Program-made: the position numbers and the translations under genes | The notes under the pieces: generated by a model | What the model saw: the letters and a program-made list of their open reading frames with translations, nothing else | Database searches by the model: none | What the model was told of the DNA's origin: nothing | Part shown: positions 1 to 64,000 of the stretch, piece by piece | Position numbering within the stretch: the stretch's first letter is position 1 | Layout of the letters: every line of letters begins with the position of its first letter | Assembly (NCBI GenBank): GCA_021372615.1 | Contig: JAJFUB010000113.1 | Coordinates: 1 to 64,000 of the forward strand | Direction of reading: 5' to 3' | Length of the DNA: 64,000 bases | DNA from: a bacterium | GTDB taxonomy: Bacteria; Armatimonadota; Zipacnadia; Zipacnadales; UBA11051

Positions 1-64
1 CCCCCCCCGCGACCTGCCTCGCCCCACGGCGCGCGGGCGAGGCCGCCCGCGCTACTGGAGGCAT
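1..64 (-). CDS. Possible start of next transporter gene (truncated by left edge)
   Basis: An ATG at 62-64 on the minus strand opens a frame that stays open to the window edge (reads MPPVARAASPARRG...). A TGAGGCGG ribosome-binding-like sequence lies just upstream. It begins 11 bases after the stop of the ABC ATPase, in the same direction. In HlyD-ATPase transporter operons the next gene is usually an ABC-2 type permease, so that is the best guess. Only about 21 codons are visible and none of them is diagnostic. Confidence 0.3.
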   Translation of the reverse strand, partial: MPPVARAASPARRGARQVAGG

Positions 65-75
65 GCGACACCGCC

Positions 76-1005
76 TCAGCGCCTGCCCTCCCCCGTCGTC
101 AGCGCCATGAACACGTCCTCCAGCGAGGGCTCGACCTCCTCGACCTGCGTGCAATCCACGCCGGCCTCGCGCAACGCGTCTTGCACGTCATCCACGACGA
201 CGCCGCGCCGCAGCACCACGTGCAGCCGGTCGCCGAAGACCTCCACCGACTGCACCGGCGCCAGCCGTTGCAGCAGCAACCGCGCCTCACGCTGCGCGGG
301 GCAGCGCACCGCCAACACGCGTCCGGGCATGGCCTGGCGCAGCCCGGCCGGCGTGTCGTGGGTCAGCAGGCGCCCCTCGAACATGAAGGCCAGTTGGTGG
401 CACCGCACGGCCTCGTCCATGTACGGAGTGGAGATGACGATGGTCACGCCCTGGCGCGGCAGGTCGTAGAGGATCTTCCAGAAGTCCCGGCGCGACACGG
501 GGTCCACGCCGGTAGTGGGCTCATCGAGGAACAGCACCTGGGGCCGGTGGATCAGCGCGCACACCAGCGCGAGCTTCTGCCGCATTCCGCCCGAGAGCCG
601 CCCCGCGAGACGGCGGCGAAAGGGCGTCAGGTAGGTGATCTCCAGCAGCTCGTCGCGGCGCTCTTCCCACCGGCCGCGCGGGACCTGGTACAGGTCGGCA
701 ATGTAGCGGATGTTCTCGTCAATGGTGAGATCGCGATGGAGGCTGAACTGCTGGGGGAGGTAGCCGATGACCTGCTTGACGGCCTCGGGATCGCGCACGA
801 CATCATGGCCCGCGACACGCGCGGCGCCGGCCGTGGGCTGCAGGATGCCGCACAACATGCGGAAGGCCGTGGTCTTGCCCGCGCCGTCCGGACCAACCAG
901 GCCGAGTATCTGTCCCGCCGGCGCCTGCAAGGTGAGGCCCTCGCAGGCGACGACCGCACCGAACTCCTTGCGCAGCCCTTGCACGTCGAGGGCTACGTCG
1001 GTCAT
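76..1005 (-). CDS. ABC transporter ATP-binding protein (efflux type)
   Basis: A 309-residue ABC ATPase. Visible motifs are Walker A GPDGAGKTT near residues 38-46, the signature LSGGMRQKL near 138, Walker B LFLDEPTTG followed by VDP, and a switch region before the C-terminal extension. The first strand (VQGLRKEFGAVVA) and the roughly 90-residue tail after the nucleotide domain resemble YbhF/CcmA-like drug or lipid exporters. Its start overlaps the stop of the HlyD-like gene by 4 bases (ATGA), so the two are translationally coupled. It would power export through a permease that probably begins at 64 and runs off the left edge. The substrate is unknown. Confidence 0.9.
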   Translation of the reverse strand: MTDVALDVQGLRKEFGAVVACEGLTLQAPAGQILGLVGPDGAGKTTAFRMLCGILQPTAGAARVAGHDVVRDPEAVKQVIGYLPQQFSLHRDLTIDENIRYIADLYQVPRGRWEERRDELLEITYLTPFRRRLAGRLSGGMRQKLALVCALIHRPQVLFLDEPTTGVDPVSRRDFWKILYDLPRQGVTIVISTPYMDEAVRCHQLAFMFEGRLLTHDTPAGLRQAMPGRVLAVRCPAQREARLLLQRLAPVQSVEVFGDRLHVVLRRGVVVDDVQDALREAGVDCTQVEEVEPSLEDVFMALTTGEGRR

Positions 1006-2651
1006 GGCCGTCGGCCCGGCGGGGTTCCCGTCGGCGCGGCCGACACCCCGCCCTGGGTCTCGATGACCGCATCCGCCGGCATGCCCGGTTTGAGCAGGCC
1101 CTCGTCATTGGCGACGGCGATCTCGACCGCGAAGACCGTGCGCGTTCGCTCCTCCTGAGTTTGCACGAACTTCGGGGTGAACTCCGCTTGCTGGGAGATG
1201 CGGCGCACCCGACCGGTGAAGGTGCGGTCCGGCTGCCCATCCACGGTGACGCGAGCGCTCTGCCCCAGCACGATCTGCGACAGCCTCGGCTCGGGCACGT
1301 ACACCGTGACCCATGTGTCGGAGAAGTCTACTTCCGTCGCGATGGCCGAGCCGGTCCGCACGACCTCACCCACGCGCAGGTGGGTGTCGTCTATCATGCC
1401 GGTGACCCGGGCCGTGATGCGGAACTTGTCCAGGCCGGCCTCGGCGGCGCGCACTGCGGCCTCGGCCTGCAGCACCTGCTCGCGCGCGGCCTGCGCTTCG
1501 GCCTGCCGTACGGCGACCTGCCGACGGTTCGCCTCGGCCAGCGAGAGCGCGGCCCGGGCCTCACGTACCTGCCGGCCGGCGATGGTCTTCTGGTGCGGAC
1601 GCGCCCCCTCCTGGGCCAGACGGAGCTGCGCCTGGGCCGCGGCCCGCGCTGCCTGGGCCTGCGCCACGGCCTGCTCAGCGCGCTGGATCTCCTCGGTGCG
1701 CGGACCCTTGCGGGCCAGCGTCAGCGCCTTCTCGGCGCTCCGCTGCTGGGCGAGGGCCTGCTGCACCTGTGCCCTGGCGGCGGTGATCTGGTCGGTGCGC
1801 GAGCCGGCCTTCACGAGATCGAGGCGCTCGCGGGCGGCCTTCAGGTCGGCCTGGGCGGCCTCGGCTGCAGCCTGGGCGGCATCGAGCTGTTGCGGCGCGA
1901 TGGCCCCCTGCACCACGAGGGTCTTGGCCCGTGCGTAGTCCTTCTGCGTCTTGTCGGCCGCCGTCTCGGCCTTGCGGACCGCGGCCTGGGCCTCCTGCAC
2001 TTCCTGCGGCCGGGCCCCGGCTTCCAGGTCGGCCAGGCGAGCACGCGCGGCCGCCAGCGCCGCGTCGGCCGCCTCCGCCGCCGCCGCGGCCTGCTCGATT
2101 TCCTCCGGCCGCAACCCCGCACGCAACTGCCTGAGTTGCGTCTCGGCCTGCCCCTGCGCCGCGGTAGCCTGGGCGAGCGCCGCCTGGGCCGCCCTGATCT
2201 CCTGCGGCCGGCTGCCGGCCAGCACGTCGGCCTGGCGGGCCTGGGCGGTGGCCATGCCTGTGGCGGCACGCTGTACGTCCGCCTCGGCAGTGCCCTGCTG
2301 GAGCGTCACGGCCTCCTGGGCGCGTTCCCACTGGGCCGTGGCGGCGGCCAGCGCCGCGCGGGCCTGGTCGAGGTTGGCGGCGGTGACTTCGCTCGCGACA
2401 ACCGCGATGAGTTGCCCGGCCTTGATGGGCATGCCCTTCTCGATCGGCCGCTCCACGATCACGCCCGCGACCTCAGAGGCGATCTCGATGGTGCGCGCCT
2501 CGACAATGCCGCTGGCGCGTACGAGGTTCGCCGGCTCCGCGTGGCGGCGGGACAGCACCAGGGCCGTCACACCCAGCGCGACGAGCAGCAGCACGATCGG
2601 GATGATCTTGCGGATCGGGGGGCGACGAGGCGTGGTCGGGGTCGTGTCCAT
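1002..2651 (-). CDS. HlyD/YbhG-family membrane fusion protein with expanded hairpin
   Basis: 549 residues. An N-terminal transmembrane anchor (about residues 15-33) is followed by a first half-lipoyl segment (ASGIVEARTIEIASEVAG), a very long Ala/Gln/Glu-rich coiled-coil hairpin (about 90-405), the second lipoyl half and beta-barrel (about 410-520) and a Pro-rich tail. The hairpin is built from a 33-residue repeat marked by G-x-R-[PT]-x-[EQ], with G at 146, 179, 212, 283, 316 and 349; a weaker GAIAPQQ copy near 249 fills the gap. It should be the periplasmic adaptor linking the ABC pump encoded next to it to the outer membrane. Family members are usually 320-420 residues, so this hairpin is long. 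Confidence 0.9.
   Translation of the reverse strand: MDTTPTTPRRPPIRKIIPIVLLLVALGVTALVLSRRHAEPANLVRASGIVEARTIEIASEVAGVIVERPIEKGMPIKAGQLIAVVASEVTAANLDQARAALAAATAQWERAQEAVTLQQGTAEADVQRAATGMATAQARQADVLAGSRPQEIRAAQAALAQATAAQGQAETQLRQLRAGLRPEEIEQAAAAAEAADAALAAARARLADLEAGARPQEVQEAQAAVRKAETAADKTQKDYARAKTLVVQGAIAPQQLDAAQAAAEAAQADLKAARERLDLVKAGSRTDQITAARAQVQQALAQQRSAEKALTLARKGPRTEEIQRAEQAVAQAQAARAAAQAQLRLAQEGARPHQKTIAGRQVREARAALSLAEANRRQVAVRQAEAQAAREQVLQAEAAVRAAEAGLDKFRITARVTGMIDDTHLRVGEVVRTGSAIATEVDFSDTWVTVYVPEPRLSQIVLGQSARVTVDGQPDRTFTGRVRRISQQAEFTPKFVQTQEERTRTVFAVEIAVANDEGLLKPGMPADAVIETQGGVSAAPTGTPPGRRP
1590..2216 (-). repeat. 33-residue protein repeats in HlyD coiled coil
   Basis: This stretch codes residues 146-354 of the adaptor. 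GSRPQE, GLRPEE, GARPQE, (GAIAPQQ), GSRTDQ, GPRTEE and GARPHQ recur at almost exactly 33-residue (99-bp) spacing, interrupted by about 4 extra residues before the degenerate copy. 33 residues is three hendecads, consistent with a regular coiled coil extended by unit duplication. Confidence 0.75.
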
Positions 2652-2679
2652 GACTGTCTCGCCTGGGATGTTGGTGCCG

Positions 2680-4431
2680 TCAGATCACATCCATGTCGTC
2701 GTCGAGTTCAAGCAGATCGTCCGCGTAGTCCTCGTCCTCCGCGGGGGCCTCCTCGCCAACCGGCATGATGACCGGCAGCACGATCGGCCGGCGACCTGTC
2801 AGCTCAAACAGGAACTTGGCGACGGAGGCCTTGATGCGATCGTACAGCTCCTCCGGGTCGTCGCCGGCGTCCTCATGGAAGCTATCGAGTGTGCGAAGCA
2901 TGACCTCACGCGTCGCCTCGATCAGGTCCTGGGCCTGGTCCATGTAGACGAACCCGCGCGAGTAGACCTCCGGTGGCGCCAGCAGTCGCATGGTGTCGCG
3001 CTCGACGACGAGGACCGGCAGGAAGATCCCCTCAGCCGAGAGGATCTGACGGTCGTTGAGCACGATGTCGCCCACATCGCCCACGCCCAGGCCATCCACA
3101 TTCACAGGTTCGGCCGGGACGTTCGCGGCGCGATAGCCCTTGCCGTTGCGGAACTCCACCGAGGCCCCGGCGTAGAGCACGAAGATGCGCTCGCGCGGCA
3201 GGCCCATATCACGGGCGAGATCGACGTACAAAACGAGATGGCGTTGGTCCCCATGGACCGGAATGGCGAACCGGGGCCGCGTGAGGGACAGCATGAGCTT
3301 GATCTCCTCACGGTACCCGTGGCCGGATACGTGCACGCCCTGGTCGCTGCCGTACACGACGCGCGCGCCCTCGGCGAACAGGTCGTTGATGACGCGCCAG
3401 ATCAGGGACTCATTGCCGGGGATGGCGCTGGCGCTCATCACGACGGTGTCGCCCGAGACAATGCGCACGTGGCGGTGCGAACCGCGCGCCATGCGCGCCA
3501 GGGCCGATAGCGGCTCGCCCTGGCTGCCGGTGGTGATGACGGTCACTTCGCGCGGGGGCAGTTCGTCAATGTCCCGCACATCCACCATGGCCTCGGGCGG
3601 CACGTGCAGGTAACCCAGTCGGGCCGCGACCCCGGTCAGGCGCTCCATGCTACGCCCGGTCACGGCGACCTTGCGGCCGCAGCCCATGGACTGGTCAATG
3701 ACTTGCTGGATGCGCCCGAGGTTCGAGGCGAAGGTGGTGATGATGACACGGCCCTGCGCATCGCGCAGCAGGTTGTGCAAGGTCTCGCCGACAACGCGCT
3801 CAGACGGGGAGTAGCCGGGGCGCTCGACATTGGTGCAGTCCGAGAGCAGGCACAGCAGGCCGTCCTCACCCATCCGCGCCAGCCGCTGGAAGTCCGGCCC
3901 GGGGCTGCCGATGGGTGTCTGGTCGAACTTGAAGTCGCCGGTGTGGAAGAGATCGCCCGCAGGGGTCCGGACGAACAGCCCCATGCCGTCGGGGATGCTG
4001 TGGCTGACGCGCACCAGCTCGATGTCGAAGTCCCCCATGCGCTCCGGTATGCCCGGCTCCATCTCGATCAGTTCGCTGCCCTCGACCGGATGGAACTCCT
4101 GCAGCTTGGCCTCCAGCAGACCGAGCGTCAGGCGCGTGCCGTAGACGCGGATGGGGATCTTCTCCATCAGATACGGCACAGCGCCCAGATGGTCTTCGTG
4201 ACCGTGGGTCAGCACGACGCCGGCGAACTGGTCGGCGTTCTGCAGCACGTAGGTCATGTCCGGGATGATGACGTCCACGCCGGGGTGCTGCTCGTCGGGG
4301 AACATCAGGCCGCAATCCACGGCAATCATGCAGCCCTGACGGGCCACGAGGGTCATGTTCTTGCCGATGTCGCCGGTGCCCCCCAGGGAGATGACCCGCA
4401 CCGCATCCTCAAAGCCCGCCAAGACGTCCAA
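2680..4431 (-). CDS. rnj: Ribonuclease J
   Basis: 583 residues, a metallo-beta-lactamase/beta-CASP ribonuclease for 5'-3' exonucleolytic and endonucleolytic RNA decay and rRNA processing. The zinc motif THGHEDHLG is near residue 75. The conserved start (VRVISLGGTGDIGKNM) and the late beta-CASP histidine motif AIPVHGDQRHL are present. The C-terminus is a short, very acidic tail (EDEDYADDLLELDDD), unlike the usual ordered C-terminal domain end. The start used is TTG at 4431, because it places the normal number of residues before VRVI and lies 6 bases after the upstream stop. It follows the uracil-DNA glycosylase gene in the same direction. Confidence 0.93.
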   Translation of the reverse strand: MDVLAGFEDAVRVISLGGTGDIGKNMTLVARQGCMIAVDCGLMFPDEQHPGVDVIIPDMTYVLQNADQFAGVVLTHGHEDHLGAVPYLMEKIPIRVYGTRLTLGLLEAKLQEFHPVEGSELIEMEPGIPERMGDFDIELVRVSHSIPDGMGLFVRTPAGDLFHTGDFKFDQTPIGSPGPDFQRLARMGEDGLLCLLSDCTNVERPGYSPSERVVGETLHNLLRDAQGRVIITTFASNLGRIQQVIDQSMGCGRKVAVTGRSMERLTGVAARLGYLHVPPEAMVDVRDIDELPPREVTVITTGSQGEPLSALARMARGSHRHVRIVSGDTVVMSASAIPGNESLIWRVINDLFAEGARVVYGSDQGVHVSGHGYREEIKLMLSLTRPRFAIPVHGDQRHLVLYVDLARDMGLPRERIFVLYAGASVEFRNGKGYRAANVPAEPVNVDGLGVGDVGDIVLNDRQILSAEGIFLPVLVVERDTMRLLAPPEVYSRGFVYMDQAQDLIEATREVMLRTLDSFHEDAGDDPEELYDRIKASVAKFLFELTGRRPIVLPVIMPVGEEAPAEDEDYADDLLELDDDMDVI

Positions 4432-4437
4432 CGTTGC

Positions 4438-5004
4438 TCACTCCGTCACTGACAGAAAGTTCTTCAGCCGCTGCATGTCCTGCACCAGCACCGCCTCGAG
4501 GCTCGGCTGGTGCAGCGCCGCGGCCGGATGGTAGAGCGGAACATAGGTGATTCCCTCGACTTCTTGCGGCACGCCGTGGACCTTGCCCATGGACGCGCCC
4601 GGCGACAGCAACGTGTGCGTGGCCGGCTTGCCCAGCAGGCAGATGACACGTGGCGTCAGGAGGGCGATCTGTGCGTCCAGGTAGGGTCGGCACGCGACGG
4701 CCTCCCCCGGCAGAGGGTCGCGGTTGCGCGGCGGACGACACTTCACGATGTTGGTGATGTAGATGTCCTCGCGGCGCAGTCCGGCCTGCGCCAGCAGCCG
4801 GTTGAGGAACTGCCCGGCGGCGCCCACGAAGGGTCGGCCACTGCGGTCCTCCTGCTCGCCGGGGCCCTCTCCGATGAACATGATGCGTGCGTTCACCGGC
4901 CCCTCACCCGGCACCGCCTGCGTGCGAGTGGACGCCAGAGCGCAGCGCCGGCACGTGGCGATCTCCTGACCGAGTTCGGCGAGCATGGCGGCTCTGTCAG
5001 CCAT
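4438..5004 (-). CDS. Type-4 (Fe-S) uracil-DNA glycosylase
   Basis: 188 residues. It matches family-4 UDGs, which excise uracil from DNA and carry a 4Fe-4S cluster. The N-terminal CRRC pair, PGEGP, the active-site motif GEGPGEQED, the Cys in NIVKCRPP, a further Cys in AVACRPYL and the late LYHPAA motif are all visible. A GGAG site lies 7 bases before the ATG, and 22 bases separate it from the dapA stop, so it is probably co-transcribed with dapA and the RNase J gene. Confidence 0.92.
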   Translation of the reverse strand: MADRAAMLAELGQEIATCRRCALASTRTQAVPGEGPVNARIMFIGEGPGEQEDRSGRPFVGAAGQFLNRLLAQAGLRREDIYITNIVKCRPPRNRDPLPGEAVACRPYLDAQIALLTPRVICLLGKPATHTLLSPGASMGKVHGVPQEVEGITYVPLYHPAAALHQPSLEAVLVQDMQRLKNFLSVTE

Positions 5005-5026
5005 GGCGACTCCGGAGCGACGGTGT

Positions 5027-5914
5027 CTAGACCAGCCCGAGGCCCTCGCACGCCTGCCGTATGGTGGCGGTATCGCTGTCGGAGGCCGGCACCAGCGGCA
5101 GCCGGAGACCCCCGACCGGGAAGCCGATGATCTCCAGCCCGCGCTTCACGCAGGGGGGGTTGCCGGAGGCCAGGAAGCAGGCCTTGACGATGGGGATGAG
5201 CGACTGGTGCGTCCGCGCGGCCGCCGCCACGTCCCCGGCCTGGAACTGGCGGATCATCTCCGCGATCTGCTTGCCGGCCAGGTGAGAGGCAACGCTGATC
5301 ACACCGACGCAGCCGACCGCGAGCATCGGCAGAGTCAGCATGTCCTCGCCCGAGTACACCGTGAAGCCCTCCGGGGCACCGGCGCAGATCACACTGATCT
5401 GCTCCAGGTCGCCACTGGCTTCCTTGATCGCTACGATGTTGCTGACCTCACTGGCCAGGCGCAGCACGGTGGCGGCCTCGATGTTCTTGCCGGTGCGAGC
5501 CGGGACGTTATAGAGGATGACCGGCAGGTCCGTCACCGCGGCGACGGCCTTGAAGTGCTCGTAGAAGCCGGCCTGCGAGGGCTTGTTGTAGTAGGGCCCG
5601 GTGAGCATGACGCCATCAAGGCCCAGGTCGGCCACGGCTTGCGTGAGCTCGATGCTGTCGGCGGTGTCGTTGTTGCCGGTGCCGGCGATGACAGTGGCGG
5701 TCTGGCCGACTGCCTCCTCCACGACGCGGAACAGATCGAGCTTCTCTTGCGTGGTTGTCGTTGGCGCCTCACCGGTGGTGCCGGCCACGACGATGCCGTC
5801 CGAGCCGTTCTCCACCAGCATGACAGCCAGTTGCGCAGCACGATCCAGATCAACGCGCAGCTCCGCGTCGAAGGGTGTCACCATTGCCGTCAGTACGTTG
5901 CCGAAGCCAGCCAT
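5027..5914 (-). CDS. dapA: 4-hydroxy-tetrahydrodipicolinate synthase
   Basis: 295 residues, TIM-barrel aldolase condensing pyruvate with aspartate semialdehyde in lysine and diaminopimelate synthesis (cytoplasm). The family start GNVLTAMVTPF, the GTTGEAPT phosphate loop, the active-site Tyr of LTGPYYNKPSQ, the YNVPARTG motif and the Schiff-base Lys in VAIKEASG are present. I use the ATG at 5914 rather than 5971, because AAGGAGG lies 12 bases upstream and the protein then starts at the normal place. Confidence 0.95.
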   Translation of the reverse strand: MAGFGNVLTAMVTPFDAELRVDLDRAAQLAVMLVENGSDGIVVAGTTGEAPTTTTQEKLDLFRVVEEAVGQTATVIAGTGNNDTADSIELTQAVADLGLDGVMLTGPYYNKPSQAGFYEHFKAVAAVTDLPVILYNVPARTGKNIEAATVLRLASEVSNIVAIKEASGDLEQISVICAGAPEGFTVYSGEDMLTLPMLAVGCVGVISVASHLAGKQIAEMIRQFQAGDVAAAARTHQSLIPIVKACFLASGNPPCVKRGLEIIGFPVGGLRLPLVPASDSDTATIRQACEGLGLV

Positions 5915-5977
5915 CTCAGCTATGTTCCTCCTTGGGCAGGTGCGCCCGCTCAGCAGCGAGAGCATGAGCATACACGA

Positions 5978-6009
5978 TTCTTCCTCACGGGGGAAGAACC
6001 CTTCTTCCC
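5978..6009 (-). promoter_or_regulatory. Competing hairpins in dapA leader
   Basis: GGGAAGAA (5991-5998) can pair either with TTCTTCCC (6002-6009, loop of 3) or with TTCTTCC (5978-5984, loop of 7). The two pairings are mutually exclusive and lie about 65-95 bases before the dapA start on the transcript. This is the layout of a transcription or translation attenuator, but there is no T-run, so function is a guess. Confidence 0.3.
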
Positions 6010-6070
6010 GGCGAGTGTCATCGGGAGGCGTGGGCCAAGGGGGGGACGAGAAGGCTGCCGGGGAAGACGA

Positions 6071-6095
6071 CGCCGCCGAAGCCTTCTCGGCGGCG
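6071..6095. other. Stable GC-rich hairpin
   Basis: CGCCGCCGA (6071-6079) pairs with TCGGCGGCG (6087-6095) across a 7-base loop. It lies between the H1-like gene terminator and dapA. A second-stage terminator or a repeat remnant are both possible. Confidence 0.4.
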
Positions 6096-6172
6096 CATGG
6101 GAACGTCTACTGCTCTACGGAATGGCCCTCACGCATTGCCCGCTTCTACTCGGCGCCCCGGTCGGGGGTCGG

Positions 6173-6207
6173 CCTGCGCAGAGCCCAGGGCCCGGGCTCT
6201 GCGCAGG
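6173..6207 (-). terminator. Terminator hairpin of H1-like gene
   Basis: A perfect 14-bp stem: CCTGCGCAGAGCCC (6173-6186) against its complement (6194-6207), with a 7-base loop. It begins 11 bases past the stop of the H1-like gene. There is no U-run, as is common for terminators in very GC-rich genomes. Confidence 0.6.
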
Positions 6208-6217
6208 CCCGGCAGGA

Positions 6218-6451
6218 CTACTTCCTCTTCGGTGCGGCCTTCTTCGGTGCGGCCTTCTTCGGTGCAGCCTTCTTCGGCGCGGCCTTCTTCGGTGCGGCCT
6301 TCTTCGGTGCGGCCTTCTTCGGTGCGGCCTTCTTCGGCGCGGCCTTCTTCGGTGCAGCCTTCTTCGGTGCCGCCTTCTTCGGCGCGGCCTTCTTCGGTGC
6401 AGCCTTCTTTGGCGCGGCCTTCTTAGCCGCCGCTGCGCAGCACTTGGCCAT
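6218..6451 (-). CDS. Histone H1-like (AAPKK)n basic protein
   Basis: 77 residues: MAKCCAAAAKK, then twelve AAPKK repeats and a final AAPKRK. It resembles the Lys/Ala/Pro-rich tails of eukaryotic H1 and bacterial Hc1/AlgP-like proteins, and very probably binds DNA or RNA by charge. It has no other domain, unlike most bacterial relatives. AAGGAG lies 10 bases before the ATG, a near-consensus promoter drives it and a 14-bp hairpin ends it, so it is a single-gene unit. The two cysteines near the N-terminus are unexplained. The opposite strand reads as a Phe/Ala repeat only because of the repeat. Confidence 0.85.
   Translation of the reverse strand: MAKCCAAAAKKAAPKKAAPKKAAPKKAAPKKAAPKKAAPKKAAPKKAAPKKAAPKKAAPKKAAPKKAAPKKAAPKRK
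6239..6418 (-). repeat. 12 x 15-bp coding tandem repeat
   Basis: Twelve 15-base units (GGTGCGGCCTTCTTC on the plus strand, with third-base variants such as GGCGCGG or GGTGCAG) encode AAPKK. Such arrays change copy number by slippage, so length probably varies between strains. Confidence 0.85.
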
Positions 6452-6506
6452 CGAAGTACGCTCCTTTATGAGAGGTAGGCCGATTGCGGCAAGCGTGTGT
6501 GACTGT

Positions 6507-6535
6507 ATATAACCCTTGTACTGTCATCTTGTCAA
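6507..6535 (-). promoter_or_regulatory. Sigma-70-type promoter of H1-like gene
   Basis: On the minus strand TTGACA (6530-6535), a 17-base spacer and TTATAT (6507-6512). Predicted start of transcription is near 6500, giving a leader of about 50 bases. Confidence 0.7.
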
Positions 6536-6605
6536 CAGGTTCTGTACCGGTTAGTCCACATTAGCGAGGAAAAGTTAGCCAATGCTATGCTGCGATTCAC
6601 GCACC

Positions 6606-8138
6606 TCATCGCTGCACGAGATCGGCCAACGCAGTGAAGTCGCCGGCAAGATGCTCATAGAGACGACGGTACAACTGGTAGTATCCCTCGTATGTAGCCA
6701 CTGCCTCCGCTCGTGGCGTCAGCGCGTGGACGACCCTGATGGTCTGCCGGCATGCGCTCACGACGTCTGCGTATACGCCCGCGCCGACGCCGGCCAACAA
6801 CGCGGCGCCGAAGGCCGCACCCTCGTCCACATTGATGACGCTCATCTCGCGCTGCGACACATCGGCCTGTATCTGTCGCCACAGTTCGCTGCGAGCTCCT
6901 CCACCGGAGGCGCGCACTTGCGGCATGTCCACCCCCAGCGCCGCGATGAGGTCAAAGGAGTCGCGCAGGCCATAGGCCACGCCCTCGAGGACGGCACGCG
7001 CGAGGTGGCGCTTGGTGTGGCGCAGGCTCAGTCCGAAGAGCACTCCGCGCGCGTTCGGGTCGGGGTAGGGTGTGCGCTCGCCGGTGAGGTACGGCAGGAA
7101 GATGAGGCCCTCGCTGCCGACGGGAGCGGTGGCGGCCTCGGCGGTCATCAGCTCATACGGATCACGGTCGAGCTGCCCGGCCACGGCGCTCTCGGCGGCG
7201 AAGAGCGTATCCCGCAGCCAGCGCAGGGACCCGCCCGCCGCGAGCATCACGCCCATGACGTGCCACTTGCCGGGCACGGCGTGGCAGAAGGTGTGTGTCC
7301 GCAGCTTCGCATCCATCGCCGGCTCGTCCAAGTAGGCGAACACGACGCCGGAAGTGCCGGTCGTGCAAGAGACGGCGCCGGGCTCGACGATGCCGTTGCC
7401 GACGCCGCCCGCGGCCTGATCGCCCCCACCGCCGACGACCGGCGTCCCGGCCCGCAGGCCGGTCAGAGCCGCGACGTCAGCCGTAATGGCGCCCGTCACG
7501 TCGGGCGACTCGTACACGCGCGGGAACCACTCGCGGGGCAAGTTCAGCTTGCTCAGAATCGCCTCGGACCAGCGGCGCTGCGGCACGTTGAACAGCGCTG
7601 TGCCCGAGGCGTCCGAGACCTCAGTCGCGTACTCGCCGGTCAGGCGGTAGCGCACGTAGTCCTTGGGCAGCAGCACCTGCGCGATCCGCTCGTACTGGCG
7701 CGGCTCATGGTCGCGCAGCCAGATGATCTTGGGCGCCTGGAAGCCCGTCAGCACGGGGTTGCACGTCTCGGAGACGATGGTCCTGCGCCCGACCTTGTCC
7801 GTGATCCAGGCACACTGCTCCGCCGTCCGCTGGTCGTTCCACAGCAGGGCCCGGCGGATGACCTGTCCGCTCACATCCAGGAACACCGAGCCATGCATCT
7901 GGCCCGACAGTCCCACGCCGACGATGCGGTCCGCGCTGACACCGCTCTCGGTCAGCACGCGCCGGATCGACTCCGCAGTCGCCTGCCACCAGTCCTCGGG
8001 CTCCTGTTCGGACCAGCCGGGCTGTGGCGAGTACAGCGGGTACTCGACAGTCACCCGCGCCTTGAGCTTGCCCCGATGGTCCACCACGATGGTCTTGGCC
8101 CCGGTGGTGCCGACATCAATGCCCAGCAGGTATGGCAT
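6606..8138 (-). CDS. xylB: Xylulokinase (FGGY family)
   Basis: 510 residues. FGGY kinase phosphorylating D-xylulose (or a similar ketose) with ATP. The N-terminal ATP-binding start LLGIDVGTTGAKT, the family motif GLSGQMHG, substrate-site LLWNDQRT, GGGGDQAAGGVGNG and the C-terminal RASGGGARSELW are visible. The start at 8138 is chosen because AGGTGGGG precedes it and the protein then begins at the FGGY domain. It is the last gene of a minus-strand run that includes two sugar-isomerase-like TIM barrels and glycerate kinase. Substrate specificity within FGGY kinases is hard to fix by eye. Confidence 0.9.
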   Translation of the reverse strand: MPYLLGIDVGTTGAKTIVVDHRGKLKARVTVEYPLYSPQPGWSEQEPEDWWQATAESIRRVLTESGVSADRIVGVGLSGQMHGSVFLDVSGQVIRRALLWNDQRTAEQCAWITDKVGRRTIVSETCNPVLTGFQAPKIIWLRDHEPRQYERIAQVLLPKDYVRYRLTGEYATEVSDASGTALFNVPQRRWSEAILSKLNLPREWFPRVYESPDVTGAITADVAALTGLRAGTPVVGGGGDQAAGGVGNGIVEPGAVSCTTGTSGVVFAYLDEPAMDAKLRTHTFCHAVPGKWHVMGVMLAAGGSLRWLRDTLFAAESAVAGQLDRDPYELMTAEAATAPVGSEGLIFLPYLTGERTPYPDPNARGVLFGLSLRHTKRHLARAVLEGVAYGLRDSFDLIAALGVDMPQVRASGGGARSELWRQIQADVSQREMSVINVDEGAAFGAALLAGVGAGVYADVVSACRQTIRVVHALTPRAEAVATYEGYYQLYRRLYEHLAGDFTALADLVQR

Positions 8139-8151
8139 GGGTTCACCCCAC

Positions 8152-9180
8152 CTAGAGATCCAGCTCAGCCATGAGCAGCTTCCGCCCCGCCTCATAGCCG
8201 GCATTGCCAGCCGTGCAGTTCGCGACGCCGCAGCCATCCCACCAGACGGACAGCTCGGGACTCTCGCGGCGGCATACGGCCATGGTACTCGGCACGCGCG
8301 AGAACAGCAGGCGCAGCATCTCCCGCGCCGGGAGGGCGTCCTCGTACTGGAGGTCGAGGAGCCGCAGCAGGTCGAGGTCGCGCTTCTCGTTCGACAGTCC
8401 GCCCGAGCCCGCGACATTGACGCAGGCGTTCATGCCGGGGACACGGTGCGGGCAGGGCGCGCATATCATCCAGTCGGCGCCGGGGGCCATGACCACCGCC
8501 ACGTCATCTGGCTTGCGGCGGATGATCTCGATGAACTCGACGATATTGTCGGCAGCCAGGGGCTCGGCTCGCCCCTCGTTCTTGCCGTAGTTGCACACGG
8601 CGCACATCATGACGTGCGGGCGGATGCGCAGGGCCTCCCCGCCCTCCATGGCCGCAACCGACGCGGCCTTGTCGCGCGCCATCTCATCGGCCGTCCGCGC
8701 CGGCACGAGGCTCTCCAGTGGCAGCGCGACGCCACGCTCGTACTGCTCGCTCAACGCCAGCGGGCACCCCTGCCACGCCGCTGACGCCGCGCCCTCGCAA
8801 CCACACAGGCCGGCCGTCGTGCTGATGGCCTTACGCACGCGATGCAGGAGCGTGCGGGCCGGGAGCGTGGCGCCGGGCGGGAGGTCGAGGCGGTACAGTA
8901 TGTCCAGGTCTCGCTTGCGCTCAGACTCGACACTGGACCGCGGGCTTTCCAGCCCGCTACCCCCGTTCGCGGGCTGGGAAGCCCGCGCTCCGACGTCCAC
9001 ATCCTGGTATGCGTACACATCCCGCGCCAGGCAACGTAGGGTCACAGGCAAGTCAGGCCGCTGACGGATGGCGTCAGCGGCCTGAGCAACGGTGTCGCGC
9101 TGGGGAGGCGGAATGTCGCCGGCGCAACGGCAGAAGAGACAGAGCAGATGGAACGGCCTGAGCGTGAGGCCGCTGTCCAT
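8152..9180 (-). CDS. Duplicated DUF1284-like cysteine-rich protein
   Basis: 342 residues made of two homologous halves. LRPFHLLCLFCRC (from residue 7) matches IRPHVMMCAVCNYG in the second half, and KRDLDILYRLDL matches KRDLDLLRLLDL, each followed by PAR and a Cys-rich end. The RP-x-H-x-x-C start and the later ICAPCPH resemble DUF1284 proteins, which may bind a metal or Fe-S centre; function is unknown. Residues about 65-80 (GARASQPANGGSGLESPRS region) are encoded by a palindromic repeat inserted in frame, where the second half has only a short GSGGLS linker. AGGTGA precedes the ATG, and the upstream gene ends 1 base before. Confidence 0.7.
   Translation of the reverse strand: MDSGLTLRPFHLLCLFCRCAGDIPPPQRDTVAQAADAIRQRPDLPVTLRCLARDVYAYQDVDVGARASQPANGGSGLESPRSSVESERKRDLDILYRLDLPPGATLPARTLLHRVRKAISTTAGLCGCEGAASAAWQGCPLALSEQYERGVALPLESLVPARTADEMARDKAASVAAMEGGEALRIRPHVMMCAVCNYGKNEGRAEPLAADNIVEFIEIIRRKPDDVAVVMAPGADWMICAPCPHRVPGMNACVNVAGSGGLSNEKRDLDLLRLLDLQYEDALPAREMLRLLFSRVPSTMAVCRRESPELSVWWDGCGVANCTAGNAGYEAGRKLLMAELDL
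8940..8986. repeat. REP-like palindrome pair inside a coding region
   Basis: GCGGGCTTTCCAGCCCGC (8940-8957) and GCGGGCTGGGAAGCCCGC (8969-8986) are inverted copies with one mismatch, 11 bases apart. Each copy is also a small hairpin by itself (GCGGGCT/AGCCCGC). This is the architecture of a BIME, here read through in frame. Confidence 0.8.
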
Positions 9181-9181
9181 G

Positions 9182-9556
9182 TTAGGTCACCTGTTCAACC
9201 GTGATGGGCGCGCCGCTCTTGACTTGCTTGAAGACCGTGGGCTCGCCATCCACCTTCCCGAAGATGCTGACCGGGCTGGCGGGACGGATCTCGGTGCCGC
9301 TGCTCATCGGCGTGGGGCCGAAGAAGATGCAGAAGGCCGGCCCCGGCGGCCAGTAGGCCAGGTCGCCCATCCCCACCGTCGGCTGTAGGTCCTCGCCGGG
9401 GGTGTCCACAGGGATGTCGAAGTAGATCTCGTCACCCCAGGTGCGGGCCACGCTCTTGATGGGGCAGGCTTCCCAGATGGCGTCAGCCATCCCGGAGTCG
9501 TTCAGCGTAGCGGTAGCGGTCACGTTGCCAACCGCGATCTTGATCTGGCGTGCCAT
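9182..9556 (-). CDS. Cyclophilin-like fold protein (TM1367/DUF369 type)
   Basis: 124 residues. It has the family pattern: an N-terminal beta strand (IKIAVGNVTATATL), WGDEIYFDIPV, a Gly/Pro-rich GMGDLAYWPPGPAFCIFFGPTP and a C-terminal strand. This small family shares the cyclophilin barrel but lacks proven prolyl-isomerase activity; its role is unknown. It sits directly upstream of the DUF1284-like gene and downstream of a hairpin. Confidence 0.8.
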   Translation of the reverse strand: MARQIKIAVGNVTATATLNDSGMADAIWEACPIKSVARTWGDEIYFDIPVDTPGEDLQPTVGMGDLAYWPPGPAFCIFFGPTPMSSGTEIRPASPVSIFGKVDGEPTVFKQVKSGAPITVEQVT

Positions 9557-9602
9557 GGTTGGTCTCCTTCTGAGGGGGCGGATGAACGGCTCCTCACCCC
9601 TG

Positions 9603-9643
9603 CCCCTCTCCCTCGCGCGGTACGTCTGCGCGCCGGAGAGGGG
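9603..9643. terminator. Interrupted hairpin between TIM-barrel and cyclophilin-like genes
   Basis: CCCCTCTCC (9603-9611) pairs with GGAGAGGGG (9635-9643), and an inner CGCGC/GCGCG adds to the stem. It follows the stop of the isomerase gene (minus strand, 9661), so it is probably a terminator or RNA-processing point within the run. Confidence 0.4.
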
Positions 9644-9660
9644 AACGCCAACGTCAACCG

Positions 9661-10491
9661 CTATGACCCGTCGGCGAAGAGCCGCAGGTAGCCGAGGCCT
9701 AGCTCGAAGCCCTCTTCGCGGCCGAGGGCCCCGTCCTCGTGCTCGATAGACAGGACACCGTTGAAGCCGTTGCGGCGCAGGCGGGCGCAGTAGACGCCCC
9801 AGTCAATGTCGCCGAAGCCCGGAATGACGTACCGCCACCAGCCCATCTCCTGGTTGCCCAGCCACGCCAGCTTCGGCTGGTTGACTTCGACGTCCTTGGC
9901 GTGGGTGTGGAAGATGCGAGTGGCGAACTTCTCGACGGCGTACAGGTAGTCGATGCCCTGCCACGCCAGGTGGCTCGGGTCGAAGTTCAGCCCGAAGTTC
10001 TCAGCGGGGACTTCGTTGAAGATCTGCTCCCACTGGTTGAGGGCGCGGATGTTGGTGGCAAACCAGTTCTCCATGGCCAGCTTGACGCCCTTGTCGGCGG
10101 CCTTCTTGGCGAACTCGCGGTAGAAGGGCGCAGCGTCCTCGACGATGCACTGCTCGCGGGTCTTGCCCGCCGGCGGCAGCCCGGCCATACAGCACAGCAC
10201 GTCGCAATCCAGCTTCTCCACGGCGTCCAGAGCTTTGCTCAGGATGGCGCGGTTGGCCTCGCGCACGGCCGCATCACCGTTGGTAATGTCCACGTAGGCG
10301 GCCAGGCTGGAGATCTCCAGACCCGCCTCGCTCACCGAGTCCTGCAGGGCGTTGTAGTCCAGGTTGTCCAGGTCGCAGTGCTTGCTGGGCACCCGGATCT
10401 CCAGGCAATCGAAGCCTGCCTCGGCGGCGAAGTCCAGCACGGTGCCCATGTCGTCATTGCCAAACGGTGCAGTCAGCATCCCGACTTTCAT
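9661..10491 (-). CDS. Xylose isomerase-like TIM-barrel protein (AP endonuclease family 2)
   Basis: 276 residues, sugar phosphate isomerase/epimerase superfamily. Metal-site signatures are GFDCLEIRVP early, AMENWF (Glu), LNFDPSHLAWQGID (Asp/His), FHTHAKDVE and a late SIEHEDG. AGGAGG lies 9 bases before the ATG. It ends up in the same run as xylulokinase and a second, less similar TIM barrel, so it likely interconverts ketoses or inososes. The exact substrate cannot be read from sequence. Confidence 0.9.
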   Translation of the reverse strand: MKVGMLTAPFGNDDMGTVLDFAAEAGFDCLEIRVPSKHCDLDNLDYNALQDSVSEAGLEISSLAAYVDITNGDAAVREANRAILSKALDAVEKLDCDVLCCMAGLPPAGKTREQCIVEDAAPFYREFAKKAADKGVKLAMENWFATNIRALNQWEQIFNEVPAENFGLNFDPSHLAWQGIDYLYAVEKFATRIFHTHAKDVEVNQPKLAWLGNQEMGWWRYVIPGFGDIDWGVYCARLRRNGFNGVLSIEHEDGALGREEGFELGLGYLRLFADGS

Positions 10492-10495
10492 GTTG

Positions 10496-11650
10496 CTATC
10501 CTCCTCGAATGGCCGGGGGCTTCCCGGCCTCGAAACATCGCACGGCTTGCTGAGCGGCGAAGGCGAGCAGCGACCGCGCCGTCTGCGTCTCCATGGCCTG
10601 TTCCAGCGACATCGGCTCGTTGCACAGCGAGAACACGGCGGCGAACATCTCGTTCAGGGACGGCACCGGCGCCACCGACCCGGCCAGGGCCAGGCACGGC
10701 ACGCCAAGCTCGGCAGCGACATCGGCCACGCCCTTCGGCGTCTTGCCGAAGGCCGTCTGTCCGTCGAGGCGGCCTTCGCCCGTGAAGCACAGGTCCGACC
10801 CGCGCATGCGGTCGCGCAGGCCCACCGTCTCGATCACGATGCGCACGCCCGGTTCCAGCGTGGCGCCGCAGAAGGCCACCAGCCCCGCGCCCAGCCCTCC
10901 GGCCGCGCCAGCGCCCGGCAGATCGGCCACGTCGGCGTGCAGAACGCGCCGCACGACGTCCGCGAAGCGTCGCAGGCCCTCATCGAGCTGCGCCACGATC
11001 TCGGGCGTCGCGCCCTTCTGCGGTCCGTACACATGCGCCGCCCCGGTCGGGCCGCACAGCGGGTTCTCCACATCGCACGCCACACGGAATCGTGCCTGGG
11101 CGATGCGGGCGTCGAAGGCGCTCATGTCCATGGCGGTCAGGTCGAGCAGGCCGGCGCCGGTCGGGCTGACCTCGCGGCCGTCGGCATCCAGCAGCTTGAC
11201 GCCCAGCGCCGTCGCCATGCCCAGGCCGCCGTCATTGGTCGCGCTGCCGCCGATGCCGATGATGAACTGCCGCGCCCCCGCGTCGAGGGCCGCGCGGATC
11301 AGCTCCCCCGTGCCCACCGTGCTCGTGTGCAGCGGGTTGCGCTGCTGCAGCGGCACGAGCGGCAAGCCCGAGGCCGCCGCCATCTCGATGACCGCAGTCG
11401 CACCGTCGCCCAGCATGCCGTAGGCGGCCTGGACCGGTTCGCCCAGTGGCCCGGACACGGTCTCCGTGCGCAGCTCACCGCCGGTCGCGTCCACGAGCGA
11501 CTGGACCGTGCCCTCCCCGCCATCGGCCATCGGCACCTTCACACACTCGATCTGCGGATCGCAGGCGGCGACGCCATCGGCGATGGCGTCGCACACCTGC
11601 AGTGCTGTCAAGGAGCCCTTGAACGAGTCGGGGGCGATGGTGATCTTCAT
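10496..11650 (-). CDS. Glycerate 2-kinase (GlxK/GarK family)
   Basis: 384 residues. It begins with the family signature KITIAPDSFKGSLTA. PMADGGEGTV, GIGGSATNDGG and the late CFTGEGRLDGQT nucleotide/substrate motifs follow. It phosphorylates D-glycerate to 2-phosphoglycerate, feeding sugar-acid breakdown into glycolysis. It is separated by only 4 bases from the TIM-barrel gene downstream, supporting co-transcription. No strong ribosome-binding site precedes the ATG. Confidence 0.93.
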   Translation of the reverse strand: MKITIAPDSFKGSLTALQVCDAIADGVAACDPQIECVKVPMADGGEGTVQSLVDATGGELRTETVSGPLGEPVQAAYGMLGDGATAVIEMAAASGLPLVPLQQRNPLHTSTVGTGELIRAALDAGARQFIIGIGGSATNDGGLGMATALGVKLLDADGREVSPTGAGLLDLTAMDMSAFDARIAQARFRVACDVENPLCGPTGAAHVYGPQKGATPEIVAQLDEGLRRFADVVRRVLHADVADLPGAGAAGGLGAGLVAFCGATLEPGVRIVIETVGLRDRMRGSDLCFTGEGRLDGQTAFGKTPKGVADVAAELGVPCLALAGSVAPVPSLNEMFAAVFSLCNEPMSLEQAMETQTARSLLAFAAQQAVRCFEAGKPPAIRGG

Positions 11651-11732
11651 GGTAGGGATTGGGGATTGGGCATTAGGGACGGCAACGGAGACGTCGCGCG
11701 CCCACCTGCCCTCTCCCCCACACTCCCGCTCG

Positions 11733-12668
11733 CTACAGCTCGGCCCACGCGCGTAGGAAGGTGCGCTTGGTGTGGGCCAGGATCAGTGCGGTGCTCTCGG
11801 ACCCGACCGGCTTGACCTCGAAGGTGAACACCATCTTGTCCGTCGGCACTTCGTTCTCGAAGACGCCGGCGTAGATCAGGGTGTTCAGGTACTCCTTCAG
11901 TTCCTCGACGCCATTGGAGCCGCCGGGGAAGTCGAAGCGCGGGTGCATGTCCCCGTAGGCTTCCAGGCCCTCGGTGGCGACGGCGTTGCCGGCGTGCAGG
12001 TGGATGATATACGGCGCCAGGATGCTGACGAGGTCGTGCACGTCCTCATGGAGGATCGGCACATGGGACAGGTCTGCGGTGATACCGAAGTTGCTGACTT
12101 CGGCGCGCACGCGCTCGGCCAACTCGGCGGTGATGGCACTCGAGCCGATGAGGCATTTCTTGTCCACGCTGTGGTCGAACTGCTCGACGGACAGCCACAC
12201 CGGCTCGCCGCCGTCGGCCTTCTCCTGGGCGTAGCGGCACAGCTCGACGCAGGAGGCGACCATGGCGTCCAGCATCCGCTTGTTGTCGTCTTCGTTGTCC
12301 GAGCCGGGCCCGGACAGACAGGCGCAGATACGGGCGCCCATCTCGTAGGAGGCGTCAATCGAGCGCTTGACCTCGTCCACGGCCGCCTGTCGGCCGGCGG
12401 AGTCGAGGTCGTTGAGGCTCAGCTTGCCCCCCAGTAGCAGTGGCTGGGCGCCGACGCCGATCTTCGTCCCCGACTGCTCGGCGATGGCACGGATCTGGGC
12501 GTGCGCGCCGGGGAAGTCGCTACGCCGCACCTCCATCACGTCAAAGAACTCATCACTCGCCAACTCGGTGACAGTGCTGATGAGCTGCTCCGCATCGCTA
12601 TTGGCCGTGGGCCAGGCCATGAAATGCACCAGGCCCAGACTCATGGATTGCCGCCAGGTTTCCGTCAT
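11733..12668 (-). CDS. Xylose isomerase-like TIM-barrel protein
   Basis: 311 residues, first gene of the minus-strand catabolic run. Metal-site-like segments are VWLSVEQFDH, GITADLSHVPI, IHLHAGNAV and a C-terminal FTFEVKPVG. The internal architecture follows sugar phosphate isomerases/epimerases, but similarity to the other TIM barrel in this run is low. AAGGAGTG stands 8 bases before the ATG. Substrate unknown. Confidence 0.82.
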   Translation of the reverse strand: MTETWRQSMSLGLVHFMAWPTANSDAEQLISTVTELASDEFFDVMEVRRSDFPGAHAQIRAIAEQSGTKIGVGAQPLLLGGKLSLNDLDSAGRQAAVDEVKRSIDASYEMGARICACLSGPGSDNEDDNKRMLDAMVASCVELCRYAQEKADGGEPVWLSVEQFDHSVDKKCLIGSSAITAELAERVRAEVSNFGITADLSHVPILHEDVHDLVSILAPYIIHLHAGNAVATEGLEAYGDMHPRFDFPGGSNGVEELKEYLNTLIYAGVFENEVPTDKMVFTFEVKPVGSESTALILAHTKRTFLRAWAEL

Positions 12669-12833
12669 GTGAACTACACTCCTTATAAGAGGGTGGTATT
12701 GGGCTTTGGGAAGCAGCGCTGGGCGAACGCGCTGTCAGCCGTCCCTTCCCCGCCGGGCGGAGGATACCCTCCCTCAACGGCGAAACTAATCCCCGCTGTT
12801 CCAAATCACGAGTCTGCAGAGCCCCCACCCCCC

Positions 12834-13826
12834 ATGCCTACACCAGACATCATCTCCATCGGCAGCGCCACCCAGGACGTGTTCGTGTCCAGCGACCAGA
12901 CGCATCTCGTCCGCATCCAGCACTACGAGAACGAAGAGGCCTACCTGGCCTACGACTACGGCGCGAAGGTGGCCGTGGACCACTTGTTCATCTCCACCGG
13001 TGGCGGCGCCGTCAACACGGCCATCGCCTTCGCGAAGCTGGGCCTCAGCGCCGCCGCCGTGTCCGAGCTGGGCCAGGACGACGCCGGGAACATGATCGAG
13101 CGGACGCTCCGCGAGCACGGCGTGGACACCAGCATGCTGGTGCGCAACCCCGAGCGTGCCACGGGCTACTCCGTGATCCTCACCGGGCCGACCGGGGACC
13201 GCACGGTGCTCGTCCACCGGGGAGCCGGTTCGTGCCTGTCACATGACGACATCAACTGGGAACGTGTGCGCGAGGCCAGGTGGATCTACCTGAGTTCCCT
13301 CAGCGGCGACGCGGCCGCGCTGTGGCATGATGTGGCCCGTTGCGCGGTCGAGGCCGGCGCCAGGCTGGCCATCAACCCCGGCAGCCGCCAGATTGACGAG
13401 GGCCTCGACGGCCTCGGCGACGTACTCGCCGCCGCCGAGGTGGTCTTCGTCAACAAGGGTGAAGCCTACCGCTTCACGGGCACGGAAGAGCAGCGGGATG
13501 ATGCTGACGAGCGGGCTGCCGCCGAGGCTCTCCACCGCGCCGGCTGCCGCACGGTGGTCATGACCATGGGCGGCGACGGCGCCCGGGGCTTCGACGGCGA
13601 CGCCCACCACTTCGCGCCGGCGTCCAAGGTCAAGGTCGTCTCCAACCTCGGCGCCGGCGATGCCTTCGCTGCTGCCTGCCTGGCGGCCCTGGACCATGGC
13701 CTGTCGCTGGGCGAGGCCCTCAAGGCCGGGACGATCAACGCCGGCTCCGTCGTGACCTCCATGGGCGCGACGACCGCGCTGCTCGATTGGACCACGATCC
13801 AGAGCAACCTGGCCCAGTCAGGATAG
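12834..13826 (+). CDS. PfkB/ribokinase-family carbohydrate kinase
   Basis: 330 residues. The start motif IISIGSATQDVF, the first PfkB signature region TGGGAVNTAIAFAKLG and the catalytic motif NLGAGDAFAAA near the C-terminus are clear. The ATG at 12834 is used because it begins exactly at the kinase domain; no good ribosome-binding site is visible. It lies 10 bases before adenine deaminase, which suggests a role in nucleoside or ribose salvage (ribokinase or adenosine-kinase type), but the PfkB family covers many sugars. Confidence 0.88.
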   Translation: MPTPDIISIGSATQDVFVSSDQTHLVRIQHYENEEAYLAYDYGAKVAVDHLFISTGGGAVNTAIAFAKLGLSAAAVSELGQDDAGNMIERTLREHGVDTSMLVRNPERATGYSVILTGPTGDRTVLVHRGAGSCLSHDDINWERVREARWIYLSSLSGDAAALWHDVARCAVEAGARLAINPGSRQIDEGLDGLGDVLAAAEVVFVNKGEAYRFTGTEEQRDDADERAAAEALHRAGCRTVVMTMGGDGARGFDGDAHHFAPASKVKVVSNLGAGDAFAAACLAALDHGLSLGEALKAGTINAGSVVTSMGATTALLDWTTIQSNLAQSG

Positions 13827-13836
13827 CGAGGCGGCC

Positions 13837-15522
13837 ATGCAGCCCGTAGACCTGCTCCTCACCGGGGGCCACGTCCTCAACGTCTTCAGCGGCGCCGTCG
13901 AGGCGCTCGATGTCGCGATCGCCGGCGGGCGCGTCGTCGGCTTCGGCGACTATGCCGCCCGCGAACGCCTGGATGTGTCCGGACGCACCCTCCTCCCTGG
14001 CTTCTGCGAGGGCCATATCCACCTGGAGAGCACGATGCTGGCCTCGGCCGCGTTCGCGCGCGCGGTGGCCGAGCGCGGCACGACCACGGTCGTCGCCGAT
14101 CCCCACGAGATCGCCAACGTCGCCGGGCTGGACGGCGTGCGCTACCTCTCCCAGGCCGCCCCGGCCGACTGGCTCGACCTGCGCCTCATGGCCCCCAGTT
14201 GCGTTCCCGCGACCCCCTTCGAGACGGCCGGCGCGGAGATCGGCCCGGACGGGATCGCCGAGATGCTGACCTGGCCGCAGGTGCTGGGCCTCGGGGAGAT
14301 GATGAACTTCCCGGGCGTCATCGGCGGCGACCCGCAGGTCATCGCGAAGCTACAGGCCGCCTGGGGCCGGCCCCTTGACGGCCACGCGCCGGGTGTGACC
14401 GGACAGGACCTGATGGCGTACCTGGCCGCCGGCCCGGAGTCGGACCACGAGGCCGTGACACTGGCCGAGGGCGAGGAGAAGCTGCGGCTGGGCATGTGGC
14501 TGATGATCCGCGAGGGCTCGGCTTCGCGCAACCTGGAGGCACTGGCGCCCCTGCTGCGCTCGGGGCTGCGCCATCGCTGCCTGCTGGTGAGTGACGACCT
14601 GGAGCCGGGCGACCTGCTGGAGCGCGGGCATCTGGACCACCTGCTCCGCCGGGCCGTGGCCCTCGGCACGGACCCCCTGGATGCCGTTCGGGCCGTCACC
14701 ATCAATGTTGCACAACGCTTCGGCCTGGCTCGCGTCGGAGCCATCGCCCCTGGCTATGCCGCCGACATCGTCGCTGTGGACGGGCTGGAACGCTTCGAGG
14801 TCACCACCGTCCTGCGGCGCGGCACGGTGCTGAAGCATGGTGGGCGCTGGCTGGCGGGTGATGCCGCCCCCCTGTCGGCCAGTGCGGCGGTGCGCGACAG
14901 TGTGCGTCTCACCCTCCCCACCGCCGAGCAACTGGCGGTCCGTGCGCCCGGTGACGGAACGGCCTTGGTGCGGGTGATCGTGGCGCAGGAGGGTCTGATC
15001 GTGACGGAATCGGCGGAGGCGCAGTTGCCCGTGCGCGACGGCTGCGTACAGGCCGACCCCTCCCAGGATGTCCTGAAGCTCGCGGTCATCGAACGCCATG
15101 GTCGCAACGGCAACATCGGGCTGGGGTTCGTCCGGGGCTTCGGGCTGCACGAGGGGGCGCTGGCGACGACGGTGGCGCACGATTCGCACAATCTGCTCCT
15201 CGCCGGGGCGGACGATCAGTCCCTGGCGACGGCCGCCGCGGCGATCAAGCGCCTGGGAGGGGGGCAGGTCGTGGCCCGGGGGGAGCGCGTGCTGGCGGAG
15301 CTGCCCCTGCCGCTGGCCGGGCTGATGAGCGATCTTCCGGCAGCCGACGTGGTGCGGCGGTCGCAAGCGTTGCAGCAGGCGGCCGCGCAACTGGGCTGCC
15401 GACTGTCGCGTCCGTTCATGACGCTGTCGTTCCTGGCGCTGCCTGTCATCCCGCACCTCAAGCTGACCGACGGCGGGCTCTTCGACGTGGACCATTTCCG
15501 CTTCACGAGCCTCACACCGTAG
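13837..15522 (+). CDS. ade: Adenine deaminase
   Basis: 561 residues, metal-dependent amidohydrolase converting adenine to hypoxanthine and ammonia. The leading TGGHVLNVFSG, the metal ligand segment GFCEGHIHLESTML and the downstream VADPHEIANVAG are diagnostic, as are LVSDDLEPGDLLERGHLD and the C-terminal domain ending DHFRF. Length fits AdeC-type enzymes. The gene follows the PfkB kinase after 10 bases, with GCGAGGCGG before its ATG. Confidence 0.94.
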   Translation: MQPVDLLLTGGHVLNVFSGAVEALDVAIAGGRVVGFGDYAARERLDVSGRTLLPGFCEGHIHLESTMLASAAFARAVAERGTTTVVADPHEIANVAGLDGVRYLSQAAPADWLDLRLMAPSCVPATPFETAGAEIGPDGIAEMLTWPQVLGLGEMMNFPGVIGGDPQVIAKLQAAWGRPLDGHAPGVTGQDLMAYLAAGPESDHEAVTLAEGEEKLRLGMWLMIREGSASRNLEALAPLLRSGLRHRCLLVSDDLEPGDLLERGHLDHLLRRAVALGTDPLDAVRAVTINVAQRFGLARVGAIAPGYAADIVAVDGLERFEVTTVLRRGTVLKHGGRWLAGDAAPLSASAAVRDSVRLTLPTAEQLAVRAPGDGTALVRVIVAQEGLIVTESAEAQLPVRDGCVQADPSQDVLKLAVIERHGRNGNIGLGFVRGFGLHEGALATTVAHDSHNLLLAGADDQSLATAAAAIKRLGGGQVVARGERVLAELPLPLAGLMSDLPAADVVRRSQALQQAAAQLGCRLSRPFMTLSFLALPVIPHLKLTDGGLFDVDHFRFTSLTP

Positions 15523-15543
15523 GGCTGTCCCGGGCTTCTGCCG

Positions 15544-15579
15544 GCCGTGCAGCGGGCCCGCCACTGGCCCTGCAGCGGC
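15544..15579 (+). terminator. Imperfect hairpin after ade
   Basis: GCCGTGCAGCGGGCC pairs imperfectly with GGCCCTGCAGCGGC, 22 bases past the ade stop. A likely terminator without a U-run. Confidence 0.4.
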
Positions 15580-15609
15580 ATTGCGCCCCTACCCAGCGGT
15601 CGCGGCTTG

Positions 15610-15618
15610 TGCTATACT
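15610..15618 (+). promoter_or_regulatory. Extended -10 promoter of sugar transporter operon
   Basis: TGCTATACT matches the extended -10 pattern (TGn + TATAAT, one mismatch). No good -35 sits at the usual distance. It is about 85 bases before the GTG start of the binding-protein/permease fusion. Confidence 0.45.
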
Positions 15619-15701
15619 CTGGTGTTCGTCGCAACCCCATTGTTGCTTCGGAACCCCCGGCGCACCGATAACCGGACCCTTGCAGGAGGCATCTGCCCGC
15701 C

Positions 15702-18305
15702 GTGCGATCATCTAGTCTGGCTCCTCTCTGCTGTCTTGCCGCCATCTGCCTGACACCACTGCTCGCCCGGGCGGCCGATCCGTCGGCCCCCACCGGTCAG
15801 CAGACGATCACGCTCAAGATCGCGAACCTGCCGACTCGCGACCGGGCCGTGACCCCGGATGCCAAGGCCACGCTGGCCATCGCTGATGCCTTCCTGGCCA
15901 AGCACCCCAATGTCCGCCTCGTGCCCTTCGAGGGCCTTGTCATCGAGGGCATGTCCTCCATGGACTCCGGCCCGCTGATGGCCATGGCCGGCGGCATCGC
16001 CCCCGAAGTGCTGTATGTGAACTTCCGCCTGTCGGAGACCTACATCTCCCAGGGCTTCCTCTATCCGCTCGACAAGTATGTGGACCAGTGGCTCAAGGAG
16101 GAGCCGGAGGTTAAGGCCTCGGAGATGATCCCCCAGCAAGTCTGGGATGTCATGCAGCGCAAGGGCCCCAACACCAACCAGCCGGAGCTGGGGCGCGACG
16201 GCAAGGAGCACATCTGGGCCGCGCCCTATGGCGTGGTCGTCATGGCCCTGATGTACCGCAAGGACCTCTACAAGAAGGCCGGTCTGGACCCCAACCACGC
16301 CCCACAGGACTGGGATGAGCTGTACGACTTCGCCCTGCGCACCACCTGGCCCGAGCAGGGCATCTGGGGCCTGGGCATGTACACCAAGCAGGATGCGGCC
16401 TGGAACTTCATGAGCCTGCTGTGGTCTGCCGGGTCGGATGCGGTCGTGCAGGACCAGAATGGAGACTGGCGGGCCGCCTACGACGACGAGGGCGCCGTCA
16501 AGGCCACCAAGTTCTACTGGCAGATCCGGCGCGGGCTGTGGACGACCTGCGACCTGTGCGAGCGGCGGGGGAACCGCACGCCGGTGGTCTTCTGGGGCAA
16601 GGACAGCGCCAAGTGCCCGGTATGCGGCAAGACCATCACCACCGAGGAAGCCAAGGCCAACAAGAAGCTCTATGAGGGCGTCGTGGACGGCGACCCGGCC
16701 GCCAGCCGCGGCTGGGCACGCGGCAAGATCTCCATGATGTTCCAGTACCTGCGCGACTCCTTCATCTCCGACGTGAACCCCAACCAGGTCGGCATCTCCC
16801 CCGTTCCCAAGGGCCCCGACGGCCACCGCGGCAGCGAGATCAATGCCACGATGATGGGCATCAACGCTACCATCAAGGACCCGAAGATCCGCGACCTGGC
16901 CTGGGAGTATATCCGCTTCTTCGCCTCCATGGAGGCGCGCAAGATCCGCACCAGGACTTTCGTCGAGGCGGGCTTCGCCAAGTATATCCAGCCCAAGTGG
17001 CTGACCATGTTCGGCTACAGCGAGTACCTGCGCGATGTGCCCAAGGGCTGGGCCGAGACCCTCGATGTGGCCATCCATGACAGCCGCCCCGAGCCGTTCG
17101 GCAAGAACTGCCAGCTCATCTACCGCGAGATGCAGTACCCCCTCGATGAGGCCATCGCCGAGGACAACCCGGACATCCCGACGATCCTCAAGAAGAACGT
17201 CGAGGCCACGAACATCAAGCTGATGGGGCGCATCCCGCCGGCGATCAAGCACAAGCGGGACATCATCACGACCATCGCTGTCATCCTCATGGCGGCTGCC
17301 TTCATCCTGCTGATGCGGGCCAGCCTGGGGCACTACTCGCGGCAGATCTCCGAGACCAAGTCCGGCGCGCACACCCAGACCGTGGGCGGCCACAAGCGCA
17401 AGAAGTTCATCTACGCCTGGATCGTCATGGCCCCCGCCCTGGCCTCGATCGCGTTGTGGCAATACTACCCGCTGGTGGTCGGTTCGGCGATGGCCTTCCA
17501 GGACTACAAGATCCTGCTCGGGTCGCACCTGGTGGGGATCAGCAACTTCAGCCAGGCGTTCTTTGACGTGGACTTCTGGCTGACGATGCTGCGGACCGTG
17601 CAGTATGCAGGCCTGGCGCTCATCCTGGGCTTCGGCGCCCCGATTGTGCTGGCGCTGCTGCTGCACGAAGTGCCCAAGGGCAAGATGTTCTACCGCGTCA
17701 TCTTCTACCTGCCGGCCGTCACCGTCGGCGTCGTCATCTACATGCTGTGGAAGCAGTTCTACGACCCGAGCCCGCAGGGGATGCTCAACCAGGTGCTGGG
17801 CTTCATGCACATCGCGCCGCAGAAGTTCCTGCAGGACGCCTCCCACCCGCTCAACTGGGTGGGGCTGCCCGCCATCGCCATGATCTCGGTCATCCTGCCG
17901 CAGATCTGGGCGGGCGTCGGTCCCGGCTGCATCATCTACCTGGCCGCCCTGCAGTCCATCCCCGAGGACATCTACGAGGCGGCGGACCTGGACGGCTGCG
18001 GCTTCTGGGGCAAGTTCTGGCGCATCACGATCCCCTATCTGAAGGCCCTCATCATCATCAACTTCGTGGGCGCCTTCATCGGGGCGTTCCGGGCCTTTGA
18101 GCCCATCTTCATCATGACCGCCGGCGGCCCGGCCAAGCAGACCACTGTGCTGGGCCTGGAAATCTGGTTCAACGCCTACGTGTACCTCAAGTACGGCTTC
18201 GCGGTCTCGATGGCGTGGGTGCTGGGGTCGCTCCTGATCGGCTTCACGGTCATGCAGTTGCGCATCCTGTCGCGGTTGCAGTTCCGCACCGCCCAGGCGA
18301 AGTAG
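15702..18305 (+). CDS. Fused sugar-binding protein and MalF-type ABC permease
   Basis: 867 residues combining two normally separate importer parts. Residues 1-25 are a signal peptide (cut after ARA). Residues about 35-505 are a family-1 solute-binding domain with SPVPKGPDG and GINATIKDPKIRDLAWEYIRFF-type segments. Residues 521-539 form a membrane tether, 541-567 a basic cytoplasmic linker (KRKK), and 568-855 a six-helix permease with the EAA loop (YEAADLDGCGFWGKFW, 758-773) that docks the ATPase. Within the binding domain, C283, C286, C305 and C308 form a zinc-ribbon-like CDLC...CPVC pair. GTG start with AGGAGG upstream. No ATPase gene lies nearby, so a shared MsmX/UgpC-like ATPase is expected. 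Confidence 0.9.
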   Translation: MRSSSLAPLCCLAAICLTPLLARAADPSAPTGQQTITLKIANLPTRDRAVTPDAKATLAIADAFLAKHPNVRLVPFEGLVIEGMSSMDSGPLMAMAGGIAPEVLYVNFRLSETYISQGFLYPLDKYVDQWLKEEPEVKASEMIPQQVWDVMQRKGPNTNQPELGRDGKEHIWAAPYGVVVMALMYRKDLYKKAGLDPNHAPQDWDELYDFALRTTWPEQGIWGLGMYTKQDAAWNFMSLLWSAGSDAVVQDQNGDWRAAYDDEGAVKATKFYWQIRRGLWTTCDLCERRGNRTPVVFWGKDSAKCPVCGKTITTEEAKANKKLYEGVVDGDPAASRGWARGKISMMFQYLRDSFISDVNPNQVGISPVPKGPDGHRGSEINATMMGINATIKDPKIRDLAWEYIRFFASMEARKIRTRTFVEAGFAKYIQPKWLTMFGYSEYLRDVPKGWAETLDVAIHDSRPEPFGKNCQLIYREMQYPLDEAIAEDNPDIPTILKKNVEATNIKLMGRIPPAIKHKRDIITTIAVILMAAAFILLMRASLGHYSRQISETKSGAHTQTVGGHKRKKFIYAWIVMAPALASIALWQYYPLVVGSAMAFQDYKILLGSHLVGISNFSQAFFDVDFWLTMLRTVQYAGLALILGFGAPIVLALLLHEVPKGKMFYRVIFYLPAVTVGVVIYMLWKQFYDPSPQGMLNQVLGFMHIAPQKFLQDASHPLNWVGLPAIAMISVILPQIWAGVGPGCIIYLAALQSIPEDIYEAADLDGCGFWGKFWRITIPYLKALIIINFVGAFIGAFRAFEPIFIMTAGGPAKQTTVLGLEIWFNAYVYLKYGFAVSMAWVLGSLLIGFTVMQLRILSRLQFRTAQAK

Positions 18306-18321
18306 TTGGGAGTTGGGAGCT

Positions 18322-18409
18322 CGCGGTCGGTGACCGCTCGTACAGTGTGCGTGGGTGCGGTTGTCGTCTCGTCCTGATGTGCGCCGTGTAGGAGCGGTCA
18401 CCGACCGCG
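18322..18409. repeat. Palindromic repeat family A, locus 1
   Basis: CGCGGTCGGTGACCGCTC (18322-18339) and its exact complement (18392-18409) flank a 52-base spacer between the two transporter genes. Each arm also folds alone (GCGGTC-acc-GACCGC). The same arms recur at 22.4 and 23.4 kb. Confidence 0.85.
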
Positions 18410-18460
18410 ACCATGCCGTGCCGTTTCTCTGATCTCGACCAACACAGTCGGAGCCAGTTC

Positions 18461-20362
18461 ATGCCACATATCGCTCGCGTGGGCCGCCGTGCCCTCCATA
18501 CCCGTCTGCTGATCCTGTCCATCTACGTGGCCCTGTCGCTGGGTGGCGTCACTATGGTGGTGCCCTTCTGGCTGATGCTCAGCACCTCGGTGACGAGCAA
18601 CGTCGACTCGCACGACTACACCCTGGTGCCCAAGTACCTCGTGGATGATGAGGCCCTCTACCAGAAGTACACTGAGAGCGCCTACAACGAGGACTCCAAG
18701 CTCTACAACTACGCCAATGCGGGCCAGGACATCGGTGACTTCCGCGATGTCAAGAAGCCGGCGCAGGTCAACGAGCAACTTGTGAAGGACTACGACGGGT
18801 GGAAGGCGAGCCTGCCCCAGGACTTCACCATCACCCTCCACGGCTACTCGGTCACCAAGCCCAAGATCAGCCTCATGGGCGCCCACCTGTACCAGAAGTT
18901 CCTGGCCGGGCGATACCATAACAGCATCCAGGAACTGAACCGGGCATACCGTGACGAGCGTGAGTATTTCGATCTGCAGGTCCCCAACGAGCAGTGGTAC
19001 CTCCGCGTCTACCAGCCGATCCGCGACAACCGCTTCAGCGAGTTCATGGAGTTCAAGCGCGGCCTGCCCAGTTGGTACATCGCCCCGGCCCCGGTCGAGG
19101 GCACTTACGTCGAGTTCATCACCAACAAGTATGACGCCAAGGCCGAGACCTTCGCCAAGCGCTATGGCGACCCCACCATCAAGTCTCTGACGGACCTGAC
19201 GCTCCCGGCCCGGATGCCCAAGAACGCCGCCTTTGCCGAAGACTGGGTGGACTACCTGCGCAAGGACGTGCCGTTCCACTTCGTCAAGATTGACCCGGCT
19301 GCCGCGGGGGCCTGGCACGCCTACCTGCGCAAGGCCTACTACAACAAACCGGACCTGTACAACAAGGTCCACAAGGATGACGAGGGCGTCAAGCCCATCG
19401 CCGACCTGGCCCAGGTGCCGCTGCCGGACAAGTGCCCCACCACTCTGGCCGGGGTTGCGGACTGGCGTGGCTTCATTGAGAAGGACACGGCCGAGGGCGG
19501 GGTAGACCCCAAGTATGTCTCCATGGACACGCCCCAGATCCGCTACCGTGAGTGGCTGCGCAGCAAGTTCGGTGACATCGCCAAGATGAACGCGGCCTAC
19601 GGCACCAGCTACACCAGTTTCGACCGCGTCCAGATCCCCTCGCGCGAGGCGGACTGGAACTACATGATGGTCAACAAGAAGCTGGTGCGGCACGACTTCC
19701 TGGTGCGCAACTACCGCGACGTCGGGGCCTACATCGCCGTCCACGGCCGCGCCCTGTGGGTCACGCTGATCCTGGTGTGCTCCACCGTCGTGCTGACCCT
19801 CACGGTCAACCCGCTGGCCGCCTACGCCCTGTCGCGGTTCAACCTGCCCTCGACCTACAAGATCCTGCTCTTCTGCCTGGCGACGATGGCCTTCCCGGGT
19901 GAAGTGACGGCCATCCCCAACTTCCTGCTGATGAAGAAGCTCCACCTGCTCAACAGCCTCTGGGCGCTGATCCTCCCGGGCATGGCGGGTGGCTTTGCCA
20001 TCTTCCTACTCAAGGGGTTCTTCGACAGCCTCCCGCAGGAGCTGTATGAGGCGGCGGAGATTGACGGGGCCAACGAGTTCCAGATGTTCACCAAGATCTG
20101 CCTGCCGATGTCCACGCCGGTGCTGGCGGTCATCGGTCTGGGCGCCTTCACAGGCGCCTATGGCTCGTTCATGTGGGCCTTCGTGGTCTGTCCGGACAAG
20201 AACTGGTGGACGCTGATGGTGTGGCTGCAACAGATGCAGTCGTGGGCGCCCCAGTCCATGATCTTTGCCGCACTGGTGCTGGCGGCCATCCCCACCTTGC
20301 TGGTGTTCATTCTTGCGCAAAACGTGATAATGAGAGGCGTGATCATCCCCACCGAGAAGTGA
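18461..20362 (+). CDS. MalG-type sugar ABC permease with large repeat-built extracytoplasmic insert
   Basis: 633 residues from the ATG at 18461, which has a GGAG site 6-9 bases upstream. Typical MalG proteins are about 280 residues. TM1 (about 17-40) is followed by roughly 370 extra residues before the remaining helices (from about 420). The core permease is intact, including the EAA loop YEAAEIDGANEFQMFTKI. The insert contains at least four related units of the pattern [FYW]-[LI]-x-x-[KR]-[YF]...LN-x-AY...V-x-[LI]-P...DW, best seen in REWLRSKFGDIAKMNAAYGT. This pattern resembles a segment of GH42-type beta-galactosidases. The topology puts the insert outside the membrane, next to the fused binding protein. 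It probably pairs with the upstream fusion as the second half of the channel. Confidence 0.88.
   Translation: MPHIARVGRRALHTRLLILSIYVALSLGGVTMVVPFWLMLSTSVTSNVDSHDYTLVPKYLVDDEALYQKYTESAYNEDSKLYNYANAGQDIGDFRDVKKPAQVNEQLVKDYDGWKASLPQDFTITLHGYSVTKPKISLMGAHLYQKFLAGRYHNSIQELNRAYRDEREYFDLQVPNEQWYLRVYQPIRDNRFSEFMEFKRGLPSWYIAPAPVEGTYVEFITNKYDAKAETFAKRYGDPTIKSLTDLTLPARMPKNAAFAEDWVDYLRKDVPFHFVKIDPAAAGAWHAYLRKAYYNKPDLYNKVHKDDEGVKPIADLAQVPLPDKCPTTLAGVADWRGFIEKDTAEGGVDPKYVSMDTPQIRYREWLRSKFGDIAKMNAAYGTSYTSFDRVQIPSREADWNYMMVNKKLVRHDFLVRNYRDVGAYIAVHGRALWVTLILVCSTVVLTLTVNPLAAYALSRFNLPSTYKILLFCLATMAFPGEVTAIPNFLLMKKLHLLNSLWALILPGMAGGFAIFLLKGFFDSLPQELYEAAEIDGANEFQMFTKICLPMSTPVLAVIGLGAFTGAYGSFMWAFVVCPDKNWWTLMVWLQQMQSWAPQSMIFAALVLAAIPTLLVFILAQNVIMRGVIIPTEK
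18650..19717 (+). repeat. Tandem protein units in permease insert
   Basis: This codes four clear and one possible unit of about 60-75 residues. Unit openings are YQKYTESAYN (possible), YQKFLAGRYHNSIQELNRAY, VEFITNKYDAKAETFAKRYG, HAYLRKAYYNKPDLYNKVH and REWLRSKFGDIAKMNAAYG. Most end with a V-x-x-P segment and an aromatic DW/EF pair. Divergence is high, so boundaries are approximate. Confidence 0.55.
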
Positions 20363-20399
20363 TAAGAGCGCTCAATGTTGGCTTGGTGACAGCCGATAG

Positions 20400-20418
20400 G
20401 TTCTGCCGAGGGCAGAAC
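20400..20418 (+). terminator. Hairpin after permease gene
   Basis: GTTCTGCC (20400-20407) pairs with GGCAGAAC (20411-20418) across a GAG loop, 38 bases after the permease stop. A probable terminator, weak because no U-run follows. Confidence 0.45.
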
Positions 20419-20443
20419 TGCCACAACACCTGGTCAGGCCGTT

Positions 20444-20459
20444 GGCCGCGTACGCGGCC
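20444..20459. promoter_or_regulatory. 16-bp perfect palindrome upstream of pseudopilin
   Basis: GGCCGCGTACGCGGCC is its own complement. It lies about 55 bases before the pseudopilin start and could be an operator or part of a terminator. Confidence 0.35.
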
Positions 20460-20512
20460 CGTGGTGCGACCGCTGGAGACCCTGCCCCTCCTCCCGAAAG
20501 GAGATGTGCTCC

Positions 20513-21142
<630 letters not shown>

Positions 21143-21201
21143 GGGCTCGCGGGCAGGTGTGACAGAGTGAAGTAGAGGGGCGGACTGGCGCCCCACAGAC
21201 T

Positions 21202-21228
21202 ACGGGCTGCCCACACCGGGCAGCCCGT
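21202..21228 (+). terminator. Terminator hairpin after pseudopilin
   Basis: ACGGGCTGCCC (21202-21212) pairs perfectly with GGGCAGCCCGT (21218-21228), loop ACACC, 59 bases after the stop. No U-run. Confidence 0.65.
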
Positions 21229-21234
21229 GAGGCA

Positions 21235-22371
21235 TTGCTGCCTGGGACAGTGATCTTGGTGCGTCCGGCTCATCTACAGATTGACCTCTCCGCGATCCGA
21301 CATAACCTGGGTGAGGTACGCCGGATCGTCGGCCCCGACGTCGCCATCATCGCCGTGGTGAAAGCCGATGCCTACGGCCATGGCGCCCTCCGGGTCAGCC
21401 GCGTGGCGCTGGAGAGCGGGGCGGCGATGCTTGCGGTGGCCCTCCTGGAGGAGGGCGTCCAGCTCCGCGCCGCCGGCCTCCTGGCGCCGATCCTCGTCAT
21501 GGGCGCGATGCTCCCCGAGCAGGCGGAAGACCTCGTCGCGTGGAACCTGACTCCCAGTGTCATGGGCGTGGAACTGGCCACGGCGCTGTCGGAGGCGGCC
21601 GTGGCGGCCGGCGTGGAGCGTGCCTGCCATCTGAAGGTGGACACAGGCATGTGCCGGCTGGGCGTGCGGTGCGACACCCTGGCAGAGGTGCTGCCGCAGC
21701 TCGCAGCCCTGCCCGGCCTGCGCTGGGAAGGCATCTTCTCGCACCTGGCCGACCCGACCGACAATGCCGAGGCCACCGACAAGCAGATCGCCCGCTTCGC
21801 CGCGGCCGTGAGCCAGGCCCAAGGCGTCCTGGGGCCTCTGCCCTATCGCCACCTGTCCGGCAGCGGCGGCATCTGCCTGCATCCGGGCGGCATCTTCACA
21901 GCCGTCCGCCCCGGTGAGATGATGTACGGGCTCGTCGCCGGCGTGCCCGAGACGCTGCAGCGCGGCCTGCGCGAGGCCATGTCGCTCCACACGCGCGTGG
22001 CCTTCCTCAAGGCGGTGCGGGCAGGCGAGCGGGCCAGCTACGGCGGCACCTGGGAGGCGCCACGTGACACGACGCTGGCAGTGGTGCCCATCGGCTACGC
22101 CGATGGCTACCCGCGCTCGCTCAGCGGTGTTGCGGAGGTGCTGATCGGCGGGCGGCGTCGGCCTCTGGTCGGGCGGGTGTGCATGGACTGCGCCCTGGCC
22201 GACGTCGGGCCTGAACCCGACTGCGCGGTCGGCGACGAAGTCGTCGTGTTCGGGCGCCAGGGCGAGGCGGAGGTTCGCATCTCCGAGATCAGCGCCCTGG
22301 GTCGGACGATCAATCAGGAGATCGTGGCGCGCATGGGCGCGCGCCTTCCCCGCGTCTACCTGGATGCGTAG
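21235..22371 (+). CDS. alr: Alanine racemase
   Basis: Up to 378 residues, PLP-dependent interconversion of L- and D-alanine for peptidoglycan. The PLP lysine motif AVVKADAYGHG, the substrate-side HLKVDTGMCRLG, LSGSGGI and the second catalytic Tyr region VPIGYADGYPR are present, as is GRVCMDC. The start is uncertain: TTG 21235, GTG 21250, TTG 21256 and GTG 21259 are all possible. The TTG at 21235 has GAGG just upstream. The TAG stop codon lies inside the first arm of a palindromic repeat. Confidence 0.94.
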   Translation: MLPGTVILVRPAHLQIDLSAIRHNLGEVRRIVGPDVAIIAVVKADAYGHGALRVSRVALESGAAMLAVALLEEGVQLRAAGLLAPILVMGAMLPEQAEDLVAWNLTPSVMGVELATALSEAAVAAGVERACHLKVDTGMCRLGVRCDTLAEVLPQLAALPGLRWEGIFSHLADPTDNAEATDKQIARFAAAVSQAQGVLGPLPYRHLSGSGGICLHPGGIFTAVRPGEMMYGLVAGVPETLQRGLREAMSLHTRVAFLKAVRAGERASYGGTWEAPRDTTLAVVPIGYADGYPRSLSGVAEVLIGGRRRPLVGRVCMDCALADVGPEPDCAVGDEVVVFGRQGEAEVRISEISALGRTINQEIVARMGARLPRVYLDA

Positions 22372-22430
22372 GGCGTGGGAGCGGTCACCGACCGCGACGG
22401 TCGCGGTCGGTGACCGCTCCCACACCCTAC
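22368..22430. repeat. Palindromic repeat family A, locus 2
   Basis: Two 30-base arms (22368-22397 and 22401-22430) are complementary except for one position, with a 3-base loop CGG. The core is GGAGCGGTCACCGACCGCGA. It begins at the last codons of alr and ends 19 bases before thrB. As RNA it would form a very stable hairpin between the two genes. Confidence 0.9.
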
Positions 22431-22449
22431 GTCGACCAACGAGGCTAAC

Positions 22450-23346
22450 ATGGATTCCGTCATCGTGAGGGCCCCGGCGACCACCGCCAACCTGGGCCCC
22501 GGCTTCGATAGCCTGGGCCTGGCGCTCGACCTGCATAACGAGATCGAGCTGGCGCTGGCCGACGAGACCACCGTGGAGATCGAGGGCGAGGGCGCTGACA
22601 GCCTGCCCCGCGATGCCTCGCACCTGGTCCTGCACAGCGCCGGGGTCCTGGCGCAGGAGACTGGCGTACCCGTCCCGGGCTGGCGACTGCGACAGCGCAA
22701 TGCCATTCCCCTGGCCCGCGGGCTGGGCAGCAGTTCTGCGGCCATCGTGGCCGGCCTCGTGGCCGCCAACGGGCTCCTGGAGCTGGGGTTGTCGCGCGAG
22801 GACTTGCTGGAGACGGCGGCGAAGATCGAGGGGCACCCGGACAACGTCGCCCCGGCGCTGTATGGCGGGTTGACGGTCTGCTGCCTGAGCGAGCGCCTGT
22901 GCTGCCTGCCCCTGCCCCCTCCGGCGCTGAAGGTCGTCGTGGCCATCCCGGACTTCGAGGTCAGCACCGAGGCCGCGCGTAAGGTCATGCCCAAGCAGAT
23001 CCCGCACGGCGATGCCGTGCACAATGTGGCGCACGTGGCGATGACGTTGGCCGCCTTCCTCGACGGCCGCTATGAGTTCCTGGCCTGCGGGATGCAGGAC
23101 CGTCTGCACGAGCCGTACCGCGCGCACCTGGTGCCGGGCTTCGAGCGCGTGCGCGAGGCGGCGCTGTGCTCCGGTGCCTACGCGGTGTGCCTCAGCGGCT
23201 CCGGCCCGACCATGGCAGCCTTCGCCGATCACTATGAGAGCGACATTGCCGCCGTGATGTGCCAGACGTTCCTGGAAGCCGGCGTACAGGCGAAGGCACT
23301 GATCCTCAAGCCCACCGACGCCGGCGCGCACGTCGTCAGTGGTTAG
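22450..23346 (+). CDS. thrB: Homoserine kinase
   Basis: 298 residues, GHMP kinase making O-phosphohomoserine for threonine synthesis. APATTANLGPGFDSLG at the start, the ATP loop ARGLGSSSAAIVAGL and the C-terminal CLSGSGPTM match ThrB rather than other GHMP kinases. GAGG lies 8 bases before the ATG. Neighbouring threonine genes are absent. Confidence 0.94.
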   Translation: MDSVIVRAPATTANLGPGFDSLGLALDLHNEIELALADETTVEIEGEGADSLPRDASHLVLHSAGVLAQETGVPVPGWRLRQRNAIPLARGLGSSSAAIVAGLVAANGLLELGLSREDLLETAAKIEGHPDNVAPALYGGLTVCCLSERLCCLPLPPPALKVVVAIPDFEVSTEAARKVMPKQIPHGDAVHNVAHVAMTLAAFLDGRYEFLACGMQDRLHEPYRAHLVPGFERVREAALCSGAYAVCLSGSGPTMAAFADHYESDIAAVMCQTFLEAGVQAKALILKPTDAGAHVVSG

Positions 23347-23370
23347 GCACCACCACGCCAACATGAGGTC

Positions 23371-23473
23371 GGGTGTGGGAGCGGTCACCGACCGCGACCA
23401 TGCCGGTAATGTGAGGCCGGTGGGAGCGGTCACCCACCGCGATCGGTCGCGGTCGGTGACCGCTCCTACACCC
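23371..23473. repeat. Palindromic repeat family A, locus 3 (three copies)
   Basis: Two copies in one orientation (about 23373-23397 and 23420-23442) and one inverted (23447-23473) share GGAGCGGTCACCGACCGCGA. The middle copy has CACCCACC instead of CACCGACC. The region is not a CRISPR array: units alternate in direction and spacing is irregular. Confidence 0.88.
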
Positions 23474-23506
23474 GCTGCCAGACTCTAGTACCTGGGATGT
23501 GATTCG

Positions 23507-24748
23507 ATGTCCGAGATCAGTTGTCAGGCCATTGCCGAGAAGATCGAGAGCTACCGCGACGAGGCGCTGCGGTGGCTCATGGAGACGATCCCGTTCCGCA
23601 GCGTCCAGGGCTTCGAGCAGGAGCAGCAGGCCTACTGGAAGGACCTGTTGGGCAGCCTGGGGCTTCCGGCCGAGTACCGCGAAATCCCCGACAGCATCAT
23701 GGACGACCCCGACTACTGCCACAATGAGGAAGAGCGCAGCTACGAGGGTCGGTACAACCTGCTAAGCGTGCAGAAGGGCAGCGGCAACGGGCGCAGCCTC
23801 ATTATCCAGAGTCACTCCGATGTCGTCCCCGCCGATGACTGGGACGGCTTCACCCCCAAGTGGGATGGAGAGTACGTCTGGGGCCGTGGGGCCACGGACT
23901 GCAAGGGCTGCCAGATCTCCGGCCTCCTGGCCCTGCGCGCACTCAAGGAGCTGGGCTACCAGCCCGCCGGCGACATCGAGCTGCAGCTCGTCATCGAGGA
24001 GGAGCCCGGCGGCAACGGCGCGCTGGCGCTGATCCGCCAGGGCTGCAAGGCCGACGCCTGTGTCGTCATCGAGGCCTCCGACCTCAACGTCTTTCCGGCC
24101 AACCGGGGAGCGGTGTGGTTCACCGCCAAGACTACCGGCATCTCGACCCACATGGGCCGCCGCCACGAGGGCGTCAACGCCATCGAGAAGATGATGGAAG
24201 CCATCCGGTGGATGCTCGTGTACGAGAACGAGCTGATCGCCGAGAGCCGCGGCAACCCGCTGTTCGACCGCTATGAGAACCCGGTGCAGATCTGCATCGG
24301 CATGATCCACAGCGGCCAGTGGCCCTCCAAGGTGCCCGATGAGTGCGTCCTGGAAGGTGGCGTGGGCTTCCTGCCGAACAAGAGCATTGCCCAGGTGCGC
24401 GCCGAACTCCAAGCCGCGGTCATGCGCAGCGACGATGAGTGGCTCAAGACGCACTTCGAGCTGTCGTACCCGAAGCTGAAGAAGGACGCGTACGAGATTG
24501 ACCCGAAGCACCCGTTCGTGACGACGCTGCACGGCGCCATCACCGAATGTGGCCGGTCGAGTGACGTCTACGGCTGGAACGTCTCGTGCGATGCCGCCCT
24601 GTACGCCAAGATGGCGGGCATTCCGACGGTCGTCTTCGGCCCCTCGGACATTCGCGAGGCCCACGGCCGCGACGAGAAGGTCAAGTTCCAGGACGTGCTG
24701 GACGCAGCCAAGGGCCTGGCCCTGGCCATCCCGAGGTGGTGCGGCTAG
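23507..24748 (+). CDS. M20-family peptidase/deacylase (ArgE/DapE/ACY1 type)
   Basis: 413 residues, di-zinc amidohydrolase. Metal and catalytic motifs are QSHSDVVPADDW, GRGATDCKG, the general-base pair in VIEEEPGGNG and a dimerization domain with STHMGRRHEGVNA. A C-terminal His is expected in FGPSDIREAHGRDE. It should hydrolyse an N-acyl amino acid or a related amide; acetylornithine, succinyl-DAP and acyl-aminoacid substrates cannot be separated by eye. Confidence 0.9.
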   Translation: MSEISCQAIAEKIESYRDEALRWLMETIPFRSVQGFEQEQQAYWKDLLGSLGLPAEYREIPDSIMDDPDYCHNEEERSYEGRYNLLSVQKGSGNGRSLIIQSHSDVVPADDWDGFTPKWDGEYVWGRGATDCKGCQISGLLALRALKELGYQPAGDIELQLVIEEEPGGNGALALIRQGCKADACVVIEASDLNVFPANRGAVWFTAKTTGISTHMGRRHEGVNAIEKMMEAIRWMLVYENELIAESRGNPLFDRYENPVQICIGMIHSGQWPSKVPDECVLEGGVGFLPNKSIAQVRAELQAAVMRSDDEWLKTHFELSYPKLKKDAYEIDPKHPFVTTLHGAITECGRSSDVYGWNVSCDAALYAKMAGIPTVVFGPSDIREAHGRDEKVKFQDVLDAAKGLALAIPRWCG

Positions 24749-24778
24749 ACCGAACACGCGTTGGCCGGAGGTGCGCGC

Positions 24779-25324
24779 ATGAGGTGCCCCGTACTCGCAG
24801 TGTTGGGATGCGTACTGCTACTCCTGGTGCTCAGCGCCGGCGCTTGCCTGGCCCAGGAGCAAGGCGAGGAGGCTGAGGGGGGCGTCTCGCCCTGGCACGA
24901 CGGCGTGCACTACCTCGGCCTCGTCGGGGGTGGCCTGGCCGTCCTGGCGTTCCTGGGCGGGCTGGTCGTCTTCCTGGGCTTCGAGGCGCGCGGCAAGCGC
25001 TGGAACGACCCGGTGCGGCACAAGCTGCGCGCGCTGCACATCGTCCTGGGCGCCTCGGGCGCGCTGCTGTCGCTGGCGCACCATGTCGGCCGGCTCGTGC
25101 AGAACCACGAGTTGGCCTTCGAGACGAGCCCGCCCTTCCTGTGCGGCTACGGCTTCGCCTTGCTGCTCCTCTCCGGCGCCCTGCGCATGTGGACGCCGAA
25201 GGCCTGGCGCAAGGCCTGGCGCGTGTTCCCGTGGCTGCACCGGATCGGCTTTGTGGTCGCGTTGATCTACCTGTTCCGCCACGCGCGTTACCAGTGGCTG
25301 CAGTTCGAGGGCCGCCCGCACTAG
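24779..25324 (+). CDS. Multi-helix membrane protein, haem-b-like histidines
   Basis: 181 residues. A signal peptide (cut near CLA-QEQ) or first helix is followed by about four membrane segments. Histidines lie within or at the ends of helices: LHIVLGASGALLSLAHHVG and WLHRIGFVVALIYLFRHARY. This arrangement resembles small cytochrome b561/ferric-reductase-like proteins, but I cannot assign a family. GGAGG 7 bases before the ATG fixes the start. Confidence 0.7.
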   Translation: MRCPVLAVLGCVLLLLVLSAGACLAQEQGEEAEGGVSPWHDGVHYLGLVGGGLAVLAFLGGLVVFLGFEARGKRWNDPVRHKLRALHIVLGASGALLSLAHHVGRLVQNHELAFETSPPFLCGYGFALLLLSGALRMWTPKAWRKAWRVFPWLHRIGFVVALIYLFRHARYQWLQFEGRPH

Positions 25325-25381
25325 CGCGTCGGCTGCTCACCAACAACCGAGATACTCAGGACCTCAGGGAGGCTGTTTGGC

Positions 25382-26455
25382 ATGGCAAAGTGTCGCATTG
25401 GCATCATTGGCATCGGAACGTTCGGCATCAACCACCTCCGCTGCTTCCGGCAGCTCGAGTACATCGGCGCGGCCGAGCTGGTCGCCGCCGCCGACCTCAA
25501 CGAGCAACTGCTGGAGGAGCGCCGCCAAGAGTTCACCTTCAAGCCGTACAAAGACTACAAGGAGATGATCGAGAAGGAGAACCTGGACGGCGTCACCATC
25601 GTCACCCCGGACCCCTTCCATCATGACATCGTCATGCACTGCGCCGAGCAGGGCGTGCACATGCTGTGTGAGAAGCCGCTGGATGTGACGGTCGAGGGCT
25701 GCGTCAAGATGACCGAGGCCGCCGAGAAGGCCGGCGTGCTGCTGCAGGTGGACTTCCACAAGCGCTACGACGAGTACCACATCGCCATGAAGCAGAAGAT
25801 TGACGCCGGCGATCTGGGCAAGATCCAGTACGGCTACAGCCACATGGAGGACCGCATCGAGGTCCCCAAGGACTGGTTCCCCGGCTGGGCGGGCAAGTCG
25901 TCACCGGGCTGGTTCCTGGGCATCCACTTCTTCGACCTGGCGCGCTTCCTGATGGGCGCCAACGGCGTCGCCGTCTGGGCCACGGGCTGCAAGGGCCGCC
26001 TGTCGGGCCTCGGCGTGGACACCTACGACTCGATCTCCTCCAAGGTCCTGTTCGACAATGGCGCCACAGTGGCGTTCGACAACTCGTGGATCCTGCCGTA
26101 TGAGTTCGAGGCCGTCGTGAACCAGGGCATCCGCCTGGTCGGCGAGCTCGGGATGCTCGAATGCGACAGCCAGGACCGCGGCACGATCACCTGCTGCACC
26201 AATGACAAGCCGGGCATGCAGACCCACAACAAGAGCTTCCTGCGGCAGCGCTTCGACAAGCAGGGGCGGGAGATCTGGGACGGTTACGGCATGGAGTCCA
26301 TCGCGGACTTCGCCTACAACCTCAACGTGCTGCTGGACGGCGGGAAGATCAGCGGCCTGGGCGCCTACCCGAGCGGCCAGGACGGCATCGAGGCCACGAA
26401 GATCGCCGCCGGCGTCCACAAGAGCCTGGAGACGGGCGGGATTGTGGAGCTGTAG
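25382..26455 (+). CDS. Gfo/Idh/MocA family oxidoreductase
   Basis: 357 residues. The N-terminal Rossmann motif IGIIGIGTFGINHLRCF and the hallmark CEKPLDVTVEG (EKP) identify an NAD(P)-dependent sugar or inositol dehydrogenase. The C-terminal half carries the substrate domain with GIHFFDLARFLMG. GGGAGG is placed 10 bases before the ATG. The substrate is unknown. Confidence 0.92.
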   Translation: MAKCRIGIIGIGTFGINHLRCFRQLEYIGAAELVAAADLNEQLLEERRQEFTFKPYKDYKEMIEKENLDGVTIVTPDPFHHDIVMHCAEQGVHMLCEKPLDVTVEGCVKMTEAAEKAGVLLQVDFHKRYDEYHIAMKQKIDAGDLGKIQYGYSHMEDRIEVPKDWFPGWAGKSSPGWFLGIHFFDLARFLMGANGVAVWATGCKGRLSGLGVDTYDSISSKVLFDNGATVAFDNSWILPYEFEAVVNQGIRLVGELGMLECDSQDRGTITCCTNDKPGMQTHNKSFLRQRFDKQGREIWDGYGMESIADFAYNLNVLLDGGKISGLGAYPSGQDGIEATKIAAGVHKSLETGGIVEL

Positions 26456-26466
26456 GCGCTTCGCGC

Positions 26467-26495
26467 TTGCATCCGGTGGTCCTCGCGCGTACAAT
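26467..26495 (+). promoter_or_regulatory. Promoter of Ntn-hydrolase/Doc cassette
   Basis: TTGCAT (26467-26472), 17-base spacer, TACAAT (26490-26495, 5 of 6 consensus). It lies 12 bases after the oxidoreductase stop and about 32 before the first cassette gene. Confidence 0.5.
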
Positions 26496-26527
26496 TGGCA
26501 CGTGCAACCAACTGACGGGGGCGTGAC

Positions 26528-27238
26528 ATGAGCCTTGCAGTGGCGCTGGAAGGGGCTGACGGGATTGTCCTCGCGGCGGACAGCCGGGGAACCATCGGCG
26601 ACCCCCGAGGCCTAACAGCTATCAATGACTTGCAGGTGAAGCTGTTCCGGCTGACGCGGTTCGCCGGAGTATGCACGTATGGCTCAGGCGAACTGGGCGC
26701 TGAAGTCTGCCACCAGTTACAGCGAGTGGTGAGTGCCGTTGACGAGGGGAACCAGTCCGTGGATGGCCTCGAAGCCGCTGTTAGGCAGACGGCTCGGAAG
26801 CTATACGACGACTGGTTCGAGAAGTACCCGCCCCCCAACCGCCCCACCCTTGGTTTGCTGCTGGGGGGGGTAACGAGTGCGGGCACGGCTAGGGCGGTGC
26901 TGTTCCCGAGCGAACTGGACTTCGCGCCGCATCCTGCAGTTACCGGGTTCATGGCAGGGGGGGTCCCCCAGTATGCGACTTATCTGGTGCATCGCTTCTA
27001 CGACAAGAGCAAGCCTGTCACGGCACTGGCGAGTCTCGCCGAGTACATCATCAACGAGACGGCATCGCAGGATCCCAAGGTCGGCGGAGCTGTCAAGATT
27101 GCCCTGATCACTGCCGATAGGGGCTATGAGGAACTCTCCCCTCAGGCAGTAGAGAACATAAGGTGCCGTAACGAGTCCGCAAGTTCGGCATTGCGCGAGT
27201 CATTCTACAGGACGGGAGGTGACAACAGTGGCCTATAA
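26528..27238 (+). CDS. Proteasome beta-like Ntn hydrolase
   Basis: 236 residues. The start MSLAVALEGADGIVLAADSR aligns with 20S-beta/HslV subunits. After Met removal Ser1 would be the nucleophile, Asp17 and Arg19 are in place, and a Lys appears at about 37 (VKLF) where the proteasome has Lys33. A GSGELGA segment follows, as in the fold. There is no propeptide and the nucleophile is Ser rather than Thr. No AAA+ unfoldase lies nearby, so it is not standard HslVU or 20S. GC content is visibly lower than in flanking genes. It overlaps the next small gene by 11 bases. Peptidase activity is inferred only. Confidence 0.7.
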   Translation: MSLAVALEGADGIVLAADSRGTIGDPRGLTAINDLQVKLFRLTRFAGVCTYGSGELGAEVCHQLQRVVSAVDEGNQSVDGLEAAVRQTARKLYDDWFEKYPPPNRPTLGLLLGGVTSAGTARAVLFPSELDFAPHPAVTGFMAGGVPQYATYLVHRFYDKSKPVTALASLAEYIINETASQDPKVGGAVKIALITADRGYEELSPQAVENIRCRNESASSALRESFYRTGGDNSGL

Positions 27239-27455
27239 CGGACATAGCACCCCATCGCCCCGTGAGGGTATCGCTGCTACAATCAGCCAGCAGTTTACGC
27301 CTGACATCAGACGGGCCTTCGTGCCGTATATCCCACCGCCCGTGATCGCGCTCAGCCCGGGGCATTGCGCGCCGCCAAGCGCCAGCGAGGATGAACTCAT
27401 CGACGGCATCATGGAGCGGCACATCGGTGCTTTCCGCCGCTTGGCCCGGCGGTGA
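27228..27455 (+). CDS. Small protein between Ntn hydrolase and Doc (candidate antitoxin)
   Basis: 75 residues from GTG at 27228, preceded by GGGAGGTGA. It overlaps the hydrolase gene by 11 bases and ends 9 bases before the doc gene. The sequence is Pro-rich in the middle (YIPPPVIALSPGH) with a helical, basic end (DELIDGIMERHIGAFRRLARR). It shows no Phd/YefM DNA-binding region. Its position suggests an antitoxin or a bridge between the two partners, but I recognise no family. Confidence 0.6.
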   Translation: MAYNGHSTPSPREGIAATISQQFTPDIRRAFVPYIPPPVIALSPGHCAPPSASEDELIDGIMERHIGAFRRLARR

Positions 27456-27464
27456 TCTCCCGCC

Positions 27465-27842
27465 ATGGAGATCATGCCACCCGAGTTCGTCCACAAGATA
27501 CACGATGCGGTGATTGAGCGGACCGGCGGAGCGCACGGGTGCATCAATCCTGTGTACGTTGAAACGGCAGTACAGCGCCCCCTGACGGCATTTGGGGGCG
27601 TTGAGCTTTTCCCTACTGTGTTCGCGAAGGCCGCAGCGATCGCTCACTCGATCGCTACAACCCATCCATTCGCAGACGGGAACAAGCGGACAGCGCTATT
27701 CTGTGCAGCAGCGGTGCTGGCGCAGGCGGGAATGGTACTGATAGCAGACGATGAAGTACTCGAGCAGACAATGGTGGGGTTGGCCACGAGCCAGATGAGT
27801 CTGGCGGAGTTCGCTGCCTTTCTTGAGCAGCATGCGGTGTAG
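27465..27842 (+). CDS. doc: Doc-type (Fic domain) toxin
   Basis: 125 residues. The Fic signature HPFADGNKR lies at residues 67-75, in the Doc-like form, with the preceding helix AKAAAIAHSIATT. In P1 Doc this fold phosphorylates EF-Tu and arrests translation, and its partner is Phd. Here the gene just upstream does not resemble Phd. A second in-frame ATG at 27474 is possible. Confidence 0.88.
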   Translation: MEIMPPEFVHKIHDAVIERTGGAHGCINPVYVETAVQRPLTAFGGVELFPTVFAKAAAIAHSIATTHPFADGNKRTALFCAAAVLAQAGMVLIADDEVLEQTMVGLATSQMSLAEFAAFLEQHAV

Positions 27843-27926
27843 CCCTCGCGCAGTCGAGGCACACGTCAGCGCCGCACCAGTACCCGACCGGCATACGCAG
27901 GTCTCTCCCCCACTCACGACGAACCA

Positions 27927-27953
27927 AGGGGCGCACCCATCCGGTGCGCCCCT
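27927..27953 (+). terminator. Terminator closing the Ntn/Doc cassette
   Basis: AGGGGCGCACC (27927-27937) pairs perfectly with GGTGCGCCCCT (27943-27953), loop CATCC, followed by GTTGCTTTCC. It lies 85 bases after doc and 21 before the next gene. Confidence 0.65.
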
Positions 27954-27974
27954 GTTGCTTTCCCGGAGGCTGGC

Positions 27975-28643
27975 ATGCCCTGCAGTGATGGCGTCTTCTC
28001 GGTTGACTGGTCGCGCTATCGCCTGGTGGACCTCTCGTACACGGTTGCGCCCCCCGGCACCGACGAGCGCCCCTTCATCACCGAGCGCGGCCTGCTGGCT
28101 GACGACAGCTTCATGCACCATGTGCGCACGCACACCCACGTGGGCACCCATGTGGAGGCCCCGGCGCACTTCTTCGAGGGCGGACGCACCGTCGTGGACT
28201 TCCCGCTCGAGAGCTTCCTGGGCCGCGCCGTGCTGCTGAGCGTGCCCGTGGCCGCCGACTGCGCCCCGCTGACCGCCGCCGACTGTGAGCGTCTTCTCGG
28301 CGGTCTCATGCAGCCGGGCGACATCGTCCTGTGCCGCAACGCGGACATGCCGAGCCGTACGGCGCCGCAGACTGCGTGGCCTTCGCTGGCAGCCGAGTCC
28401 GCGCAGTGGCTGGCGGACCGGCAGGCCAAACTGGTCGGCTTCGACAACTACTTCCGGTTAGGGCGGGACATCCCCGAGGTCCGGCAGGTCCACGACATCC
28501 TGCTCTCGCGCGACATCTGCCTCATCGAGTTCCTCGACAACCTCGACGCTCTGACGCAACCTGTCTTCACCTTCATGTGCCTGCCCTTCAGGGCCGCCAC
28601 CGACAGCGCCTGGGGCCGGGCCGTAGCCATCGAGCGGCGCTGA
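27975..28643 (+). CDS. Cyclase/kynurenine formamidase-like metal hydrolase
   Basis: 222 residues. The family motif HTHVGTHVEAPAHF gives the metal-binding histidines and the Asp/Glu pair of the H-x-G-T-H-x-[DE]-x-P-x-H pattern. VDLSYTVAPP starts the domain. GGAGG lies 6 bases before the ATG. The substrate (formylkynurenine or another amide/lactone) is unknown. The methyltransferase begins 2 bases after its stop. Confidence 0.88.
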   Translation: MPCSDGVFSVDWSRYRLVDLSYTVAPPGTDERPFITERGLLADDSFMHHVRTHTHVGTHVEAPAHFFEGGRTVVDFPLESFLGRAVLLSVPVAADCAPLTAADCERLLGGLMQPGDIVLCRNADMPSRTAPQTAWPSLAAESAQWLADRQAKLVGFDNYFRLGRDIPEVRQVHDILLSRDICLIEFLDNLDALTQPVFTFMCLPFRAATDSAWGRAVAIERR

Positions 28644-28645
28644 AC

Positions 28646-29326
28646 ATGGCGGAGTCACGACCAGCGAACCACCGGCTTGGCGAGGTCGCCGATCTCTTCT
28701 CGCAGCCCGACATCCTCGAGGAGATGCAGGCGCGCATGGGTCTGGGCTTGCGCGCATGGGAAGAGGCGGTCATCGCCGCCCACTTCCCCCCCACCGGCCG
28801 CCTGCTGGACGTGGGCTGCGGACCCGGCCGCGAAGCCATTGCCCTGGCCCAGCGCGGCTATGAGGTCGTCGCGGTGGACGTGTCCGCGGCGGAGCTTGAG
28901 CGGGCGCGCAGCAATGCCGCAGCCGCAGGCGTAACGCTGGAACTGGTGTTGGTGGATGGCCTGAAGATGCCGGCCGGCCCTTACGACGTGGCTGTGCTCT
29001 GGGTGCAGGTGCTGGGCAACATGCACTCCTACGAGGACCAACTGGCTCTCCTGGAGAGCTGCTATGGCGTACTGAAGCCCGGAGGCATCATCTCCGCTTC
29101 GGGGCACAACCGCGAGTTCTGCCAGGCGGAGTGGCACAGCCAGATGGAGGGCGATTGGTTCTACCCGTGGGGACTGGGCGGGTTCAGATACGCCACCTTC
29201 ACCCCTGAGACTCTAGAGCGCCCGGTGCGCGCGGCAGGCTTCGAGGTCATCCACACGGAGGTACCAGCAAGTCTCGCCGCAATCATGCACACCATCGGCA
29301 GGAGGTCTGACGAAGCTCACGCGTGA
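28646..29326 (+). CDS. Class I SAM-dependent methyltransferase
   Basis: 226 residues from ATG 28646, immediately after the cyclase stop. Motif I is LLDVGCGPGREA, motif II VVAVDVS and the later LKPGGIISASGHNREF matches the family. Substrate unknown. The start was set by the 2-base spacing and the beginning of the domain. Confidence 0.88.
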   Translation: MAESRPANHRLGEVADLFSQPDILEEMQARMGLGLRAWEEAVIAAHFPPTGRLLDVGCGPGREAIALAQRGYEVVAVDVSAAELERARSNAAAAGVTLELVLVDGLKMPAGPYDVAVLWVQVLGNMHSYEDQLALLESCYGVLKPGGIISASGHNREFCQAEWHSQMEGDWFYPWGLGGFRYATFTPETLERPVRAAGFEVIHTEVPASLAAIMHTIGRRSDEAHA

Positions 29327-29500
29327 CAACAAGACCATCGCCGCCCAGGTCGGCTACGGGATGCTCGGCACCGATGCCGTCGCCGGCACCATGTGGGACC
29401 CGCAACGCAACAGCTTGAGCGGCGGGGTCCGTCACGCACGACGCGACACCCGCTGCCGCGATGCGTCGCTACATATGCGGACTTCAGTAGACCCCCTGGC

Positions 29501-30487
29501 TCAGTCGTGCTCGATCCCGAGCGTATCGAGCGACTCGCGCATGAACCGCCGCTTGGCGGCGGTCGCCTCGGGGTCGCCCGGCGTATCCCAGATCTCATCC
29601 AGTCGGGCCATCGCCTCAGCCGCGAGCCGCCCTCGCTCACGGTACTCGAGCAGCGCCCAGCCCGCTGCCATGGTCGTGCGCGCCATGGCAGCGGGGTGAG
29701 CTTTCAGTGCGCCTGAGGGGCAGCATGCGTCTATGGTTTCATTGCCATAGGAGGCCAGGATGGCGTAGGCCTTCGCGGCCTGGGGCACGTTGTCCTCGAT
29801 CAGCTCCCGCGTCCGCAGAAACAGCGGTACATTGGCGGTGTATGCCACGGGGGGCACGTCCGTTCGCACCCGGAAGAGCGTCGGGTGGTCCCGCATCTGC
29901 TGGGTGATGTTCATCTCGTTCATCTCGACGGTGATGAACCCGGGCGCGCCGTCGATGGGAGTGCCCGGCTGATGGAAGCCCCAGTGCGCGTCTTCTCCCT
30001 GGCCCTTGAGCATCAGGTCGGGGCCGTGGGCGAGCAGGAGCTCGGTGTATCGCTGGCAGGCTGCGCTGGCCTCCCCCAGGTCGGGCTGGAACAAGTGCAC
30101 CCTGTCCGCGACATACCACTCAGCCAGGTGCGCGAAGAGGTGATGGGTGAGCAGGAACCGGAACGAGGCCTGATGGTGGGCCGGCAGGAGGTAGTCGTCG
30201 AACTGGAAGAAGTGGGTGCGACCGATCGCCTGCTGCAGTTCCCGGGACACCCGCGCCAGCCCGACATAGGCCTCGTAGAACGGGAAGGCCGACGGCGCCG
30301 CCATCAGTTGCAGGCTAGTCTCGCCGCGCTCAGCTACGAGGCGGCATTGTTCCGTCGCGATGGCCAAAGCCGAAGCCAGCCCCATCTCCTCGGCCGTCTC
30401 ATAGATCGCGACCTGAAGTGTCCCGGCCGGAACGATGGCGGTCGGCTGTGGGGCGTGTACGGCGTATGCGGGATCAGTGGTAGGCAT
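29501..30487 (-). CDS. NagB/6-phosphogluconolactonase-like protein
   Basis: 328 residues, glucosamine-6-phosphate isomerase fold. The FFQFDDYL segment matches the FxxDEY region of NagB, and GQGEDAHWGFHQPG matches GxGxDGHIAFNEPG. The catalytic Asp and His are retained but the Glu of NEP is Gln here (HQP). ATG 30487 has AGGAGAGAGG upstream. It is convergent with the methyltransferase and divergent from a small secreted protein. Activity as a true deaminase is uncertain. Confidence 0.8.
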   Translation of the reverse strand: MPTTDPAYAVHAPQPTAIVPAGTLQVAIYETAEEMGLASALAIATEQCRLVAERGETSLQLMAAPSAFPFYEAYVGLARVSRELQQAIGRTHFFQFDDYLLPAHHQASFRFLLTHHLFAHLAEWYVADRVHLFQPDLGEASAACQRYTELLLAHGPDLMLKGQGEDAHWGFHQPGTPIDGAPGFITVEMNEMNITQQMRDHPTLFRVRTDVPPVAYTANVPLFLRTRELIEDNVPQAAKAYAILASYGNETIDACCPSGALKAHPAAMARTTMAAGWALLEYRERGRLAAEAMARLDEIWDTPGDPEATAAKRRFMRESLDTLGIEHD

Positions 30488-30603
30488 CCGGACCTCTCTC
30501 CTGGACCAGCCGCCAGCGACGGCGACAGCGTTAGGCCGGAGTTCGCCTGCCACCCGACCGGAACCTGCCTGACGGGCTGCGGCGGAATCGGCCCTGCAAC
30601 CAC

Positions 30604-30632
30604 TTCACAGTTCGGGGGCGAAGGGCTATAAT
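30604..30632 (+). promoter_or_regulatory. Sigma-70-type promoter of small secreted protein
   Basis: TTCACA (30604-30609, 5 of 6), 17-base spacer and consensus TATAAT (30627-30632). Predicted start is near 30639, a short leader of about 28 bases. Confidence 0.7.
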
Positions 30633-30666
30633 GTGGCCCAAGCAGGCCAAGGAGGAGAAACGCACC

Positions 30667-30996
30667 ATGCGGTTGTGCCTCTTGCTGAGCCCTATCGTCT
30701 TGACAATCGCGGCTGTCGCCTGCGCGGCGCCTGCGGGGCCACTTGTGGCCGGGACGGCTCCGGCCGGCGGGGGAGCGCTCTCGGCTGACGTCGTCGCCGG
30801 AGTGCACTGCCCGGATGACGTGTCGGTGTTGGCCACGATGCCGCCGGCCATTCCACCGACGATGCCGAACTACACGGCGCCGTATGACGAATGGCCGGAC
30901 CCGGCGCTGGTGCCGGGCCGCCGCCCCGCCATGACGGCCGACATCTGCACCATCACATCACGTCGTCGCGGGACGCCCCACGCGACACCCATATGA
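30667..30996 (+). CDS. Small secreted protein of unknown function
   Basis: 109 residues from ATG 30667 (AAGGAGG upstream). The first 20 residues are a signal peptide (RLCLLLSPIVLTIAAVACA); AVAC is a weak lipobox. The mature part is Pro/Ala-rich (PPAIPPTMPNYTAPYDEWPDP) and shows no domain I know. It has a consensus promoter and is followed by two hairpins, so it is a one-gene unit. Confidence 0.65.
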   Translation: MRLCLLLSPIVLTIAAVACAAPAGPLVAGTAPAGGGALSADVVAGVHCPDDVSVLATMPPAIPPTMPNYTAPYDEWPDPALVPGRRPAMTADICTITSRRRGTPHATPI

Positions 30997-31011
30997 CCGA
31001 CCACCGGTAGA

Positions 31012-31030
31012 CCCATACTGTAGGTATGGG
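31012..31030. terminator. Hairpin after small secreted protein
   Basis: CCCATAC (31012-31018) pairs with GTATGGG (31024-31030), loop TGTAG. Confidence 0.4.
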
Positions 31031-31051
31031 CTCGCGCCGCAAATGCCGCAG

Positions 31052-31072
31052 CCGCGGATTCGGGATCCGCGG
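31052..31072 (+). terminator. Rho-independent terminator
   Basis: CCGCGGAT (31052-31059) pairs with ATCCGCGG (31065-31072), loop of 5, followed by GTTGTGTGTT. Confidence 0.6.
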
Positions 31073-31135
31073 GTTGTGTGTTACGTGGGCCTGCCTTGAC
31101 CGGCGCGGCCCTCGTAATGTGAATCAGGAAGGGTC

Positions 31136-32485
31136 ATGCTGCCCTTCTGCGAGATGGAAGTGAGCCAGATGCCCAAGATCGTTACCGAGTTGCCCGGCCC
31201 GAAGTCACAGGCCTACCTCGCCAAGTCGCGCCAGTACGAGCCCCAGTCCATGAGCGATCAGGTCCCCCTGGTGTGGGACCATGCCGAGGGCGTCCACATC
31301 TGGGACGTGGATGGCAATGAGTTCCTCGACTGGACCAGCGGCGTGCTGGTTACCAACGTCGGCCACTCGCACCCCAAGTACGTGGCCGAGGTGCAAGATC
31401 AGGCCGCCAAGCTCATCAACTGCTATGACTTCCTGTCCCAGCCGCGCGCGGACCTGGCTGAGAAGCTCGTCGCGATCACCCCGCCCCACCTGGATCGCTG
31501 CTTCCTCGTCACGACCGGGACTGACGCCACCGAGGCGGCCATGCGCATGGCCCGCCGCGCCTCCGACGGCTGGGAGATCATCGCCTTCCACAACGCCTTC
31601 CACGGCCGCACCTATGGCGCCGCCTCCGCCGGCGGTTCTGCGGGAGTGAAGAACGGCTTCGGGCCCATGCTGCCCGGCTTCATCCACGCCCCGTTCCCCT
31701 ACTGCTACCGCTGCCAGTTCGGCCGCTGCCTGGAAGAGTGCGACACCTTCTGCCTCAAGTACCTGGACTACCTCATCAGCAAGGAGTCCTGCGGCGAGTT
31801 GTGCGCGGTCATTACCGAGCCCTATCAGGGCGGCGGCGGCTCGATCATCCCGCCCAAGGGCTACTTCGAGGGCCTCGACAAGTGGGCCAAGGACCGCGGT
31901 CTCATCTTCATCTTCGATGAGGTGCAGTCGTCCTTCGGGCGCACCGGCAAGATGTTCGCCTTCGAGCACTACGACATCAAGCCCGACCTCGTGACGCTCG
32001 GCAAGGGCCTCGGCAGTGGCGTGCCGTGCTCGGCGGTCATGGGCACCAGCGCCATCATGGACATCCTGCCCCCCGGCAGCATGGGCAGCACCAATGGCGG
32101 CAACCCGCTCTCCTCGCGCGCGGCGCTCACCGCCATCGGCATCATCGAGGAGGAGAAGCTGGTGGCCAACGCCGCGAGGATGGGCGAACTGTTTGGCGCC
32201 CGCTTCCAAGCCATCCAGAAGAAGCACGAGCAACTGGGCGACATCCGCGGCATGGGCCTCGTCTGGGGTCTGGAGCTGGTGACGGACGCGAAGTCCAGGA
32301 CCCCGGATGCCGAGTTAACCCGCCGCGTCATTGACAACGCCTTCCAGCGCGGCCTGTGTGTGATCGCGCCCATCGGCGTCCACAAGAACGTCGTCCGCGT
32401 GGCCCCGCCGCTGGTCATCTCCGAGGCCGACGCGAATGAGTCACTGGACCTCTTCGAGGCGGCCTTCGAGGCGGCGCTGCAGTAG
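31136..32485 (+). CDS. Class III aminotransferase (acetylornithine/GABA type)
   Basis: 449 residues, PLP enzyme. WDVDGNEFLDWTSG at the start, GTDATEAAMRMAR, IIAFHNAFHGRT, FIFDEVQSSFGRTGK and the PLP lysine in VTLGKGLGSG are clear. A Cys-rich stretch (CYRCQFGRCLEECDTFC) is shared with GABA/aspartate aminotransferase-family proteins of this type. AGGAAGGG stands before the first ATG; ATG 31169 is an alternative. The substrate is probably an omega-amino acid or ornithine derivative. Confidence 0.92.
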   Translation: MLPFCEMEVSQMPKIVTELPGPKSQAYLAKSRQYEPQSMSDQVPLVWDHAEGVHIWDVDGNEFLDWTSGVLVTNVGHSHPKYVAEVQDQAAKLINCYDFLSQPRADLAEKLVAITPPHLDRCFLVTTGTDATEAAMRMARRASDGWEIIAFHNAFHGRTYGAASAGGSAGVKNGFGPMLPGFIHAPFPYCYRCQFGRCLEECDTFCLKYLDYLISKESCGELCAVITEPYQGGGGSIIPPKGYFEGLDKWAKDRGLIFIFDEVQSSFGRTGKMFAFEHYDIKPDLVTLGKGLGSGVPCSAVMGTSAIMDILPPGSMGSTNGGNPLSSRAALTAIGIIEEEKLVANAARMGELFGARFQAIQKKHEQLGDIRGMGLVWGLELVTDAKSRTPDAELTRRVIDNAFQRGLCVIAPIGVHKNVVRVAPPLVISEADANESLDLFEAAFEAALQ

Positions 32486-32590
32486 CCCTGCTCGGCAGCA
32501 CGGTTGCGAACGCGGGGCGCGGCACTCAGCCGTGCCCCGCTTGACTCCCGAGCCGGCACGGAATACGATTTGCATGGAGGGAAGGAGCGG

Positions 32591-32842
32591 ATGGTGTCTC
32601 CCATGGCGACCGCAACAACAATGAGTGCACGGGTGGAGGGCGGGCGACTGGTACTGCCGCCGGAGGCCCTGGACGAACTCGGCGTACACGACGGCGAGAT
32701 GGTGCAGGTTGTCATCAGCGCCGAGGGTCTCACGATCCGCAGACCCCGGCGCCGCGACCTGAGCAAGTTCGTGGGTATTGCGCGGACGGAGGGTCTTCCC
32801 CGCACGACCGACGAGTACATGCGCGAGATCAGGCCCCGATGA
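32591..32842 (+). CDS. AbrB/SpoVT-family antitoxin (VapB-like)
   Basis: 83 residues. The swapped-hairpin domain SARVEGGRLVLPPEALDELG (from residue about 11) is followed by VQVVISAEGLTIRRPRRR, and the tail should embrace the toxin. AAGGAG before ATG 32591 fixes the start. It overlaps the PIN toxin gene by 4 bases (ATGA). Confidence 0.85.
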   Translation: MVSPMATATTMSARVEGGRLVLPPEALDELGVHDGEMVQVVISAEGLTIRRPRRRDLSKFVGIARTEGLPRTTDEYMREIRPR

Positions 32843-33267
32843 CCTACGCCCTCGACACTTCGGTGCTCCTGGACGTGTTCATGAACGATCCGACCTGGGT
32901 GGGGCCGTCGCAGCGCCTGCTAGAGAGCTTTGGGCCCGACGATGTGGCTATCGTCTGCCCTGAGGTCTACGCCGAGTTGGTGCCGTATTTCCCTCTGCCG
33001 GGCTCCCTGGACGTCCACCTGCGGCAACTATCCATAAACGTCATCCCTACCGATGAGCAGGTCGCCCGTGTGGCCGGTCCCCTGTGGGCCCGCTATCGTC
33101 GCGCCGGAGGCCCTCGCACCCGCATCGTCACCGACTTCATCGTGGCGGCCCATGCCCTCGTCCACGCGGACGCGCTCGTGACCCGTGACGACGGCTTCTC
33201 TCGCCAGCACTTCGCGGAGCTGCAGGTCATCGCCCCTGCGCCGCCGGACGACGCTCCGGCACACTGA
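32839..33267 (+). CDS. PIN-domain toxin (VapC-like ribonuclease)
   Basis: 142 residues. The first PIN Asp is in YALDTSVLLDVF, the Glu in PEVYAELVPYF and a late Asp in RIVTDFIVAAHALVHADALVTRDDGF. VapC toxins cleave tRNA or rRNA and are held by the cognate antitoxin encoded upstream. The ATGA overlap couples the pair. Confidence 0.88.
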   Translation: MTYALDTSVLLDVFMNDPTWVGPSQRLLESFGPDDVAIVCPEVYAELVPYFPLPGSLDVHLRQLSINVIPTDEQVARVAGPLWARYRRAGGPRTRIVTDFIVAAHALVHADALVTRDDGFSRQHFAELQVIAPAPPDDAPAH

Positions 33268-33288
33268 TCACCCCTCAGGTGCATTCCC

Positions 33289-34203
33289 ATGGCTGCCTCA
33301 CCCGCTGCCCTTGCCGACTTGCTCAACGCCGCCTATGCCGAATCCCGCGCGCTGCCACGCCTGGTGGCCTGGCCGGTGGAACGGCCGCTCCTGACCACCG
33401 ATGACGTCCTGAAGGCGCGCGAGCACACGCCCGACGAGTTCGTCGTCGAGCGCGATGGTCGCGTTGTCAGTGGTGTGGCCGCCAGAGCCGGCCAGGACGG
33501 CACCGGCTACGTGGCCTGGTTCGTCACCCACCCTGACCACCGCCGCCAGGGCCTCGCCAGCGACTGCCTGCAGCGCGCCCTTGGCTTCCTCCGGGCGCAG
33601 GGCTGCAGCAAGGTCCAGACCGCCGCCTTCGTGGACTCCCGCGTCACCTCCGCCTGCGCCTTCCTGGAGCACCACGGCTTCACCGTCCGCGACCCTGAGC
33701 ACCAGAACATCGTCATGCAGATTGACATGACGCAGTACGAGCCGGCGCCCATCGCGATGCCCGAGGGCTACCACATCGAGCCACTCCAGCCCGAGTGGGT
33801 GCCACAGTGGCTGCAGGTCAAGGACCGCGTCTTCGGCGGGACGAGCGCGCCCGACTGGTTCGAGAAGACGTTCAGCCACCGCTGGGACTTCGAGTGGGAG
33901 GGTTGGATGACGCTATGGCGCGGCGACGAGATGATCGGCATCTCGGGTGCGGACCTGTTCCGCGACCCCGCCCACCGTGAACACTACAGCGGGGCGCAGA
34001 TCGAGTACGTGGGGATGGTGGAGGGCCACCGGGGCCTGCGTCTGGGCGAGATCATCGTGCGCGCCTGCCTGGACTACATCAAGGCGCGCGACCTCCCCTG
34101 CCAGCTCATCACCCAGCGGTTCCGTGTCCCGGCGGTTACGCTGTACGAGAAGCTCGGCTTCCGTTTCCAGCGCGAGAACCGCACGTACGAGAAGACGCTG
34201 TAG
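33289..34203 (+). CDS. Tandem GNAT N-acetyltransferase
   Basis: 304 residues with two GNAT domains. The first has the acetyl-CoA loop HPDHRRQGLASDCL (residues about 80-93) and the second IEYVGMVEGHRGLRLGEIIVRAC-like loop with a terminal VTLYEKLGF. It acetylates an unknown amine; tandem copies sometimes act as one site. It is 3 bases ahead of the UbiE-like gene. Confidence 0.87.
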   Translation: MAASPAALADLLNAAYAESRALPRLVAWPVERPLLTTDDVLKAREHTPDEFVVERDGRVVSGVAARAGQDGTGYVAWFVTHPDHRRQGLASDCLQRALGFLRAQGCSKVQTAAFVDSRVTSACAFLEHHGFTVRDPEHQNIVMQIDMTQYEPAPIAMPEGYHIEPLQPEWVPQWLQVKDRVFGGTSAPDWFEKTFSHRWDFEWEGWMTLWRGDEMIGISGADLFRDPAHREHYSGAQIEYVGMVEGHRGLRLGEIIVRACLDYIKARDLPCQLITQRFRVPAVTLYEKLGFRFQRENRTYEKTL

Positions 34204-34206
34204 GCC

Positions 34207-34896
34207 ATGAAGCCCCGCGAACTTGGCGTCCAGAGGCTCTTCGCCCGCATCGCGCCCCACTACGATCTGCTGAATACCATCATCAGCTTCGGGCTGCACA
34301 GCGGCTGGCGGCGGCACACGCTGCGCCTCCTGGCGCCGCGGCCGGGGGACCTGTGCCTCGATGTCGCGTCCGGCACGGGCGACTTCGCGGTGCGACTGGC
34401 GCGGCTGGGCGCGCGACCGGTGGCTCTGGACATGACGCTGGAGATGCTCGCCGTCGCACGGCAACGGGCGCCCGGGCTATGGATCGTCGCCGGCGATGCC
34501 TTCGCGCTGCCCTTCCCCGACGCCACCTTCGACTGCCTCACTGCCGGCTTCGGCTTCCGCCACGCGCGCGAGGACCTGCCGCTGATCCTGGCCGAGCTGC
34601 GGCGGGCGCTCAAGCCCGGCGGCCGTTGCGCCTGTCTCGAGCTGTCCCATCCCCCGCAGCGCCTGTGGCGCTGGCTGACCGGCCTGTACATCCGGATGCT
34701 CCTGCCGATCATCGGCAGCTGCGTGGACCGCGACGCCTACCAGTACCTCAGCGCCTCGCTGCAGGGTTACCCCAATGCCGAGCAGTTGGCCGATCTCTTC
34801 GCCCAGGCCGGCTTCGACCATTGCACCTACGAGCTGCTGGCCGGCGGCGTGGCGGCCATTCACGTGGCCTCGGTCGCCGACCTGCCGGGAACGTGA
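34207..34896 (+). CDS. UbiE/MenG-like quinone methyltransferase
   Basis: 229 residues. FARIAPHYDLLNTIISFGLHSGWRRH is the family opening, followed by the SAM motif LDVASGTGDFAVRLA and the late GFGFRHAREDLPLILAELRR-like helix. It probably performs the last carbon methylation of menaquinone or ubiquinone. Length is slightly short of the E. coli enzyme. Confidence 0.88.
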   Translation: MKPRELGVQRLFARIAPHYDLLNTIISFGLHSGWRRHTLRLLAPRPGDLCLDVASGTGDFAVRLARLGARPVALDMTLEMLAVARQRAPGLWIVAGDAFALPFPDATFDCLTAGFGFRHAREDLPLILAELRRALKPGGRCACLELSHPPQRLWRWLTGLYIRMLLPIIGSCVDRDAYQYLSASLQGYPNAEQLADLFAQAGFDHCTYELLAGGVAAIHVASVADLPGT

Positions 34897-34957
34897 GCCG
34901 CCCCCGCGGCGTTCTTGTCAGTATCCACAGCGCTACTCATGTGGTACTGATCTCTGC

Positions 34958-35575
34958 ATGGATACAGCCCTTCGAACCGCATACCCCGGTGATACGCCGG
35001 GCATGGCGCACGTCTACCTGGCTGCCTTCCCCGACAGCATACGCCACTTCTTTGCGGATCGTCCGCCGCAGCCGCAGGCGGTCGCCGACCTGCTGCTCGT
35101 CCCCCTGCTGGCCGAGCCCGGGTGCGGCTGGGTGGCCGAGGCGCATGGCTCGGTCGTGGGCTACTGCCTGGCGCCCGCCCATGTCAGCAGGCTGCCGGGC
35201 GTCCTGTGGCGCGGCCACCTGTCGCGCATGTTGGGCCGTTGGCTGGCGGGGGCGTACGGGGTCGGCCTGCCGGCGGCCGCTCGGCTCGCGCGCAACTCGC
35301 TGACCCTCTCGCGCCGCGACCCCCACCATGTCGAGGCTCACATTCTGTCTCTGGCCGTCCACCCGGACTGGCAGGGACGCGGCCTGGGACGGGAGCTGCT
35401 GCAGCGCAGCCTCGAGAGCCTGGAGCGACGGGGCGCGCGGCGGGTGCGCCTGGAAGTCCGGCCGGACAATGCCGCGGCCATCCGCCTGTACGAGAAGCTC
35501 GGCTTCGTCGCGGTGGGCCACACCCACGACTCGCAGGGCGAGTGGTCCATCATGATCCGCGAGGGGGAGACATGA
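34958..35575 (+). CDS. GNAT N-acetyltransferase
   Basis: 205 residues. The acetyl-CoA loop is VHPDWQGRGLGRELLQ, with the typical end NAAAIRLYEKLGFVAVG. ATG 34958 follows a 61-base gap. Its TGA overlaps the PIG-L gene start by 4 bases, so its product may work on the same amino-sugar or peptide substrate. Confidence 0.87.
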   Translation: MDTALRTAYPGDTPGMAHVYLAAFPDSIRHFFADRPPQPQAVADLLLVPLLAEPGCGWVAEAHGSVVGYCLAPAHVSRLPGVLWRGHLSRMLGRWLAGAYGVGLPAAARLARNSLTLSRRDPHHVEAHILSLAVHPDWQGRGLGRELLQRSLESLERRGARRVRLEVRPDNAAAIRLYEKLGFVAVGHTHDSQGEWSIMIREGET

Positions 35576-37062
35576 CCGGGCGCTGGCGGTCCGTGTCGGG
35601 CGTTCCGCTCCGGCGGCTGCTGCTGCTGGCGGCAGGCGTGTGCCTGATCGTCTACCTGGCGCTCGTGGTGAAGGCCGTTCTCTGGCCGGTGCGCGGCGAG
35701 CTGCGCGACTTCCCCCTCCCCCGGCAGGGCGAGCCGCTGCTGGTCATTGCGCCCCACGAGGACGACGAGACCCTTGGGTGCGGAATCACGATACGCGATG
35801 CGGTCGCCCGCGGCGTGCCGGTATGGGTCTGTCTCCTGACCTGCGGCGAAGGCGAGGAGTTGGGCACCGCGTGGGTCGCCAAGCGCCCCCGGCCCTCGGC
35901 GGCCCAGTTCGTGCGCCTGGGGCAGATCCGCCAGCGGGAGAGCCTGCGCGCCCTGGCCAGCGTCGGCGTGCCCCAGGACCATGTCATCTTCCTGGGCTAC
36001 CCCAACATGGGCCTGCGCTGGATGTGGTCGGCGCGCTACTGGAGTCCGCACAGCCTGTGGACAAGCCCGTTCACGAAGACCGACCATTCCCCCTTCGACA
36101 ACAGCCTAACCCCGCAGGCCCCCTTCTGCGGGGCGTCGGCGCTGCGCGACGTCGAGGCGGTGATCGCCCGCGTTCGGCCGCGCTACCTCCTGGCAACCCA
36201 CCCCGCGGACACGCACCCCGACCACTGGGCGACGTACTGCTTCACGCGGCTGGCGCTCGAGGAGCTGCGGGCACGCAGCGTCGAGACGTGGCCGCGTGAG
36301 TGCCGTCTGTTCACCTACCTCGTGCACCGGCGGGGCTGGCCGGCGCCCTGGGGCTACTATCCGGAGCTGCGCCTGGCGCCTCCGCGGGCGCTGGCGGACC
36401 TGCCGATCAACGAGTGGCACAGTCGAGACCTGACACGCGACGAGACGCGCGCCAAGAACCGCATGATCCTGACCTACCGCAGTCAGGCGGCGGCCTATGA
36501 CCTGCTGCTGCGCGCCTTCGCCCGCCGCAATGAGCTGTTCGCAACCATCAACGACGACCCGCAGGGATTCCTGCCGACCTGGCTGCAAGCTGATACGAGC
36601 CTGGAGCCGAGCGGAGAGACGGAGTACCTGCGCCGGCATCACGATGCCGACCTCGTCGGCGTCGAGGTGTCGCCCGCAGGGACGGCGCCCTCTGTAGCAG
36701 TGCACACGGCGGCCCCGCTGGCTCACGCACAACTGGAGGTGTCCCTCACCAGGGCGACGCCCGGACAGGTGCGGTGCGCCATGGTGCAGTTCTCGCCCGG
36801 GTCCGCCCCGCGCGCCTGGACCGCCACCGATGGCGACGGGCCGCGTGTCGCCGACACTGAGGTCCACATCGAGACCTCCGGCACGACCACCACCGTGTTT
36901 GTCCCCGCGGCCTGGGTCGGCCCCGGCCGCCTCATGGTTGACGTGATGACCGTGTCCCGTAACCGCCCCCTGGACCGCGCCATCACGCGGACCGCCGGCG
37001 AGACCTCCTCCGCGGCGGAGCAGCCGCCCGCGCGGGTTCCCGGACGAAACAGTAGAGAGTGA
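35572..37062 (+). CDS. Membrane-anchored PIG-L (LmbE-like) deacetylase
   Basis: 496 residues. One N-terminal membrane helix (about 14-34) is followed by the PIG-L zinc motif IAPHEDDETLGCG (family PHPDDE, Glu replacing Asp at the second site) and TCGEGEELGTAW. HPADTHPDHWATYCF supplies the other histidines. The last 150 residues are beta-rich (VEVSPAGTAPSVAVHTAAP) and absent from simple PIG-L enzymes, perhaps binding a polysaccharide. It begins inside the GNAT gene stop. Confidence 0.85.
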   Translation: MTGRWRSVSGVPLRRLLLLAAGVCLIVYLALVVKAVLWPVRGELRDFPLPRQGEPLLVIAPHEDDETLGCGITIRDAVARGVPVWVCLLTCGEGEELGTAWVAKRPRPSAAQFVRLGQIRQRESLRALASVGVPQDHVIFLGYPNMGLRWMWSARYWSPHSLWTSPFTKTDHSPFDNSLTPQAPFCGASALRDVEAVIARVRPRYLLATHPADTHPDHWATYCFTRLALEELRARSVETWPRECRLFTYLVHRRGWPAPWGYYPELRLAPPRALADLPINEWHSRDLTRDETRAKNRMILTYRSQAAAYDLLLRAFARRNELFATINDDPQGFLPTWLQADTSLEPSGETEYLRRHHDADLVGVEVSPAGTAPSVAVHTAAPLAHAQLEVSLTRATPGQVRCAMVQFSPGSAPRAWTATDGDGPRVADTEVHIETSGTTTTVFVPAAWVGPGRLMVDVMTVSRNRPLDRAITRTAGETSSAAEQPPARVPGRNSRE

Positions 37063-37066
37063 CGCC

Positions 37067-38221
37067 ATGCCTGATCCCGATCCCGCCGTAGCCGCTGCCG
37101 CCGGCGCGCCCCCCGCGACCGCGACGGACGCGCCGCCCCAGCGGCCTCCGCGCATGATGGCTCTGGATGTCTTCCGCGGCCTGACCATCCTGGGCATGCT
37201 GCTGGTCAACAACATCGCCCTGGACACCGCCACACCGGCCCAGTTGGTCCACGCCGGGTGGAACGCCGGCCTGACGTTCGCCGACCTGGTGTTCCCCTGG
37301 TTCCTGCTGGCGGTGGGGGTGGCCATCCCGTACTCGGCGGCCTCGGCCCGCCGCCGCCACATGCCTATCTGGCAGTACGACCTGAAGGTGCTCAGCCGCG
37401 CCGCCACGCTGGTGCTGCTGGGCTGCCTGATCGACTCGAGCATCGTCCGCGCCCCGTACTTCGACCTGGGTGTGCTGCAACTGATCGGGCTGGCCTACCT
37501 CGTGGCGGCGCTGCTGTATGAGCTGCCGGCCCTCCGTCGCGGCCTGCTGGCGGCGATGCTGCTGTCGGCGTACTGGGCGATCATCCGCTTCCTGCCGATC
37601 CCCGGCGCGGGCACCGGCCTCCTGACGCCCCAGACCAACATCATCAACCACCTCAACCAGACGTACCTGGCGCCCTTCCATCTCAACGGCTTGCTGTCGG
37701 TCATCCCCACGGGCGCCCTGGTGCTCATCGGCACGGCCCTCGGTGACGTCTTGCGCGGCGACCGCCTGCCCTCCCGCAAGGTCGCCCTCGTGCTCGGGGC
37801 CGGGGCGGTACTGGCGCTGGTGGGGATCATCTGGAGCCACGACCTGCCCTTCAACAAGCCGTTGTGGACGACGTCATATGTCCTGTACAGCTCGGGGCTG
37901 GGCGCTCTCCTGCTCGGGTTCCTGTACCTGATCCTGGACGTCAATGGCTGGCGCGCGTGGGCCTTGCCCCTGGTCGTCCTGGGCATGAACGCGATCTTCG
38001 TCTACGTCGTGCCGATCCTGGTGAAGGTCTACATCCTGCAGGTATGGACCTGGAAGCTGGCCGATGGCAGCCACCTGCCGCTCGGGGTCGCGTTCATGCA
38101 CTACTGGTTCGAGGCGGCAGGTCGCATTGGCGGCGGCTGGGGGTATACTCTCTCATACATCGCCTTCTGGTGGCTGGTAGCGGCGTGGCTATACCGCAAG
38201 AAGATATTCCTGCGCGTGTGA
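37067..38221 (+). CDS. HGSNAT-like membrane acyltransferase (DUF5009/NagX type)
   Basis: 384 residues with about 10-11 membrane helices. The signature MMALDVFRGLTILGMLLVNN after a Pro/Ala-rich start matches heparan-alpha-glucosaminide N-acetyltransferase relatives. VFPWFLLAVGVAIPYS and LGMNAIFVYVVPILV are further family stretches. These proteins acetylate amino sugars across the membrane using acetyl-CoA. It lies 4 bases from the PIG-L gene. Confidence 0.87.
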   Translation: MPDPDPAVAAAAGAPPATATDAPPQRPPRMMALDVFRGLTILGMLLVNNIALDTATPAQLVHAGWNAGLTFADLVFPWFLLAVGVAIPYSAASARRRHMPIWQYDLKVLSRAATLVLLGCLIDSSIVRAPYFDLGVLQLIGLAYLVAALLYELPALRRGLLAAMLLSAYWAIIRFLPIPGAGTGLLTPQTNIINHLNQTYLAPFHLNGLLSVIPTGALVLIGTALGDVLRGDRLPSRKVALVLGAGAVLALVGIIWSHDLPFNKPLWTTSYVLYSSGLGALLLGFLYLILDVNGWRAWALPLVVLGMNAIFVYVVPILVKVYILQVWTWKLADGSHLPLGVAFMHYWFEAAGRIGGGWGYTLSYIAFWWLVAAWLYRKKIFLRV

Positions 38222-38227
38222 GGTGCC

Positions 38228-39052
38228 ATGATGCGAACGAGCGTGATGTGGGCTGTGTGTGTCGTGGTGGCATGTGTGTGGGGCGGGTGCAAGGAACCGG
38301 CTGTGTCAGCGCCGACGGAAGGCGCGCCCGCCGCCGGAGGCGCGGCCACCGCCGACGAGTACTGGGTCAACGCCCTGCACGAGGTGTATGTCAGCCCGGC
38401 GGAGCTGCAGGCTCAACATGAGACAGAGCGACGCCGCAACGTCCATCTGAACAAGATCATGCACGGCGACCGCGCCAGGCCGCAGATCGCCCTGACCTTC
38501 GACGACGGGCCACATCCTGACTGCACGCCGGGGATCCTCAAGGCGCTGGCCGACGCCCGCGCCCATGCCACCTTCTTCGTGGTCGGCGAGAAGGCAGAGC
38601 AGAACCCGGGCCTGGTCAAGGCCGAGGTGGACGCCGGTCATAGCGTGGGCAACCACACCTACCACCACGTCAATCTGACCAAGATCCCCCAGCGCCTGGT
38701 GGCAGTCGAAGTCCAGGCCTGTGGCGATGTGCTACAGCGCGCCACGGGCGTGAAGCCCCACCTGTTCCGCCCACCTGGTGGTGACTACGATCTGGAGGTG
38801 GCGACGACCGCCAACGCGCTGGGCTACACGCTGGTGTTGTGGACCGACGATCCGGCGGACTACGCCAATCCGCCGGCGCCGGTACTCATGGCGCGCACCC
38901 TCGACTGGGCTCACAACGGTGGGATCATCCTGATACACGACGGGGTCGCTGAGACGGTGAAGATGCTGCCGCAGTTGCTCAGCGACCTGCGTGCCCGGGG
39001 GTTCGAGTTCGTCACCATTGACCAGATGCTGCAGGAGCCCGGGCACGAGTGA
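38228..39052 (+). CDS. Polysaccharide deacetylase (NodB domain) lipoprotein
   Basis: 274 residues. The catalytic Asp pair is in ALTFDDGPHPDCTP, the metal His in GHSVGNHTYHHVNL and the Arg/Pro motif in FRPPGGDYD; a late ILIHDG supplies the last His. N-terminal VVVACVWGGC suggests a lipoprotein signal, so it acts at the cell surface on N-acetylated sugars. The unit PIG-L, acyltransferase and this gene reads as one operon. Confidence 0.9.
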   Translation: MMRTSVMWAVCVVVACVWGGCKEPAVSAPTEGAPAAGGAATADEYWVNALHEVYVSPAELQAQHETERRRNVHLNKIMHGDRARPQIALTFDDGPHPDCTPGILKALADARAHATFFVVGEKAEQNPGLVKAEVDAGHSVGNHTYHHVNLTKIPQRLVAVEVQACGDVLQRATGVKPHLFRPPGGDYDLEVATTANALGYTLVLWTDDPADYANPPAPVLMARTLDWAHNGGIILIHDGVAETVKMLPQLLSDLRARGFEFVTIDQMLQEPGHE

Positions 39053-39068
39053 CGCCGAGCGGCGTTGC

Positions 39069-41438
39069 CTACTCCCGGGTCACCGTGATCGTGCAGTTGC
39101 CGTAGGTGTCCGACAGGTCAAGCTGCCCCCGCGTGTCGGCGGTCAGGACCGCTCGCGTCTGCCTGCCGCCCCCCCTCACCATGACCACATGCCGCGAGTT
39201 CGCCGGCACGGAGTAGGCCCCACTGGCCAGTATCATGCGTACGGACACGGCCTCGCCCCCCTGCAGCTCCAGTCCCCGGCGCATGGGCCGGACGATGCAG
39301 CCTGTGCCGGCGATCTCGAAGCTCACCTGCTGGGGGCCATACCCGCTCACGTCCACCGTCGCCTCACCGGTGTAGGGCTGGACGGTCAGCCCGGTGCGGT
39401 CCATCTGCCGCGTCTGCCCCGCCGGCACATCCGTCACCAGTGTGGCCGCTCCCGGCGCCAGGCCCTCTGCTCCGGGAGTGGCTGAGAAGTGTGACACACA
39501 CCCGGCGTAGGCGTGGCTTCGTGCCGCCAGCGCTCGCAGCTCCGCCAGCACCGTCTGCCGCCCGGGGTTGAACACCGCCACTGCCTCCTCGCCGCCCCCG
39601 AAGTACGGCCCCGACTGCAGCAGCCCCGACTGCAGCAGCTCATAGGCGGCGCGCCGCCCCATCAGTTGCCCGTGCAGCACCTGGCTCAGCCCATCGGTGA
39701 GCGGCCAGTATTGCCACAGCGGGTGCGTAGCGAACAGGGCCAGGCCGCTCCCATACTGCTGGCCGACCAGGCCGGCGAACAGCGCTCGCTTCTCCGTGTC
39801 GAAGCGCACCGAGACCGTGGCCAACGGCACGGCGCCATCGGTCAGCAGCGCCTCGGTCGTCCATCCGCTGACGGGGTACTTGCGGGCCTCGGTAGCGGAC
39901 GCCGTGGCCCCATGGCGCGGACTGAAGAGCCCCTGCGCCTTCAGCCCCCGCGGCCAGGGCGACAGCACCCGTGTCGCGTCCGCGGCCGTCAGGTCGCCGA
40001 GCCGCTCCCTCGGCTCCACTAACGCCAGGATGCCAAAGGCCCGGTGCAGCACCTCAGGAAGCAGCGTCCAGGCGCCGGTCTGGTACGCCCCCAGCCCCAG
40101 GTCCGCGACCAGTACCCCGCCCCGTCGCACGTAGTCCTCAAGCTGCCCGGCCTGCGGCGCAGGCAGATTCAGGCATGCCGGCGCCAGCAGGCAGCCATAG
40201 TTGTCCAGCTCGCGCTCCCTCAGGTCGCCGACCGACAGGTAGTCCACCACCCCGTACCGCGTGCCCAGGCGCAGGTCATACGCCAGGTTGCTCGGCTCGC
40301 CCACCAGGTAGTCCACCAGGTAGCCATAGACGGGCTGGCGGGTGACATCGAAGCCGGAGGCGTACGGGGAGTAGATGACGGCGGAGGTAGCCCGGGGGAC
40401 CAGGTTGCACGGCACCCCCGCGGCGTCGTGGATCGCGTTCGTCAGACGCCGCCCGCGTTCGACGGAGCGCCGCTCCAGGTCGTACAGCGGCGCCAGCATC
40501 TCCCAGTCCTCGACCCCAAAGCCCACCGCCCCGTGCAAGGCGGCCACGTGCACCCAGTCGCGGAAACTGCCTGCCGTGTACGCCGTGCTGGTGTTCATCG
40601 GCACGCGGAAGGCCGGCAGGACGCTGAACTTGCCCCCGCGCCGGGCGATGTCCAGAGCCTGAGGGTTGTGGGCCTCCTGGTCATTCTCCAGCACGTCCGG
40701 CGGCATGGACACGCAGACGACATCATAGCCATTGGGGATCGAGAGCAGGCTGCGGTAGAGCGTCACGCGCCCGGTGAGGACCGGCCGGGTGGAGTCCTCC
40801 TGGCGGATGGCCTCCAACCACAGTTCCATCACACGCCGGTACGCGTCCGCCTCGTAGTCGGCCAGGTCAATCTTCGCCGGCCCCAGCGCATACGGCGCCC
40901 GGCTCTCCAGCTTCCGGGCGTCATCCATCGCCACGCTGGGCCACGTGGGGATGCGGGAGCCCCAGTGCGCGTTGAGCACATCCAGGTTTGGGCTGAGGTC
41001 CTGCAGATAGGCGCGGAAGTCGGCATCGCTGAAGTCCAGCCGCCGCTCGAGCATGGAGCCCGTGGCCCAGGCGGTCAGGCCCGGCTCGTCCCGGAGGCCG
41101 CGCACTACCGCCTGGATCAGCTCGCGGACCGTGCCGACGTACTTCTCGTCGTAGGGGCTGACGCGGTAGGAGGGGGTGAGGCAGGTCGGCAGCTCGACGA
41201 TGACCTTCAGGCCTTGCTGCTGCGCCTGCTGGATGCGACTGCGTACGGGCTTGAGGTCGAGGCTTTCGGCGACGTCGAGTTGGAGGTAGAGGGTGTCGAG
41301 GCCGAGGTTCTTGATGACGGGTAGGTCGCCGGGGTTGTCCAGGCCGTAGCAGAAGCGGAAAGGGCCGGGGCGGCCGGCACACCACCCGGCGGTGCCACAG
41401 AGCAGAGAGACGCAGAGGAACAGCGCAGTGGGGCGCAT
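39069..41438 (-). CDS. Secreted GH42-like/beta-galactosidase-type protein
   Basis: 789 residues from ATG 41438. The signal peptide (RPTALFLCVSLLCGTAGWCAG) is followed by a TIM-barrel region (LGLDTLYLQLDVAESLDLK, IVELPTC, AYRRVMELWLEAIR) and a ThuA/trimerization-like domain (YGCLLAPACLNLPAPQAGQL, GGVLVADLGLGAY), then beta-rich C-terminal domains. Catalytic acid residues cannot be placed confidently. The start inside the signal peptide is preferred because an earlier start would overlap rnc. Confidence 0.72.
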   Translation of the reverse strand: MRPTALFLCVSLLCGTAGWCAGRPGPFRFCYGLDNPGDLPVIKNLGLDTLYLQLDVAESLDLKPVRSRIQQAQQQGLKVIVELPTCLTPSYRVSPYDEKYVGTVRELIQAVVRGLRDEPGLTAWATGSMLERRLDFSDADFRAYLQDLSPNLDVLNAHWGSRIPTWPSVAMDDARKLESRAPYALGPAKIDLADYEADAYRRVMELWLEAIRQEDSTRPVLTGRVTLYRSLLSIPNGYDVVCVSMPPDVLENDQEAHNPQALDIARRGGKFSVLPAFRVPMNTSTAYTAGSFRDWVHVAALHGAVGFGVEDWEMLAPLYDLERRSVERGRRLTNAIHDAAGVPCNLVPRATSAVIYSPYASGFDVTRQPVYGYLVDYLVGEPSNLAYDLRLGTRYGVVDYLSVGDLRERELDNYGCLLAPACLNLPAPQAGQLEDYVRRGGVLVADLGLGAYQTGAWTLLPEVLHRAFGILALVEPRERLGDLTAADATRVLSPWPRGLKAQGLFSPRHGATASATEARKYPVSGWTTEALLTDGAVPLATVSVRFDTEKRALFAGLVGQQYGSGLALFATHPLWQYWPLTDGLSQVLHGQLMGRRAAYELLQSGLLQSGPYFGGGEEAVAVFNPGRQTVLAELRALAARSHAYAGCVSHFSATPGAEGLAPGAATLVTDVPAGQTRQMDRTGLTVQPYTGEATVDVSGYGPQQVSFEIAGTGCIVRPMRRGLELQGGEAVSVRMILASGAYSVPANSRHVVMVRGGGRQTRAVLTADTRGQLDLSDTYGNCTITVTRE

Positions 41439-41455
41439 CCGGTTACAGAGACACT

Positions 41456-42208
41456 TCAGCGCGCAGGAGGTTCCGGCCCGTTGTCGCGGCCTTGCCTGGG
41501 CATCTGCGGCAGCCATTGTTCCCTGCGCTCCAGGGCCTGCCTCGCGGCTTCCTGCTCGGCCTTGCGCTTGCTGGGGCCCTCGCCGGCGCCGATCTTCTGC
41601 CCGTTGAAGCTGACCTCGACCACGAACTTCAGGTCGTGCGCAGGGCCTTCGCTGGCAACCGTCTTGTAGACTGGAAGCTGGCGTGCATAGCTCTGCACCA
41701 GCTCCTGCAGTGCCGTCTTGTGGTCGAAGCGATGCTCGCCCGGGCCGGCCATCGCCCCATCAATCTGGAGCCACCGCAGCACGAACTCGCGGGCGGCTTC
41801 CAGCCCCACTCCCAGGTAGATCGCCCCCACCAGGGCCTCGAAGACGTCGGCCAGCAGCGAGCTCTTGTGCCGCCCGCCGGAGTCCTCCTCGCCCCTACCT
41901 AAGAGCAGATACCGGCCCAGTCCGGCCGCCTCGGCTGCGCGCGCCAGTGACCCCGCTCGGACCAGCGTCGCCTTGCTCTTGGTCAGCGCGCCCTCGTGCA
42001 CCCGAGGGTGTTCGCGATACAGCGCGTCGGCGATGATGACGTCGAGTACGGCGTCCCCGAGGAACTCCAGCCGCTGGTTGGACAGCACGGGATCCAGGCC
42101 TTGCTCCCTGACGTAAGACCCGTGCTGGAACGCTTGCTGCAGTAGATCGTCGGCGATGTCCGGCAACGCCAGGGCGTCCCGCAACTCCTGCCAGCGGGAT
42201 GGCGACAT
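41456..42208 (-). CDS. rnc: Ribonuclease III
   Basis: 250 residues. The catalytic signature RLEFLGDAVLDVIIADALY, the second acidic patch LLADVFEALVGAIYLG and a C-terminal dsRNA-binding domain (DHKTALQELVQSYAR, SFNGQKIGAGEGPSKRKAEQEAA) are present. Cleaves rRNA precursors and structured mRNAs. It follows fabF by 16 bases, as in many bacteria; AGGTGTGA precedes ATG 42208. Confidence 0.95.
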   Translation of the reverse strand: MSPSRWQELRDALALPDIADDLLQQAFQHGSYVREQGLDPVLSNQRLEFLGDAVLDVIIADALYREHPRVHEGALTKSKATLVRAGSLARAAEAAGLGRYLLLGRGEEDSGGRHKSSLLADVFEALVGAIYLGVGLEAAREFVLRWLQIDGAMAGPGEHRFDHKTALQELVQSYARQLPVYKTVASEGPAHDLKFVVEVSFNGQKIGAGEGPSKRKAEQEAARQALERREQWLPQMPRQGRDNGPEPPAR

Positions 42209-42224
42209 CTTCACACCTGCGCTC

Positions 42225-43469
42225 TCAATCCTCGAACTTCTTGACGATGAGCACGGCATTGTGCCCGCCGAAGCCGAACGAGTTGCTCATGCCATAGCTG
42301 CCGCTGAACTCCCGCGGCTGCTCGATGACGACGTCATTCACGACCGCCTCGTCCGGCTCGTGGCAGTTGAGCGTCGGCGCCACCACACCGGCCTGCAACA
42401 TGCGCAGAGTCAGTGCGAGTTCGGTGGCTCCTGTGGCTCCGAGCTGGTGGCCGTGGATGGACTTGGTGGAGCTGACCAGCGGACCCTCCGCGCCATGTCG
42501 GAAGACCTGGCCCAGCCCGCGCGCCTCCATGTCGTCCCCGCCCGGCGTGCCCGGCGCATGGGCGTTGACGTAGGCGATGTCCTCGGGATTGAGCTGGGCG
42601 CGCTTGAGGGCCGCGCGCATGGCGCGCGCCGCGCCGCCACCGTCCGGCGACGGAGCGGTGATGTGGTAGGCGTCGCCACTCATGCCGTAGCCCACGATCT
42701 CGCCGAGGATGCTGGCCCCGCGCTGCTTGGCGAATTCCATCTCCTCGAGGACCATGATGGTCGCACCCTCACCCATGACGAAGCCGTCACGGGTGCGGTC
42801 GAAGGGCCGGCAGGCGGTGGCCGGCTCGTCATTGCGCTCCGACAGTGCGCCGGCGGCGCAGAAGCCGCTGAGGGCCGTCGGGCAGATCACTGCCTCGGCG
42901 CCGCCCGCGATCATCGCCCGGGCTGCGCCCCGGCAGATGATCTCGCTCGCTTCCCCGAGCGCATGAGTGCTGGTCGCGCACGCCGTGACCACTGACAGGT
43001 TGGGCCCGCGCGCCCCGAACTCCATCGAGACCAGGCCCGAGGCCATGTCAATGATCATCATCGGCACCAGGAACGGGCTGACCCGGTCCGGACCGCGGTT
43101 GAGCAGGATCTGGAACTGCTTCTCCCAGGTCTGCATGCCACCGATGCCCGAGCCGATGAGCACCCCGGTCTCGTCCCCCACCTCGCCGTCGAGCACCAGG
43201 CCCGATTGATCCAACGCGATCTTCGCCGCATACAGCGCGAAGTTGGCGAAGGGGTCGGTGCGCTTGAGGAGCTTGCCGTCGAAATGCTGGTCCAGCCCCT
43301 CCAGTGGCGGCGCCTGAGCCGCGATGCGCGTCTTGTAGGCGGCCACATCGAAAGCCGTGATCGGCCCGATGCCGCTGCGACCCTCCAGGCAGTCGCGCCA
43401 GAGGGCCTCCAGCCCCACGCCACTGGAGGAGATAGTACCTATGCCTGTGATCGCCACACGAGCGTTCAT
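42225..43469 (-). CDS. fabF: 3-oxoacyl-ACP synthase II
   Basis: 414 residues. The catalytic Cys is in VVTACATSTHALGEA, with His in VNAHAPGTPGGD and in TKSIHGHQLGATGA. These make the C-H-H triad of condensing enzymes elongating fatty acids. ATG 43469 gives the usual length. It is encoded directly after acpP. Confidence 0.95.
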   Translation of the reverse strand: MNARVAITGIGTISSSGVGLEALWRDCLEGRSGIGPITAFDVAAYKTRIAAQAPPLEGLDQHFDGKLLKRTDPFANFALYAAKIALDQSGLVLDGEVGDETGVLIGSGIGGMQTWEKQFQILLNRGPDRVSPFLVPMMIIDMASGLVSMEFGARGPNLSVVTACATSTHALGEASEIICRGAARAMIAGGAEAVICPTALSGFCAAGALSERNDEPATACRPFDRTRDGFVMGEGATIMVLEEMEFAKQRGASILGEIVGYGMSGDAYHITAPSPDGGGAARAMRAALKRAQLNPEDIAYVNAHAPGTPGGDDMEARGLGQVFRHGAEGPLVSSTKSIHGHQLGATGATELALTLRMLQAGVVAPTLNCHEPDEAVVNDVVIEQPREFSGSYGMSNSFGFGGHNAVLIVKKFED

Positions 43470-43517
43470 GTCATCACCGTCCCTCACGGAAGGTCTGAGG
43501 GGTCCCCCGCGCCACCG

Positions 43518-43757
43518 CTAGCCCTGAACGTTCTTGCTCTCGAGGAAACGCACGGCATCCCCGACGGTGCGGATGGTCTCGGCCTCTTCGTCAGTGATCG
43601 TGATCTCGAACTCGTCCTCCAGGGCCATCACGAGTTCCACGATGTCGAGGGAGTCAGCCTTCAGATCGCCGTCGAAACTGGCGTTCTCGGTGACTTCGCT
43701 TTCTTTCACATTGAGTTCCCGAACGATCAACTGCTGCACGCGCTCGAACAACGCCAT
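43518..43757 (-). CDS. acpP: Acyl carrier protein
   Basis: 79 residues, acidic. The phosphopantetheine Ser is in [19 protein letters not shown]. It carries growing acyl chains for the fab enzymes encoded on either side. Confidence 0.97.
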
Positions 43758-43806
43758 GCACCTTCACCTCCGATTGACTTCCTGCGCTTCATGCACAAGA
43801 CGGCAC

Positions 43807-44550
43807 TCACATAATGAGCCCGCCGTCAATGTTCACACACTGGCCCGTCACATAGCCCGCCTCGGGTGAGGCGAGGAAAGCCACGACATTCGCGACATCC
43901 TCTGGCGTCCCCGCCCGTCGCAGGGGGATGCGGGTCAGCCAGGCCTCCCGGGCCTCGTCGGACAGCACGTGCGTCATGGCCGTCTGGATGTACCCGGGAG
44001 CCACGGAGTTGGCCGTGATGCCCCGGCTACCGAACTCCTGCGCAACGCTCTTGGTGAAGGCGATCATGCCGCCCTTCGAGGCCGCATAGTTCGCCTGCCC
44101 GGCATTCCCGCCGACCCCCACGACCGACGCGATGTTGACGATCCGCCCGTACTCCGCCTTCATCATCACGCGCGCCACGGCCTTGGTGCACAGGAACGCA
44201 CCCTTGAGGTTGATGTCCAGCACCAGGTCCCACTGGTCCTCGCTCATGCGCAGCAGCAGGCCGTCCTTCGTGATCCCGGCGTTGTTGACCAGGATGTCCA
44301 CCTTGCCGAACTCGGCGACCGTGGCTTCGACCATCTTCTGGCAGTCGTCGGCACTGGTGACGCTGCCAACGGTGGCGATGGCGCGGACGCCCATCTCGCC
44401 AATCTCGGTCGCCACGCGAGTGGCGCCCTCGGCGTTGATGTCATTGATGACGATGTTGCAGCCCAGCGAAGCCAGCTTCTTGGCGATGACTTCGCCGATG
44501 CCGCCGCCCGAGCCCGTCACGATCGCGACCTGTTCCTGCAGACACATCAT
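43807..44550 (-). CDS. fabG: 3-oxoacyl-ACP reductase
   Basis: 247 residues, short-chain dehydrogenase. The NADPH motif is TGSGGGIGEVIA and the catalytic set is Ser in IVNIASVVGVGG with the Y-x-x-x-K of YAASKGG. ATG 44550 is chosen because GGAGGA lies about 11 bases upstream. Confidence 0.95.
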   Translation of the reverse strand: MMCLQEQVAIVTGSGGGIGEVIAKKLASLGCNIVINDINAEGATRVATEIGEMGVRAIATVGSVTSADDCQKMVEATVAEFGKVDILVNNAGITKDGLLLRMSEDQWDLVLDINLKGAFLCTKAVARVMMKAEYGRIVNIASVVGVGGNAGQANYAASKGGMIAFTKSVAQEFGSRGITANSVAPGYIQTAMTHVLSDEAREAWLTRIPLRRAGTPEDVANVVAFLASPEAGYVTGQCVNIDGGLIM

Positions 44551-44609
44551 CTGGGTAGATTCCTCCGTCGGCGCCATCCATGGCGCCCTGGGCGCGATCA
44601 GCCGCGCCG

Positions 44610-45539
44610 CTACTGCGTCAAGGCCTCGATGGCCGCCTGGACGCTCGCCATGTCTCCCGCCGTGTGGCAGGTCACGTCCGGATACCCGCGCCGCACCATG
44701 TTGGTCAGGACCTTGCCGGGCCCGACCTCCACGAACGTTGTCACACCCGCCGCCACCATCGCCCGCAGGCAGTCATCCCACCGCACTGCTGACGTGAGCT
44801 GGGCGACCAGCGCCTGGCGCAACTCGTCCGGCTGCGTCCGTGACGCGGCATCTACGTTGCTGACCACCGGCACGCGCGCCGGCCGCACATCCGCCTGCGC
44901 CAGCGCCGCCTCCAACTGCTCCGCGGCAGGCTGCATCAGCGGCGAATGGAACGCCCCGCTGACACTGAGCGGGATGACCCGCTTGGCGCCGGCCTCCTGG
45001 GCCAGCTCCCCGGCCCGCTGCACCGCCGCCTCCTCGCCGGAGATCACAATCTGGTCAGAGGCGTTCAAGTTCGCCAGCACGACGGTCCCGACCTGCCCGG
45101 CCTCGCGGACGGCCTCCGCCAGGCTCTCGCCATCCAGGCCGATGACCGCTGCCATCGTCCCGCCGACGCGAGCGCCGATCTCCGCCATCAGCCCCCCGCG
45201 CACGCGGACCAGCCGCGCGCCCTCGACCGGCGACAGGCTCCCGGCCGCCACCAGCGCCGAGTACTCGCCCAGGCTGTGCCCGGCCACGAGTTCCGGCTGC
45301 ACGCCGGCTTCGGCCAACATGGCCGCCACCGCCGCCGAATGCGCCAGCAGCGCCGGCTGCGCATGTTGGGTCTGCGTCAGCTCCTCCGCCGGCCCCTCGA
45401 ACATGAGCTGCAGCAGCGGGAAGTCCAGCGCGGCGGCGATGCCATCCAGCACGGCCTTCGCCGTCGCCGAACCCTCGTACAGGTCCCGCGCCATGCCGAC
45501 CGATTGTGACCCCTGTCCGGGGCAGATGAAAGCGATCAT
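44610..45539 (-). CDS. fabD: Malonyl-CoA:ACP transacylase
   Basis: 309 residues. FICPGQGSQ starts the domain, the catalytic Ser is in AGHSLGEYSALVAAG and the His in SGAFHSPLM. GGTGA precedes ATG 45539. A repeat-rich 108-bp gap separates it from etfA. Confidence 0.95.
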   Translation of the reverse strand: MIAFICPGQGSQSVGMARDLYEGSATAKAVLDGIAAALDFPLLQLMFEGPAEELTQTQHAQPALLAHSAAVAAMLAEAGVQPELVAGHSLGEYSALVAAGSLSPVEGARLVRVRGGLMAEIGARVGGTMAAVIGLDGESLAEAVREAGQVGTVVLANLNASDQIVISGEEAAVQRAGELAQEAGAKRVIPLSVSGAFHSPLMQPAAEQLEAALAQADVRPARVPVVSNVDAASRTQPDELRQALVAQLTSAVRWDDCLRAMVAAGVTTFVEVGPGKVLTNMVRRGYPDVTCHTAGDMASVQAAIEALTQ

Positions 45540-45549
45540 AGGTGTCACC

Positions 45550-45626
45550 GGGGGACTGTCCCCGCAGGCCGACGCAGTCGGCCGCAGGGGGCTGTCCCCA
45601 TGCGGGAACGTCGGGGACAGACCCCT
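45550..45626. repeat. Repeat-rich, structured gap between etfA and fabD
   Basis: GGGGGACTGTCCCC (45550-45563) and AGGGGGCTGTCCCC (45586-45599) are related direct copies. The second pairs with GGGGACAGACCCCT (45613-45626) with one mismatch across a 13-base loop; GGCCGAC/GTCGGCC lies between the copies. It would form strong hairpins in the fabD leader RNA. Confidence 0.7.
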
Positions 45627-45647
45627 ACGGGGTCAGCCCCCTGGCCC

Positions 45648-46847
45648 CTACTCCTGCCCCAGTTCCTTCTTCAGAGCCTTCGTGAGCGCCGGCACGACCT
45701 CGAACAGGTCGCCGACGATCCCGTAGTGCGCCACGCCGAAGATGGGGGCGCTCGGGTCGTTGTTGATCGCCACGATGCAGTCTGCGCTACCCATGCCCGC
45801 CAGGTGCTGCACCGCCCCGGAGATCCCGCAGGCGATGTAGAGCTTGGGCTGGACGGTCTTGCCCGTCTGCCCGACCTGGTGGTAAGCAGGGATCCAGCCC
45901 GCGTCCACGGTCGCACGTGAGGCGCCAACGGCCGCGCCCAGGACCTCCGCCAGCTCGCGGATCAGGGCGAAGTTCTCGGCCTTGCGCAGGCCCCGGCCGC
46001 CCGAGACGATGATCTCGGCTTCCTGAACGTCCAGCTCGTTGCTGCCCTCTTCGCGGATGATCTCAAGGATCTTCGTGGCGATGGCGCGCTCGTTGAGGTC
46101 CACGCTCTGGCGGATGATCTCGGCCTGCCGGGACGTGTCTGGCTCGGCCTTCTTCATCACGCGCGGGCGCACGGTGGACATCTGCGGGCGGGCGTTCCGG
46201 CACACGATCGTGGCCATGACGTTGCCGCCGAAGGCCGGGCGCGTCTGCATGAGCAGCCGCGTCTCGGGGTCAATGGTCAGCCCGGTGCAGTCGGCGGTCA
46301 GCCCGGCCCCGATGCGGGCGGCGATGCGTGACGCCAAGTCGCGCCCCATGGTTGTCGCGCCAATCAGCACGATCTCGGGCTTGTGCCTGTTAATGAGGCC
46401 GCAGATGACGCTGGTGAAGGGATCGGTGCGGTACTGCGCCAGCACCTCGTGCTCGACCAGGTACACCTTGTCCGCGCCGTAGGCTGCGGCGGTGGGGACG
46501 AGCTTCTCGACGTCTTGCCCGCACAGCACCAGGCTGACATCCTCGCCCAACTGGTCGGCCAGCTTGCGGCCCTCGCTCAGCAACTCCAGGGTCACGTCAG
46601 CGAGCTTGCCGTCATGGGTCTCGGCGAGCACCCACAGCCCGGAGTACTGCGTGGTGTCCACCTGCTCCTTGCGGACGACTTCCATGATGATGGCGCCGAA
46701 CTTGCAGCTACTGACACAGGCGCCGCAGCCGGTGCAGTCGTCCGTGAAACGGGCCTTGCCGTCCACGATCTCGATGGCCCCATACGGGCAGGCCGCCAGG
46801 CACAGCTTGCAGCCGGTGCACTTCTCGGTATCTATGTAGATGCCCAT
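45648..46847 (-). CDS. etfA: Electron transfer flavoprotein alpha with N-terminal ferredoxin domain
   Basis: 399 residues. The first 60 residues hold two 4Fe-4S motifs ([12 protein letters not shown] and [11 protein letters not shown]), then the EtfA core and FAD domain ([27 protein letters not shown]). Ordinary EtfA is about 310-330 residues without clusters. The added domain is known from electron-bifurcating complexes such as CarE and LctC of Acetobacterium. The partners EtfB and an acyl-CoA dehydrogenase are encoded just upstream. Confidence 0.93.
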
Positions 46848-46851
46848 TCGG

Positions 46852-47634
46852 CTAGATCACCATCTTCTCGCGTAGCTTGCCCACGAGGGCGCTGACCTGA
46901 TCGGCCACTTCGCCCTCGAGCTTCTCGCCCTGCTGGTGTCGCTGGGGGGCGAACACCCGCACGACGTTGGTGGGCGAGCCGTTCAGCCCGCACCGCTCGA
47001 TGTCCGCCTCGATGTCGGCGGCCGACCAGGAGGGGATCTCCTTCTTGCGCGCCTTCATCACATTCTTGAGGCTCGCGTGACGCGGCTCGTTCATCTGCTT
47101 CACGACCGTGATGAGGCACGGCAGCCGCGTCTCGACGATCTCGAAGCGGTCCGACAGCAGCCGCTTGACCTTCGCCTTCTTGCCCTCGACCTCCAGGTCA
47201 ATGGCGTAGGTCACCTGCGGGATGCCCAGATGCTCGGCCAGGCCCGGCCCCACCTGCGCGGTGTCGCCGTCGAAGGCCTGCTTGCCGCAGATGATCAGGT
47301 CATACTCCCCGATCTTCTTGACAGCTTGCGACAGCGTGTACGAGGTGGCCAGCGTGTCGCTGCCGGCGACGGCGCGGTCGCAGATCAGCACCGCCTCGTC
47401 AGCGCCCATGGCCAGGGCGTCCTTGAGCGCCTGGGAGGCCTGCGGGGGGCCCATCGTGATGATGGTGCACTTCCCGCCGTGCTTCTCGACGAGCTGCAGG
47501 GCGCACTCGATGGCGTTCTCATCGAACGGGTTGATGATGCTGGGCACGCCTTCGCGCACCAGCGTATTGGTCACGGGGTCAATCCTGACTTCCGTGGTGT
47601 CCGGCACTTGTTTGATGCAGACGATAATGTTCAT
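46852..47634 (-). CDS. etfB: Electron transfer flavoprotein beta
   Basis: 260 residues. NIIVCIKQVPDT and INPFDENAIECALQL are the family opening, and GKQAFDGDTAQVGPGLAE matches the nucleotide site. ATG 47634 is used so the protein starts at this opening. It lies 4 bases before etfA. Confidence 0.94.
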   Translation of the reverse strand: MNIIVCIKQVPDTTEVRIDPVTNTLVREGVPSIINPFDENAIECALQLVEKHGGKCTIITMGPPQASQALKDALAMGADEAVLICDRAVAGSDTLATSYTLSQAVKKIGEYDLIICGKQAFDGDTAQVGPGLAEHLGIPQVTYAIDLEVEGKKAKVKRLLSDRFEIVETRLPCLITVVKQMNEPRHASLKNVMKARKKEIPSWSAADIEADIERCGLNGSPTNVVRVFAPQRHQQGEKLEGEVADQVSALVGKLREKMVI

Positions 47635-47669
47635 GGTGATGGGGTTGGCAGCTCCCGATTGCGCGTCAG

Positions 47670-48821
47670 CTAGCTGATCGCTTCCTTGAGGCACTCAATG
47701 GCGATGACGTTGCGCTGGATCTCCGAGGTGCCCTCGACCAGCTCGAACAGCTTGCTCTCGCGCCAGTACCGCTGCACCGCGTGGTCGGTGATGTACCCGT
47801 GGCCACCGTGCATGTTGACCGCCCGGTTGGTCACCCGCGCGCAGACCTCGGAGCCGTAGCACTTGGCCATGGCGGCGATCTTGCTCAGCTCCGGCCGGCC
47901 GTTGTCCTTGCACCACGCGGCCTTGCGCGCCAGCAGGCGCGCCGCCTCGATCTCCATCGCCATGTCGGCGATCTGGTGCTGGATGGCCTGGAACTGGCTG
48001 ATCTTCTGGCCGAACTGCTCGCGGACCAGCGAGTACTTCACGCCGTCGTCGTAGGCCTTCTGCGACAGGCCGACGGCGCCGATGGCCATGCCGATGCGGC
48101 CCACGTCCAGCAGGTCCATGGCGACGCGGAAGCCGCGGCCCTCGCGCCCCAGGACGTTCTCGACCGGCACTTCGGCGTCCTGGAAGACCAACTCGGTGTT
48201 GGTGACGGACGGGAAACCCGCCTTCTTCTCGTTCTTGCCGATCTCAAAGCCCGGGAAGCCCTTCTCGACGATGAAGGCCGTCAGCCCGCGCATCCCCTTC
48301 TCGGGGTTGGCGTTGGCGATGACCACGTACGTCTCGGCGGCCCCGCCGTTGGTGATGAAGATCTTGGTGCCGTTGAGCAGGTACTTGTCGCCCACCAGCT
48401 TGGCCCGCGTCTTGACCGAGCCGGCGTCCGAGCCCACATCAGGCTCGGTCAGGCCCATGGCGCCGATCTTCTTGCCGCTGGCCAGGTCGGTGAGGTACTG
48501 CTCCTTCTGCGCGTCGGTGCCGAAGGCCATGATCGGGTACATGCACAGCATGTGGGCGGCGAACACCGCCCCGGTGGTGGTGCAGGCATGGGCCAGCAAC
48601 TCACCCGCGACCGCCCAGTCCAGCCACTGCATCCCCATGCCGCCGTACTCCTCGGGTACCGGGATGCCGAACAGGTCCATGTCGGCCGTGGCCTTGACCT
48701 TGGCCCACGGGAACTCGCCCGCTTCGTTGGTCTTGTCCGCGTCAGGAGCCAGTACGTCATCGCAGAACTCCTGGATCGCGTCGTAGAGCTCCTGTTGTTC
48801 TTCCGGGAAGCCAAAGTCCAT
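47670..48821 (-). CDS. Acyl-CoA dehydrogenase
   Basis: 383 residues, FAD enzyme oxidising acyl-CoA (or reducing an enoyl-CoA). The MGLTEPDVGSDAGSVKT and ITNGG flavin-site motifs and the C-terminal catalytic base region ELVEGTSEIQRNVIA are present. AGGAGGAG before ATG 48821 fixes the start. It sits between fabH and etfB in the lipid operon. Confidence 0.93.
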   Translation of the reverse strand: MDFGFPEEQQELYDAIQEFCDDVLAPDADKTNEAGEFPWAKVKATADMDLFGIPVPEEYGGMGMQWLDWAVAGELLAHACTTTGAVFAAHMLCMYPIMAFGTDAQKEQYLTDLASGKKIGAMGLTEPDVGSDAGSVKTRAKLVGDKYLLNGTKIFITNGGAAETYVVIANANPEKGMRGLTAFIVEKGFPGFEIGKNEKKAGFPSVTNTELVFQDAEVPVENVLGREGRGFRVAMDLLDVGRIGMAIGAVGLSQKAYDDGVKYSLVREQFGQKISQFQAIQHQIADMAMEIEAARLLARKAAWCKDNGRPELSKIAAMAKCYGSEVCARVTNRAVNMHGGHGYITDHAVQRYWRESKLFELVEGTSEIQRNVIAIECLKEAIS

Positions 48822-48897
48822 GGTAGAGACTCCTCCTGGTATGATGCCCGGGTCGCTCAGCGGGCGCCCTGGCCCGCTACGCGACGTGCTCCACAGG

Positions 48898-49890
48898 CTA
48901 CTTGGTCCACTGCAACAGCCCCGCTGCCAGTGAGAAGCCGGCCCCAAAGCCGGCCAGCAGAATCATCTGTCCCGTCTTGAGCTTGCCTTCCTTGTACAGC
49001 TCGTCCAAGGCCAGGGGAATGGTCGCCGCCGAGGTGTTCGCGTACTTCTCGACATCGCAGACGACGCGCTCGTCTGGGATGTCCAGGCGCTTGGCGGCCG
49101 CCTCGATGATGCGGCGGTTGGCCTGGTGGAAGATGGCCCAGTCGATGTCGTCATGCGTGACGCCGACCTTGCGCATGACAGCCTCGGCCACATCGGGGCA
49201 ACCGCGCACCGCCAGCTTGAAGACCTCATGGCCGTCCATGTACAGCAGATGCGCGCGCTCCTTGATGGCCGCCTCGTCCACCGGACGCCGACTGCCGCCG
49301 GCCGGGACCTTGAGGTACTGTGCGTTGGTGCCATCTGACCACAGCTCGAAGCCCTGGACACCCTCCCCGGCCTGCGCGGGCCCTACCACCACTGCGCCGG
49401 CCCCGTCGCCGAAGAGCACGCAGGTGGACCGATCCTCCCAGTTCACGATGCGCGAGAGGGTCTCGGCGGCGATGACCAGCACATGGTCGGCTGTGCCCGC
49501 CTGCACGAACGCAGAGGCGGTAGACAGAGCGTACACGAAGCCGGTGCAACCGATGAGGATGTCGAACGCGCCCGCGTTGGTGGCCCCCAGCGCGCCCTGC
49601 ACCAGCGAGGAGACGGAGGGGAAAAGCATGTCCGGCGTCACGGTGGAGACGATGACCAGGTCGAGGGCTTCCGGGGCCAGCCCCGCATCGGCGAGCGCCG
49701 CCTTGCCCGCCTCGATGGCCAGGTCTGACGTCGCTTGCTCGGGGGCCGCGATGTGGCGCTCGCGCATCCCGGTGTGGCTGAAGATCCATTCGTCCGTCGT
49801 GTCCACCATCTTCTCCAGATCGAAGTTGGTCAGAACACGCTCGGGCACGTACGAACCCAGCCCTATGATCTTGGCGCCTCGCACGTCCAT
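48898..49890 (-). CDS. fabH: 3-oxoacyl-ACP synthase III
   Basis: 330 residues. KIIGLGSYVPERVLTN opens the domain. The catalytic Cys is in LIGCTGFVYALSTA (usually AACSGF), with His in IFHQANRRI and Asn in EKYANTSAATIP. It starts fatty acid chains from acyl-CoA and malonyl-ACP. AGGTG precedes ATG 49890. Confidence 0.94.
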   Translation of the reverse strand: MDVRGAKIIGLGSYVPERVLTNFDLEKMVDTTDEWIFSHTGMRERHIAAPEQATSDLAIEAGKAALADAGLAPEALDLVIVSTVTPDMLFPSVSSLVQGALGATNAGAFDILIGCTGFVYALSTASAFVQAGTADHVLVIAAETLSRIVNWEDRSTCVLFGDGAGAVVVGPAQAGEGVQGFELWSDGTNAQYLKVPAGGSRRPVDEAAIKERAHLLYMDGHEVFKLAVRGCPDVAEAVMRKVGVTHDDIDWAIFHQANRRIIEAAAKRLDIPDERVVCDVEKYANTSAATIPLALDELYKEGKLKTGQMILLAGFGAGFSLAAGLLQWTK

Positions 49891-50030
49891 ACCGGTAACA
49901 CCTGAGGAATCGGCCGCAAAGCCCCGCGCAGGGGAGCCGGAGGCGGTAGCGGACGGGAGGGCGGCCACAGCCGCGCCTCCCATCACCACCGGCGGCGCCT
50001 GCCCAGCGGCGGGCGGCCCCCTTCGTCCCG

Positions 50031-51047
50031 CTATGACTGCGCGCCCGCCGGCGTTGTCTGCCGGCGGCGGAAAGTCTCCGTCATGCGGTCCTGTACGCCT
50101 GTCTCGACACTCCGGGCGCCCACGGTGATGGCCTGGGCGATGGCGCGGCGGTCAGACCGCCCGTGCGCCACAATGCATACGCCATTGGTCCCCAGGAGCA
50201 GCGCTCCGCCGTACTCGGCGTAGTCGTACTTCGCGGCCACCCGACGGAACGCGGGGCGCATCAGCAACCCCGCCAGGCGGCTGCCCCACCCCTTCATCAC
50301 CGCAGCCTTGATGTCCGCCGTTAGCTCCTGGGCGGTACCTTCCACGACCTTCAGCACGACATTCCCGGCAAAGCCGTCGCAGACCGTCACGTCCACTTCG
50401 CCCGCCAGGATCTGGTTGCCTTCGACGTTGCCGATGAAGTTCACGGGCAACTGCTCCAGCAGACCGTAGGCAGCCAGGCTCAGCTCATTGCCCTTGCACG
50501 ACTCGGTGCCGATGCTCAGCAACCCCACGCGCGGTTGGCTGATGCCCAGCGCATGTTCGGCGTACTCGCTGCCCATGAGCGCGAAGTCGGACAGATGCTC
50601 GGGCTTGCAGTCCACGTTCGCGCCCGCATCGAGCACGATGCGCTTGCCCAGCGGCGTCGGCAGGAACACGGCGATGGCGGGCCGCTGCACTCCCGGGAGC
50701 GTTCCCAGGCGCATGGTCGCGGCGGCCATCAGGGCCCCGCTGTTGCCGGCGCTGATCGCGGCGTCGGCAGCCCCGTCGCGCACGAGATCCACGCAGACGG
50801 TGACGGAGGAGCCCGCCTTCTGGCGCAGGGCCAGGCGCGGGCTCTCATTCATCTCGACGACTTGCTCGGCGTGGTGGATGCTCAGGTTCGACGGCGCCGC
50901 TGTCTGTCGGGCTAGTTCAGCCTGGACCTCGGGCTCGCGGCCGACGAGGATGATCTCGCCCGCCACCCGCTCGGCGGCCAGAACCGCACCTGCCACAACT
51001 TCGGCCGGAGCGTAGTCCCCGCCCATCGCATCCACGGCTAGCTTCAT
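50031..51047 (-). CDS. plsX: Phosphate acyltransferase
   Basis: 338 residues. MKLAVDAMGGDYAPAEVVAG is the signature start, followed by SAGNSGALMAAATMRLG. Converts acyl-ACP to acyl-phosphate for phospholipid synthesis. GGTGAGACC precedes the ATG. The usual rpmF-plsX-fabH order is kept. Confidence 0.95.
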   Translation of the reverse strand: MKLAVDAMGGDYAPAEVVAGAVLAAERVAGEIILVGREPEVQAELARQTAAPSNLSIHHAEQVVEMNESPRLALRQKAGSSVTVCVDLVRDGAADAAISAGNSGALMAAATMRLGTLPGVQRPAIAVFLPTPLGKRIVLDAGANVDCKPEHLSDFALMGSEYAEHALGISQPRVGLLSIGTESCKGNELSLAAYGLLEQLPVNFIGNVEGNQILAGEVDVTVCDGFAGNVVLKVVEGTAQELTADIKAAVMKGWGSRLAGLLMRPAFRRVAAKYDYAEYGGALLLGTNGVCIVAHGRSDRRAIAQAITVGARSVETGVQDRMTETFRRRQTTPAGAQS

Positions 51048-51161
51048 GGTCTCACCACAACGGCCTTCGAAGACAACGGCATGGCAACCGCGCTGCAGCA
51101 CCGACGCTAGAACGCACAGCCGGCGACCCAGCGCCGGTCTGCATCCTGGGTTGACCTGATG

Positions 51162-51359
51162 CTACTTCTCTGTCTTCTCTGGCTTGACCGTGTGGTCCAC
51201 CTGCCGGCCCTTGTAGAACCCGCACTTGGGGCACGCGTTGTGCGGCAGGGCGGGCGCGTGGCAGTTCGGACACTCGCGGGTGGCCGGCGCGGACAACGCG
51301 TCATGCGTCCGGCGCTTGGCCTGGCGCGTGGAGGAATGTCGTCTCTTGGGTAGTGGCAT
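51162..51359 (-). CDS. rpmF: 50S ribosomal protein L32
   Basis: 65 residues. PLPKRRHSSTRQAKRRTHDAL is the family opening region, and CPNCH...CPKCG gives the four-cysteine zinc-binding form. Confidence 0.96.
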   Translation of the reverse strand: MPLPKRRHSSTRQAKRRTHDALSAPATRECPNCHAPALPHNACPKCGFYKGRQVDHTVKPEKTEK

Positions 51360-51415
51360 CGAGCTTCTCCTTCGGCTGCGTCAGCCGGGGACGGACCCTT
51401 CGGGGCCGGTCGCCT

Positions 51416-51931
51416 CTATTCTTCCAGCTTCAGTCCCCGCAACGCCGACCAGCGCGGGTTCGGCTCGGGCTCCTGACAGCCACACGGCCCGGCCTTCAGG
51501 TCCTGGCCGCAACGCGGACACAGGCCCGGGCAGGTCTCACTGCACAGGGGCCGGATCGGCAGATGCATGGCGATGAGTTGCCGGACCAACTCGGTCAGGT
51601 CGATCTCATCGTCGTTCAGAATGGGGATCTGGTACGGCTCGCCCGCGGCCTCGACGTAGGACTCCGGCGCGTCTACCTGACGTAGCGCACAGTCCTCGTT
51701 GACGTCCATCTCCAGGGTCTCCTGGAAGACGCCCAGACAGCGCGAGCACTCCAACTCCAGAGGTACCCTCAGATGTCCTCTGACGCTGATACCACTGTCC
51801 ACATTCGCCAGTTCCAGCCGGCCCTCGACGGGCGCGACGGCTGTGGCCCCGGTCCCCGGAGGGGCCTCCGCGTCCAGTTCGACGACTATCCTGCCCGCGG
51901 GCTGTCGCAGCGGGCCAAGCTCATAGCGCAT
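51416..51931 (-). CDS. yceD: DUF177/YceD-family protein
   Basis: 171 residues. LELECSRCLGVF is the family core CxxC, and a second Cys group lies near the C-terminus (CSETCPGLCPRCG). The product is linked to 23S rRNA/ribosome assembly in other bacteria, and the gene always sits just before rpmF. It is the first gene after the promoter at 52.0 kb. Confidence 0.9.
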   Translation of the reverse strand: MRYELGPLRQPAGRIVVELDAEAPPGTGATAVAPVEGRLELANVDSGISVRGHLRVPLELECSRCLGVFQETLEMDVNEDCALRQVDAPESYVEAAGEPYQIPILNDDEIDLTELVRQLIAMHLPIRPLCSETCPGLCPRCGQDLKAGPCGCQEPEPNPRWSALRGLKLEE

Positions 51932-51985
51932 AATGCGAAACGCGGCCTCGTCAGCCGCGATGTCTACTCACCCTTACCGAGACTG

Positions 51986-52014
51986 AGTATAGGCAAATCC
52001 GATTCCTCTGTCAA
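51986..52014 (-). promoter_or_regulatory. Near-perfect promoter of the rpmF-fab operon
   Basis: TTGACA (52009-52014), 17-base spacer, TATACT (51986-51991). Its -35 overlaps the end of lpxC. Predicted start near 51979, leader about 48 bases. Confidence 0.75.
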
Positions 52015-52853
52015 GATTGGCCGGGCTCCGCCGCCGCCACCAGCTCCCGTGCGAGGGCGTGGTTCAGCCGGTGCCCCGACCGCCGCGCCGTGATCCGCCC
52101 CTGGACAATCCGTCCGCACAGGAACAGGTCGCCGAGCAGATCCACGAGCTTGTGGCGCGCGAACGGCTGCGGCACGGCAGGCTCCTCGGACAGCCGCTGC
52201 GGGTACACTACCAGACACATCCGCTCCATCTCCGGCGTCGGGTCGGTGCCGTACAGCGCCCGAATCTCCTCGTCGGTGGCGAAAGTCCGCGCCGGGGCCA
52301 GCGCGCTCCCGAAGTCATCGCCCTCCGTGAGCTCTGCCCGCTGCCGCCCGATCAGCGGGTGCGGATGCTCCAACTCGTACGACAGCAGCGTCCGGTCTGC
52401 CGGCGCCGCCTCCAGGCTGGCCTGGTCGGAGGAGACACACAGTGGCTTCCGCACCGTCAGCGCCGGCCAGGCCACGTCGCTCTCGGCCCGTCCGGCCTCC
52501 TGCAACGCCCGCCAGGGCACCCGAGCGCTCCCCTCGTACAGCGGAATCTCCGGCCCGTCGGTCACGACCAGCACGTCGCTCAGCCGCGCGGCCGACAGGC
52601 AGGCCATGAGGTGCTCGATGAAGGCCACGCTCGCGTCGCCCTCCCCCACCGCCGTGCAGTTGCGCGCCGGGGCCAGGTGGTCCGTGTCGGCCGGAATATC
52701 CACCCCGAGGTCCGAGCGGCGGAAGCGGATGCCCCGCCCGACCTCGGCCGGGTGCAGGGACACCGCGACGAGCCGCCGCGAGGCCACGCCGGGCGCGGGC
52801 GGCAGCTCGACCGGGCGGGCCAGGGTCGCGCGACAGAGGGCAGGTATGCTCAT
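52011..52853 (-). CDS. lpxC: UDP-3-O-acyl-N-acetylglucosamine deacetylase
   Basis: 280 residues. Zinc ligands are in FIEHLMACL and ARHKLVDLLGDLF, and the catalytic His is in SGHRLNHALA; DGPEIPLYEGSA matches the substrate loop. It commits to lipid A synthesis, so the cell should have LPS. The gene start overlaps the stop of the upstream alcohol dehydrogenase (TGATG). Its C-terminal codons are shared with the promoter of the next operon. Confidence 0.92.
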   Translation of the reverse strand: MSIPALCRATLARPVELPPAPGVASRRLVAVSLHPAEVGRGIRFRRSDLGVDIPADTDHLAPARNCTAVGEGDASVAFIEHLMACLSAARLSDVLVVTDGPEIPLYEGSARVPWRALQEAGRAESDVAWPALTVRKPLCVSSDQASLEAAPADRTLLSYELEHPHPLIGRQRAELTEGDDFGSALAPARTFATDEEIRALYGTDPTPEMERMCLVVYPQRLSEEPAVPQPFARHKLVDLLGDLFLCGRIVQGRITARRSGHRLNHALARELVAAAEPGQS

Positions 52854-54028
52854 CAGTACGCGGCTTCCAGCAAAGCGGTGACGGCTGCGCAGTCCGGCAC
52901 GCCAGGGGTGCCCCGCACCGCGCCAGCCATGTAGCGGCAGGCGTCAGCCGCCATCTGTGGCAGCTTCGCCCGGTCCACGCCCAGGTCGTGCAGGCGCACG
53001 TCCAGCCCCACAGCCTGCAGTAGCCGCGCGAGGGCCGGCTCGACCTGCTGTGCGGCCTGTTCCACCGACATCCCACTGACATCCTGCCCCAGCAACTCCG
53101 CCACGCGCGCGAAGCGCTCCGGCATGTGGTGCCAGAACGTCCGTCCCCAGGCCCGCGTCACTGCGGCCAGGCCCGCGCCATGGGCGACCTGCAAGTAGTA
53201 GGCGCTGACCGGATGCTCCACGGCGTGCAGGATGTTCGCCCCGCAGCATGCCAGGCCATACCCGGCGAAGGTGTTCGCCAGCATCATCTGCCGTCGTCCC
53301 TCGACGCTCTGGCCGTCGCGGACGACGCCGGGCAGGCACGCTCCGACCAGCCTGATGGCTTCCTGCGACATCAGGTCCGTGATGGGAGTCGCGTTGTTGG
53401 AGATGTACGACTCCATGGCGTGGCAGAGCACGTCAATGCCCGTCGCCGCCGTGACCTCGGCCGGAGCGGAGTACGTCATCTCCGGGTCCTCGATGGCGAC
53501 CCGCGGCAGGATGTACGGGCTGCGGATGGCGCTTTTCTGGTGCAGGTCTGGGATAGTCAGCACCGAGAAGGGCGTCAGTTCAGAAGACGTTCCGGCGGTG
53601 GAAGTGGCACAGATGACCGGCCAGGTAAGGCTCGTGGGCGCCAGTGGCTTCTCGCCCTCGGCCGCTACCATGAAGCCCCGCACCGGCCGCTCGTGCGGCC
53701 CGCCGATGGCGATGGCCTTGGCGGCGTCCATGGAGCTACCGCCGCCGAGGCCGAGCACAACATCGCAGCCCTCGCGCCGGGCGACCTCCGCGCCGCGGTC
53801 CGCGATCTCGGTGGTGGGGTTGGGCGGGATCTCATCGAAGACCGCACTCTCGACCCCGGCTTCCTGCAGGAGCGCCCGGACCTGATCCAGCCGCCCGGTC
53901 GCCTGCATGGCGCGCCGGCCGGTCACGATCAGGACTTTGCTGCCGAAGTCGGCCACAGCCGTGCCGACATTGCCGATGGCGCCCTCGCCGAACAGCAGGC
54001 GCTCAGGTGGACGGAACTCGAAAAGCAT
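52853..54028 (-). CDS. Iron-containing alcohol dehydrogenase
   Basis: 391 residues, FeADH/DHQ-like family. LGLGGGSSMDAAKAIAI binds NAD; metal ligands are expected in GIDVLCHAMESYIS and LHAVEHPVSAYY with VAHGAGL. The substrate is unknown. It is coupled to lpxC by an overlapping stop/start, which is not a usual pairing. Confidence 0.9.
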   Translation of the reverse strand: MLFEFRPPERLLFGEGAIGNVGTAVADFGSKVLIVTGRRAMQATGRLDQVRALLQEAGVESAVFDEIPPNPTTEIADRGAEVARREGCDVVLGLGGGSSMDAAKAIAIGGPHERPVRGFMVAAEGEKPLAPTSLTWPVICATSTAGTSSELTPFSVLTIPDLHQKSAIRSPYILPRVAIEDPEMTYSAPAEVTAATGIDVLCHAMESYISNNATPITDLMSQEAIRLVGACLPGVVRDGQSVEGRRQMMLANTFAGYGLACCGANILHAVEHPVSAYYLQVAHGAGLAAVTRAWGRTFWHHMPERFARVAELLGQDVSGMSVEQAAQQVEPALARLLQAVGLDVRLHDLGVDRAKLPQMAADACRYMAGAVRGTPGVPDCAAVTALLEAAY

Positions 54029-54104
54029 CAGAAGCCTCCACTGCTAGCATTGTGGGCCGGCAGTGTGCCGACCCACGGGATTGCCGGGCCGCTCGCCGTC
54101 GGCC

Positions 54105-55454
54105 CTACTCCTCGGCGACATGCTCCAGCGGGATCAGGCACCGGATCGTCGTGCCCTTCCCCTCCTCGCTGTCCACCTGGATCTTGGCGTTGTGCACGTC
54201 CATGACATTCTTGACGATCTTCGTCCCCAGCCCCGTGCCCATCGGCTTAGTGCTCACCGCGTTGTCCGTGAAGGCCTTGGCCTTCACCTCTGGCGGCATG
54301 CCCTGCCCCGTGTCCACGACTTCCAGCACCACCACCTGCGCCTCGGGGAAGGGCTCGAACTCGCCGACCTCGCTCAGGCGGGTCTTGGCCGTGACGCTGC
54401 CCCCCGAGGGCGTCGCCTGGATAGCATTATTCACCAGGTTATACGTTGCGTTGTACATCTGCTTGTCATCCATGTCAATGTCAGGCAACTCGCCCTGCGG
54501 CTGGTAGCTGACCGTCACGCCGGCCTTCTCGCCGACCAGCTCCAGCGGCTTGATGACGCGCTCGATGACCGCCCCCAGTTGCTGTTTCTCAAAGTGCGGC
54601 TCGGACACGATCCCCTTGACGGCTGCGGACACCTCCACCATGCGCTGCTGCACGGCGTCGCAGCCGTCCAAGATCATGGACAGCATCTCGGGGTACATCA
54701 CCCGCAGGTCGTCCAGGGCCACCCAGATATCATCCAGCGGCGCCCCGGGGCACTGGTCGGCGGTCAGCAGCTCATCCAGGCGCGCGTAGGTGTCGTCGGC
54801 GATCATGTGCAGCGTCTCGGCGCCGGTCTGCGACGGAGTGATCATGTTCTTGACGTCGTGGCTCAGATTCCCAATGAAGCGCACGACCTCCGCCAGCCGG
54901 GCCTCTTCATACAGCCGCGCCGACTCCAGGGCGATGGCGATCTGGCCGCCCAGGATCTCCAGCACCTCCACATCGCCCTCGTCGAAGCGTCCGGTGTCCT
55001 TGTTGAGCACCTGCATGACGCCGAGGGTCTGGCCCTGCGGGCTCTTGAGCGGCACCGTGACCATGTTGCGGGTCACGTAGTTCGTGTGCTCCTCGACCTT
55101 CTTGTCGTGGTCGGCCTCTTTGCTCACGTCGTCGCTGACGCGCAGGCTGCCCGACTGGAAGACCGCGCCGGCGATGCCGCGGCCGGGGTCCAGCTCCAGG
55201 CCGATCAGGTCGTCGGCCTTGGCCCCGATCACATACGCGAACACCAGCTTCTCTTTGGCGGCATCGTACAAGATGACGGACCCGTCGTTGGCGCCCACGC
55301 ACTCGAGGGACACGTGCAGCGCCTGCTTGACCACATCCGCCAGCTTCGTGATCGTGCTGAGCGCCGCCGTGATCCTGTGGATCGAGGCGAGTTGCCGGTC
55401 ACGCTGCGCCAGCCGGACCTCCAACACCTCGATAGCCTCCGGTTCCGGAGCCAT
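54105..55454 (-). CDS. GAF-domain sensor histidine kinase
   Basis: 449 residues. An N-terminal coiled coil and a GAF domain (about 30-185; DGSVILYDAAKEKLV, PGRGIAGAVF) lead to the phospho-acceptor His in IGNLSHDVKNMITP. The ATP domain has NLVNNAIQAT (N box), VDTGQGMPPE (G1) and GTGLGTKIVKNV (G2). It has no membrane helix, so it senses an intracellular or small soluble signal. No response regulator gene is adjacent; one lies 1.2 kb upstream on the same strand. Confidence 0.9.
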   Translation of the reverse strand: MAPEPEAIEVLEVRLAQRDRQLASIHRITAALSTITKLADVVKQALHVSLECVGANDGSVILYDAAKEKLVFAYVIGAKADDLIGLELDPGRGIAGAVFQSGSLRVSDDVSKEADHDKKVEEHTNYVTRNMVTVPLKSPQGQTLGVMQVLNKDTGRFDEGDVEVLEILGGQIAIALESARLYEEARLAEVVRFIGNLSHDVKNMITPSQTGAETLHMIADDTYARLDELLTADQCPGAPLDDIWVALDDLRVMYPEMLSMILDGCDAVQQRMVEVSAAVKGIVSEPHFEKQQLGAVIERVIKPLELVGEKAGVTVSYQPQGELPDIDMDDKQMYNATYNLVNNAIQATPSGGSVTAKTRLSEVGEFEPFPEAQVVVLEVVDTGQGMPPEVKAKAFTDNAVSTKPMGTGLGTKIVKNVMDVHNAKIQVDSEEGKGTTIRCLIPLEHVAEE

Positions 55455-55592
55455 GGTCGTAGCCTCTCGCTAGGGGATGCACGGGTATTGCCGGGGCGAC
55501 TCTTCGCCGGACCCACGTGCCAGTCCTTCCCCTCTTCGCACTGCTCCGGGGCCAAGATGGCACGAGACGGTGTGCGACAACGCAATACTCGC

Positions 55593-55622
55593 TTGACGAG
55601 AAGCAGAGATTCGTGGTACTGT
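55593..55622 (+). promoter_or_regulatory. Candidate promoter of cold-shock gene
   Basis: TTGACG (55593-55598), 18-base spacer, TACTGT (55617-55622). Predicted start near 55630, which gives a leader of about 85 bases, in line with the long leaders of cold-shock mRNAs. The -10 is weak. Confidence 0.4.
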
Positions 55623-55713
55623 GCGCGGCGAGGGGCCGATTGGCGTTGGACAGGATCAACCCTGTTCGAGCTTGTCGCCGTTTTGCCCGCACCAGTTTAG
55701 GAGGTCTCCGTAC

Positions 55714-55941
55714 ATGCCGAAAGGCACAGTCAAGTGGTTCAACGACACAAAGGGCTATGGGTTCATCGCGCAGGATGGTGGGGAGGATGTCTTCGTACAT
55801 TACTCCGCCATCTCGGGTGAGGGGTATCGCTCTCTGGCTGAAGGCTCCCGCGTAGAGTTCGAAGTCGAGAGCAGTGGCAAGGGCCCACGGGCTACCAATG
55901 TGGTAGTCATCGAAGCTGCGCCGGAAGCCGATTCTTGGTAG
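55714..55941 (+). CDS. csp: Cold-shock protein (CspA family)
   Basis: 75 residues, single OB fold. RNP1 (KGYGFIA) and RNP2 (VFVHYSAI) are present, starting [17 protein letters not shown] lies 9 bases before the ATG. Binds single-stranded RNA and DNA. Confidence 0.96.
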
Positions 55942-56041
55942 ACCTCCCCGTCTTCCCGGTATCGTAGTTTCCGCAACAGGACCCCGCACGCCCTGGGCAA
56001 CGCGGGACTGACACTCTGGCTCGGTTCTTCCGACCTGATCC

Positions 56042-56072
56042 GCAGGCCGCGCCTCCTCTAGGCGCGGCCTGC
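56042..56072. terminator. Bidirectional terminator between csp and yjbQ
   Basis: GCAGGCCGCGCC (56042-56053) pairs perfectly with GGCGCGGCCTGC (56061-56072), loop of 7, followed by CGTCGTTCTG. It lies between the convergent csp and yjbQ genes. Confidence 0.65.
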
Positions 56073-56146
56073 CGTCGTTCTGCCCGGCGGCCCACTCCCC
56101 CACCGCCCCATTGCGCTCTCAGGCCGCGTGAGCGGGCCGGGAAGCC

Positions 56147-56560
56147 CTATTCGCCCATCACCTTGATGACCACCCGCTTGCGCCGCTGCCCGTCGAACTC
56201 CGCGTAGTACACCTGCTGCCACGGCCCCAGGTCCAGCTTGCCCTCCGTCACCGGCACTATCACCTGATGGTGCACCAGCAGGCTCTTGAGGTGCGCATCG
56301 CCGTTGTCCTCACCGGTGCGGTGGTGCAGATAGTCGGCCCGGTACGGCGCCAGGTGCTCGAGCATCCCATCAATGTCGGCGATGATGCCGCTCTCGGCGT
56401 CATTGACGTAGACACCGGCGGTGATGTGCATGGCCGACACGAGCACCATCCCCTCGGTCACCCCGCTCTCGGTCAGCGCCCGCTGCACATCGGGGGTGAT
56501 GTTGACGTACTCCCGCGGCCGCTGCGTGTTGAACCACAGATAGCTGGTATGTGCCTTCAC
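56147..56560 (-). CDS. yjbQ: YjbQ/UPF0047 protein (secondary thiamine-phosphate synthase)
   Basis: 137 residues from GTG 56560 (AGGAGG upstream). The family motifs [27 protein letters not shown] and [13 protein letters not shown] are all clear. E. coli YjbQ has weak thiamine phosphate synthase activity; the true role is open. Confidence 0.93.
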
Positions 56561-56597
56561 TGTCTCGCCTCCTGTGGAGCGCCTGCCCTGACTCAGA

Positions 56598-56631
56598 CGC
56601 AGGCCGACCCGTGTGTGCGGGTCGGCCTGCG
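56598..56631 (-). terminator. Terminator hairpin after response regulator
   Basis: CGCAGGCCGACCC (56598-56610) pairs perfectly with GGGTCGGCCTGCG (56619-56631), loop GTGTGTGC. Confidence 0.65.
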
Positions 56632-56666
56632 AGGAATTGCCTGCCTCTTGTCGCCTGCTTGCGCGC

Positions 56667-57062
56667 CTAATGACAGTTCCGGTCCGCCATGACCTCCTCA
56701 ATGGTCTCAAGCAACGTGGCCAGCCGGAAGGGCTTGCTCAGACAGCGGTCTACGCCCTGGGTGGTAAGCTCGCTGAAGAGCTGCTCGTCGGCCAGGCCGG
56801 TGATCATGATGATGGCCGGCGACCGTCCATTCTCCTGCAGGAACCGGAGGATCTCACGTCCCCCCCCGCCGGGCATGAGGTAGTCGGAGATGATCAGGTC
56901 GAAGCGCTGCTCCCCCAGCAGCGCCAGTGTCTCCTCCGTGTTCTGGGCGAGACGGACCGAGTAGCCCTTCAGCTCCAATAGCGATTGCAGCGTATTCCGG
57001 ATCGACTCATCATCCTCGGCCAGCAGCACCTCGCAGCTCTTCCCGGGTTCAGTCTCCGCCAC
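56667..57062 (-). CDS. Stand-alone response regulator (CheY-like)
   Basis: 131 residues, a single receiver domain. Acidic pocket in VLLAEDDES, phospho-acceptor Asp in [13 protein letters not shown], Thr in IIMITGLAD and Lys in [10 protein letters not shown]. No output domain. GTG start with AGGAGAGAGG upstream. It has its own promoter and terminator. Its likely partner is the histidine kinase at 54.1 kb, not proven. Confidence 0.92.
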
Positions 57063-57105
57063 AGGTCCTCTCTCCTATCCGTTGGTCCCAGGTCTTCTAC
57101 ACGTC

Positions 57106-57134
57106 GTTGTAGCACCGACGGCCTCGTCAGTCAA
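57106..57134 (-). promoter_or_regulatory. Promoter of response regulator gene
   Basis: TTGACT (57129-57134, 5 of 6), 17-base spacer, TACAAC (57106-57111, 4 of 6). Leader about 37 bases. Confidence 0.5.
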
Positions 57135-57161
57135 GCTAGCACCTTCCGGCACACGCCCTGG

Positions 57162-58424
57162 CTAACCTGCGCGCAGTTCGTCCAGGTTCGCCCAGACCTT
57201 CTCGAAGCAGGCGATGATGTCGGACACATCCTCATCCGTCATCATCTCATTGACCGACACCTGCAGTAGGTCATCCAGGATGCGCTCGGTCTGCGGGCAT
57301 TCGCCCTTTTCGTAGCGTACTTCCTGGCCCTCGGGCTGCAGGCTGAACGGATACGTCGAGTCCCCGTAGATCTTCTTCTGGCGCAGCAGGTCGTACATGA
57401 AGATCGGCTGGCCGATGTAGTGGGCCCCGCACGGCGCTCCCTCGGCCGACAGCGCCTGCGCCAGCTTGCTCGTGGCGATCCCCAGCTCCTCCTGATCCAC
57501 CAGCAGCGGCAGGAACCAGTAGGTGTGCTTGCCACCCTCCGACACGCCCGGCACTTCCAGGCCCTCGCAATCGCCGACGGCCGCGCAGATCATGTCACCG
57601 ATCTCATTGCGCCGCGCCGTGACCCAGTCGACCTTGCCGATCTGCGCGTCCAGCACGGCCGCCTGCAGCTCCGTCATCCGGTAGCACATGCCGAACATCA
57701 CGTAGTTGCGCTCGGACTTGCCGTAGTTCGGCCAGCCCTTGTTGGCGAACAGCACCGCGCGCTCGCCCAGGGCGTCGTCATTCGTCACCGTCAGCCCGCC
57801 GTCGCCGGTGCTGATGTGCTTGGATTGCTGCAGCGAGAACGTCCCCATGTGGCCGATCGTGCCGACATGCTTGCCCTTGTACAGCGTCCCGTACGCCTGC
57901 GAGCAGTCCTCGATGACCTTGAGGTTGTACTTCTCGGCCAGCGCCATCAGCGGGTCCATGTCGGTGGCGTTGCCGCACAGGTGGACCGGGATGATCGCCT
58001 TGGTCCGCTCGGTGATGCGCCGCTCCACATCGGCGGCATCCAGGCCGATGTTGTCGCGCCGCAGGTCGCCGAACACCGGGATGCAGTTCTGAGCGAGGAT
58101 GGGGATGACCGTCCCCATGTCCGTGATGGGGCCGGTGATGATCTCATCGCCCGGGTTGGGGTTGATGGCCCCGACGGCCACATGGATGGCCGCCGTCCCG
58201 GAGGTCGAGACGGTGCAGTGCTTGACCCCGAGGTGCTCGGCCCACTTCTGCTCGACCTGGGGCACGAACTTGCCCCCCGAGCGGTTCAGCATCCCGCTCT
58301 CGATGGCTTCCGTCAGGTTCGCGAGTTCTTCCTTGCCGAAGGTCCGCCCGGCCGCACTACCCACGCTCGGATAGGGCTTGTCCTTCCGAATGGGCGTGCC
58401 ACCATTGATAGCCAGAGTTGCCAC
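57162..58424 (-). CDS. DegT/DnrJ/EryC1/StrS-type aminotransferase
   Basis: 420 residues from GTG 58424 (AAGGAGG 8 bases upstream). HCTVSTSGTAAIHVAVGA, IPVHLCGNATDMD, IEDCSQAYGT and the PLP Lys in LQQSKHISTGDGG identify the sugar aminotransferase family, used for amino-sugar or AHBA-like intermediates. No sugar-nucleotide genes adjoin it. Confidence 0.92.
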   Translation of the reverse strand: MATLAINGGTPIRKDKPYPSVGSAAGRTFGKEELANLTEAIESGMLNRSGGKFVPQVEQKWAEHLGVKHCTVSTSGTAAIHVAVGAINPNPGDEIITGPITDMGTVIPILAQNCIPVFGDLRRDNIGLDAADVERRITERTKAIIPVHLCGNATDMDPLMALAEKYNLKVIEDCSQAYGTLYKGKHVGTIGHMGTFSLQQSKHISTGDGGLTVTNDDALGERAVLFANKGWPNYGKSERNYVMFGMCYRMTELQAAVLDAQIGKVDWVTARRNEIGDMICAAVGDCEGLEVPGVSEGGKHTYWFLPLLVDQEELGIATSKLAQALSAEGAPCGAHYIGQPIFMYDLLRQKKIYGDSTYPFSLQPEGQEVRYEKGECPQTERILDDLLQVSVNEMMTDEDVSDIIACFEKVWANLDELRAG

Positions 58425-58600
58425 TGTTACTGCCTCCTTGGATCGGCGATGCGACGCGAGATGGTTCCCTGCTTCAGTCGCATGCACCTGCCGGAGTTGA
58501 GCCGCGCCTCCGGCGCCCCCGCCAGAGGGAGGGAAGGAGGGCGCGCTTCGTGACGGGGGCTCCCGCCCCCGCCTAGTGTGAGCCGCGCCTCCGGCGCTAA

Positions 58601-58680
58601 CGGCGACGGGCGGGGGCGCCGGGGCTGGAGCCACCGGCGACGGGCGGGGGCGTTGGGGCTGGAGCCACCGGCGATGGCGG
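58601..58680. repeat. 34-bp tandem repeat
   Basis: Units at 58601-58633 and 58634-58667, with a partial third to 58680. Each reads CGGCGACGGGCGGGGGCG then CC or TT and GGGGCTGGAGCCA. Confidence 0.75.
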
Positions 58681-58726
58681 CGCCGGATGGGACCGTGCGA
58701 GGCCCGGAGGGCCGACTCAGTCTAGG

Positions 58727-58744
58727 CGGGGGCGGAAGCCCCCG
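58727..58744 (-). terminator. Hairpin after DUF6785 gene
   Basis: CGGGGGC (58727-58733) pairs with GCCCCCG (58738-58744), loop GGAA. It lies 52 bases past the membrane protein stop. Confidence 0.5.
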
Positions 58745-58795
58745 TCCCCCCGGGCGTCCCCGCTCCTCCTCTCCGTCTTCCGCCCCGGAGGGGCG

Positions 58796-60793
58796 CTAGA
58801 ACACCGTATAGTACCGCCCCGAGATCGAGTTCTCGTAGAACAGGCTGATGATGGGCCAGGCCACGCCCGCGAAGATGTAGTGTCCTACCACCAGCCCGAT
58901 GAACAGCGGGATCAGCCGCCGGAAGGCCCCGATGCCGCCGATCTTCAGCAGCAGCCACTTGGTGACGAACACCAGCAGGAACGGGAACCACAGCGAGGTG
59001 GAGGGACCGTAGGCCAGGGCCACGATGTAGCCCAGCGGGTGCAGCGGGAAGCGCAGCCAGATCGTCCGCGCGATGGCCAGGGCGATGGCGAACAGCCCGC
59101 CGCCGAGGGCCCAGCCCGTGCGCATCCCGTCCGGCCCGGAGGGGTGCTCCAGCCGCCCCACCATGTCGTTGAAGGCCCCGACGGTGTCGTTGGTGCGCCA
59201 GTCCGCGTTGCGCGGGTTGCCCTCCAGGACGTTCAGGCCGATGCCGTAGAAGGTCGAGAAGTGCCCCCAGAACGCGAACACCATCCCGCAGACGAATAGC
59301 AGGACCATCAGACCGGCCAGCGTCCGCCGGCGAATCTGCCCCAGTTTGGCGATCTGCATCACATCGGTCTGGTAGGCCGCCATGATCTGCGTGGGGTGGA
59401 AGCGCGACAAAAAGGACATGATCTCCATGACGACGATGGACTGCGGCCCGCCCAGGCGCAACATGCTCCGGGGTCCCAGCGCGTTGATGATGAGCACCTG
59501 CGGCAGGCGGTACGGGTACACGAAGTCATCGGGGATGCCGGCCTCGGCCCGCACGCGGCCATAGGTCAGCCCGAAGCACAGCACGATCAGCCAGAAGGGC
59601 AGGGCCAGTTGCCAGGCCATCCCCGCCAGCGATGTCCAACTCAGGAAGAACACGGTCCCGGCAGCCAGGCCGATCAGCGCCCAGCGGTACGGCAGCGCCT
59701 GGTCGCTGTCGTCCATCTCGCCATTGCCCAGGCCCTTGCGCCAGACCGCGCGCAGGTGTGTCCGCGCCGCCCACAGCATGAACAGCGCCAGCGCCACATA
59801 GCCCCCGGCGCTCTGCTCCTGCCAGAAGGGGAAGCCCGACGGCTCGTAGCCGCTGATGCGGCCCATGACGCCCAGGAACTTGGCGCCGAAGGTGAACAGG
59901 ACGACGCTGGCCAGCAACTCCTGCGACACCAGGTAGCCGAAGCCGATGCGGCCGGGGTACATGTTCAGGATCATCGGGCGCATGGCGTCCCACGGGCGCT
60001 CGGTGAACAGGTAGTCCAGGCTGGTGTCCTGCTTGATGGACGGGATGGCGGGGTTGAAGGCCTGCGCGATGTTGAGCGCATTGTACAGCAGGGCCAGCAA
60101 GATCCCGATCCAGGCCAGCGGGTTGCCGAAGAAGTTCGCGAGCATCCCATGGCCGCGATGCGGGTCCACCATCTCCATGGGGAGCTGGACCAGTGGGTAG
60201 GGCAGGCGCTCATTATCCGACCACTGCCGCGCCATGATCGTCATCAGCGACAGGGTCGTGAGGAACAGAAAGACGAAGAACAGCAGCCACAGCCCCAGCG
60301 GCCTGGCCCATACCCCCCAGGGCACGGCCGGGCTGGGCCCCCCCTCGTACATCGCCTGCACCTGGGCCATGTCCTGCGGCGCGAACCAGGTCGGGATGTG
60401 CTGGGTGTACTCGGCGAAGTGGTTCTCGGGCGTGGCGTAGTATTGCATGACCGTCAGACGCGGCAGGAAGCTGCGGATGCCGTAGGTAGCGCAGAAGGGC
60501 ACGCTGACGAGCATCAGGGCGTAGATGGTCAGGATCTCGCGGCGGCCCAGGGCCAACGGCTTGGCGACGCGCCGCACCAGCGGCGTCAAAGCCGCCAGCA
60601 GCGCCAGCACCAGCACGGCCGGTACCGGCGGGATGCCGCTGGCGACGTACCGCCCGATGATCAGCTCGATCCGGCTGACCGCCAGGTTGACCAGGAAGAC
60701 GATGACGAGGGCGATGATGACCGCGCGCGCGGTCACGCCCGAGCCCGACGTTGTCACGGGGGCTGGTTGAGGCAGGGGTTGTGCGACACTCAT
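58796..60793 (-). CDS. DUF6785/DUF6784-type polytopic membrane protein
   Basis: About 665 residues from the ATG near 60793, with 12 or more membrane helices. The opening VTARAVIIALVIVFLVNLAV, the YYATPENHFAEYTQHIPTWF segment and the end WPIISLFYENSISGRYYTVF are typical of this family, which I know mainly from Armatimonadota, Hydrogenedentes and Planctomycetes-like genomes. It may be a transporter (OPT-like in outline), but no function is established. Downstream of an FG-GAP gene in the same direction. Confidence 0.75.
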   Translation of the reverse strand: MSVAQPLPQPAPVTTSGSGVTARAVIIALVIVFLVNLAVSRIELIIGRYVASGIPPVPAVLVLALLAALTPLVRRVAKPLALGRREILTIYALMLVSVPFCATYGIRSFLPRLTVMQYYATPENHFAEYTQHIPTWFAPQDMAQVQAMYEGGPSPAVPWGVWARPLGLWLLFFVFLFLTTLSLMTIMARQWSDNERLPYPLVQLPMEMVDPHRGHGMLANFFGNPLAWIGILLALLYNALNIAQAFNPAIPSIKQDTSLDYLFTERPWDAMRPMILNMYPGRIGFGYLVSQELLASVVLFTFGAKFLGVMGRISGYEPSGFPFWQEQSAGGYVALALFMLWAARTHLRAVWRKGLGNGEMDDSDQALPYRWALIGLAAGTVFFLSWTSLAGMAWQLALPFWLIVLCFGLTYGRVRAEAGIPDDFVYPYRLPQVLIINALGPRSMLRLGGPQSIVVMEIMSFLSRFHPTQIMAAYQTDVMQIAKLGQIRRRTLAGLMVLLFVCGMVFAFWGHFSTFYGIGLNVLEGNPRNADWRTNDTVGAFNDMVGRLEHPSGPDGMRTGWALGGGLFAIALAIARTIWLRFPLHPLGYIVALAYGPSTSLWFPFLLVFVTKWLLLKIGGIGAFRRLIPLFIGLVVGHYIFAGVAWPIISLFYENSISGRYYTVF

Positions 60794-60848
60794 ACTGGGG
60801 GCTACCTTCTGCGGAGTTGAGGCTGCGGGGCACTGCACTACAGCAGCA

Positions 60849-61913
60849 TCATGGTTCCGTTTCGTTCCACCATATGTCTATGTGGCGTTCCTGATAGGCT
60901 TTGCCGATGATATCGGGGCGGCCGTTACCGTTCAGGTCAGCGCATTTCGCCTCGTGGGTGGCGATTCCCTCGCTGATGACATGCTCCTCGAACTGACCGT
61001 CGCCCCGGTTCAGGTAGACCAGCACGCGCGGCGCGTGAGCGGTCGCCTCCCCGCGCGCGCCGGCCAGTCCCATCTCAGCCACCATGATGTCCGGGCGACC
61101 ATCGCCGTTGAAGTCGGCGATCTGGAGCGAGTGCGGGTTGTCGAGACCCTCGGCCAGCAGGTACGGCCGCCAACGTGGCGCCGCGAACCACACCAGCGTC
61201 CCCGATGTGCTCTCCCCCTCGCACAGCACGATATCCGGCCAGCCATCGCCGTTCAGGTCGCTCACGGCGCAGCGTGTCTGCCTCATCCCTGGCGCCACCG
61301 GCTGCACGTCCCAGCCGCCCTCACAGCACCGCCGGTAGACGCTGGTCCCGGCGATGATCGCCAGTCGCCCGCCCTGGTCCAGGTCGGCGAGGGCGAGCCC
61401 TTCATCCATCTCGCTGACCTGCGCGATCTCGTGGAAGTGCTCATGCCATGGCCCTGCCGTCGGGTCGGCGGGGAAGTCATAGTAGCCCAGGACGCCACTC
61501 TTTTGGGAGAAGATGACCAGCTCAGGCGCGCCGTCACCGTCCACATCACCGAGGGCCTGGTCGTGGTACTGTCGGAAGCGGTTCTCGATGAGGTGTGCGG
61601 TCCACGGCTCGCGCGGGTCCGCAGGCTGCTGGAACCAGTACAGCTCCGTCCCCGACACATCCTGGCCGACGATCACGTCGAGGCGGCCGTCGCCGTCTAC
61701 GTCGTGCAGCAAGCCGCAGGGCTCCAGATTCGGCACACCGCCGATGTCGTGCCGCTGCCAGCCGGGGTTCTCGTACCAGAAGAGCGTGTGCTCGCCCTGC
61801 TTGCCGCCGACGATGACGTCAGGCAGACCGTTGCCGGTCAGGTCTGCCGTGAGCAACACATCATGCTGGCTGCCCGGCGGGTCGGCATCAAGCACTGCGT
61901 GGCGGAACCGCAT
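60849..61913 (-). CDS. FG-GAP/VCBS-repeat protein
   Basis: 354 residues. It consists of about seven beta-propeller-like repeats with calcium-loop motifs DVDGDGRLDVIVG, DVDGDGAPELVIF, DLNGDGWPDIVLC, DFNGDGRPDIMVA and DLNGNGRPDIIG. There is no signal peptide, unusual for a family that normally acts outside the cell. ATG 61913 is chosen over GTG 61919 because GGAGG is 9 bases before it. Confidence 0.85.
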   Translation of the reverse strand: MRFRHAVLDADPPGSQHDVLLTADLTGNGLPDVIVGGKQGEHTLFWYENPGWQRHDIGGVPNLEPCGLLHDVDGDGRLDVIVGQDVSGTELYWFQQPADPREPWTAHLIENRFRQYHDQALGDVDGDGAPELVIFSQKSGVLGYYDFPADPTAGPWHEHFHEIAQVSEMDEGLALADLDQGGRLAIIAGTSVYRRCCEGGWDVQPVAPGMRQTRCAVSDLNGDGWPDIVLCEGESTSGTLVWFAAPRWRPYLLAEGLDNPHSLQIADFNGDGRPDIMVAEMGLAGARGEATAHAPRVLVYLNRGDGQFEEHVISEGIATHEAKCADLNGNGRPDIIGKAYQERHIDIWWNETEP

Positions 61914-61934
61914 CCCCACTGCCTCCTCGCCAGG

Positions 61935-62657
61935 TCACGGCCGGCTGGCGAACCGTATCTTCCAGACTGATCCCCGCCGGCGTACCGAGTAGATCTGCAC
62001 CACAGCCCCGCCGCGCGTCTGGGCCACCGAGGCCTGGTCGCCGGACTGGCTCGTGAGCGCGAACTCGTAGTCGTCCAGGCTGACGCTGCCGCCGGCCTCA
62101 CCGGCGGTGGCCGTGGTCTCGGCGAGGGTCAGCGCCTGTCCCGCCCGGATGGTGGCGACATCGCCCGGCTTGATCTCCCACTGCCCGTACGCGGTGTCCT
62201 TGTCGCCCGCGAAGCTGGCCTTCAGCATCACCCGCACGGCCTCGGTCGGCGAGGTGGCCTGGTACACCTGCTTGGCGGGGGGGAGGGCGGGCGGCGGTAT
62301 CTCCGTGGGCGCCACGGCGGGCTGCTTCGCCGCTTCAGCCGCTACCTGGCCCTGCGCCACCGCAGCATGGTGCCACTTGAGCAGGGCATTCACGCTCATC
62401 AGCAGCCCGGCTCCGAGCGCCAGCCCCACGAGCAGGAACGCGACGTGTACGAGAGTGATGGGACGCTGAGGGGTCTCGTGCCTCCCCTCGCGCTTGGTCT
62501 TGCGGCGCGTGCCTCCGGAGGCGAGGGCGGCTTTCTCTTCGACCACCAGCTCGCTCAGCGGGTGATCGGGCGCGGAGTGCCGTCGTCGCGACCGCTGCCG
62601 CCGGCTCTGCTCGGCGCGCCGACCGTGGCGCGGCTTCTTCCCGCGGAAGATGTTCAT
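61935..62657 (-). CDS. Membrane-anchored protein of unknown function (NTF2/DUF4878-like domain)
   Basis: 240 residues. A very basic cytoplasmic start (RGKKPRHGRRAEQSRRQRSR) precedes one helix (VHVAFLLVGLALGAGLLMSV). After a Pro-rich linker (PPPALPP), the domain SPTEAVRVMLKASFAGDKDTAY resembles DUF4878/NTF2-like folds, ending VVQIYSVRRRGSVWKIRF. AGGAAGGACA lies before ATG 62657. It lies between the peptidase and the FG-GAP gene. Function unknown. Confidence 0.7.
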   Translation of the reverse strand: MNIFRGKKPRHGRRAEQSRRQRSRRRHSAPDHPLSELVVEEKAALASGGTRRKTKREGRHETPQRPITLVHVAFLLVGLALGAGLLMSVNALLKWHHAAVAQGQVAAEAAKQPAVAPTEIPPPALPPAKQVYQATSPTEAVRVMLKASFAGDKDTAYGQWEIKPGDVATIRAGQALTLAETTATAGEAGGSVSLDDYEFALTSQSGDQASVAQTRGGAVVQIYSVRRRGSVWKIRFASRP

Positions 62658-62772
62658 CAAGCTGTCCTTCCTGTCAGTTGCCGGTCGAGTTCGGCCGGCC
62701 CGATCCGCCAGAGGCGGCCACCAAGTCCGCCGGGGTAGGCGCGCCCCATGGTAGCGCTACACGCGCTGAAGC

Positions 62773-64000
62773 TCAAGCCAGCTCGACCAGATCGGCCGCC
62801 TGCAGCGCTCGCAAGCAGGCCACCACCTCGGTCACGGACACCGCGCCGCTTGGGCCGAGCCGCTCGGCGATCTCCCACGCCGCGCGGCGGCCGTTGACCC
62901 ATGGCCACACGCGCGGGGCCAGCTCTCCGGCGGGGTTGTCGCGCAGGTGCCAGCGCCGCCGCCGCGCGACCAGGTCCCCACCCTCGCTGTCGGTTTGCAT
63001 CTCGGGCGGCTCGTACCCCGTCGGCTGCCCGGCCACGGCCCCGGCCTCGCCGTCGGCGAAGGTCAGCAGGTCGTCGGCCATGGTGACGAGGTCCTCGAGC
63101 AGCCGGTCATCATCCGGTGCGAAACGAGCGGCCTGCGTGATGGCGTCATGGCCCTGCAGTCCCAGGTGCCACAGCTCAGCGCCCAGCTTCAGCGCCGCCT
63201 CGGCCGGCAAGGGCAGGCCGGCGCTCTCGGCCATGGTCTGCGCGGCATGGGCGCAGATGCGGCTACGGAAGTCCTGGGCCGCCAGTGCCCCGAACCATCG
63301 GGCCTGCTCGGGGCCGGCGGTCGCCAGCAGGTACAGGTACGTCCCCGTTACGGTCCCCATCCGTGCCAGCGAACTCTCATCAATGTCCTCGGGCCGGTCC
63401 ATACTGCTGTGGTAGTGCTTGTCCGGCCAGGCCGAGAACTGCGGGGTGGGGATGTCGAAGAACCCGTCGGAGATGAAGGCATCGTTGCCCCAGAAGGGCA
63501 TGGTCTTCCACGGGAAGATCGCGTAGTTGTCGGCGCCGAAGCGCCCGACGGGCTCGGCCGCTACGGCCCGCAGCAGCATCTCACACAGGCCGTCAATGAA
63601 CGAGGCGTTGGCCTCCGGCGAGCGGAAGAAGAGAATCTGGCCACCGCACGTGCCGAAGTTTTCGGCCAGCGAGTCGGCGCACAGCCCGGCCAGCACCTGT
63701 GGCAGCCGCTCGCGGTTGGCGTCAATGTATGGCAGGAACCCGCTGACTTCGACGCCGTGCATGAAGCGGATCGTCCGCCGCAGCGGCGGCAGCTTCCCCT
63801 GCTCGATCAGCGTGCGCAGCGTCCGCAGCAGTTCGACCGACGCGCAGCACCCGGAGGCATTGTCCCGGGCGCCGGGCTCGGACAGGTGCGCCAGCACCCA
63901 GATCTCCTCATGCGCCAGGTCCGTGCCCGGCAGCGTGGCATGGACGAAGTCCGAGCTGCCCTCCACGGTCTGGGCGTCCACCACTGCCCGCAGCCGCACG
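62773..64000 (-). CDS. M28-like (DUF4910) aminopeptidase, N-terminus outside window
   Basis: At least 408 residues; the 5' end lies beyond the right edge. Metal-ligand candidates are His in VLAHLSEPG, Asp in ARDNASGCCASVELLRTL, Asp in LCADSLAENFG and His in DKHYHSSMDRPED, as in M28 peptidases. The last 60 residues (VNGRRAAWEIAERLG...LRALQAADLVELA) look like a small winged-helix or PqqD-like module appended to the enzyme. Substrate unknown. Confidence 0.8.
   Translation of the reverse strand, partial: VRLRAVVDAQTVEGSSDFVHATLPGTDLAHEEIWVLAHLSEPGARDNASGCCASVELLRTLRTLIEQGKLPPLRRTIRFMHGVEVSGFLPYIDANRERLPQVLAGLCADSLAENFGTCGGQILFFRSPEANASFIDGLCEMLLRAVAAEPVGRFGADNYAIFPWKTMPFWGNDAFISDGFFDIPTPQFSAWPDKHYHSSMDRPEDIDESSLARMGTVTGTYLYLLATAGPEQARWFGALAAQDFRSRICAHAAQTMAESAGLPLPAEAALKLGAELWHLGLQGHDAITQAARFAPDDDRLLEDLVTMADDLLTFADGEAGAVAGQPTGYEPPEMQTDSEGGDLVARRRRWHLRDNPAGELAPRVWPWVNGRRAAWEIAERLGPSGAVSVTEVVACLRALQAADLVELA

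Follow-up and report, generated by a model that had tools for sequence, protein, structure and literature searches.

A proteasome-like Ntn hydrolase gene in a predicted three-component toxin-antitoxin operon of Armatimonadota with a bipartite antitoxin and exchangeable toxins

Doc toxins are known to phosphorylate EF-Tu, and the antitoxins of type II systems are normally said to be broken down by general proteases of the host, Lon and Clp for example. More elaborate arrangements have been described in which a third component or a versatile antitoxin takes part. In TAC systems the antitoxin carries a transferable segment that couples the system to a third protein (PMC5105189), while in Panacea one antitoxin domain serves many toxins (PMC8832971). 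In a separate line of work a survey that described 22 new proteasome-like families saw nothing in their genomic context that hinted at function (PMC8665760), and in the literature that we searched no paper links proteasome homologues or Ntn hydrolases with toxin-antitoxin operons.

Here we describe a cassette in a 64,000-nucleotide stretch of DNA from a bacterium of the Armatimonadota (contig JAJFUB010000113.1; the whole stretch is called the window below) that encodes, in this order, a predicted proteasome-like Ntn hydrolase, a small protein that we read as a bipartite antitoxin, and a predicted Doc toxin. With phd-doc and composite Doc systems such as tasA-tasB (mazE-doc) it has in common a Doc protein carrying HPFxDGNKR, an antitoxin gene just upstream, a Phd-type tail and an exchangeable antitoxin N-terminal part, but its antitoxin lacks a recognised Phd, AbrB or other DNA-binding domain and a gene for a proteasome-like peptidase precedes the pair. 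It resembles TAC (SecB-like chaperone, ChAD) in its three genes, in an additional piece of the antitoxin, interpreted as the place where the third protein docks, and in the varying toxin families, although the third protein here is an Ntn peptidase homologue encoded first in the operon and the segment is N-terminal, not C-terminal. As in Panacea (DUF4065), one module on the antitoxin side accompanies many unrelated toxins, in bacteria as in phages; there, however, a single domain neutralises all toxins, whereas in the present loci the tail varies from toxin to toxin, and what stays constant is the peptidase together with the antitoxin N-terminal part. TAC is the nearest mechanistic parallel and Panacea the nearest evolutionary one, yet the cassette is a member of neither because the SecB chaperone and DUF4065 are absent (DUF4065 gave no match in the antitoxins scanned). 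Its hydrolase shares with the proteasome-like homologues of Fuchs, Alva and Lupas 2021 (WPH, PMI, AAH, PPH and others) the fold, Thr1 or Ser1, the missing propeptide and phage mobility, and differs from those families in its gene neighbourhood, which includes a small partner downstream and, at ten loci, a toxin.

The cassette is real. It occupies positions 26456..27974 (no strand assigned to the insertion as a whole), between a GFO/IDH oxidoreductase gene that ends at 26455 and a cyclase gene that starts at 27975. In G258, from the same family but another genus, the orthologous flanks (87% identical for the oxidoreductase gene and 64% for the cyclase gene) lie 63 bp apart as against 1519 bp in the window, so that the cassette is a discrete insertion or has been lost in G258. 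The initial annotation had described three overlapping or adjacent genes, less GC-rich than their surroundings, with a promoter of their own and a strong hairpin at the end, and most of this description holds. All three genes are on the + strand with neighbours overlapping or 9 bp apart, the GC content of the insertion is 61.9% compared to 67.5% for the window (as low a value is seen in only 0.2% of stretches of this size), and an intrinsic terminator hairpin with a perfect 11-bp stem, a 5-nt loop and a T-rich tail is found at 27927..27953 (+). The promoter fares less well; the weak promoter-like TTGCAT-17-TACAAT at 26467..26495 (+), read from the sequence, agrees with the consensus at 8 of 12 bases and was not picked up by a consensus scan. 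No operator-like inverted repeat was found upstream of the operon, a 9-bp direct repeat at 26470 and 27938 was judged likely to be due to chance, and the operon has no unfoldase gene. PADLOC, run on the cassette, gave for the hydrolase only a DrmC match (E=0.013) and for Doc matches to Fic domains. The window contains another toxin-antitoxin pair, of ordinary appearance, at 32504-33267 (+), in which a PIN-domain toxin (PF01850, 1.9e-11) is encoded behind a MazE/AbrB-like protein (PF04014, a weak match with E=0.014).

The first gene, ntn (26528..27238, +), encodes a predicted proteasome-like Ntn hydrolase of 236 aa. It had been annotated as lacking a propeptide, and indeed Ser follows the initiator Met directly, with Asp18 and Lys38 downstream, giving Ser1, Asp17 and Lys37 in the mature protein once Met is removed. 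In the gene-encoded numbering Ser2, Asp18, Lys38 and Gly52 correspond to Thr1/Ser1, Asp17, Lys33 and the oxyanion Gly47; all four are conserved in alignment A5, and Ser2, Lys38 and Gly52 in A6, where some relatives have Glu in place of Asp18. In L204, L205, L207 and L219, part of the MSLG peptidase clade, Glu replaces Asp17 (LAAESR), which is unusual for a proteasome-like active site. The window protein scores 21.1 bits against Pfam PF00227, just under the 22.4 cut-off, which its relatives L002, L060 and L061 exceed, and a profile built from five relatives finds proteasome subunits in the PDB at E=1.5e-15. An AF2 model (pLDDT 87.1, pTM 0.85) is matched by Foldseek to Anbu (5nyw, E=1.5e-11) and to archaeal proteasome beta, and in VIA-align it superimposes on M. 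tuberculosis proteasome beta (3krd) with Z 26.1 and rmsd 2.5 over 212 residues, placing model residue 2 on Thr1. By this model the protein has a proteasome beta-like fold.

For the window hydrolase none of the curated subfamily models reaches its cut-off. As a single query it retrieved nothing in a scan of the genome contigs, nor did tblastn against plasmids and phages; a second PF00227 match elsewhere in its own genome is taken to be HslV. Pentatricopeptide proteins, which top a phmmer search of the hydrolase against the PDB, were discounted, since the matches are helical and of low complexity and the matching stretches do not hold up by themselves, and L062 (Natrialba) was set aside as an ordinary archaeal proteasome locus. 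Ser directly after the start codon is found also in G251 and G275 (both GTG-Ser), G263, G005, G205 and G227 and in the viral L215, L218, L219, L222 and L224, with Thr in other viral relatives.

The second gene (27228..27455, +) overlaps ntn by 11 nt, starts with GTG behind the Shine-Dalgarno sequence GGGAGG (27214-27219) and encodes a predicted bipartite antitoxin of 75 aa; an alternative GTG at 27219 would give 78 aa. The initial annotation held that this protein replaces Phd and has no known fold. That stands for the greater part of the protein, as the 78-aa frame has no match in Pfam and NCBIfam at E up to 1, the Phd/YefM DNA-binding fold included, and tblastn finds no relative of the 78-aa protein in 291 genomes. 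A lack of any relation to Phd is in part wrong, since the tail is Phd-like. The last 18 residues, IDGIMERHIGAFRRLARR (27399..27452, +), align without gaps to the end of Salmonella Phd (FAAIMAVHGNELRELADK, residues 56-73), the best match of 7234 C-termini compared, and form a putative Doc-neutralising tail. At the positions of the six Phd hot spots, F56, I59, M60, H63, L67 and L70 (PMC9207808), the window tail has I, I, M, H, F and L. The antitoxin of G275, which carries the nearest Doc relative found, ends in VDGLMGKNDDLMRRLAQR, and the two tails, with a score of 59 where the next-best of 7590 control ORFs reaches 36, are, by sequence comparison, homologous. Further upstream, QQFTPDIRRAFVPYIPPPVIALSPGH (27288..27365, +) is a candidate Ntn-docking segment that resembles the small protein downstream of the phage Ntn L058 (shuffle p 0.0025 and 0.005 in two runs), a match that is weak because it ranks only 7 of 7590 control ORFs; the notion of one motif common to all Ntn partners was dropped, the partners being too variable. 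Relations of the small protein were found only by position and by comparison of tails. None of the antitoxins tested matches a DNA-binding family, and the AF2 model of a related antitoxin shows no confident fold (pLDDT 49).

That the last gene (27465..27842, +) encodes a Fic/Doc toxin, as had been proposed, is borne out by matches of the 125-aa product to PF02661 (E=2.5e-15), to TIGR01550 over its cut-off and to phrog_577 (Doc-like toxin), and by the intact catalytic motif HPFADGNKR, followed by T, that is read from the translation at 27663..27689 (+). Its nearest relative found, in G275, is 48% identical. Doc is common in the phylum, with genes in 79 of 291 genomes. Most of these genes have other partners, and among the C-termini of such partners forms like AFRNLAK or EALTELAKW are often seen.

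In order to place the cassette, Ntn homologues and their neighbours were compared across 291 Armatimonadota genomes, 18 of which gave matches in a profile search, and in viral contigs. Ten peptidase-antitoxin-toxin loci were found, in five Armatimonadota genomes and four viral contigs and always in the same order, all from draft genomes (MAG) or viral contigs of which several are short (5-6 kb). The toxin is Doc in six (the window, G275, G263:C739, G005, L220 and L231, that is, four Armatimonadota genomes and two viral contigs), ParE/RelE in two (L219, ParE over the cut-off, and G263:C609, PF05016 at 5e-4, slightly under it), VapC in one (G205, PF01850, 1.7e-5) and MazF in one (the viral L224, 1.2e-10). 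At E below 1e-11 the phylum has ten compact Ntn loci, of which six include a toxin and three lack one; the remaining locus is truncated by a contig end. Doc lies within 1.2 kb downstream of four of 26 Ntn matches where ∼0.001 would be expected from 87 Doc matches in 1.1 Gb, a total length that is an estimate. The association of hydrolase and doc on which the initial annotation would have stood or fallen is thus recurrent, with six Doc loci and four more that have ParE/RelE, VapC or MazF, and the small protein is not spurious; several homologues nonetheless have no toxin (G251, G227, L214, L215, L218, L222 and many, indeed most, phage loci), so that the peptidase must have a function without one. 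The operon order, its recurrence with four toxin families, the bipartite antitoxin and the conserved catalytic residues are supported by these sequence comparisons, and the architecture is very probably that of a three-component toxin-antitoxin system.

Two of the bacterial copies have neighbours that merit mention. In G275 (L174/L055, about 3100-6500, minus strand) the genes upstream of the cassette look phage-structural when read by eye, which suggests that this copy sits in a prophage. In G227 (L207, about 2667-4297, minus strand) a toxin-less Ntn with Ser1 is followed by a 63-aa partner, an 86-aa basic protein and a protein that, to judge from its sequence, resembles a serine protease of the ClpP/SppA type.

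The modular nature of the antitoxin emerges from pairwise comparison of 18 small partners, for which 9 of 153 pairs have a shuffle p below 0.01 compared to 1.5 expected. The strongest N-terminal matches join L219 (RelE) with G205 (VapC), L219 with G227 (no toxin) and G205 with L218 (no toxin), each with p 0.0025, and the strongest tail match, at the same p, joins the window with G275, both linked to Doc. Phd-like tails (p below 0.01) are seen in three of the six Doc-linked antitoxins and in none of the 12 others. One clade of the peptidase tree contains ParE/RelE, VapC, MazF and toxin-less members, and well-supported branches of the tree force at least three gains or losses of Doc. It would appear that loci of one peptidase clade can have antitoxin N-terminal parts in common even where their toxins differ or are missing, and that the tail of an antitoxin goes with its toxin.

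Longer relatives of the hydrolase (phrog_5990, about 410 aa) are common in phages and in Rhizobium plasmids. Close behind the Ntn gene, no more than 35 nt from its stop, an ORF of 30-75 aa begins in 79 of 87 viral loci, compared to 35 of 171 control genes; the Fisher p of 5e-29 is optimistic because the loci are not all independent. In viral contigs L089-L168 an Ntn of the phrog_5990 type is nearly always followed by a fast-evolving gene of 34-69 aa, with subfamilies such as ELREWQKxFNPS and LKQAYERTQPKSVNDFF. Four Rhizobium and Mesorhizobium plasmids (L066, L068, L069, L071) carry a long relative (about 360-480 aa) near a multiubiquitin / ThiF E1 operon, which in one plasmid has an annotated DUF6527, and a link between proteasome homologues and bacterial ubiquitin-like systems is possible in these plasmids. 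Divergent Ntn proteins are present in temperate phages of P. aeruginosa (L247, L248), including LESphi2 of strain LESB58, where the protein is annotated as proteasome subunit beta; no small partner or toxin was recognised beside the Ntn in either.

Taken as a whole, the locus is best explained, and on balance probably so, as a three-component type II-like toxin-antitoxin operon with a proteasome-like peptidase, a bipartite antitoxin and an exchangeable toxin. Methionine aminopeptidase would free Ser1 of the hydrolase, the N-terminal part of the antitoxin would dock on the peptidase, a step that we consider quite likely, and the tail would fold onto Doc and so prevent phosphorylation of EF-Tu. 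The hydrolase would cleave or degrade the disordered antitoxin without the help of an unfoldase, and the antitoxin would owe its short life to the operon's own peptidase and not to host Lon/ClpXP. Doc would then be set free when peptidase activity changes or new synthesis is blocked, and would stop translation through EF-Tu. That the peptidase works against the antitoxin by cleavage is a direction that we infer and put forward tentatively, as the likeliest of three; the weights that we attach here to cleavage and below to protection and delivery are judgements, not measurements.

Peptidase addiction, with a hydrolase that protects its partner, would turn the logic around. The hydrolase would be a scaffold that shields the antitoxin through its N-terminal part in the way that SecB-like chaperones do in TAC, and its loss or inhibition would leave an unstable antitoxin and free toxin. 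The anatomy of TAC is indeed matched, with a third gene and an antitoxin to which a transferable segment has been added (PMC5105189), the toxins are interchangeable, and protection would account for the persistence of the segment in toxin-less partners. A scaffold would not need catalytic residues, however, and these are conserved throughout; a small partner downstream is, moreover, common in phage Ntn loci that lack a toxin as well (79 of 87). We regard protection as unlikely. Somewhat less likely again is delivery, in which the small protein links toxin and peptidase so that the peptidase inactivates the toxin, and antitoxin and peptidase together form the antidote. A small protein made of a toxin-specific tail and an N-terminal part found also in toxin-less Ntn partners could serve as a general adaptor for the peptidase, but the operon lacks an unfoldase, an Ntn chamber would handle a folded toxin poorly, and in the Phd system a tail of this type is by itself enough to neutralise Doc (PMC9207808).

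It could also be that there is no functional link and that a Doc antitoxin-toxin pair simply landed beside a mobile Ntn gene. Both are mobile accessory genes and many Doc genes of the phylum have ordinary partners and no Ntn. Chance association is nevertheless improbable in view of ten loci with the same order and with genes overlapping or close, at least three changes of the Doc link together with three other toxin families, and N-terminal parts common to partners of different toxins.

With the preferred reading, that of a peptidase acting on a modular antitoxin, an operon that brings along a proteasome homologue would be self-contained in the control of its toxin. For some of the 22 new proteasome-like families (PMC8665760), the conserved small partner and the association with toxins provide a genomic context. 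More speculatively, the cassettes may form a separate class of toxin-antitoxin system, a possibility that we hold a little more loosely than cleavage itself, in which the modular antitoxin is governed by a dedicated, proteasome-like peptidase, a new tail on the small partner of that peptidase makes almost any toxin controllable, and the toxin-less phage pairs of Ntn and small protein are the parent system. If true, this would give some orphan prokaryotic proteasome homologues a first testable role, and with an antitoxin of constant N-terminal part and changing tail the evolution of new toxin pairings would become directly testable.
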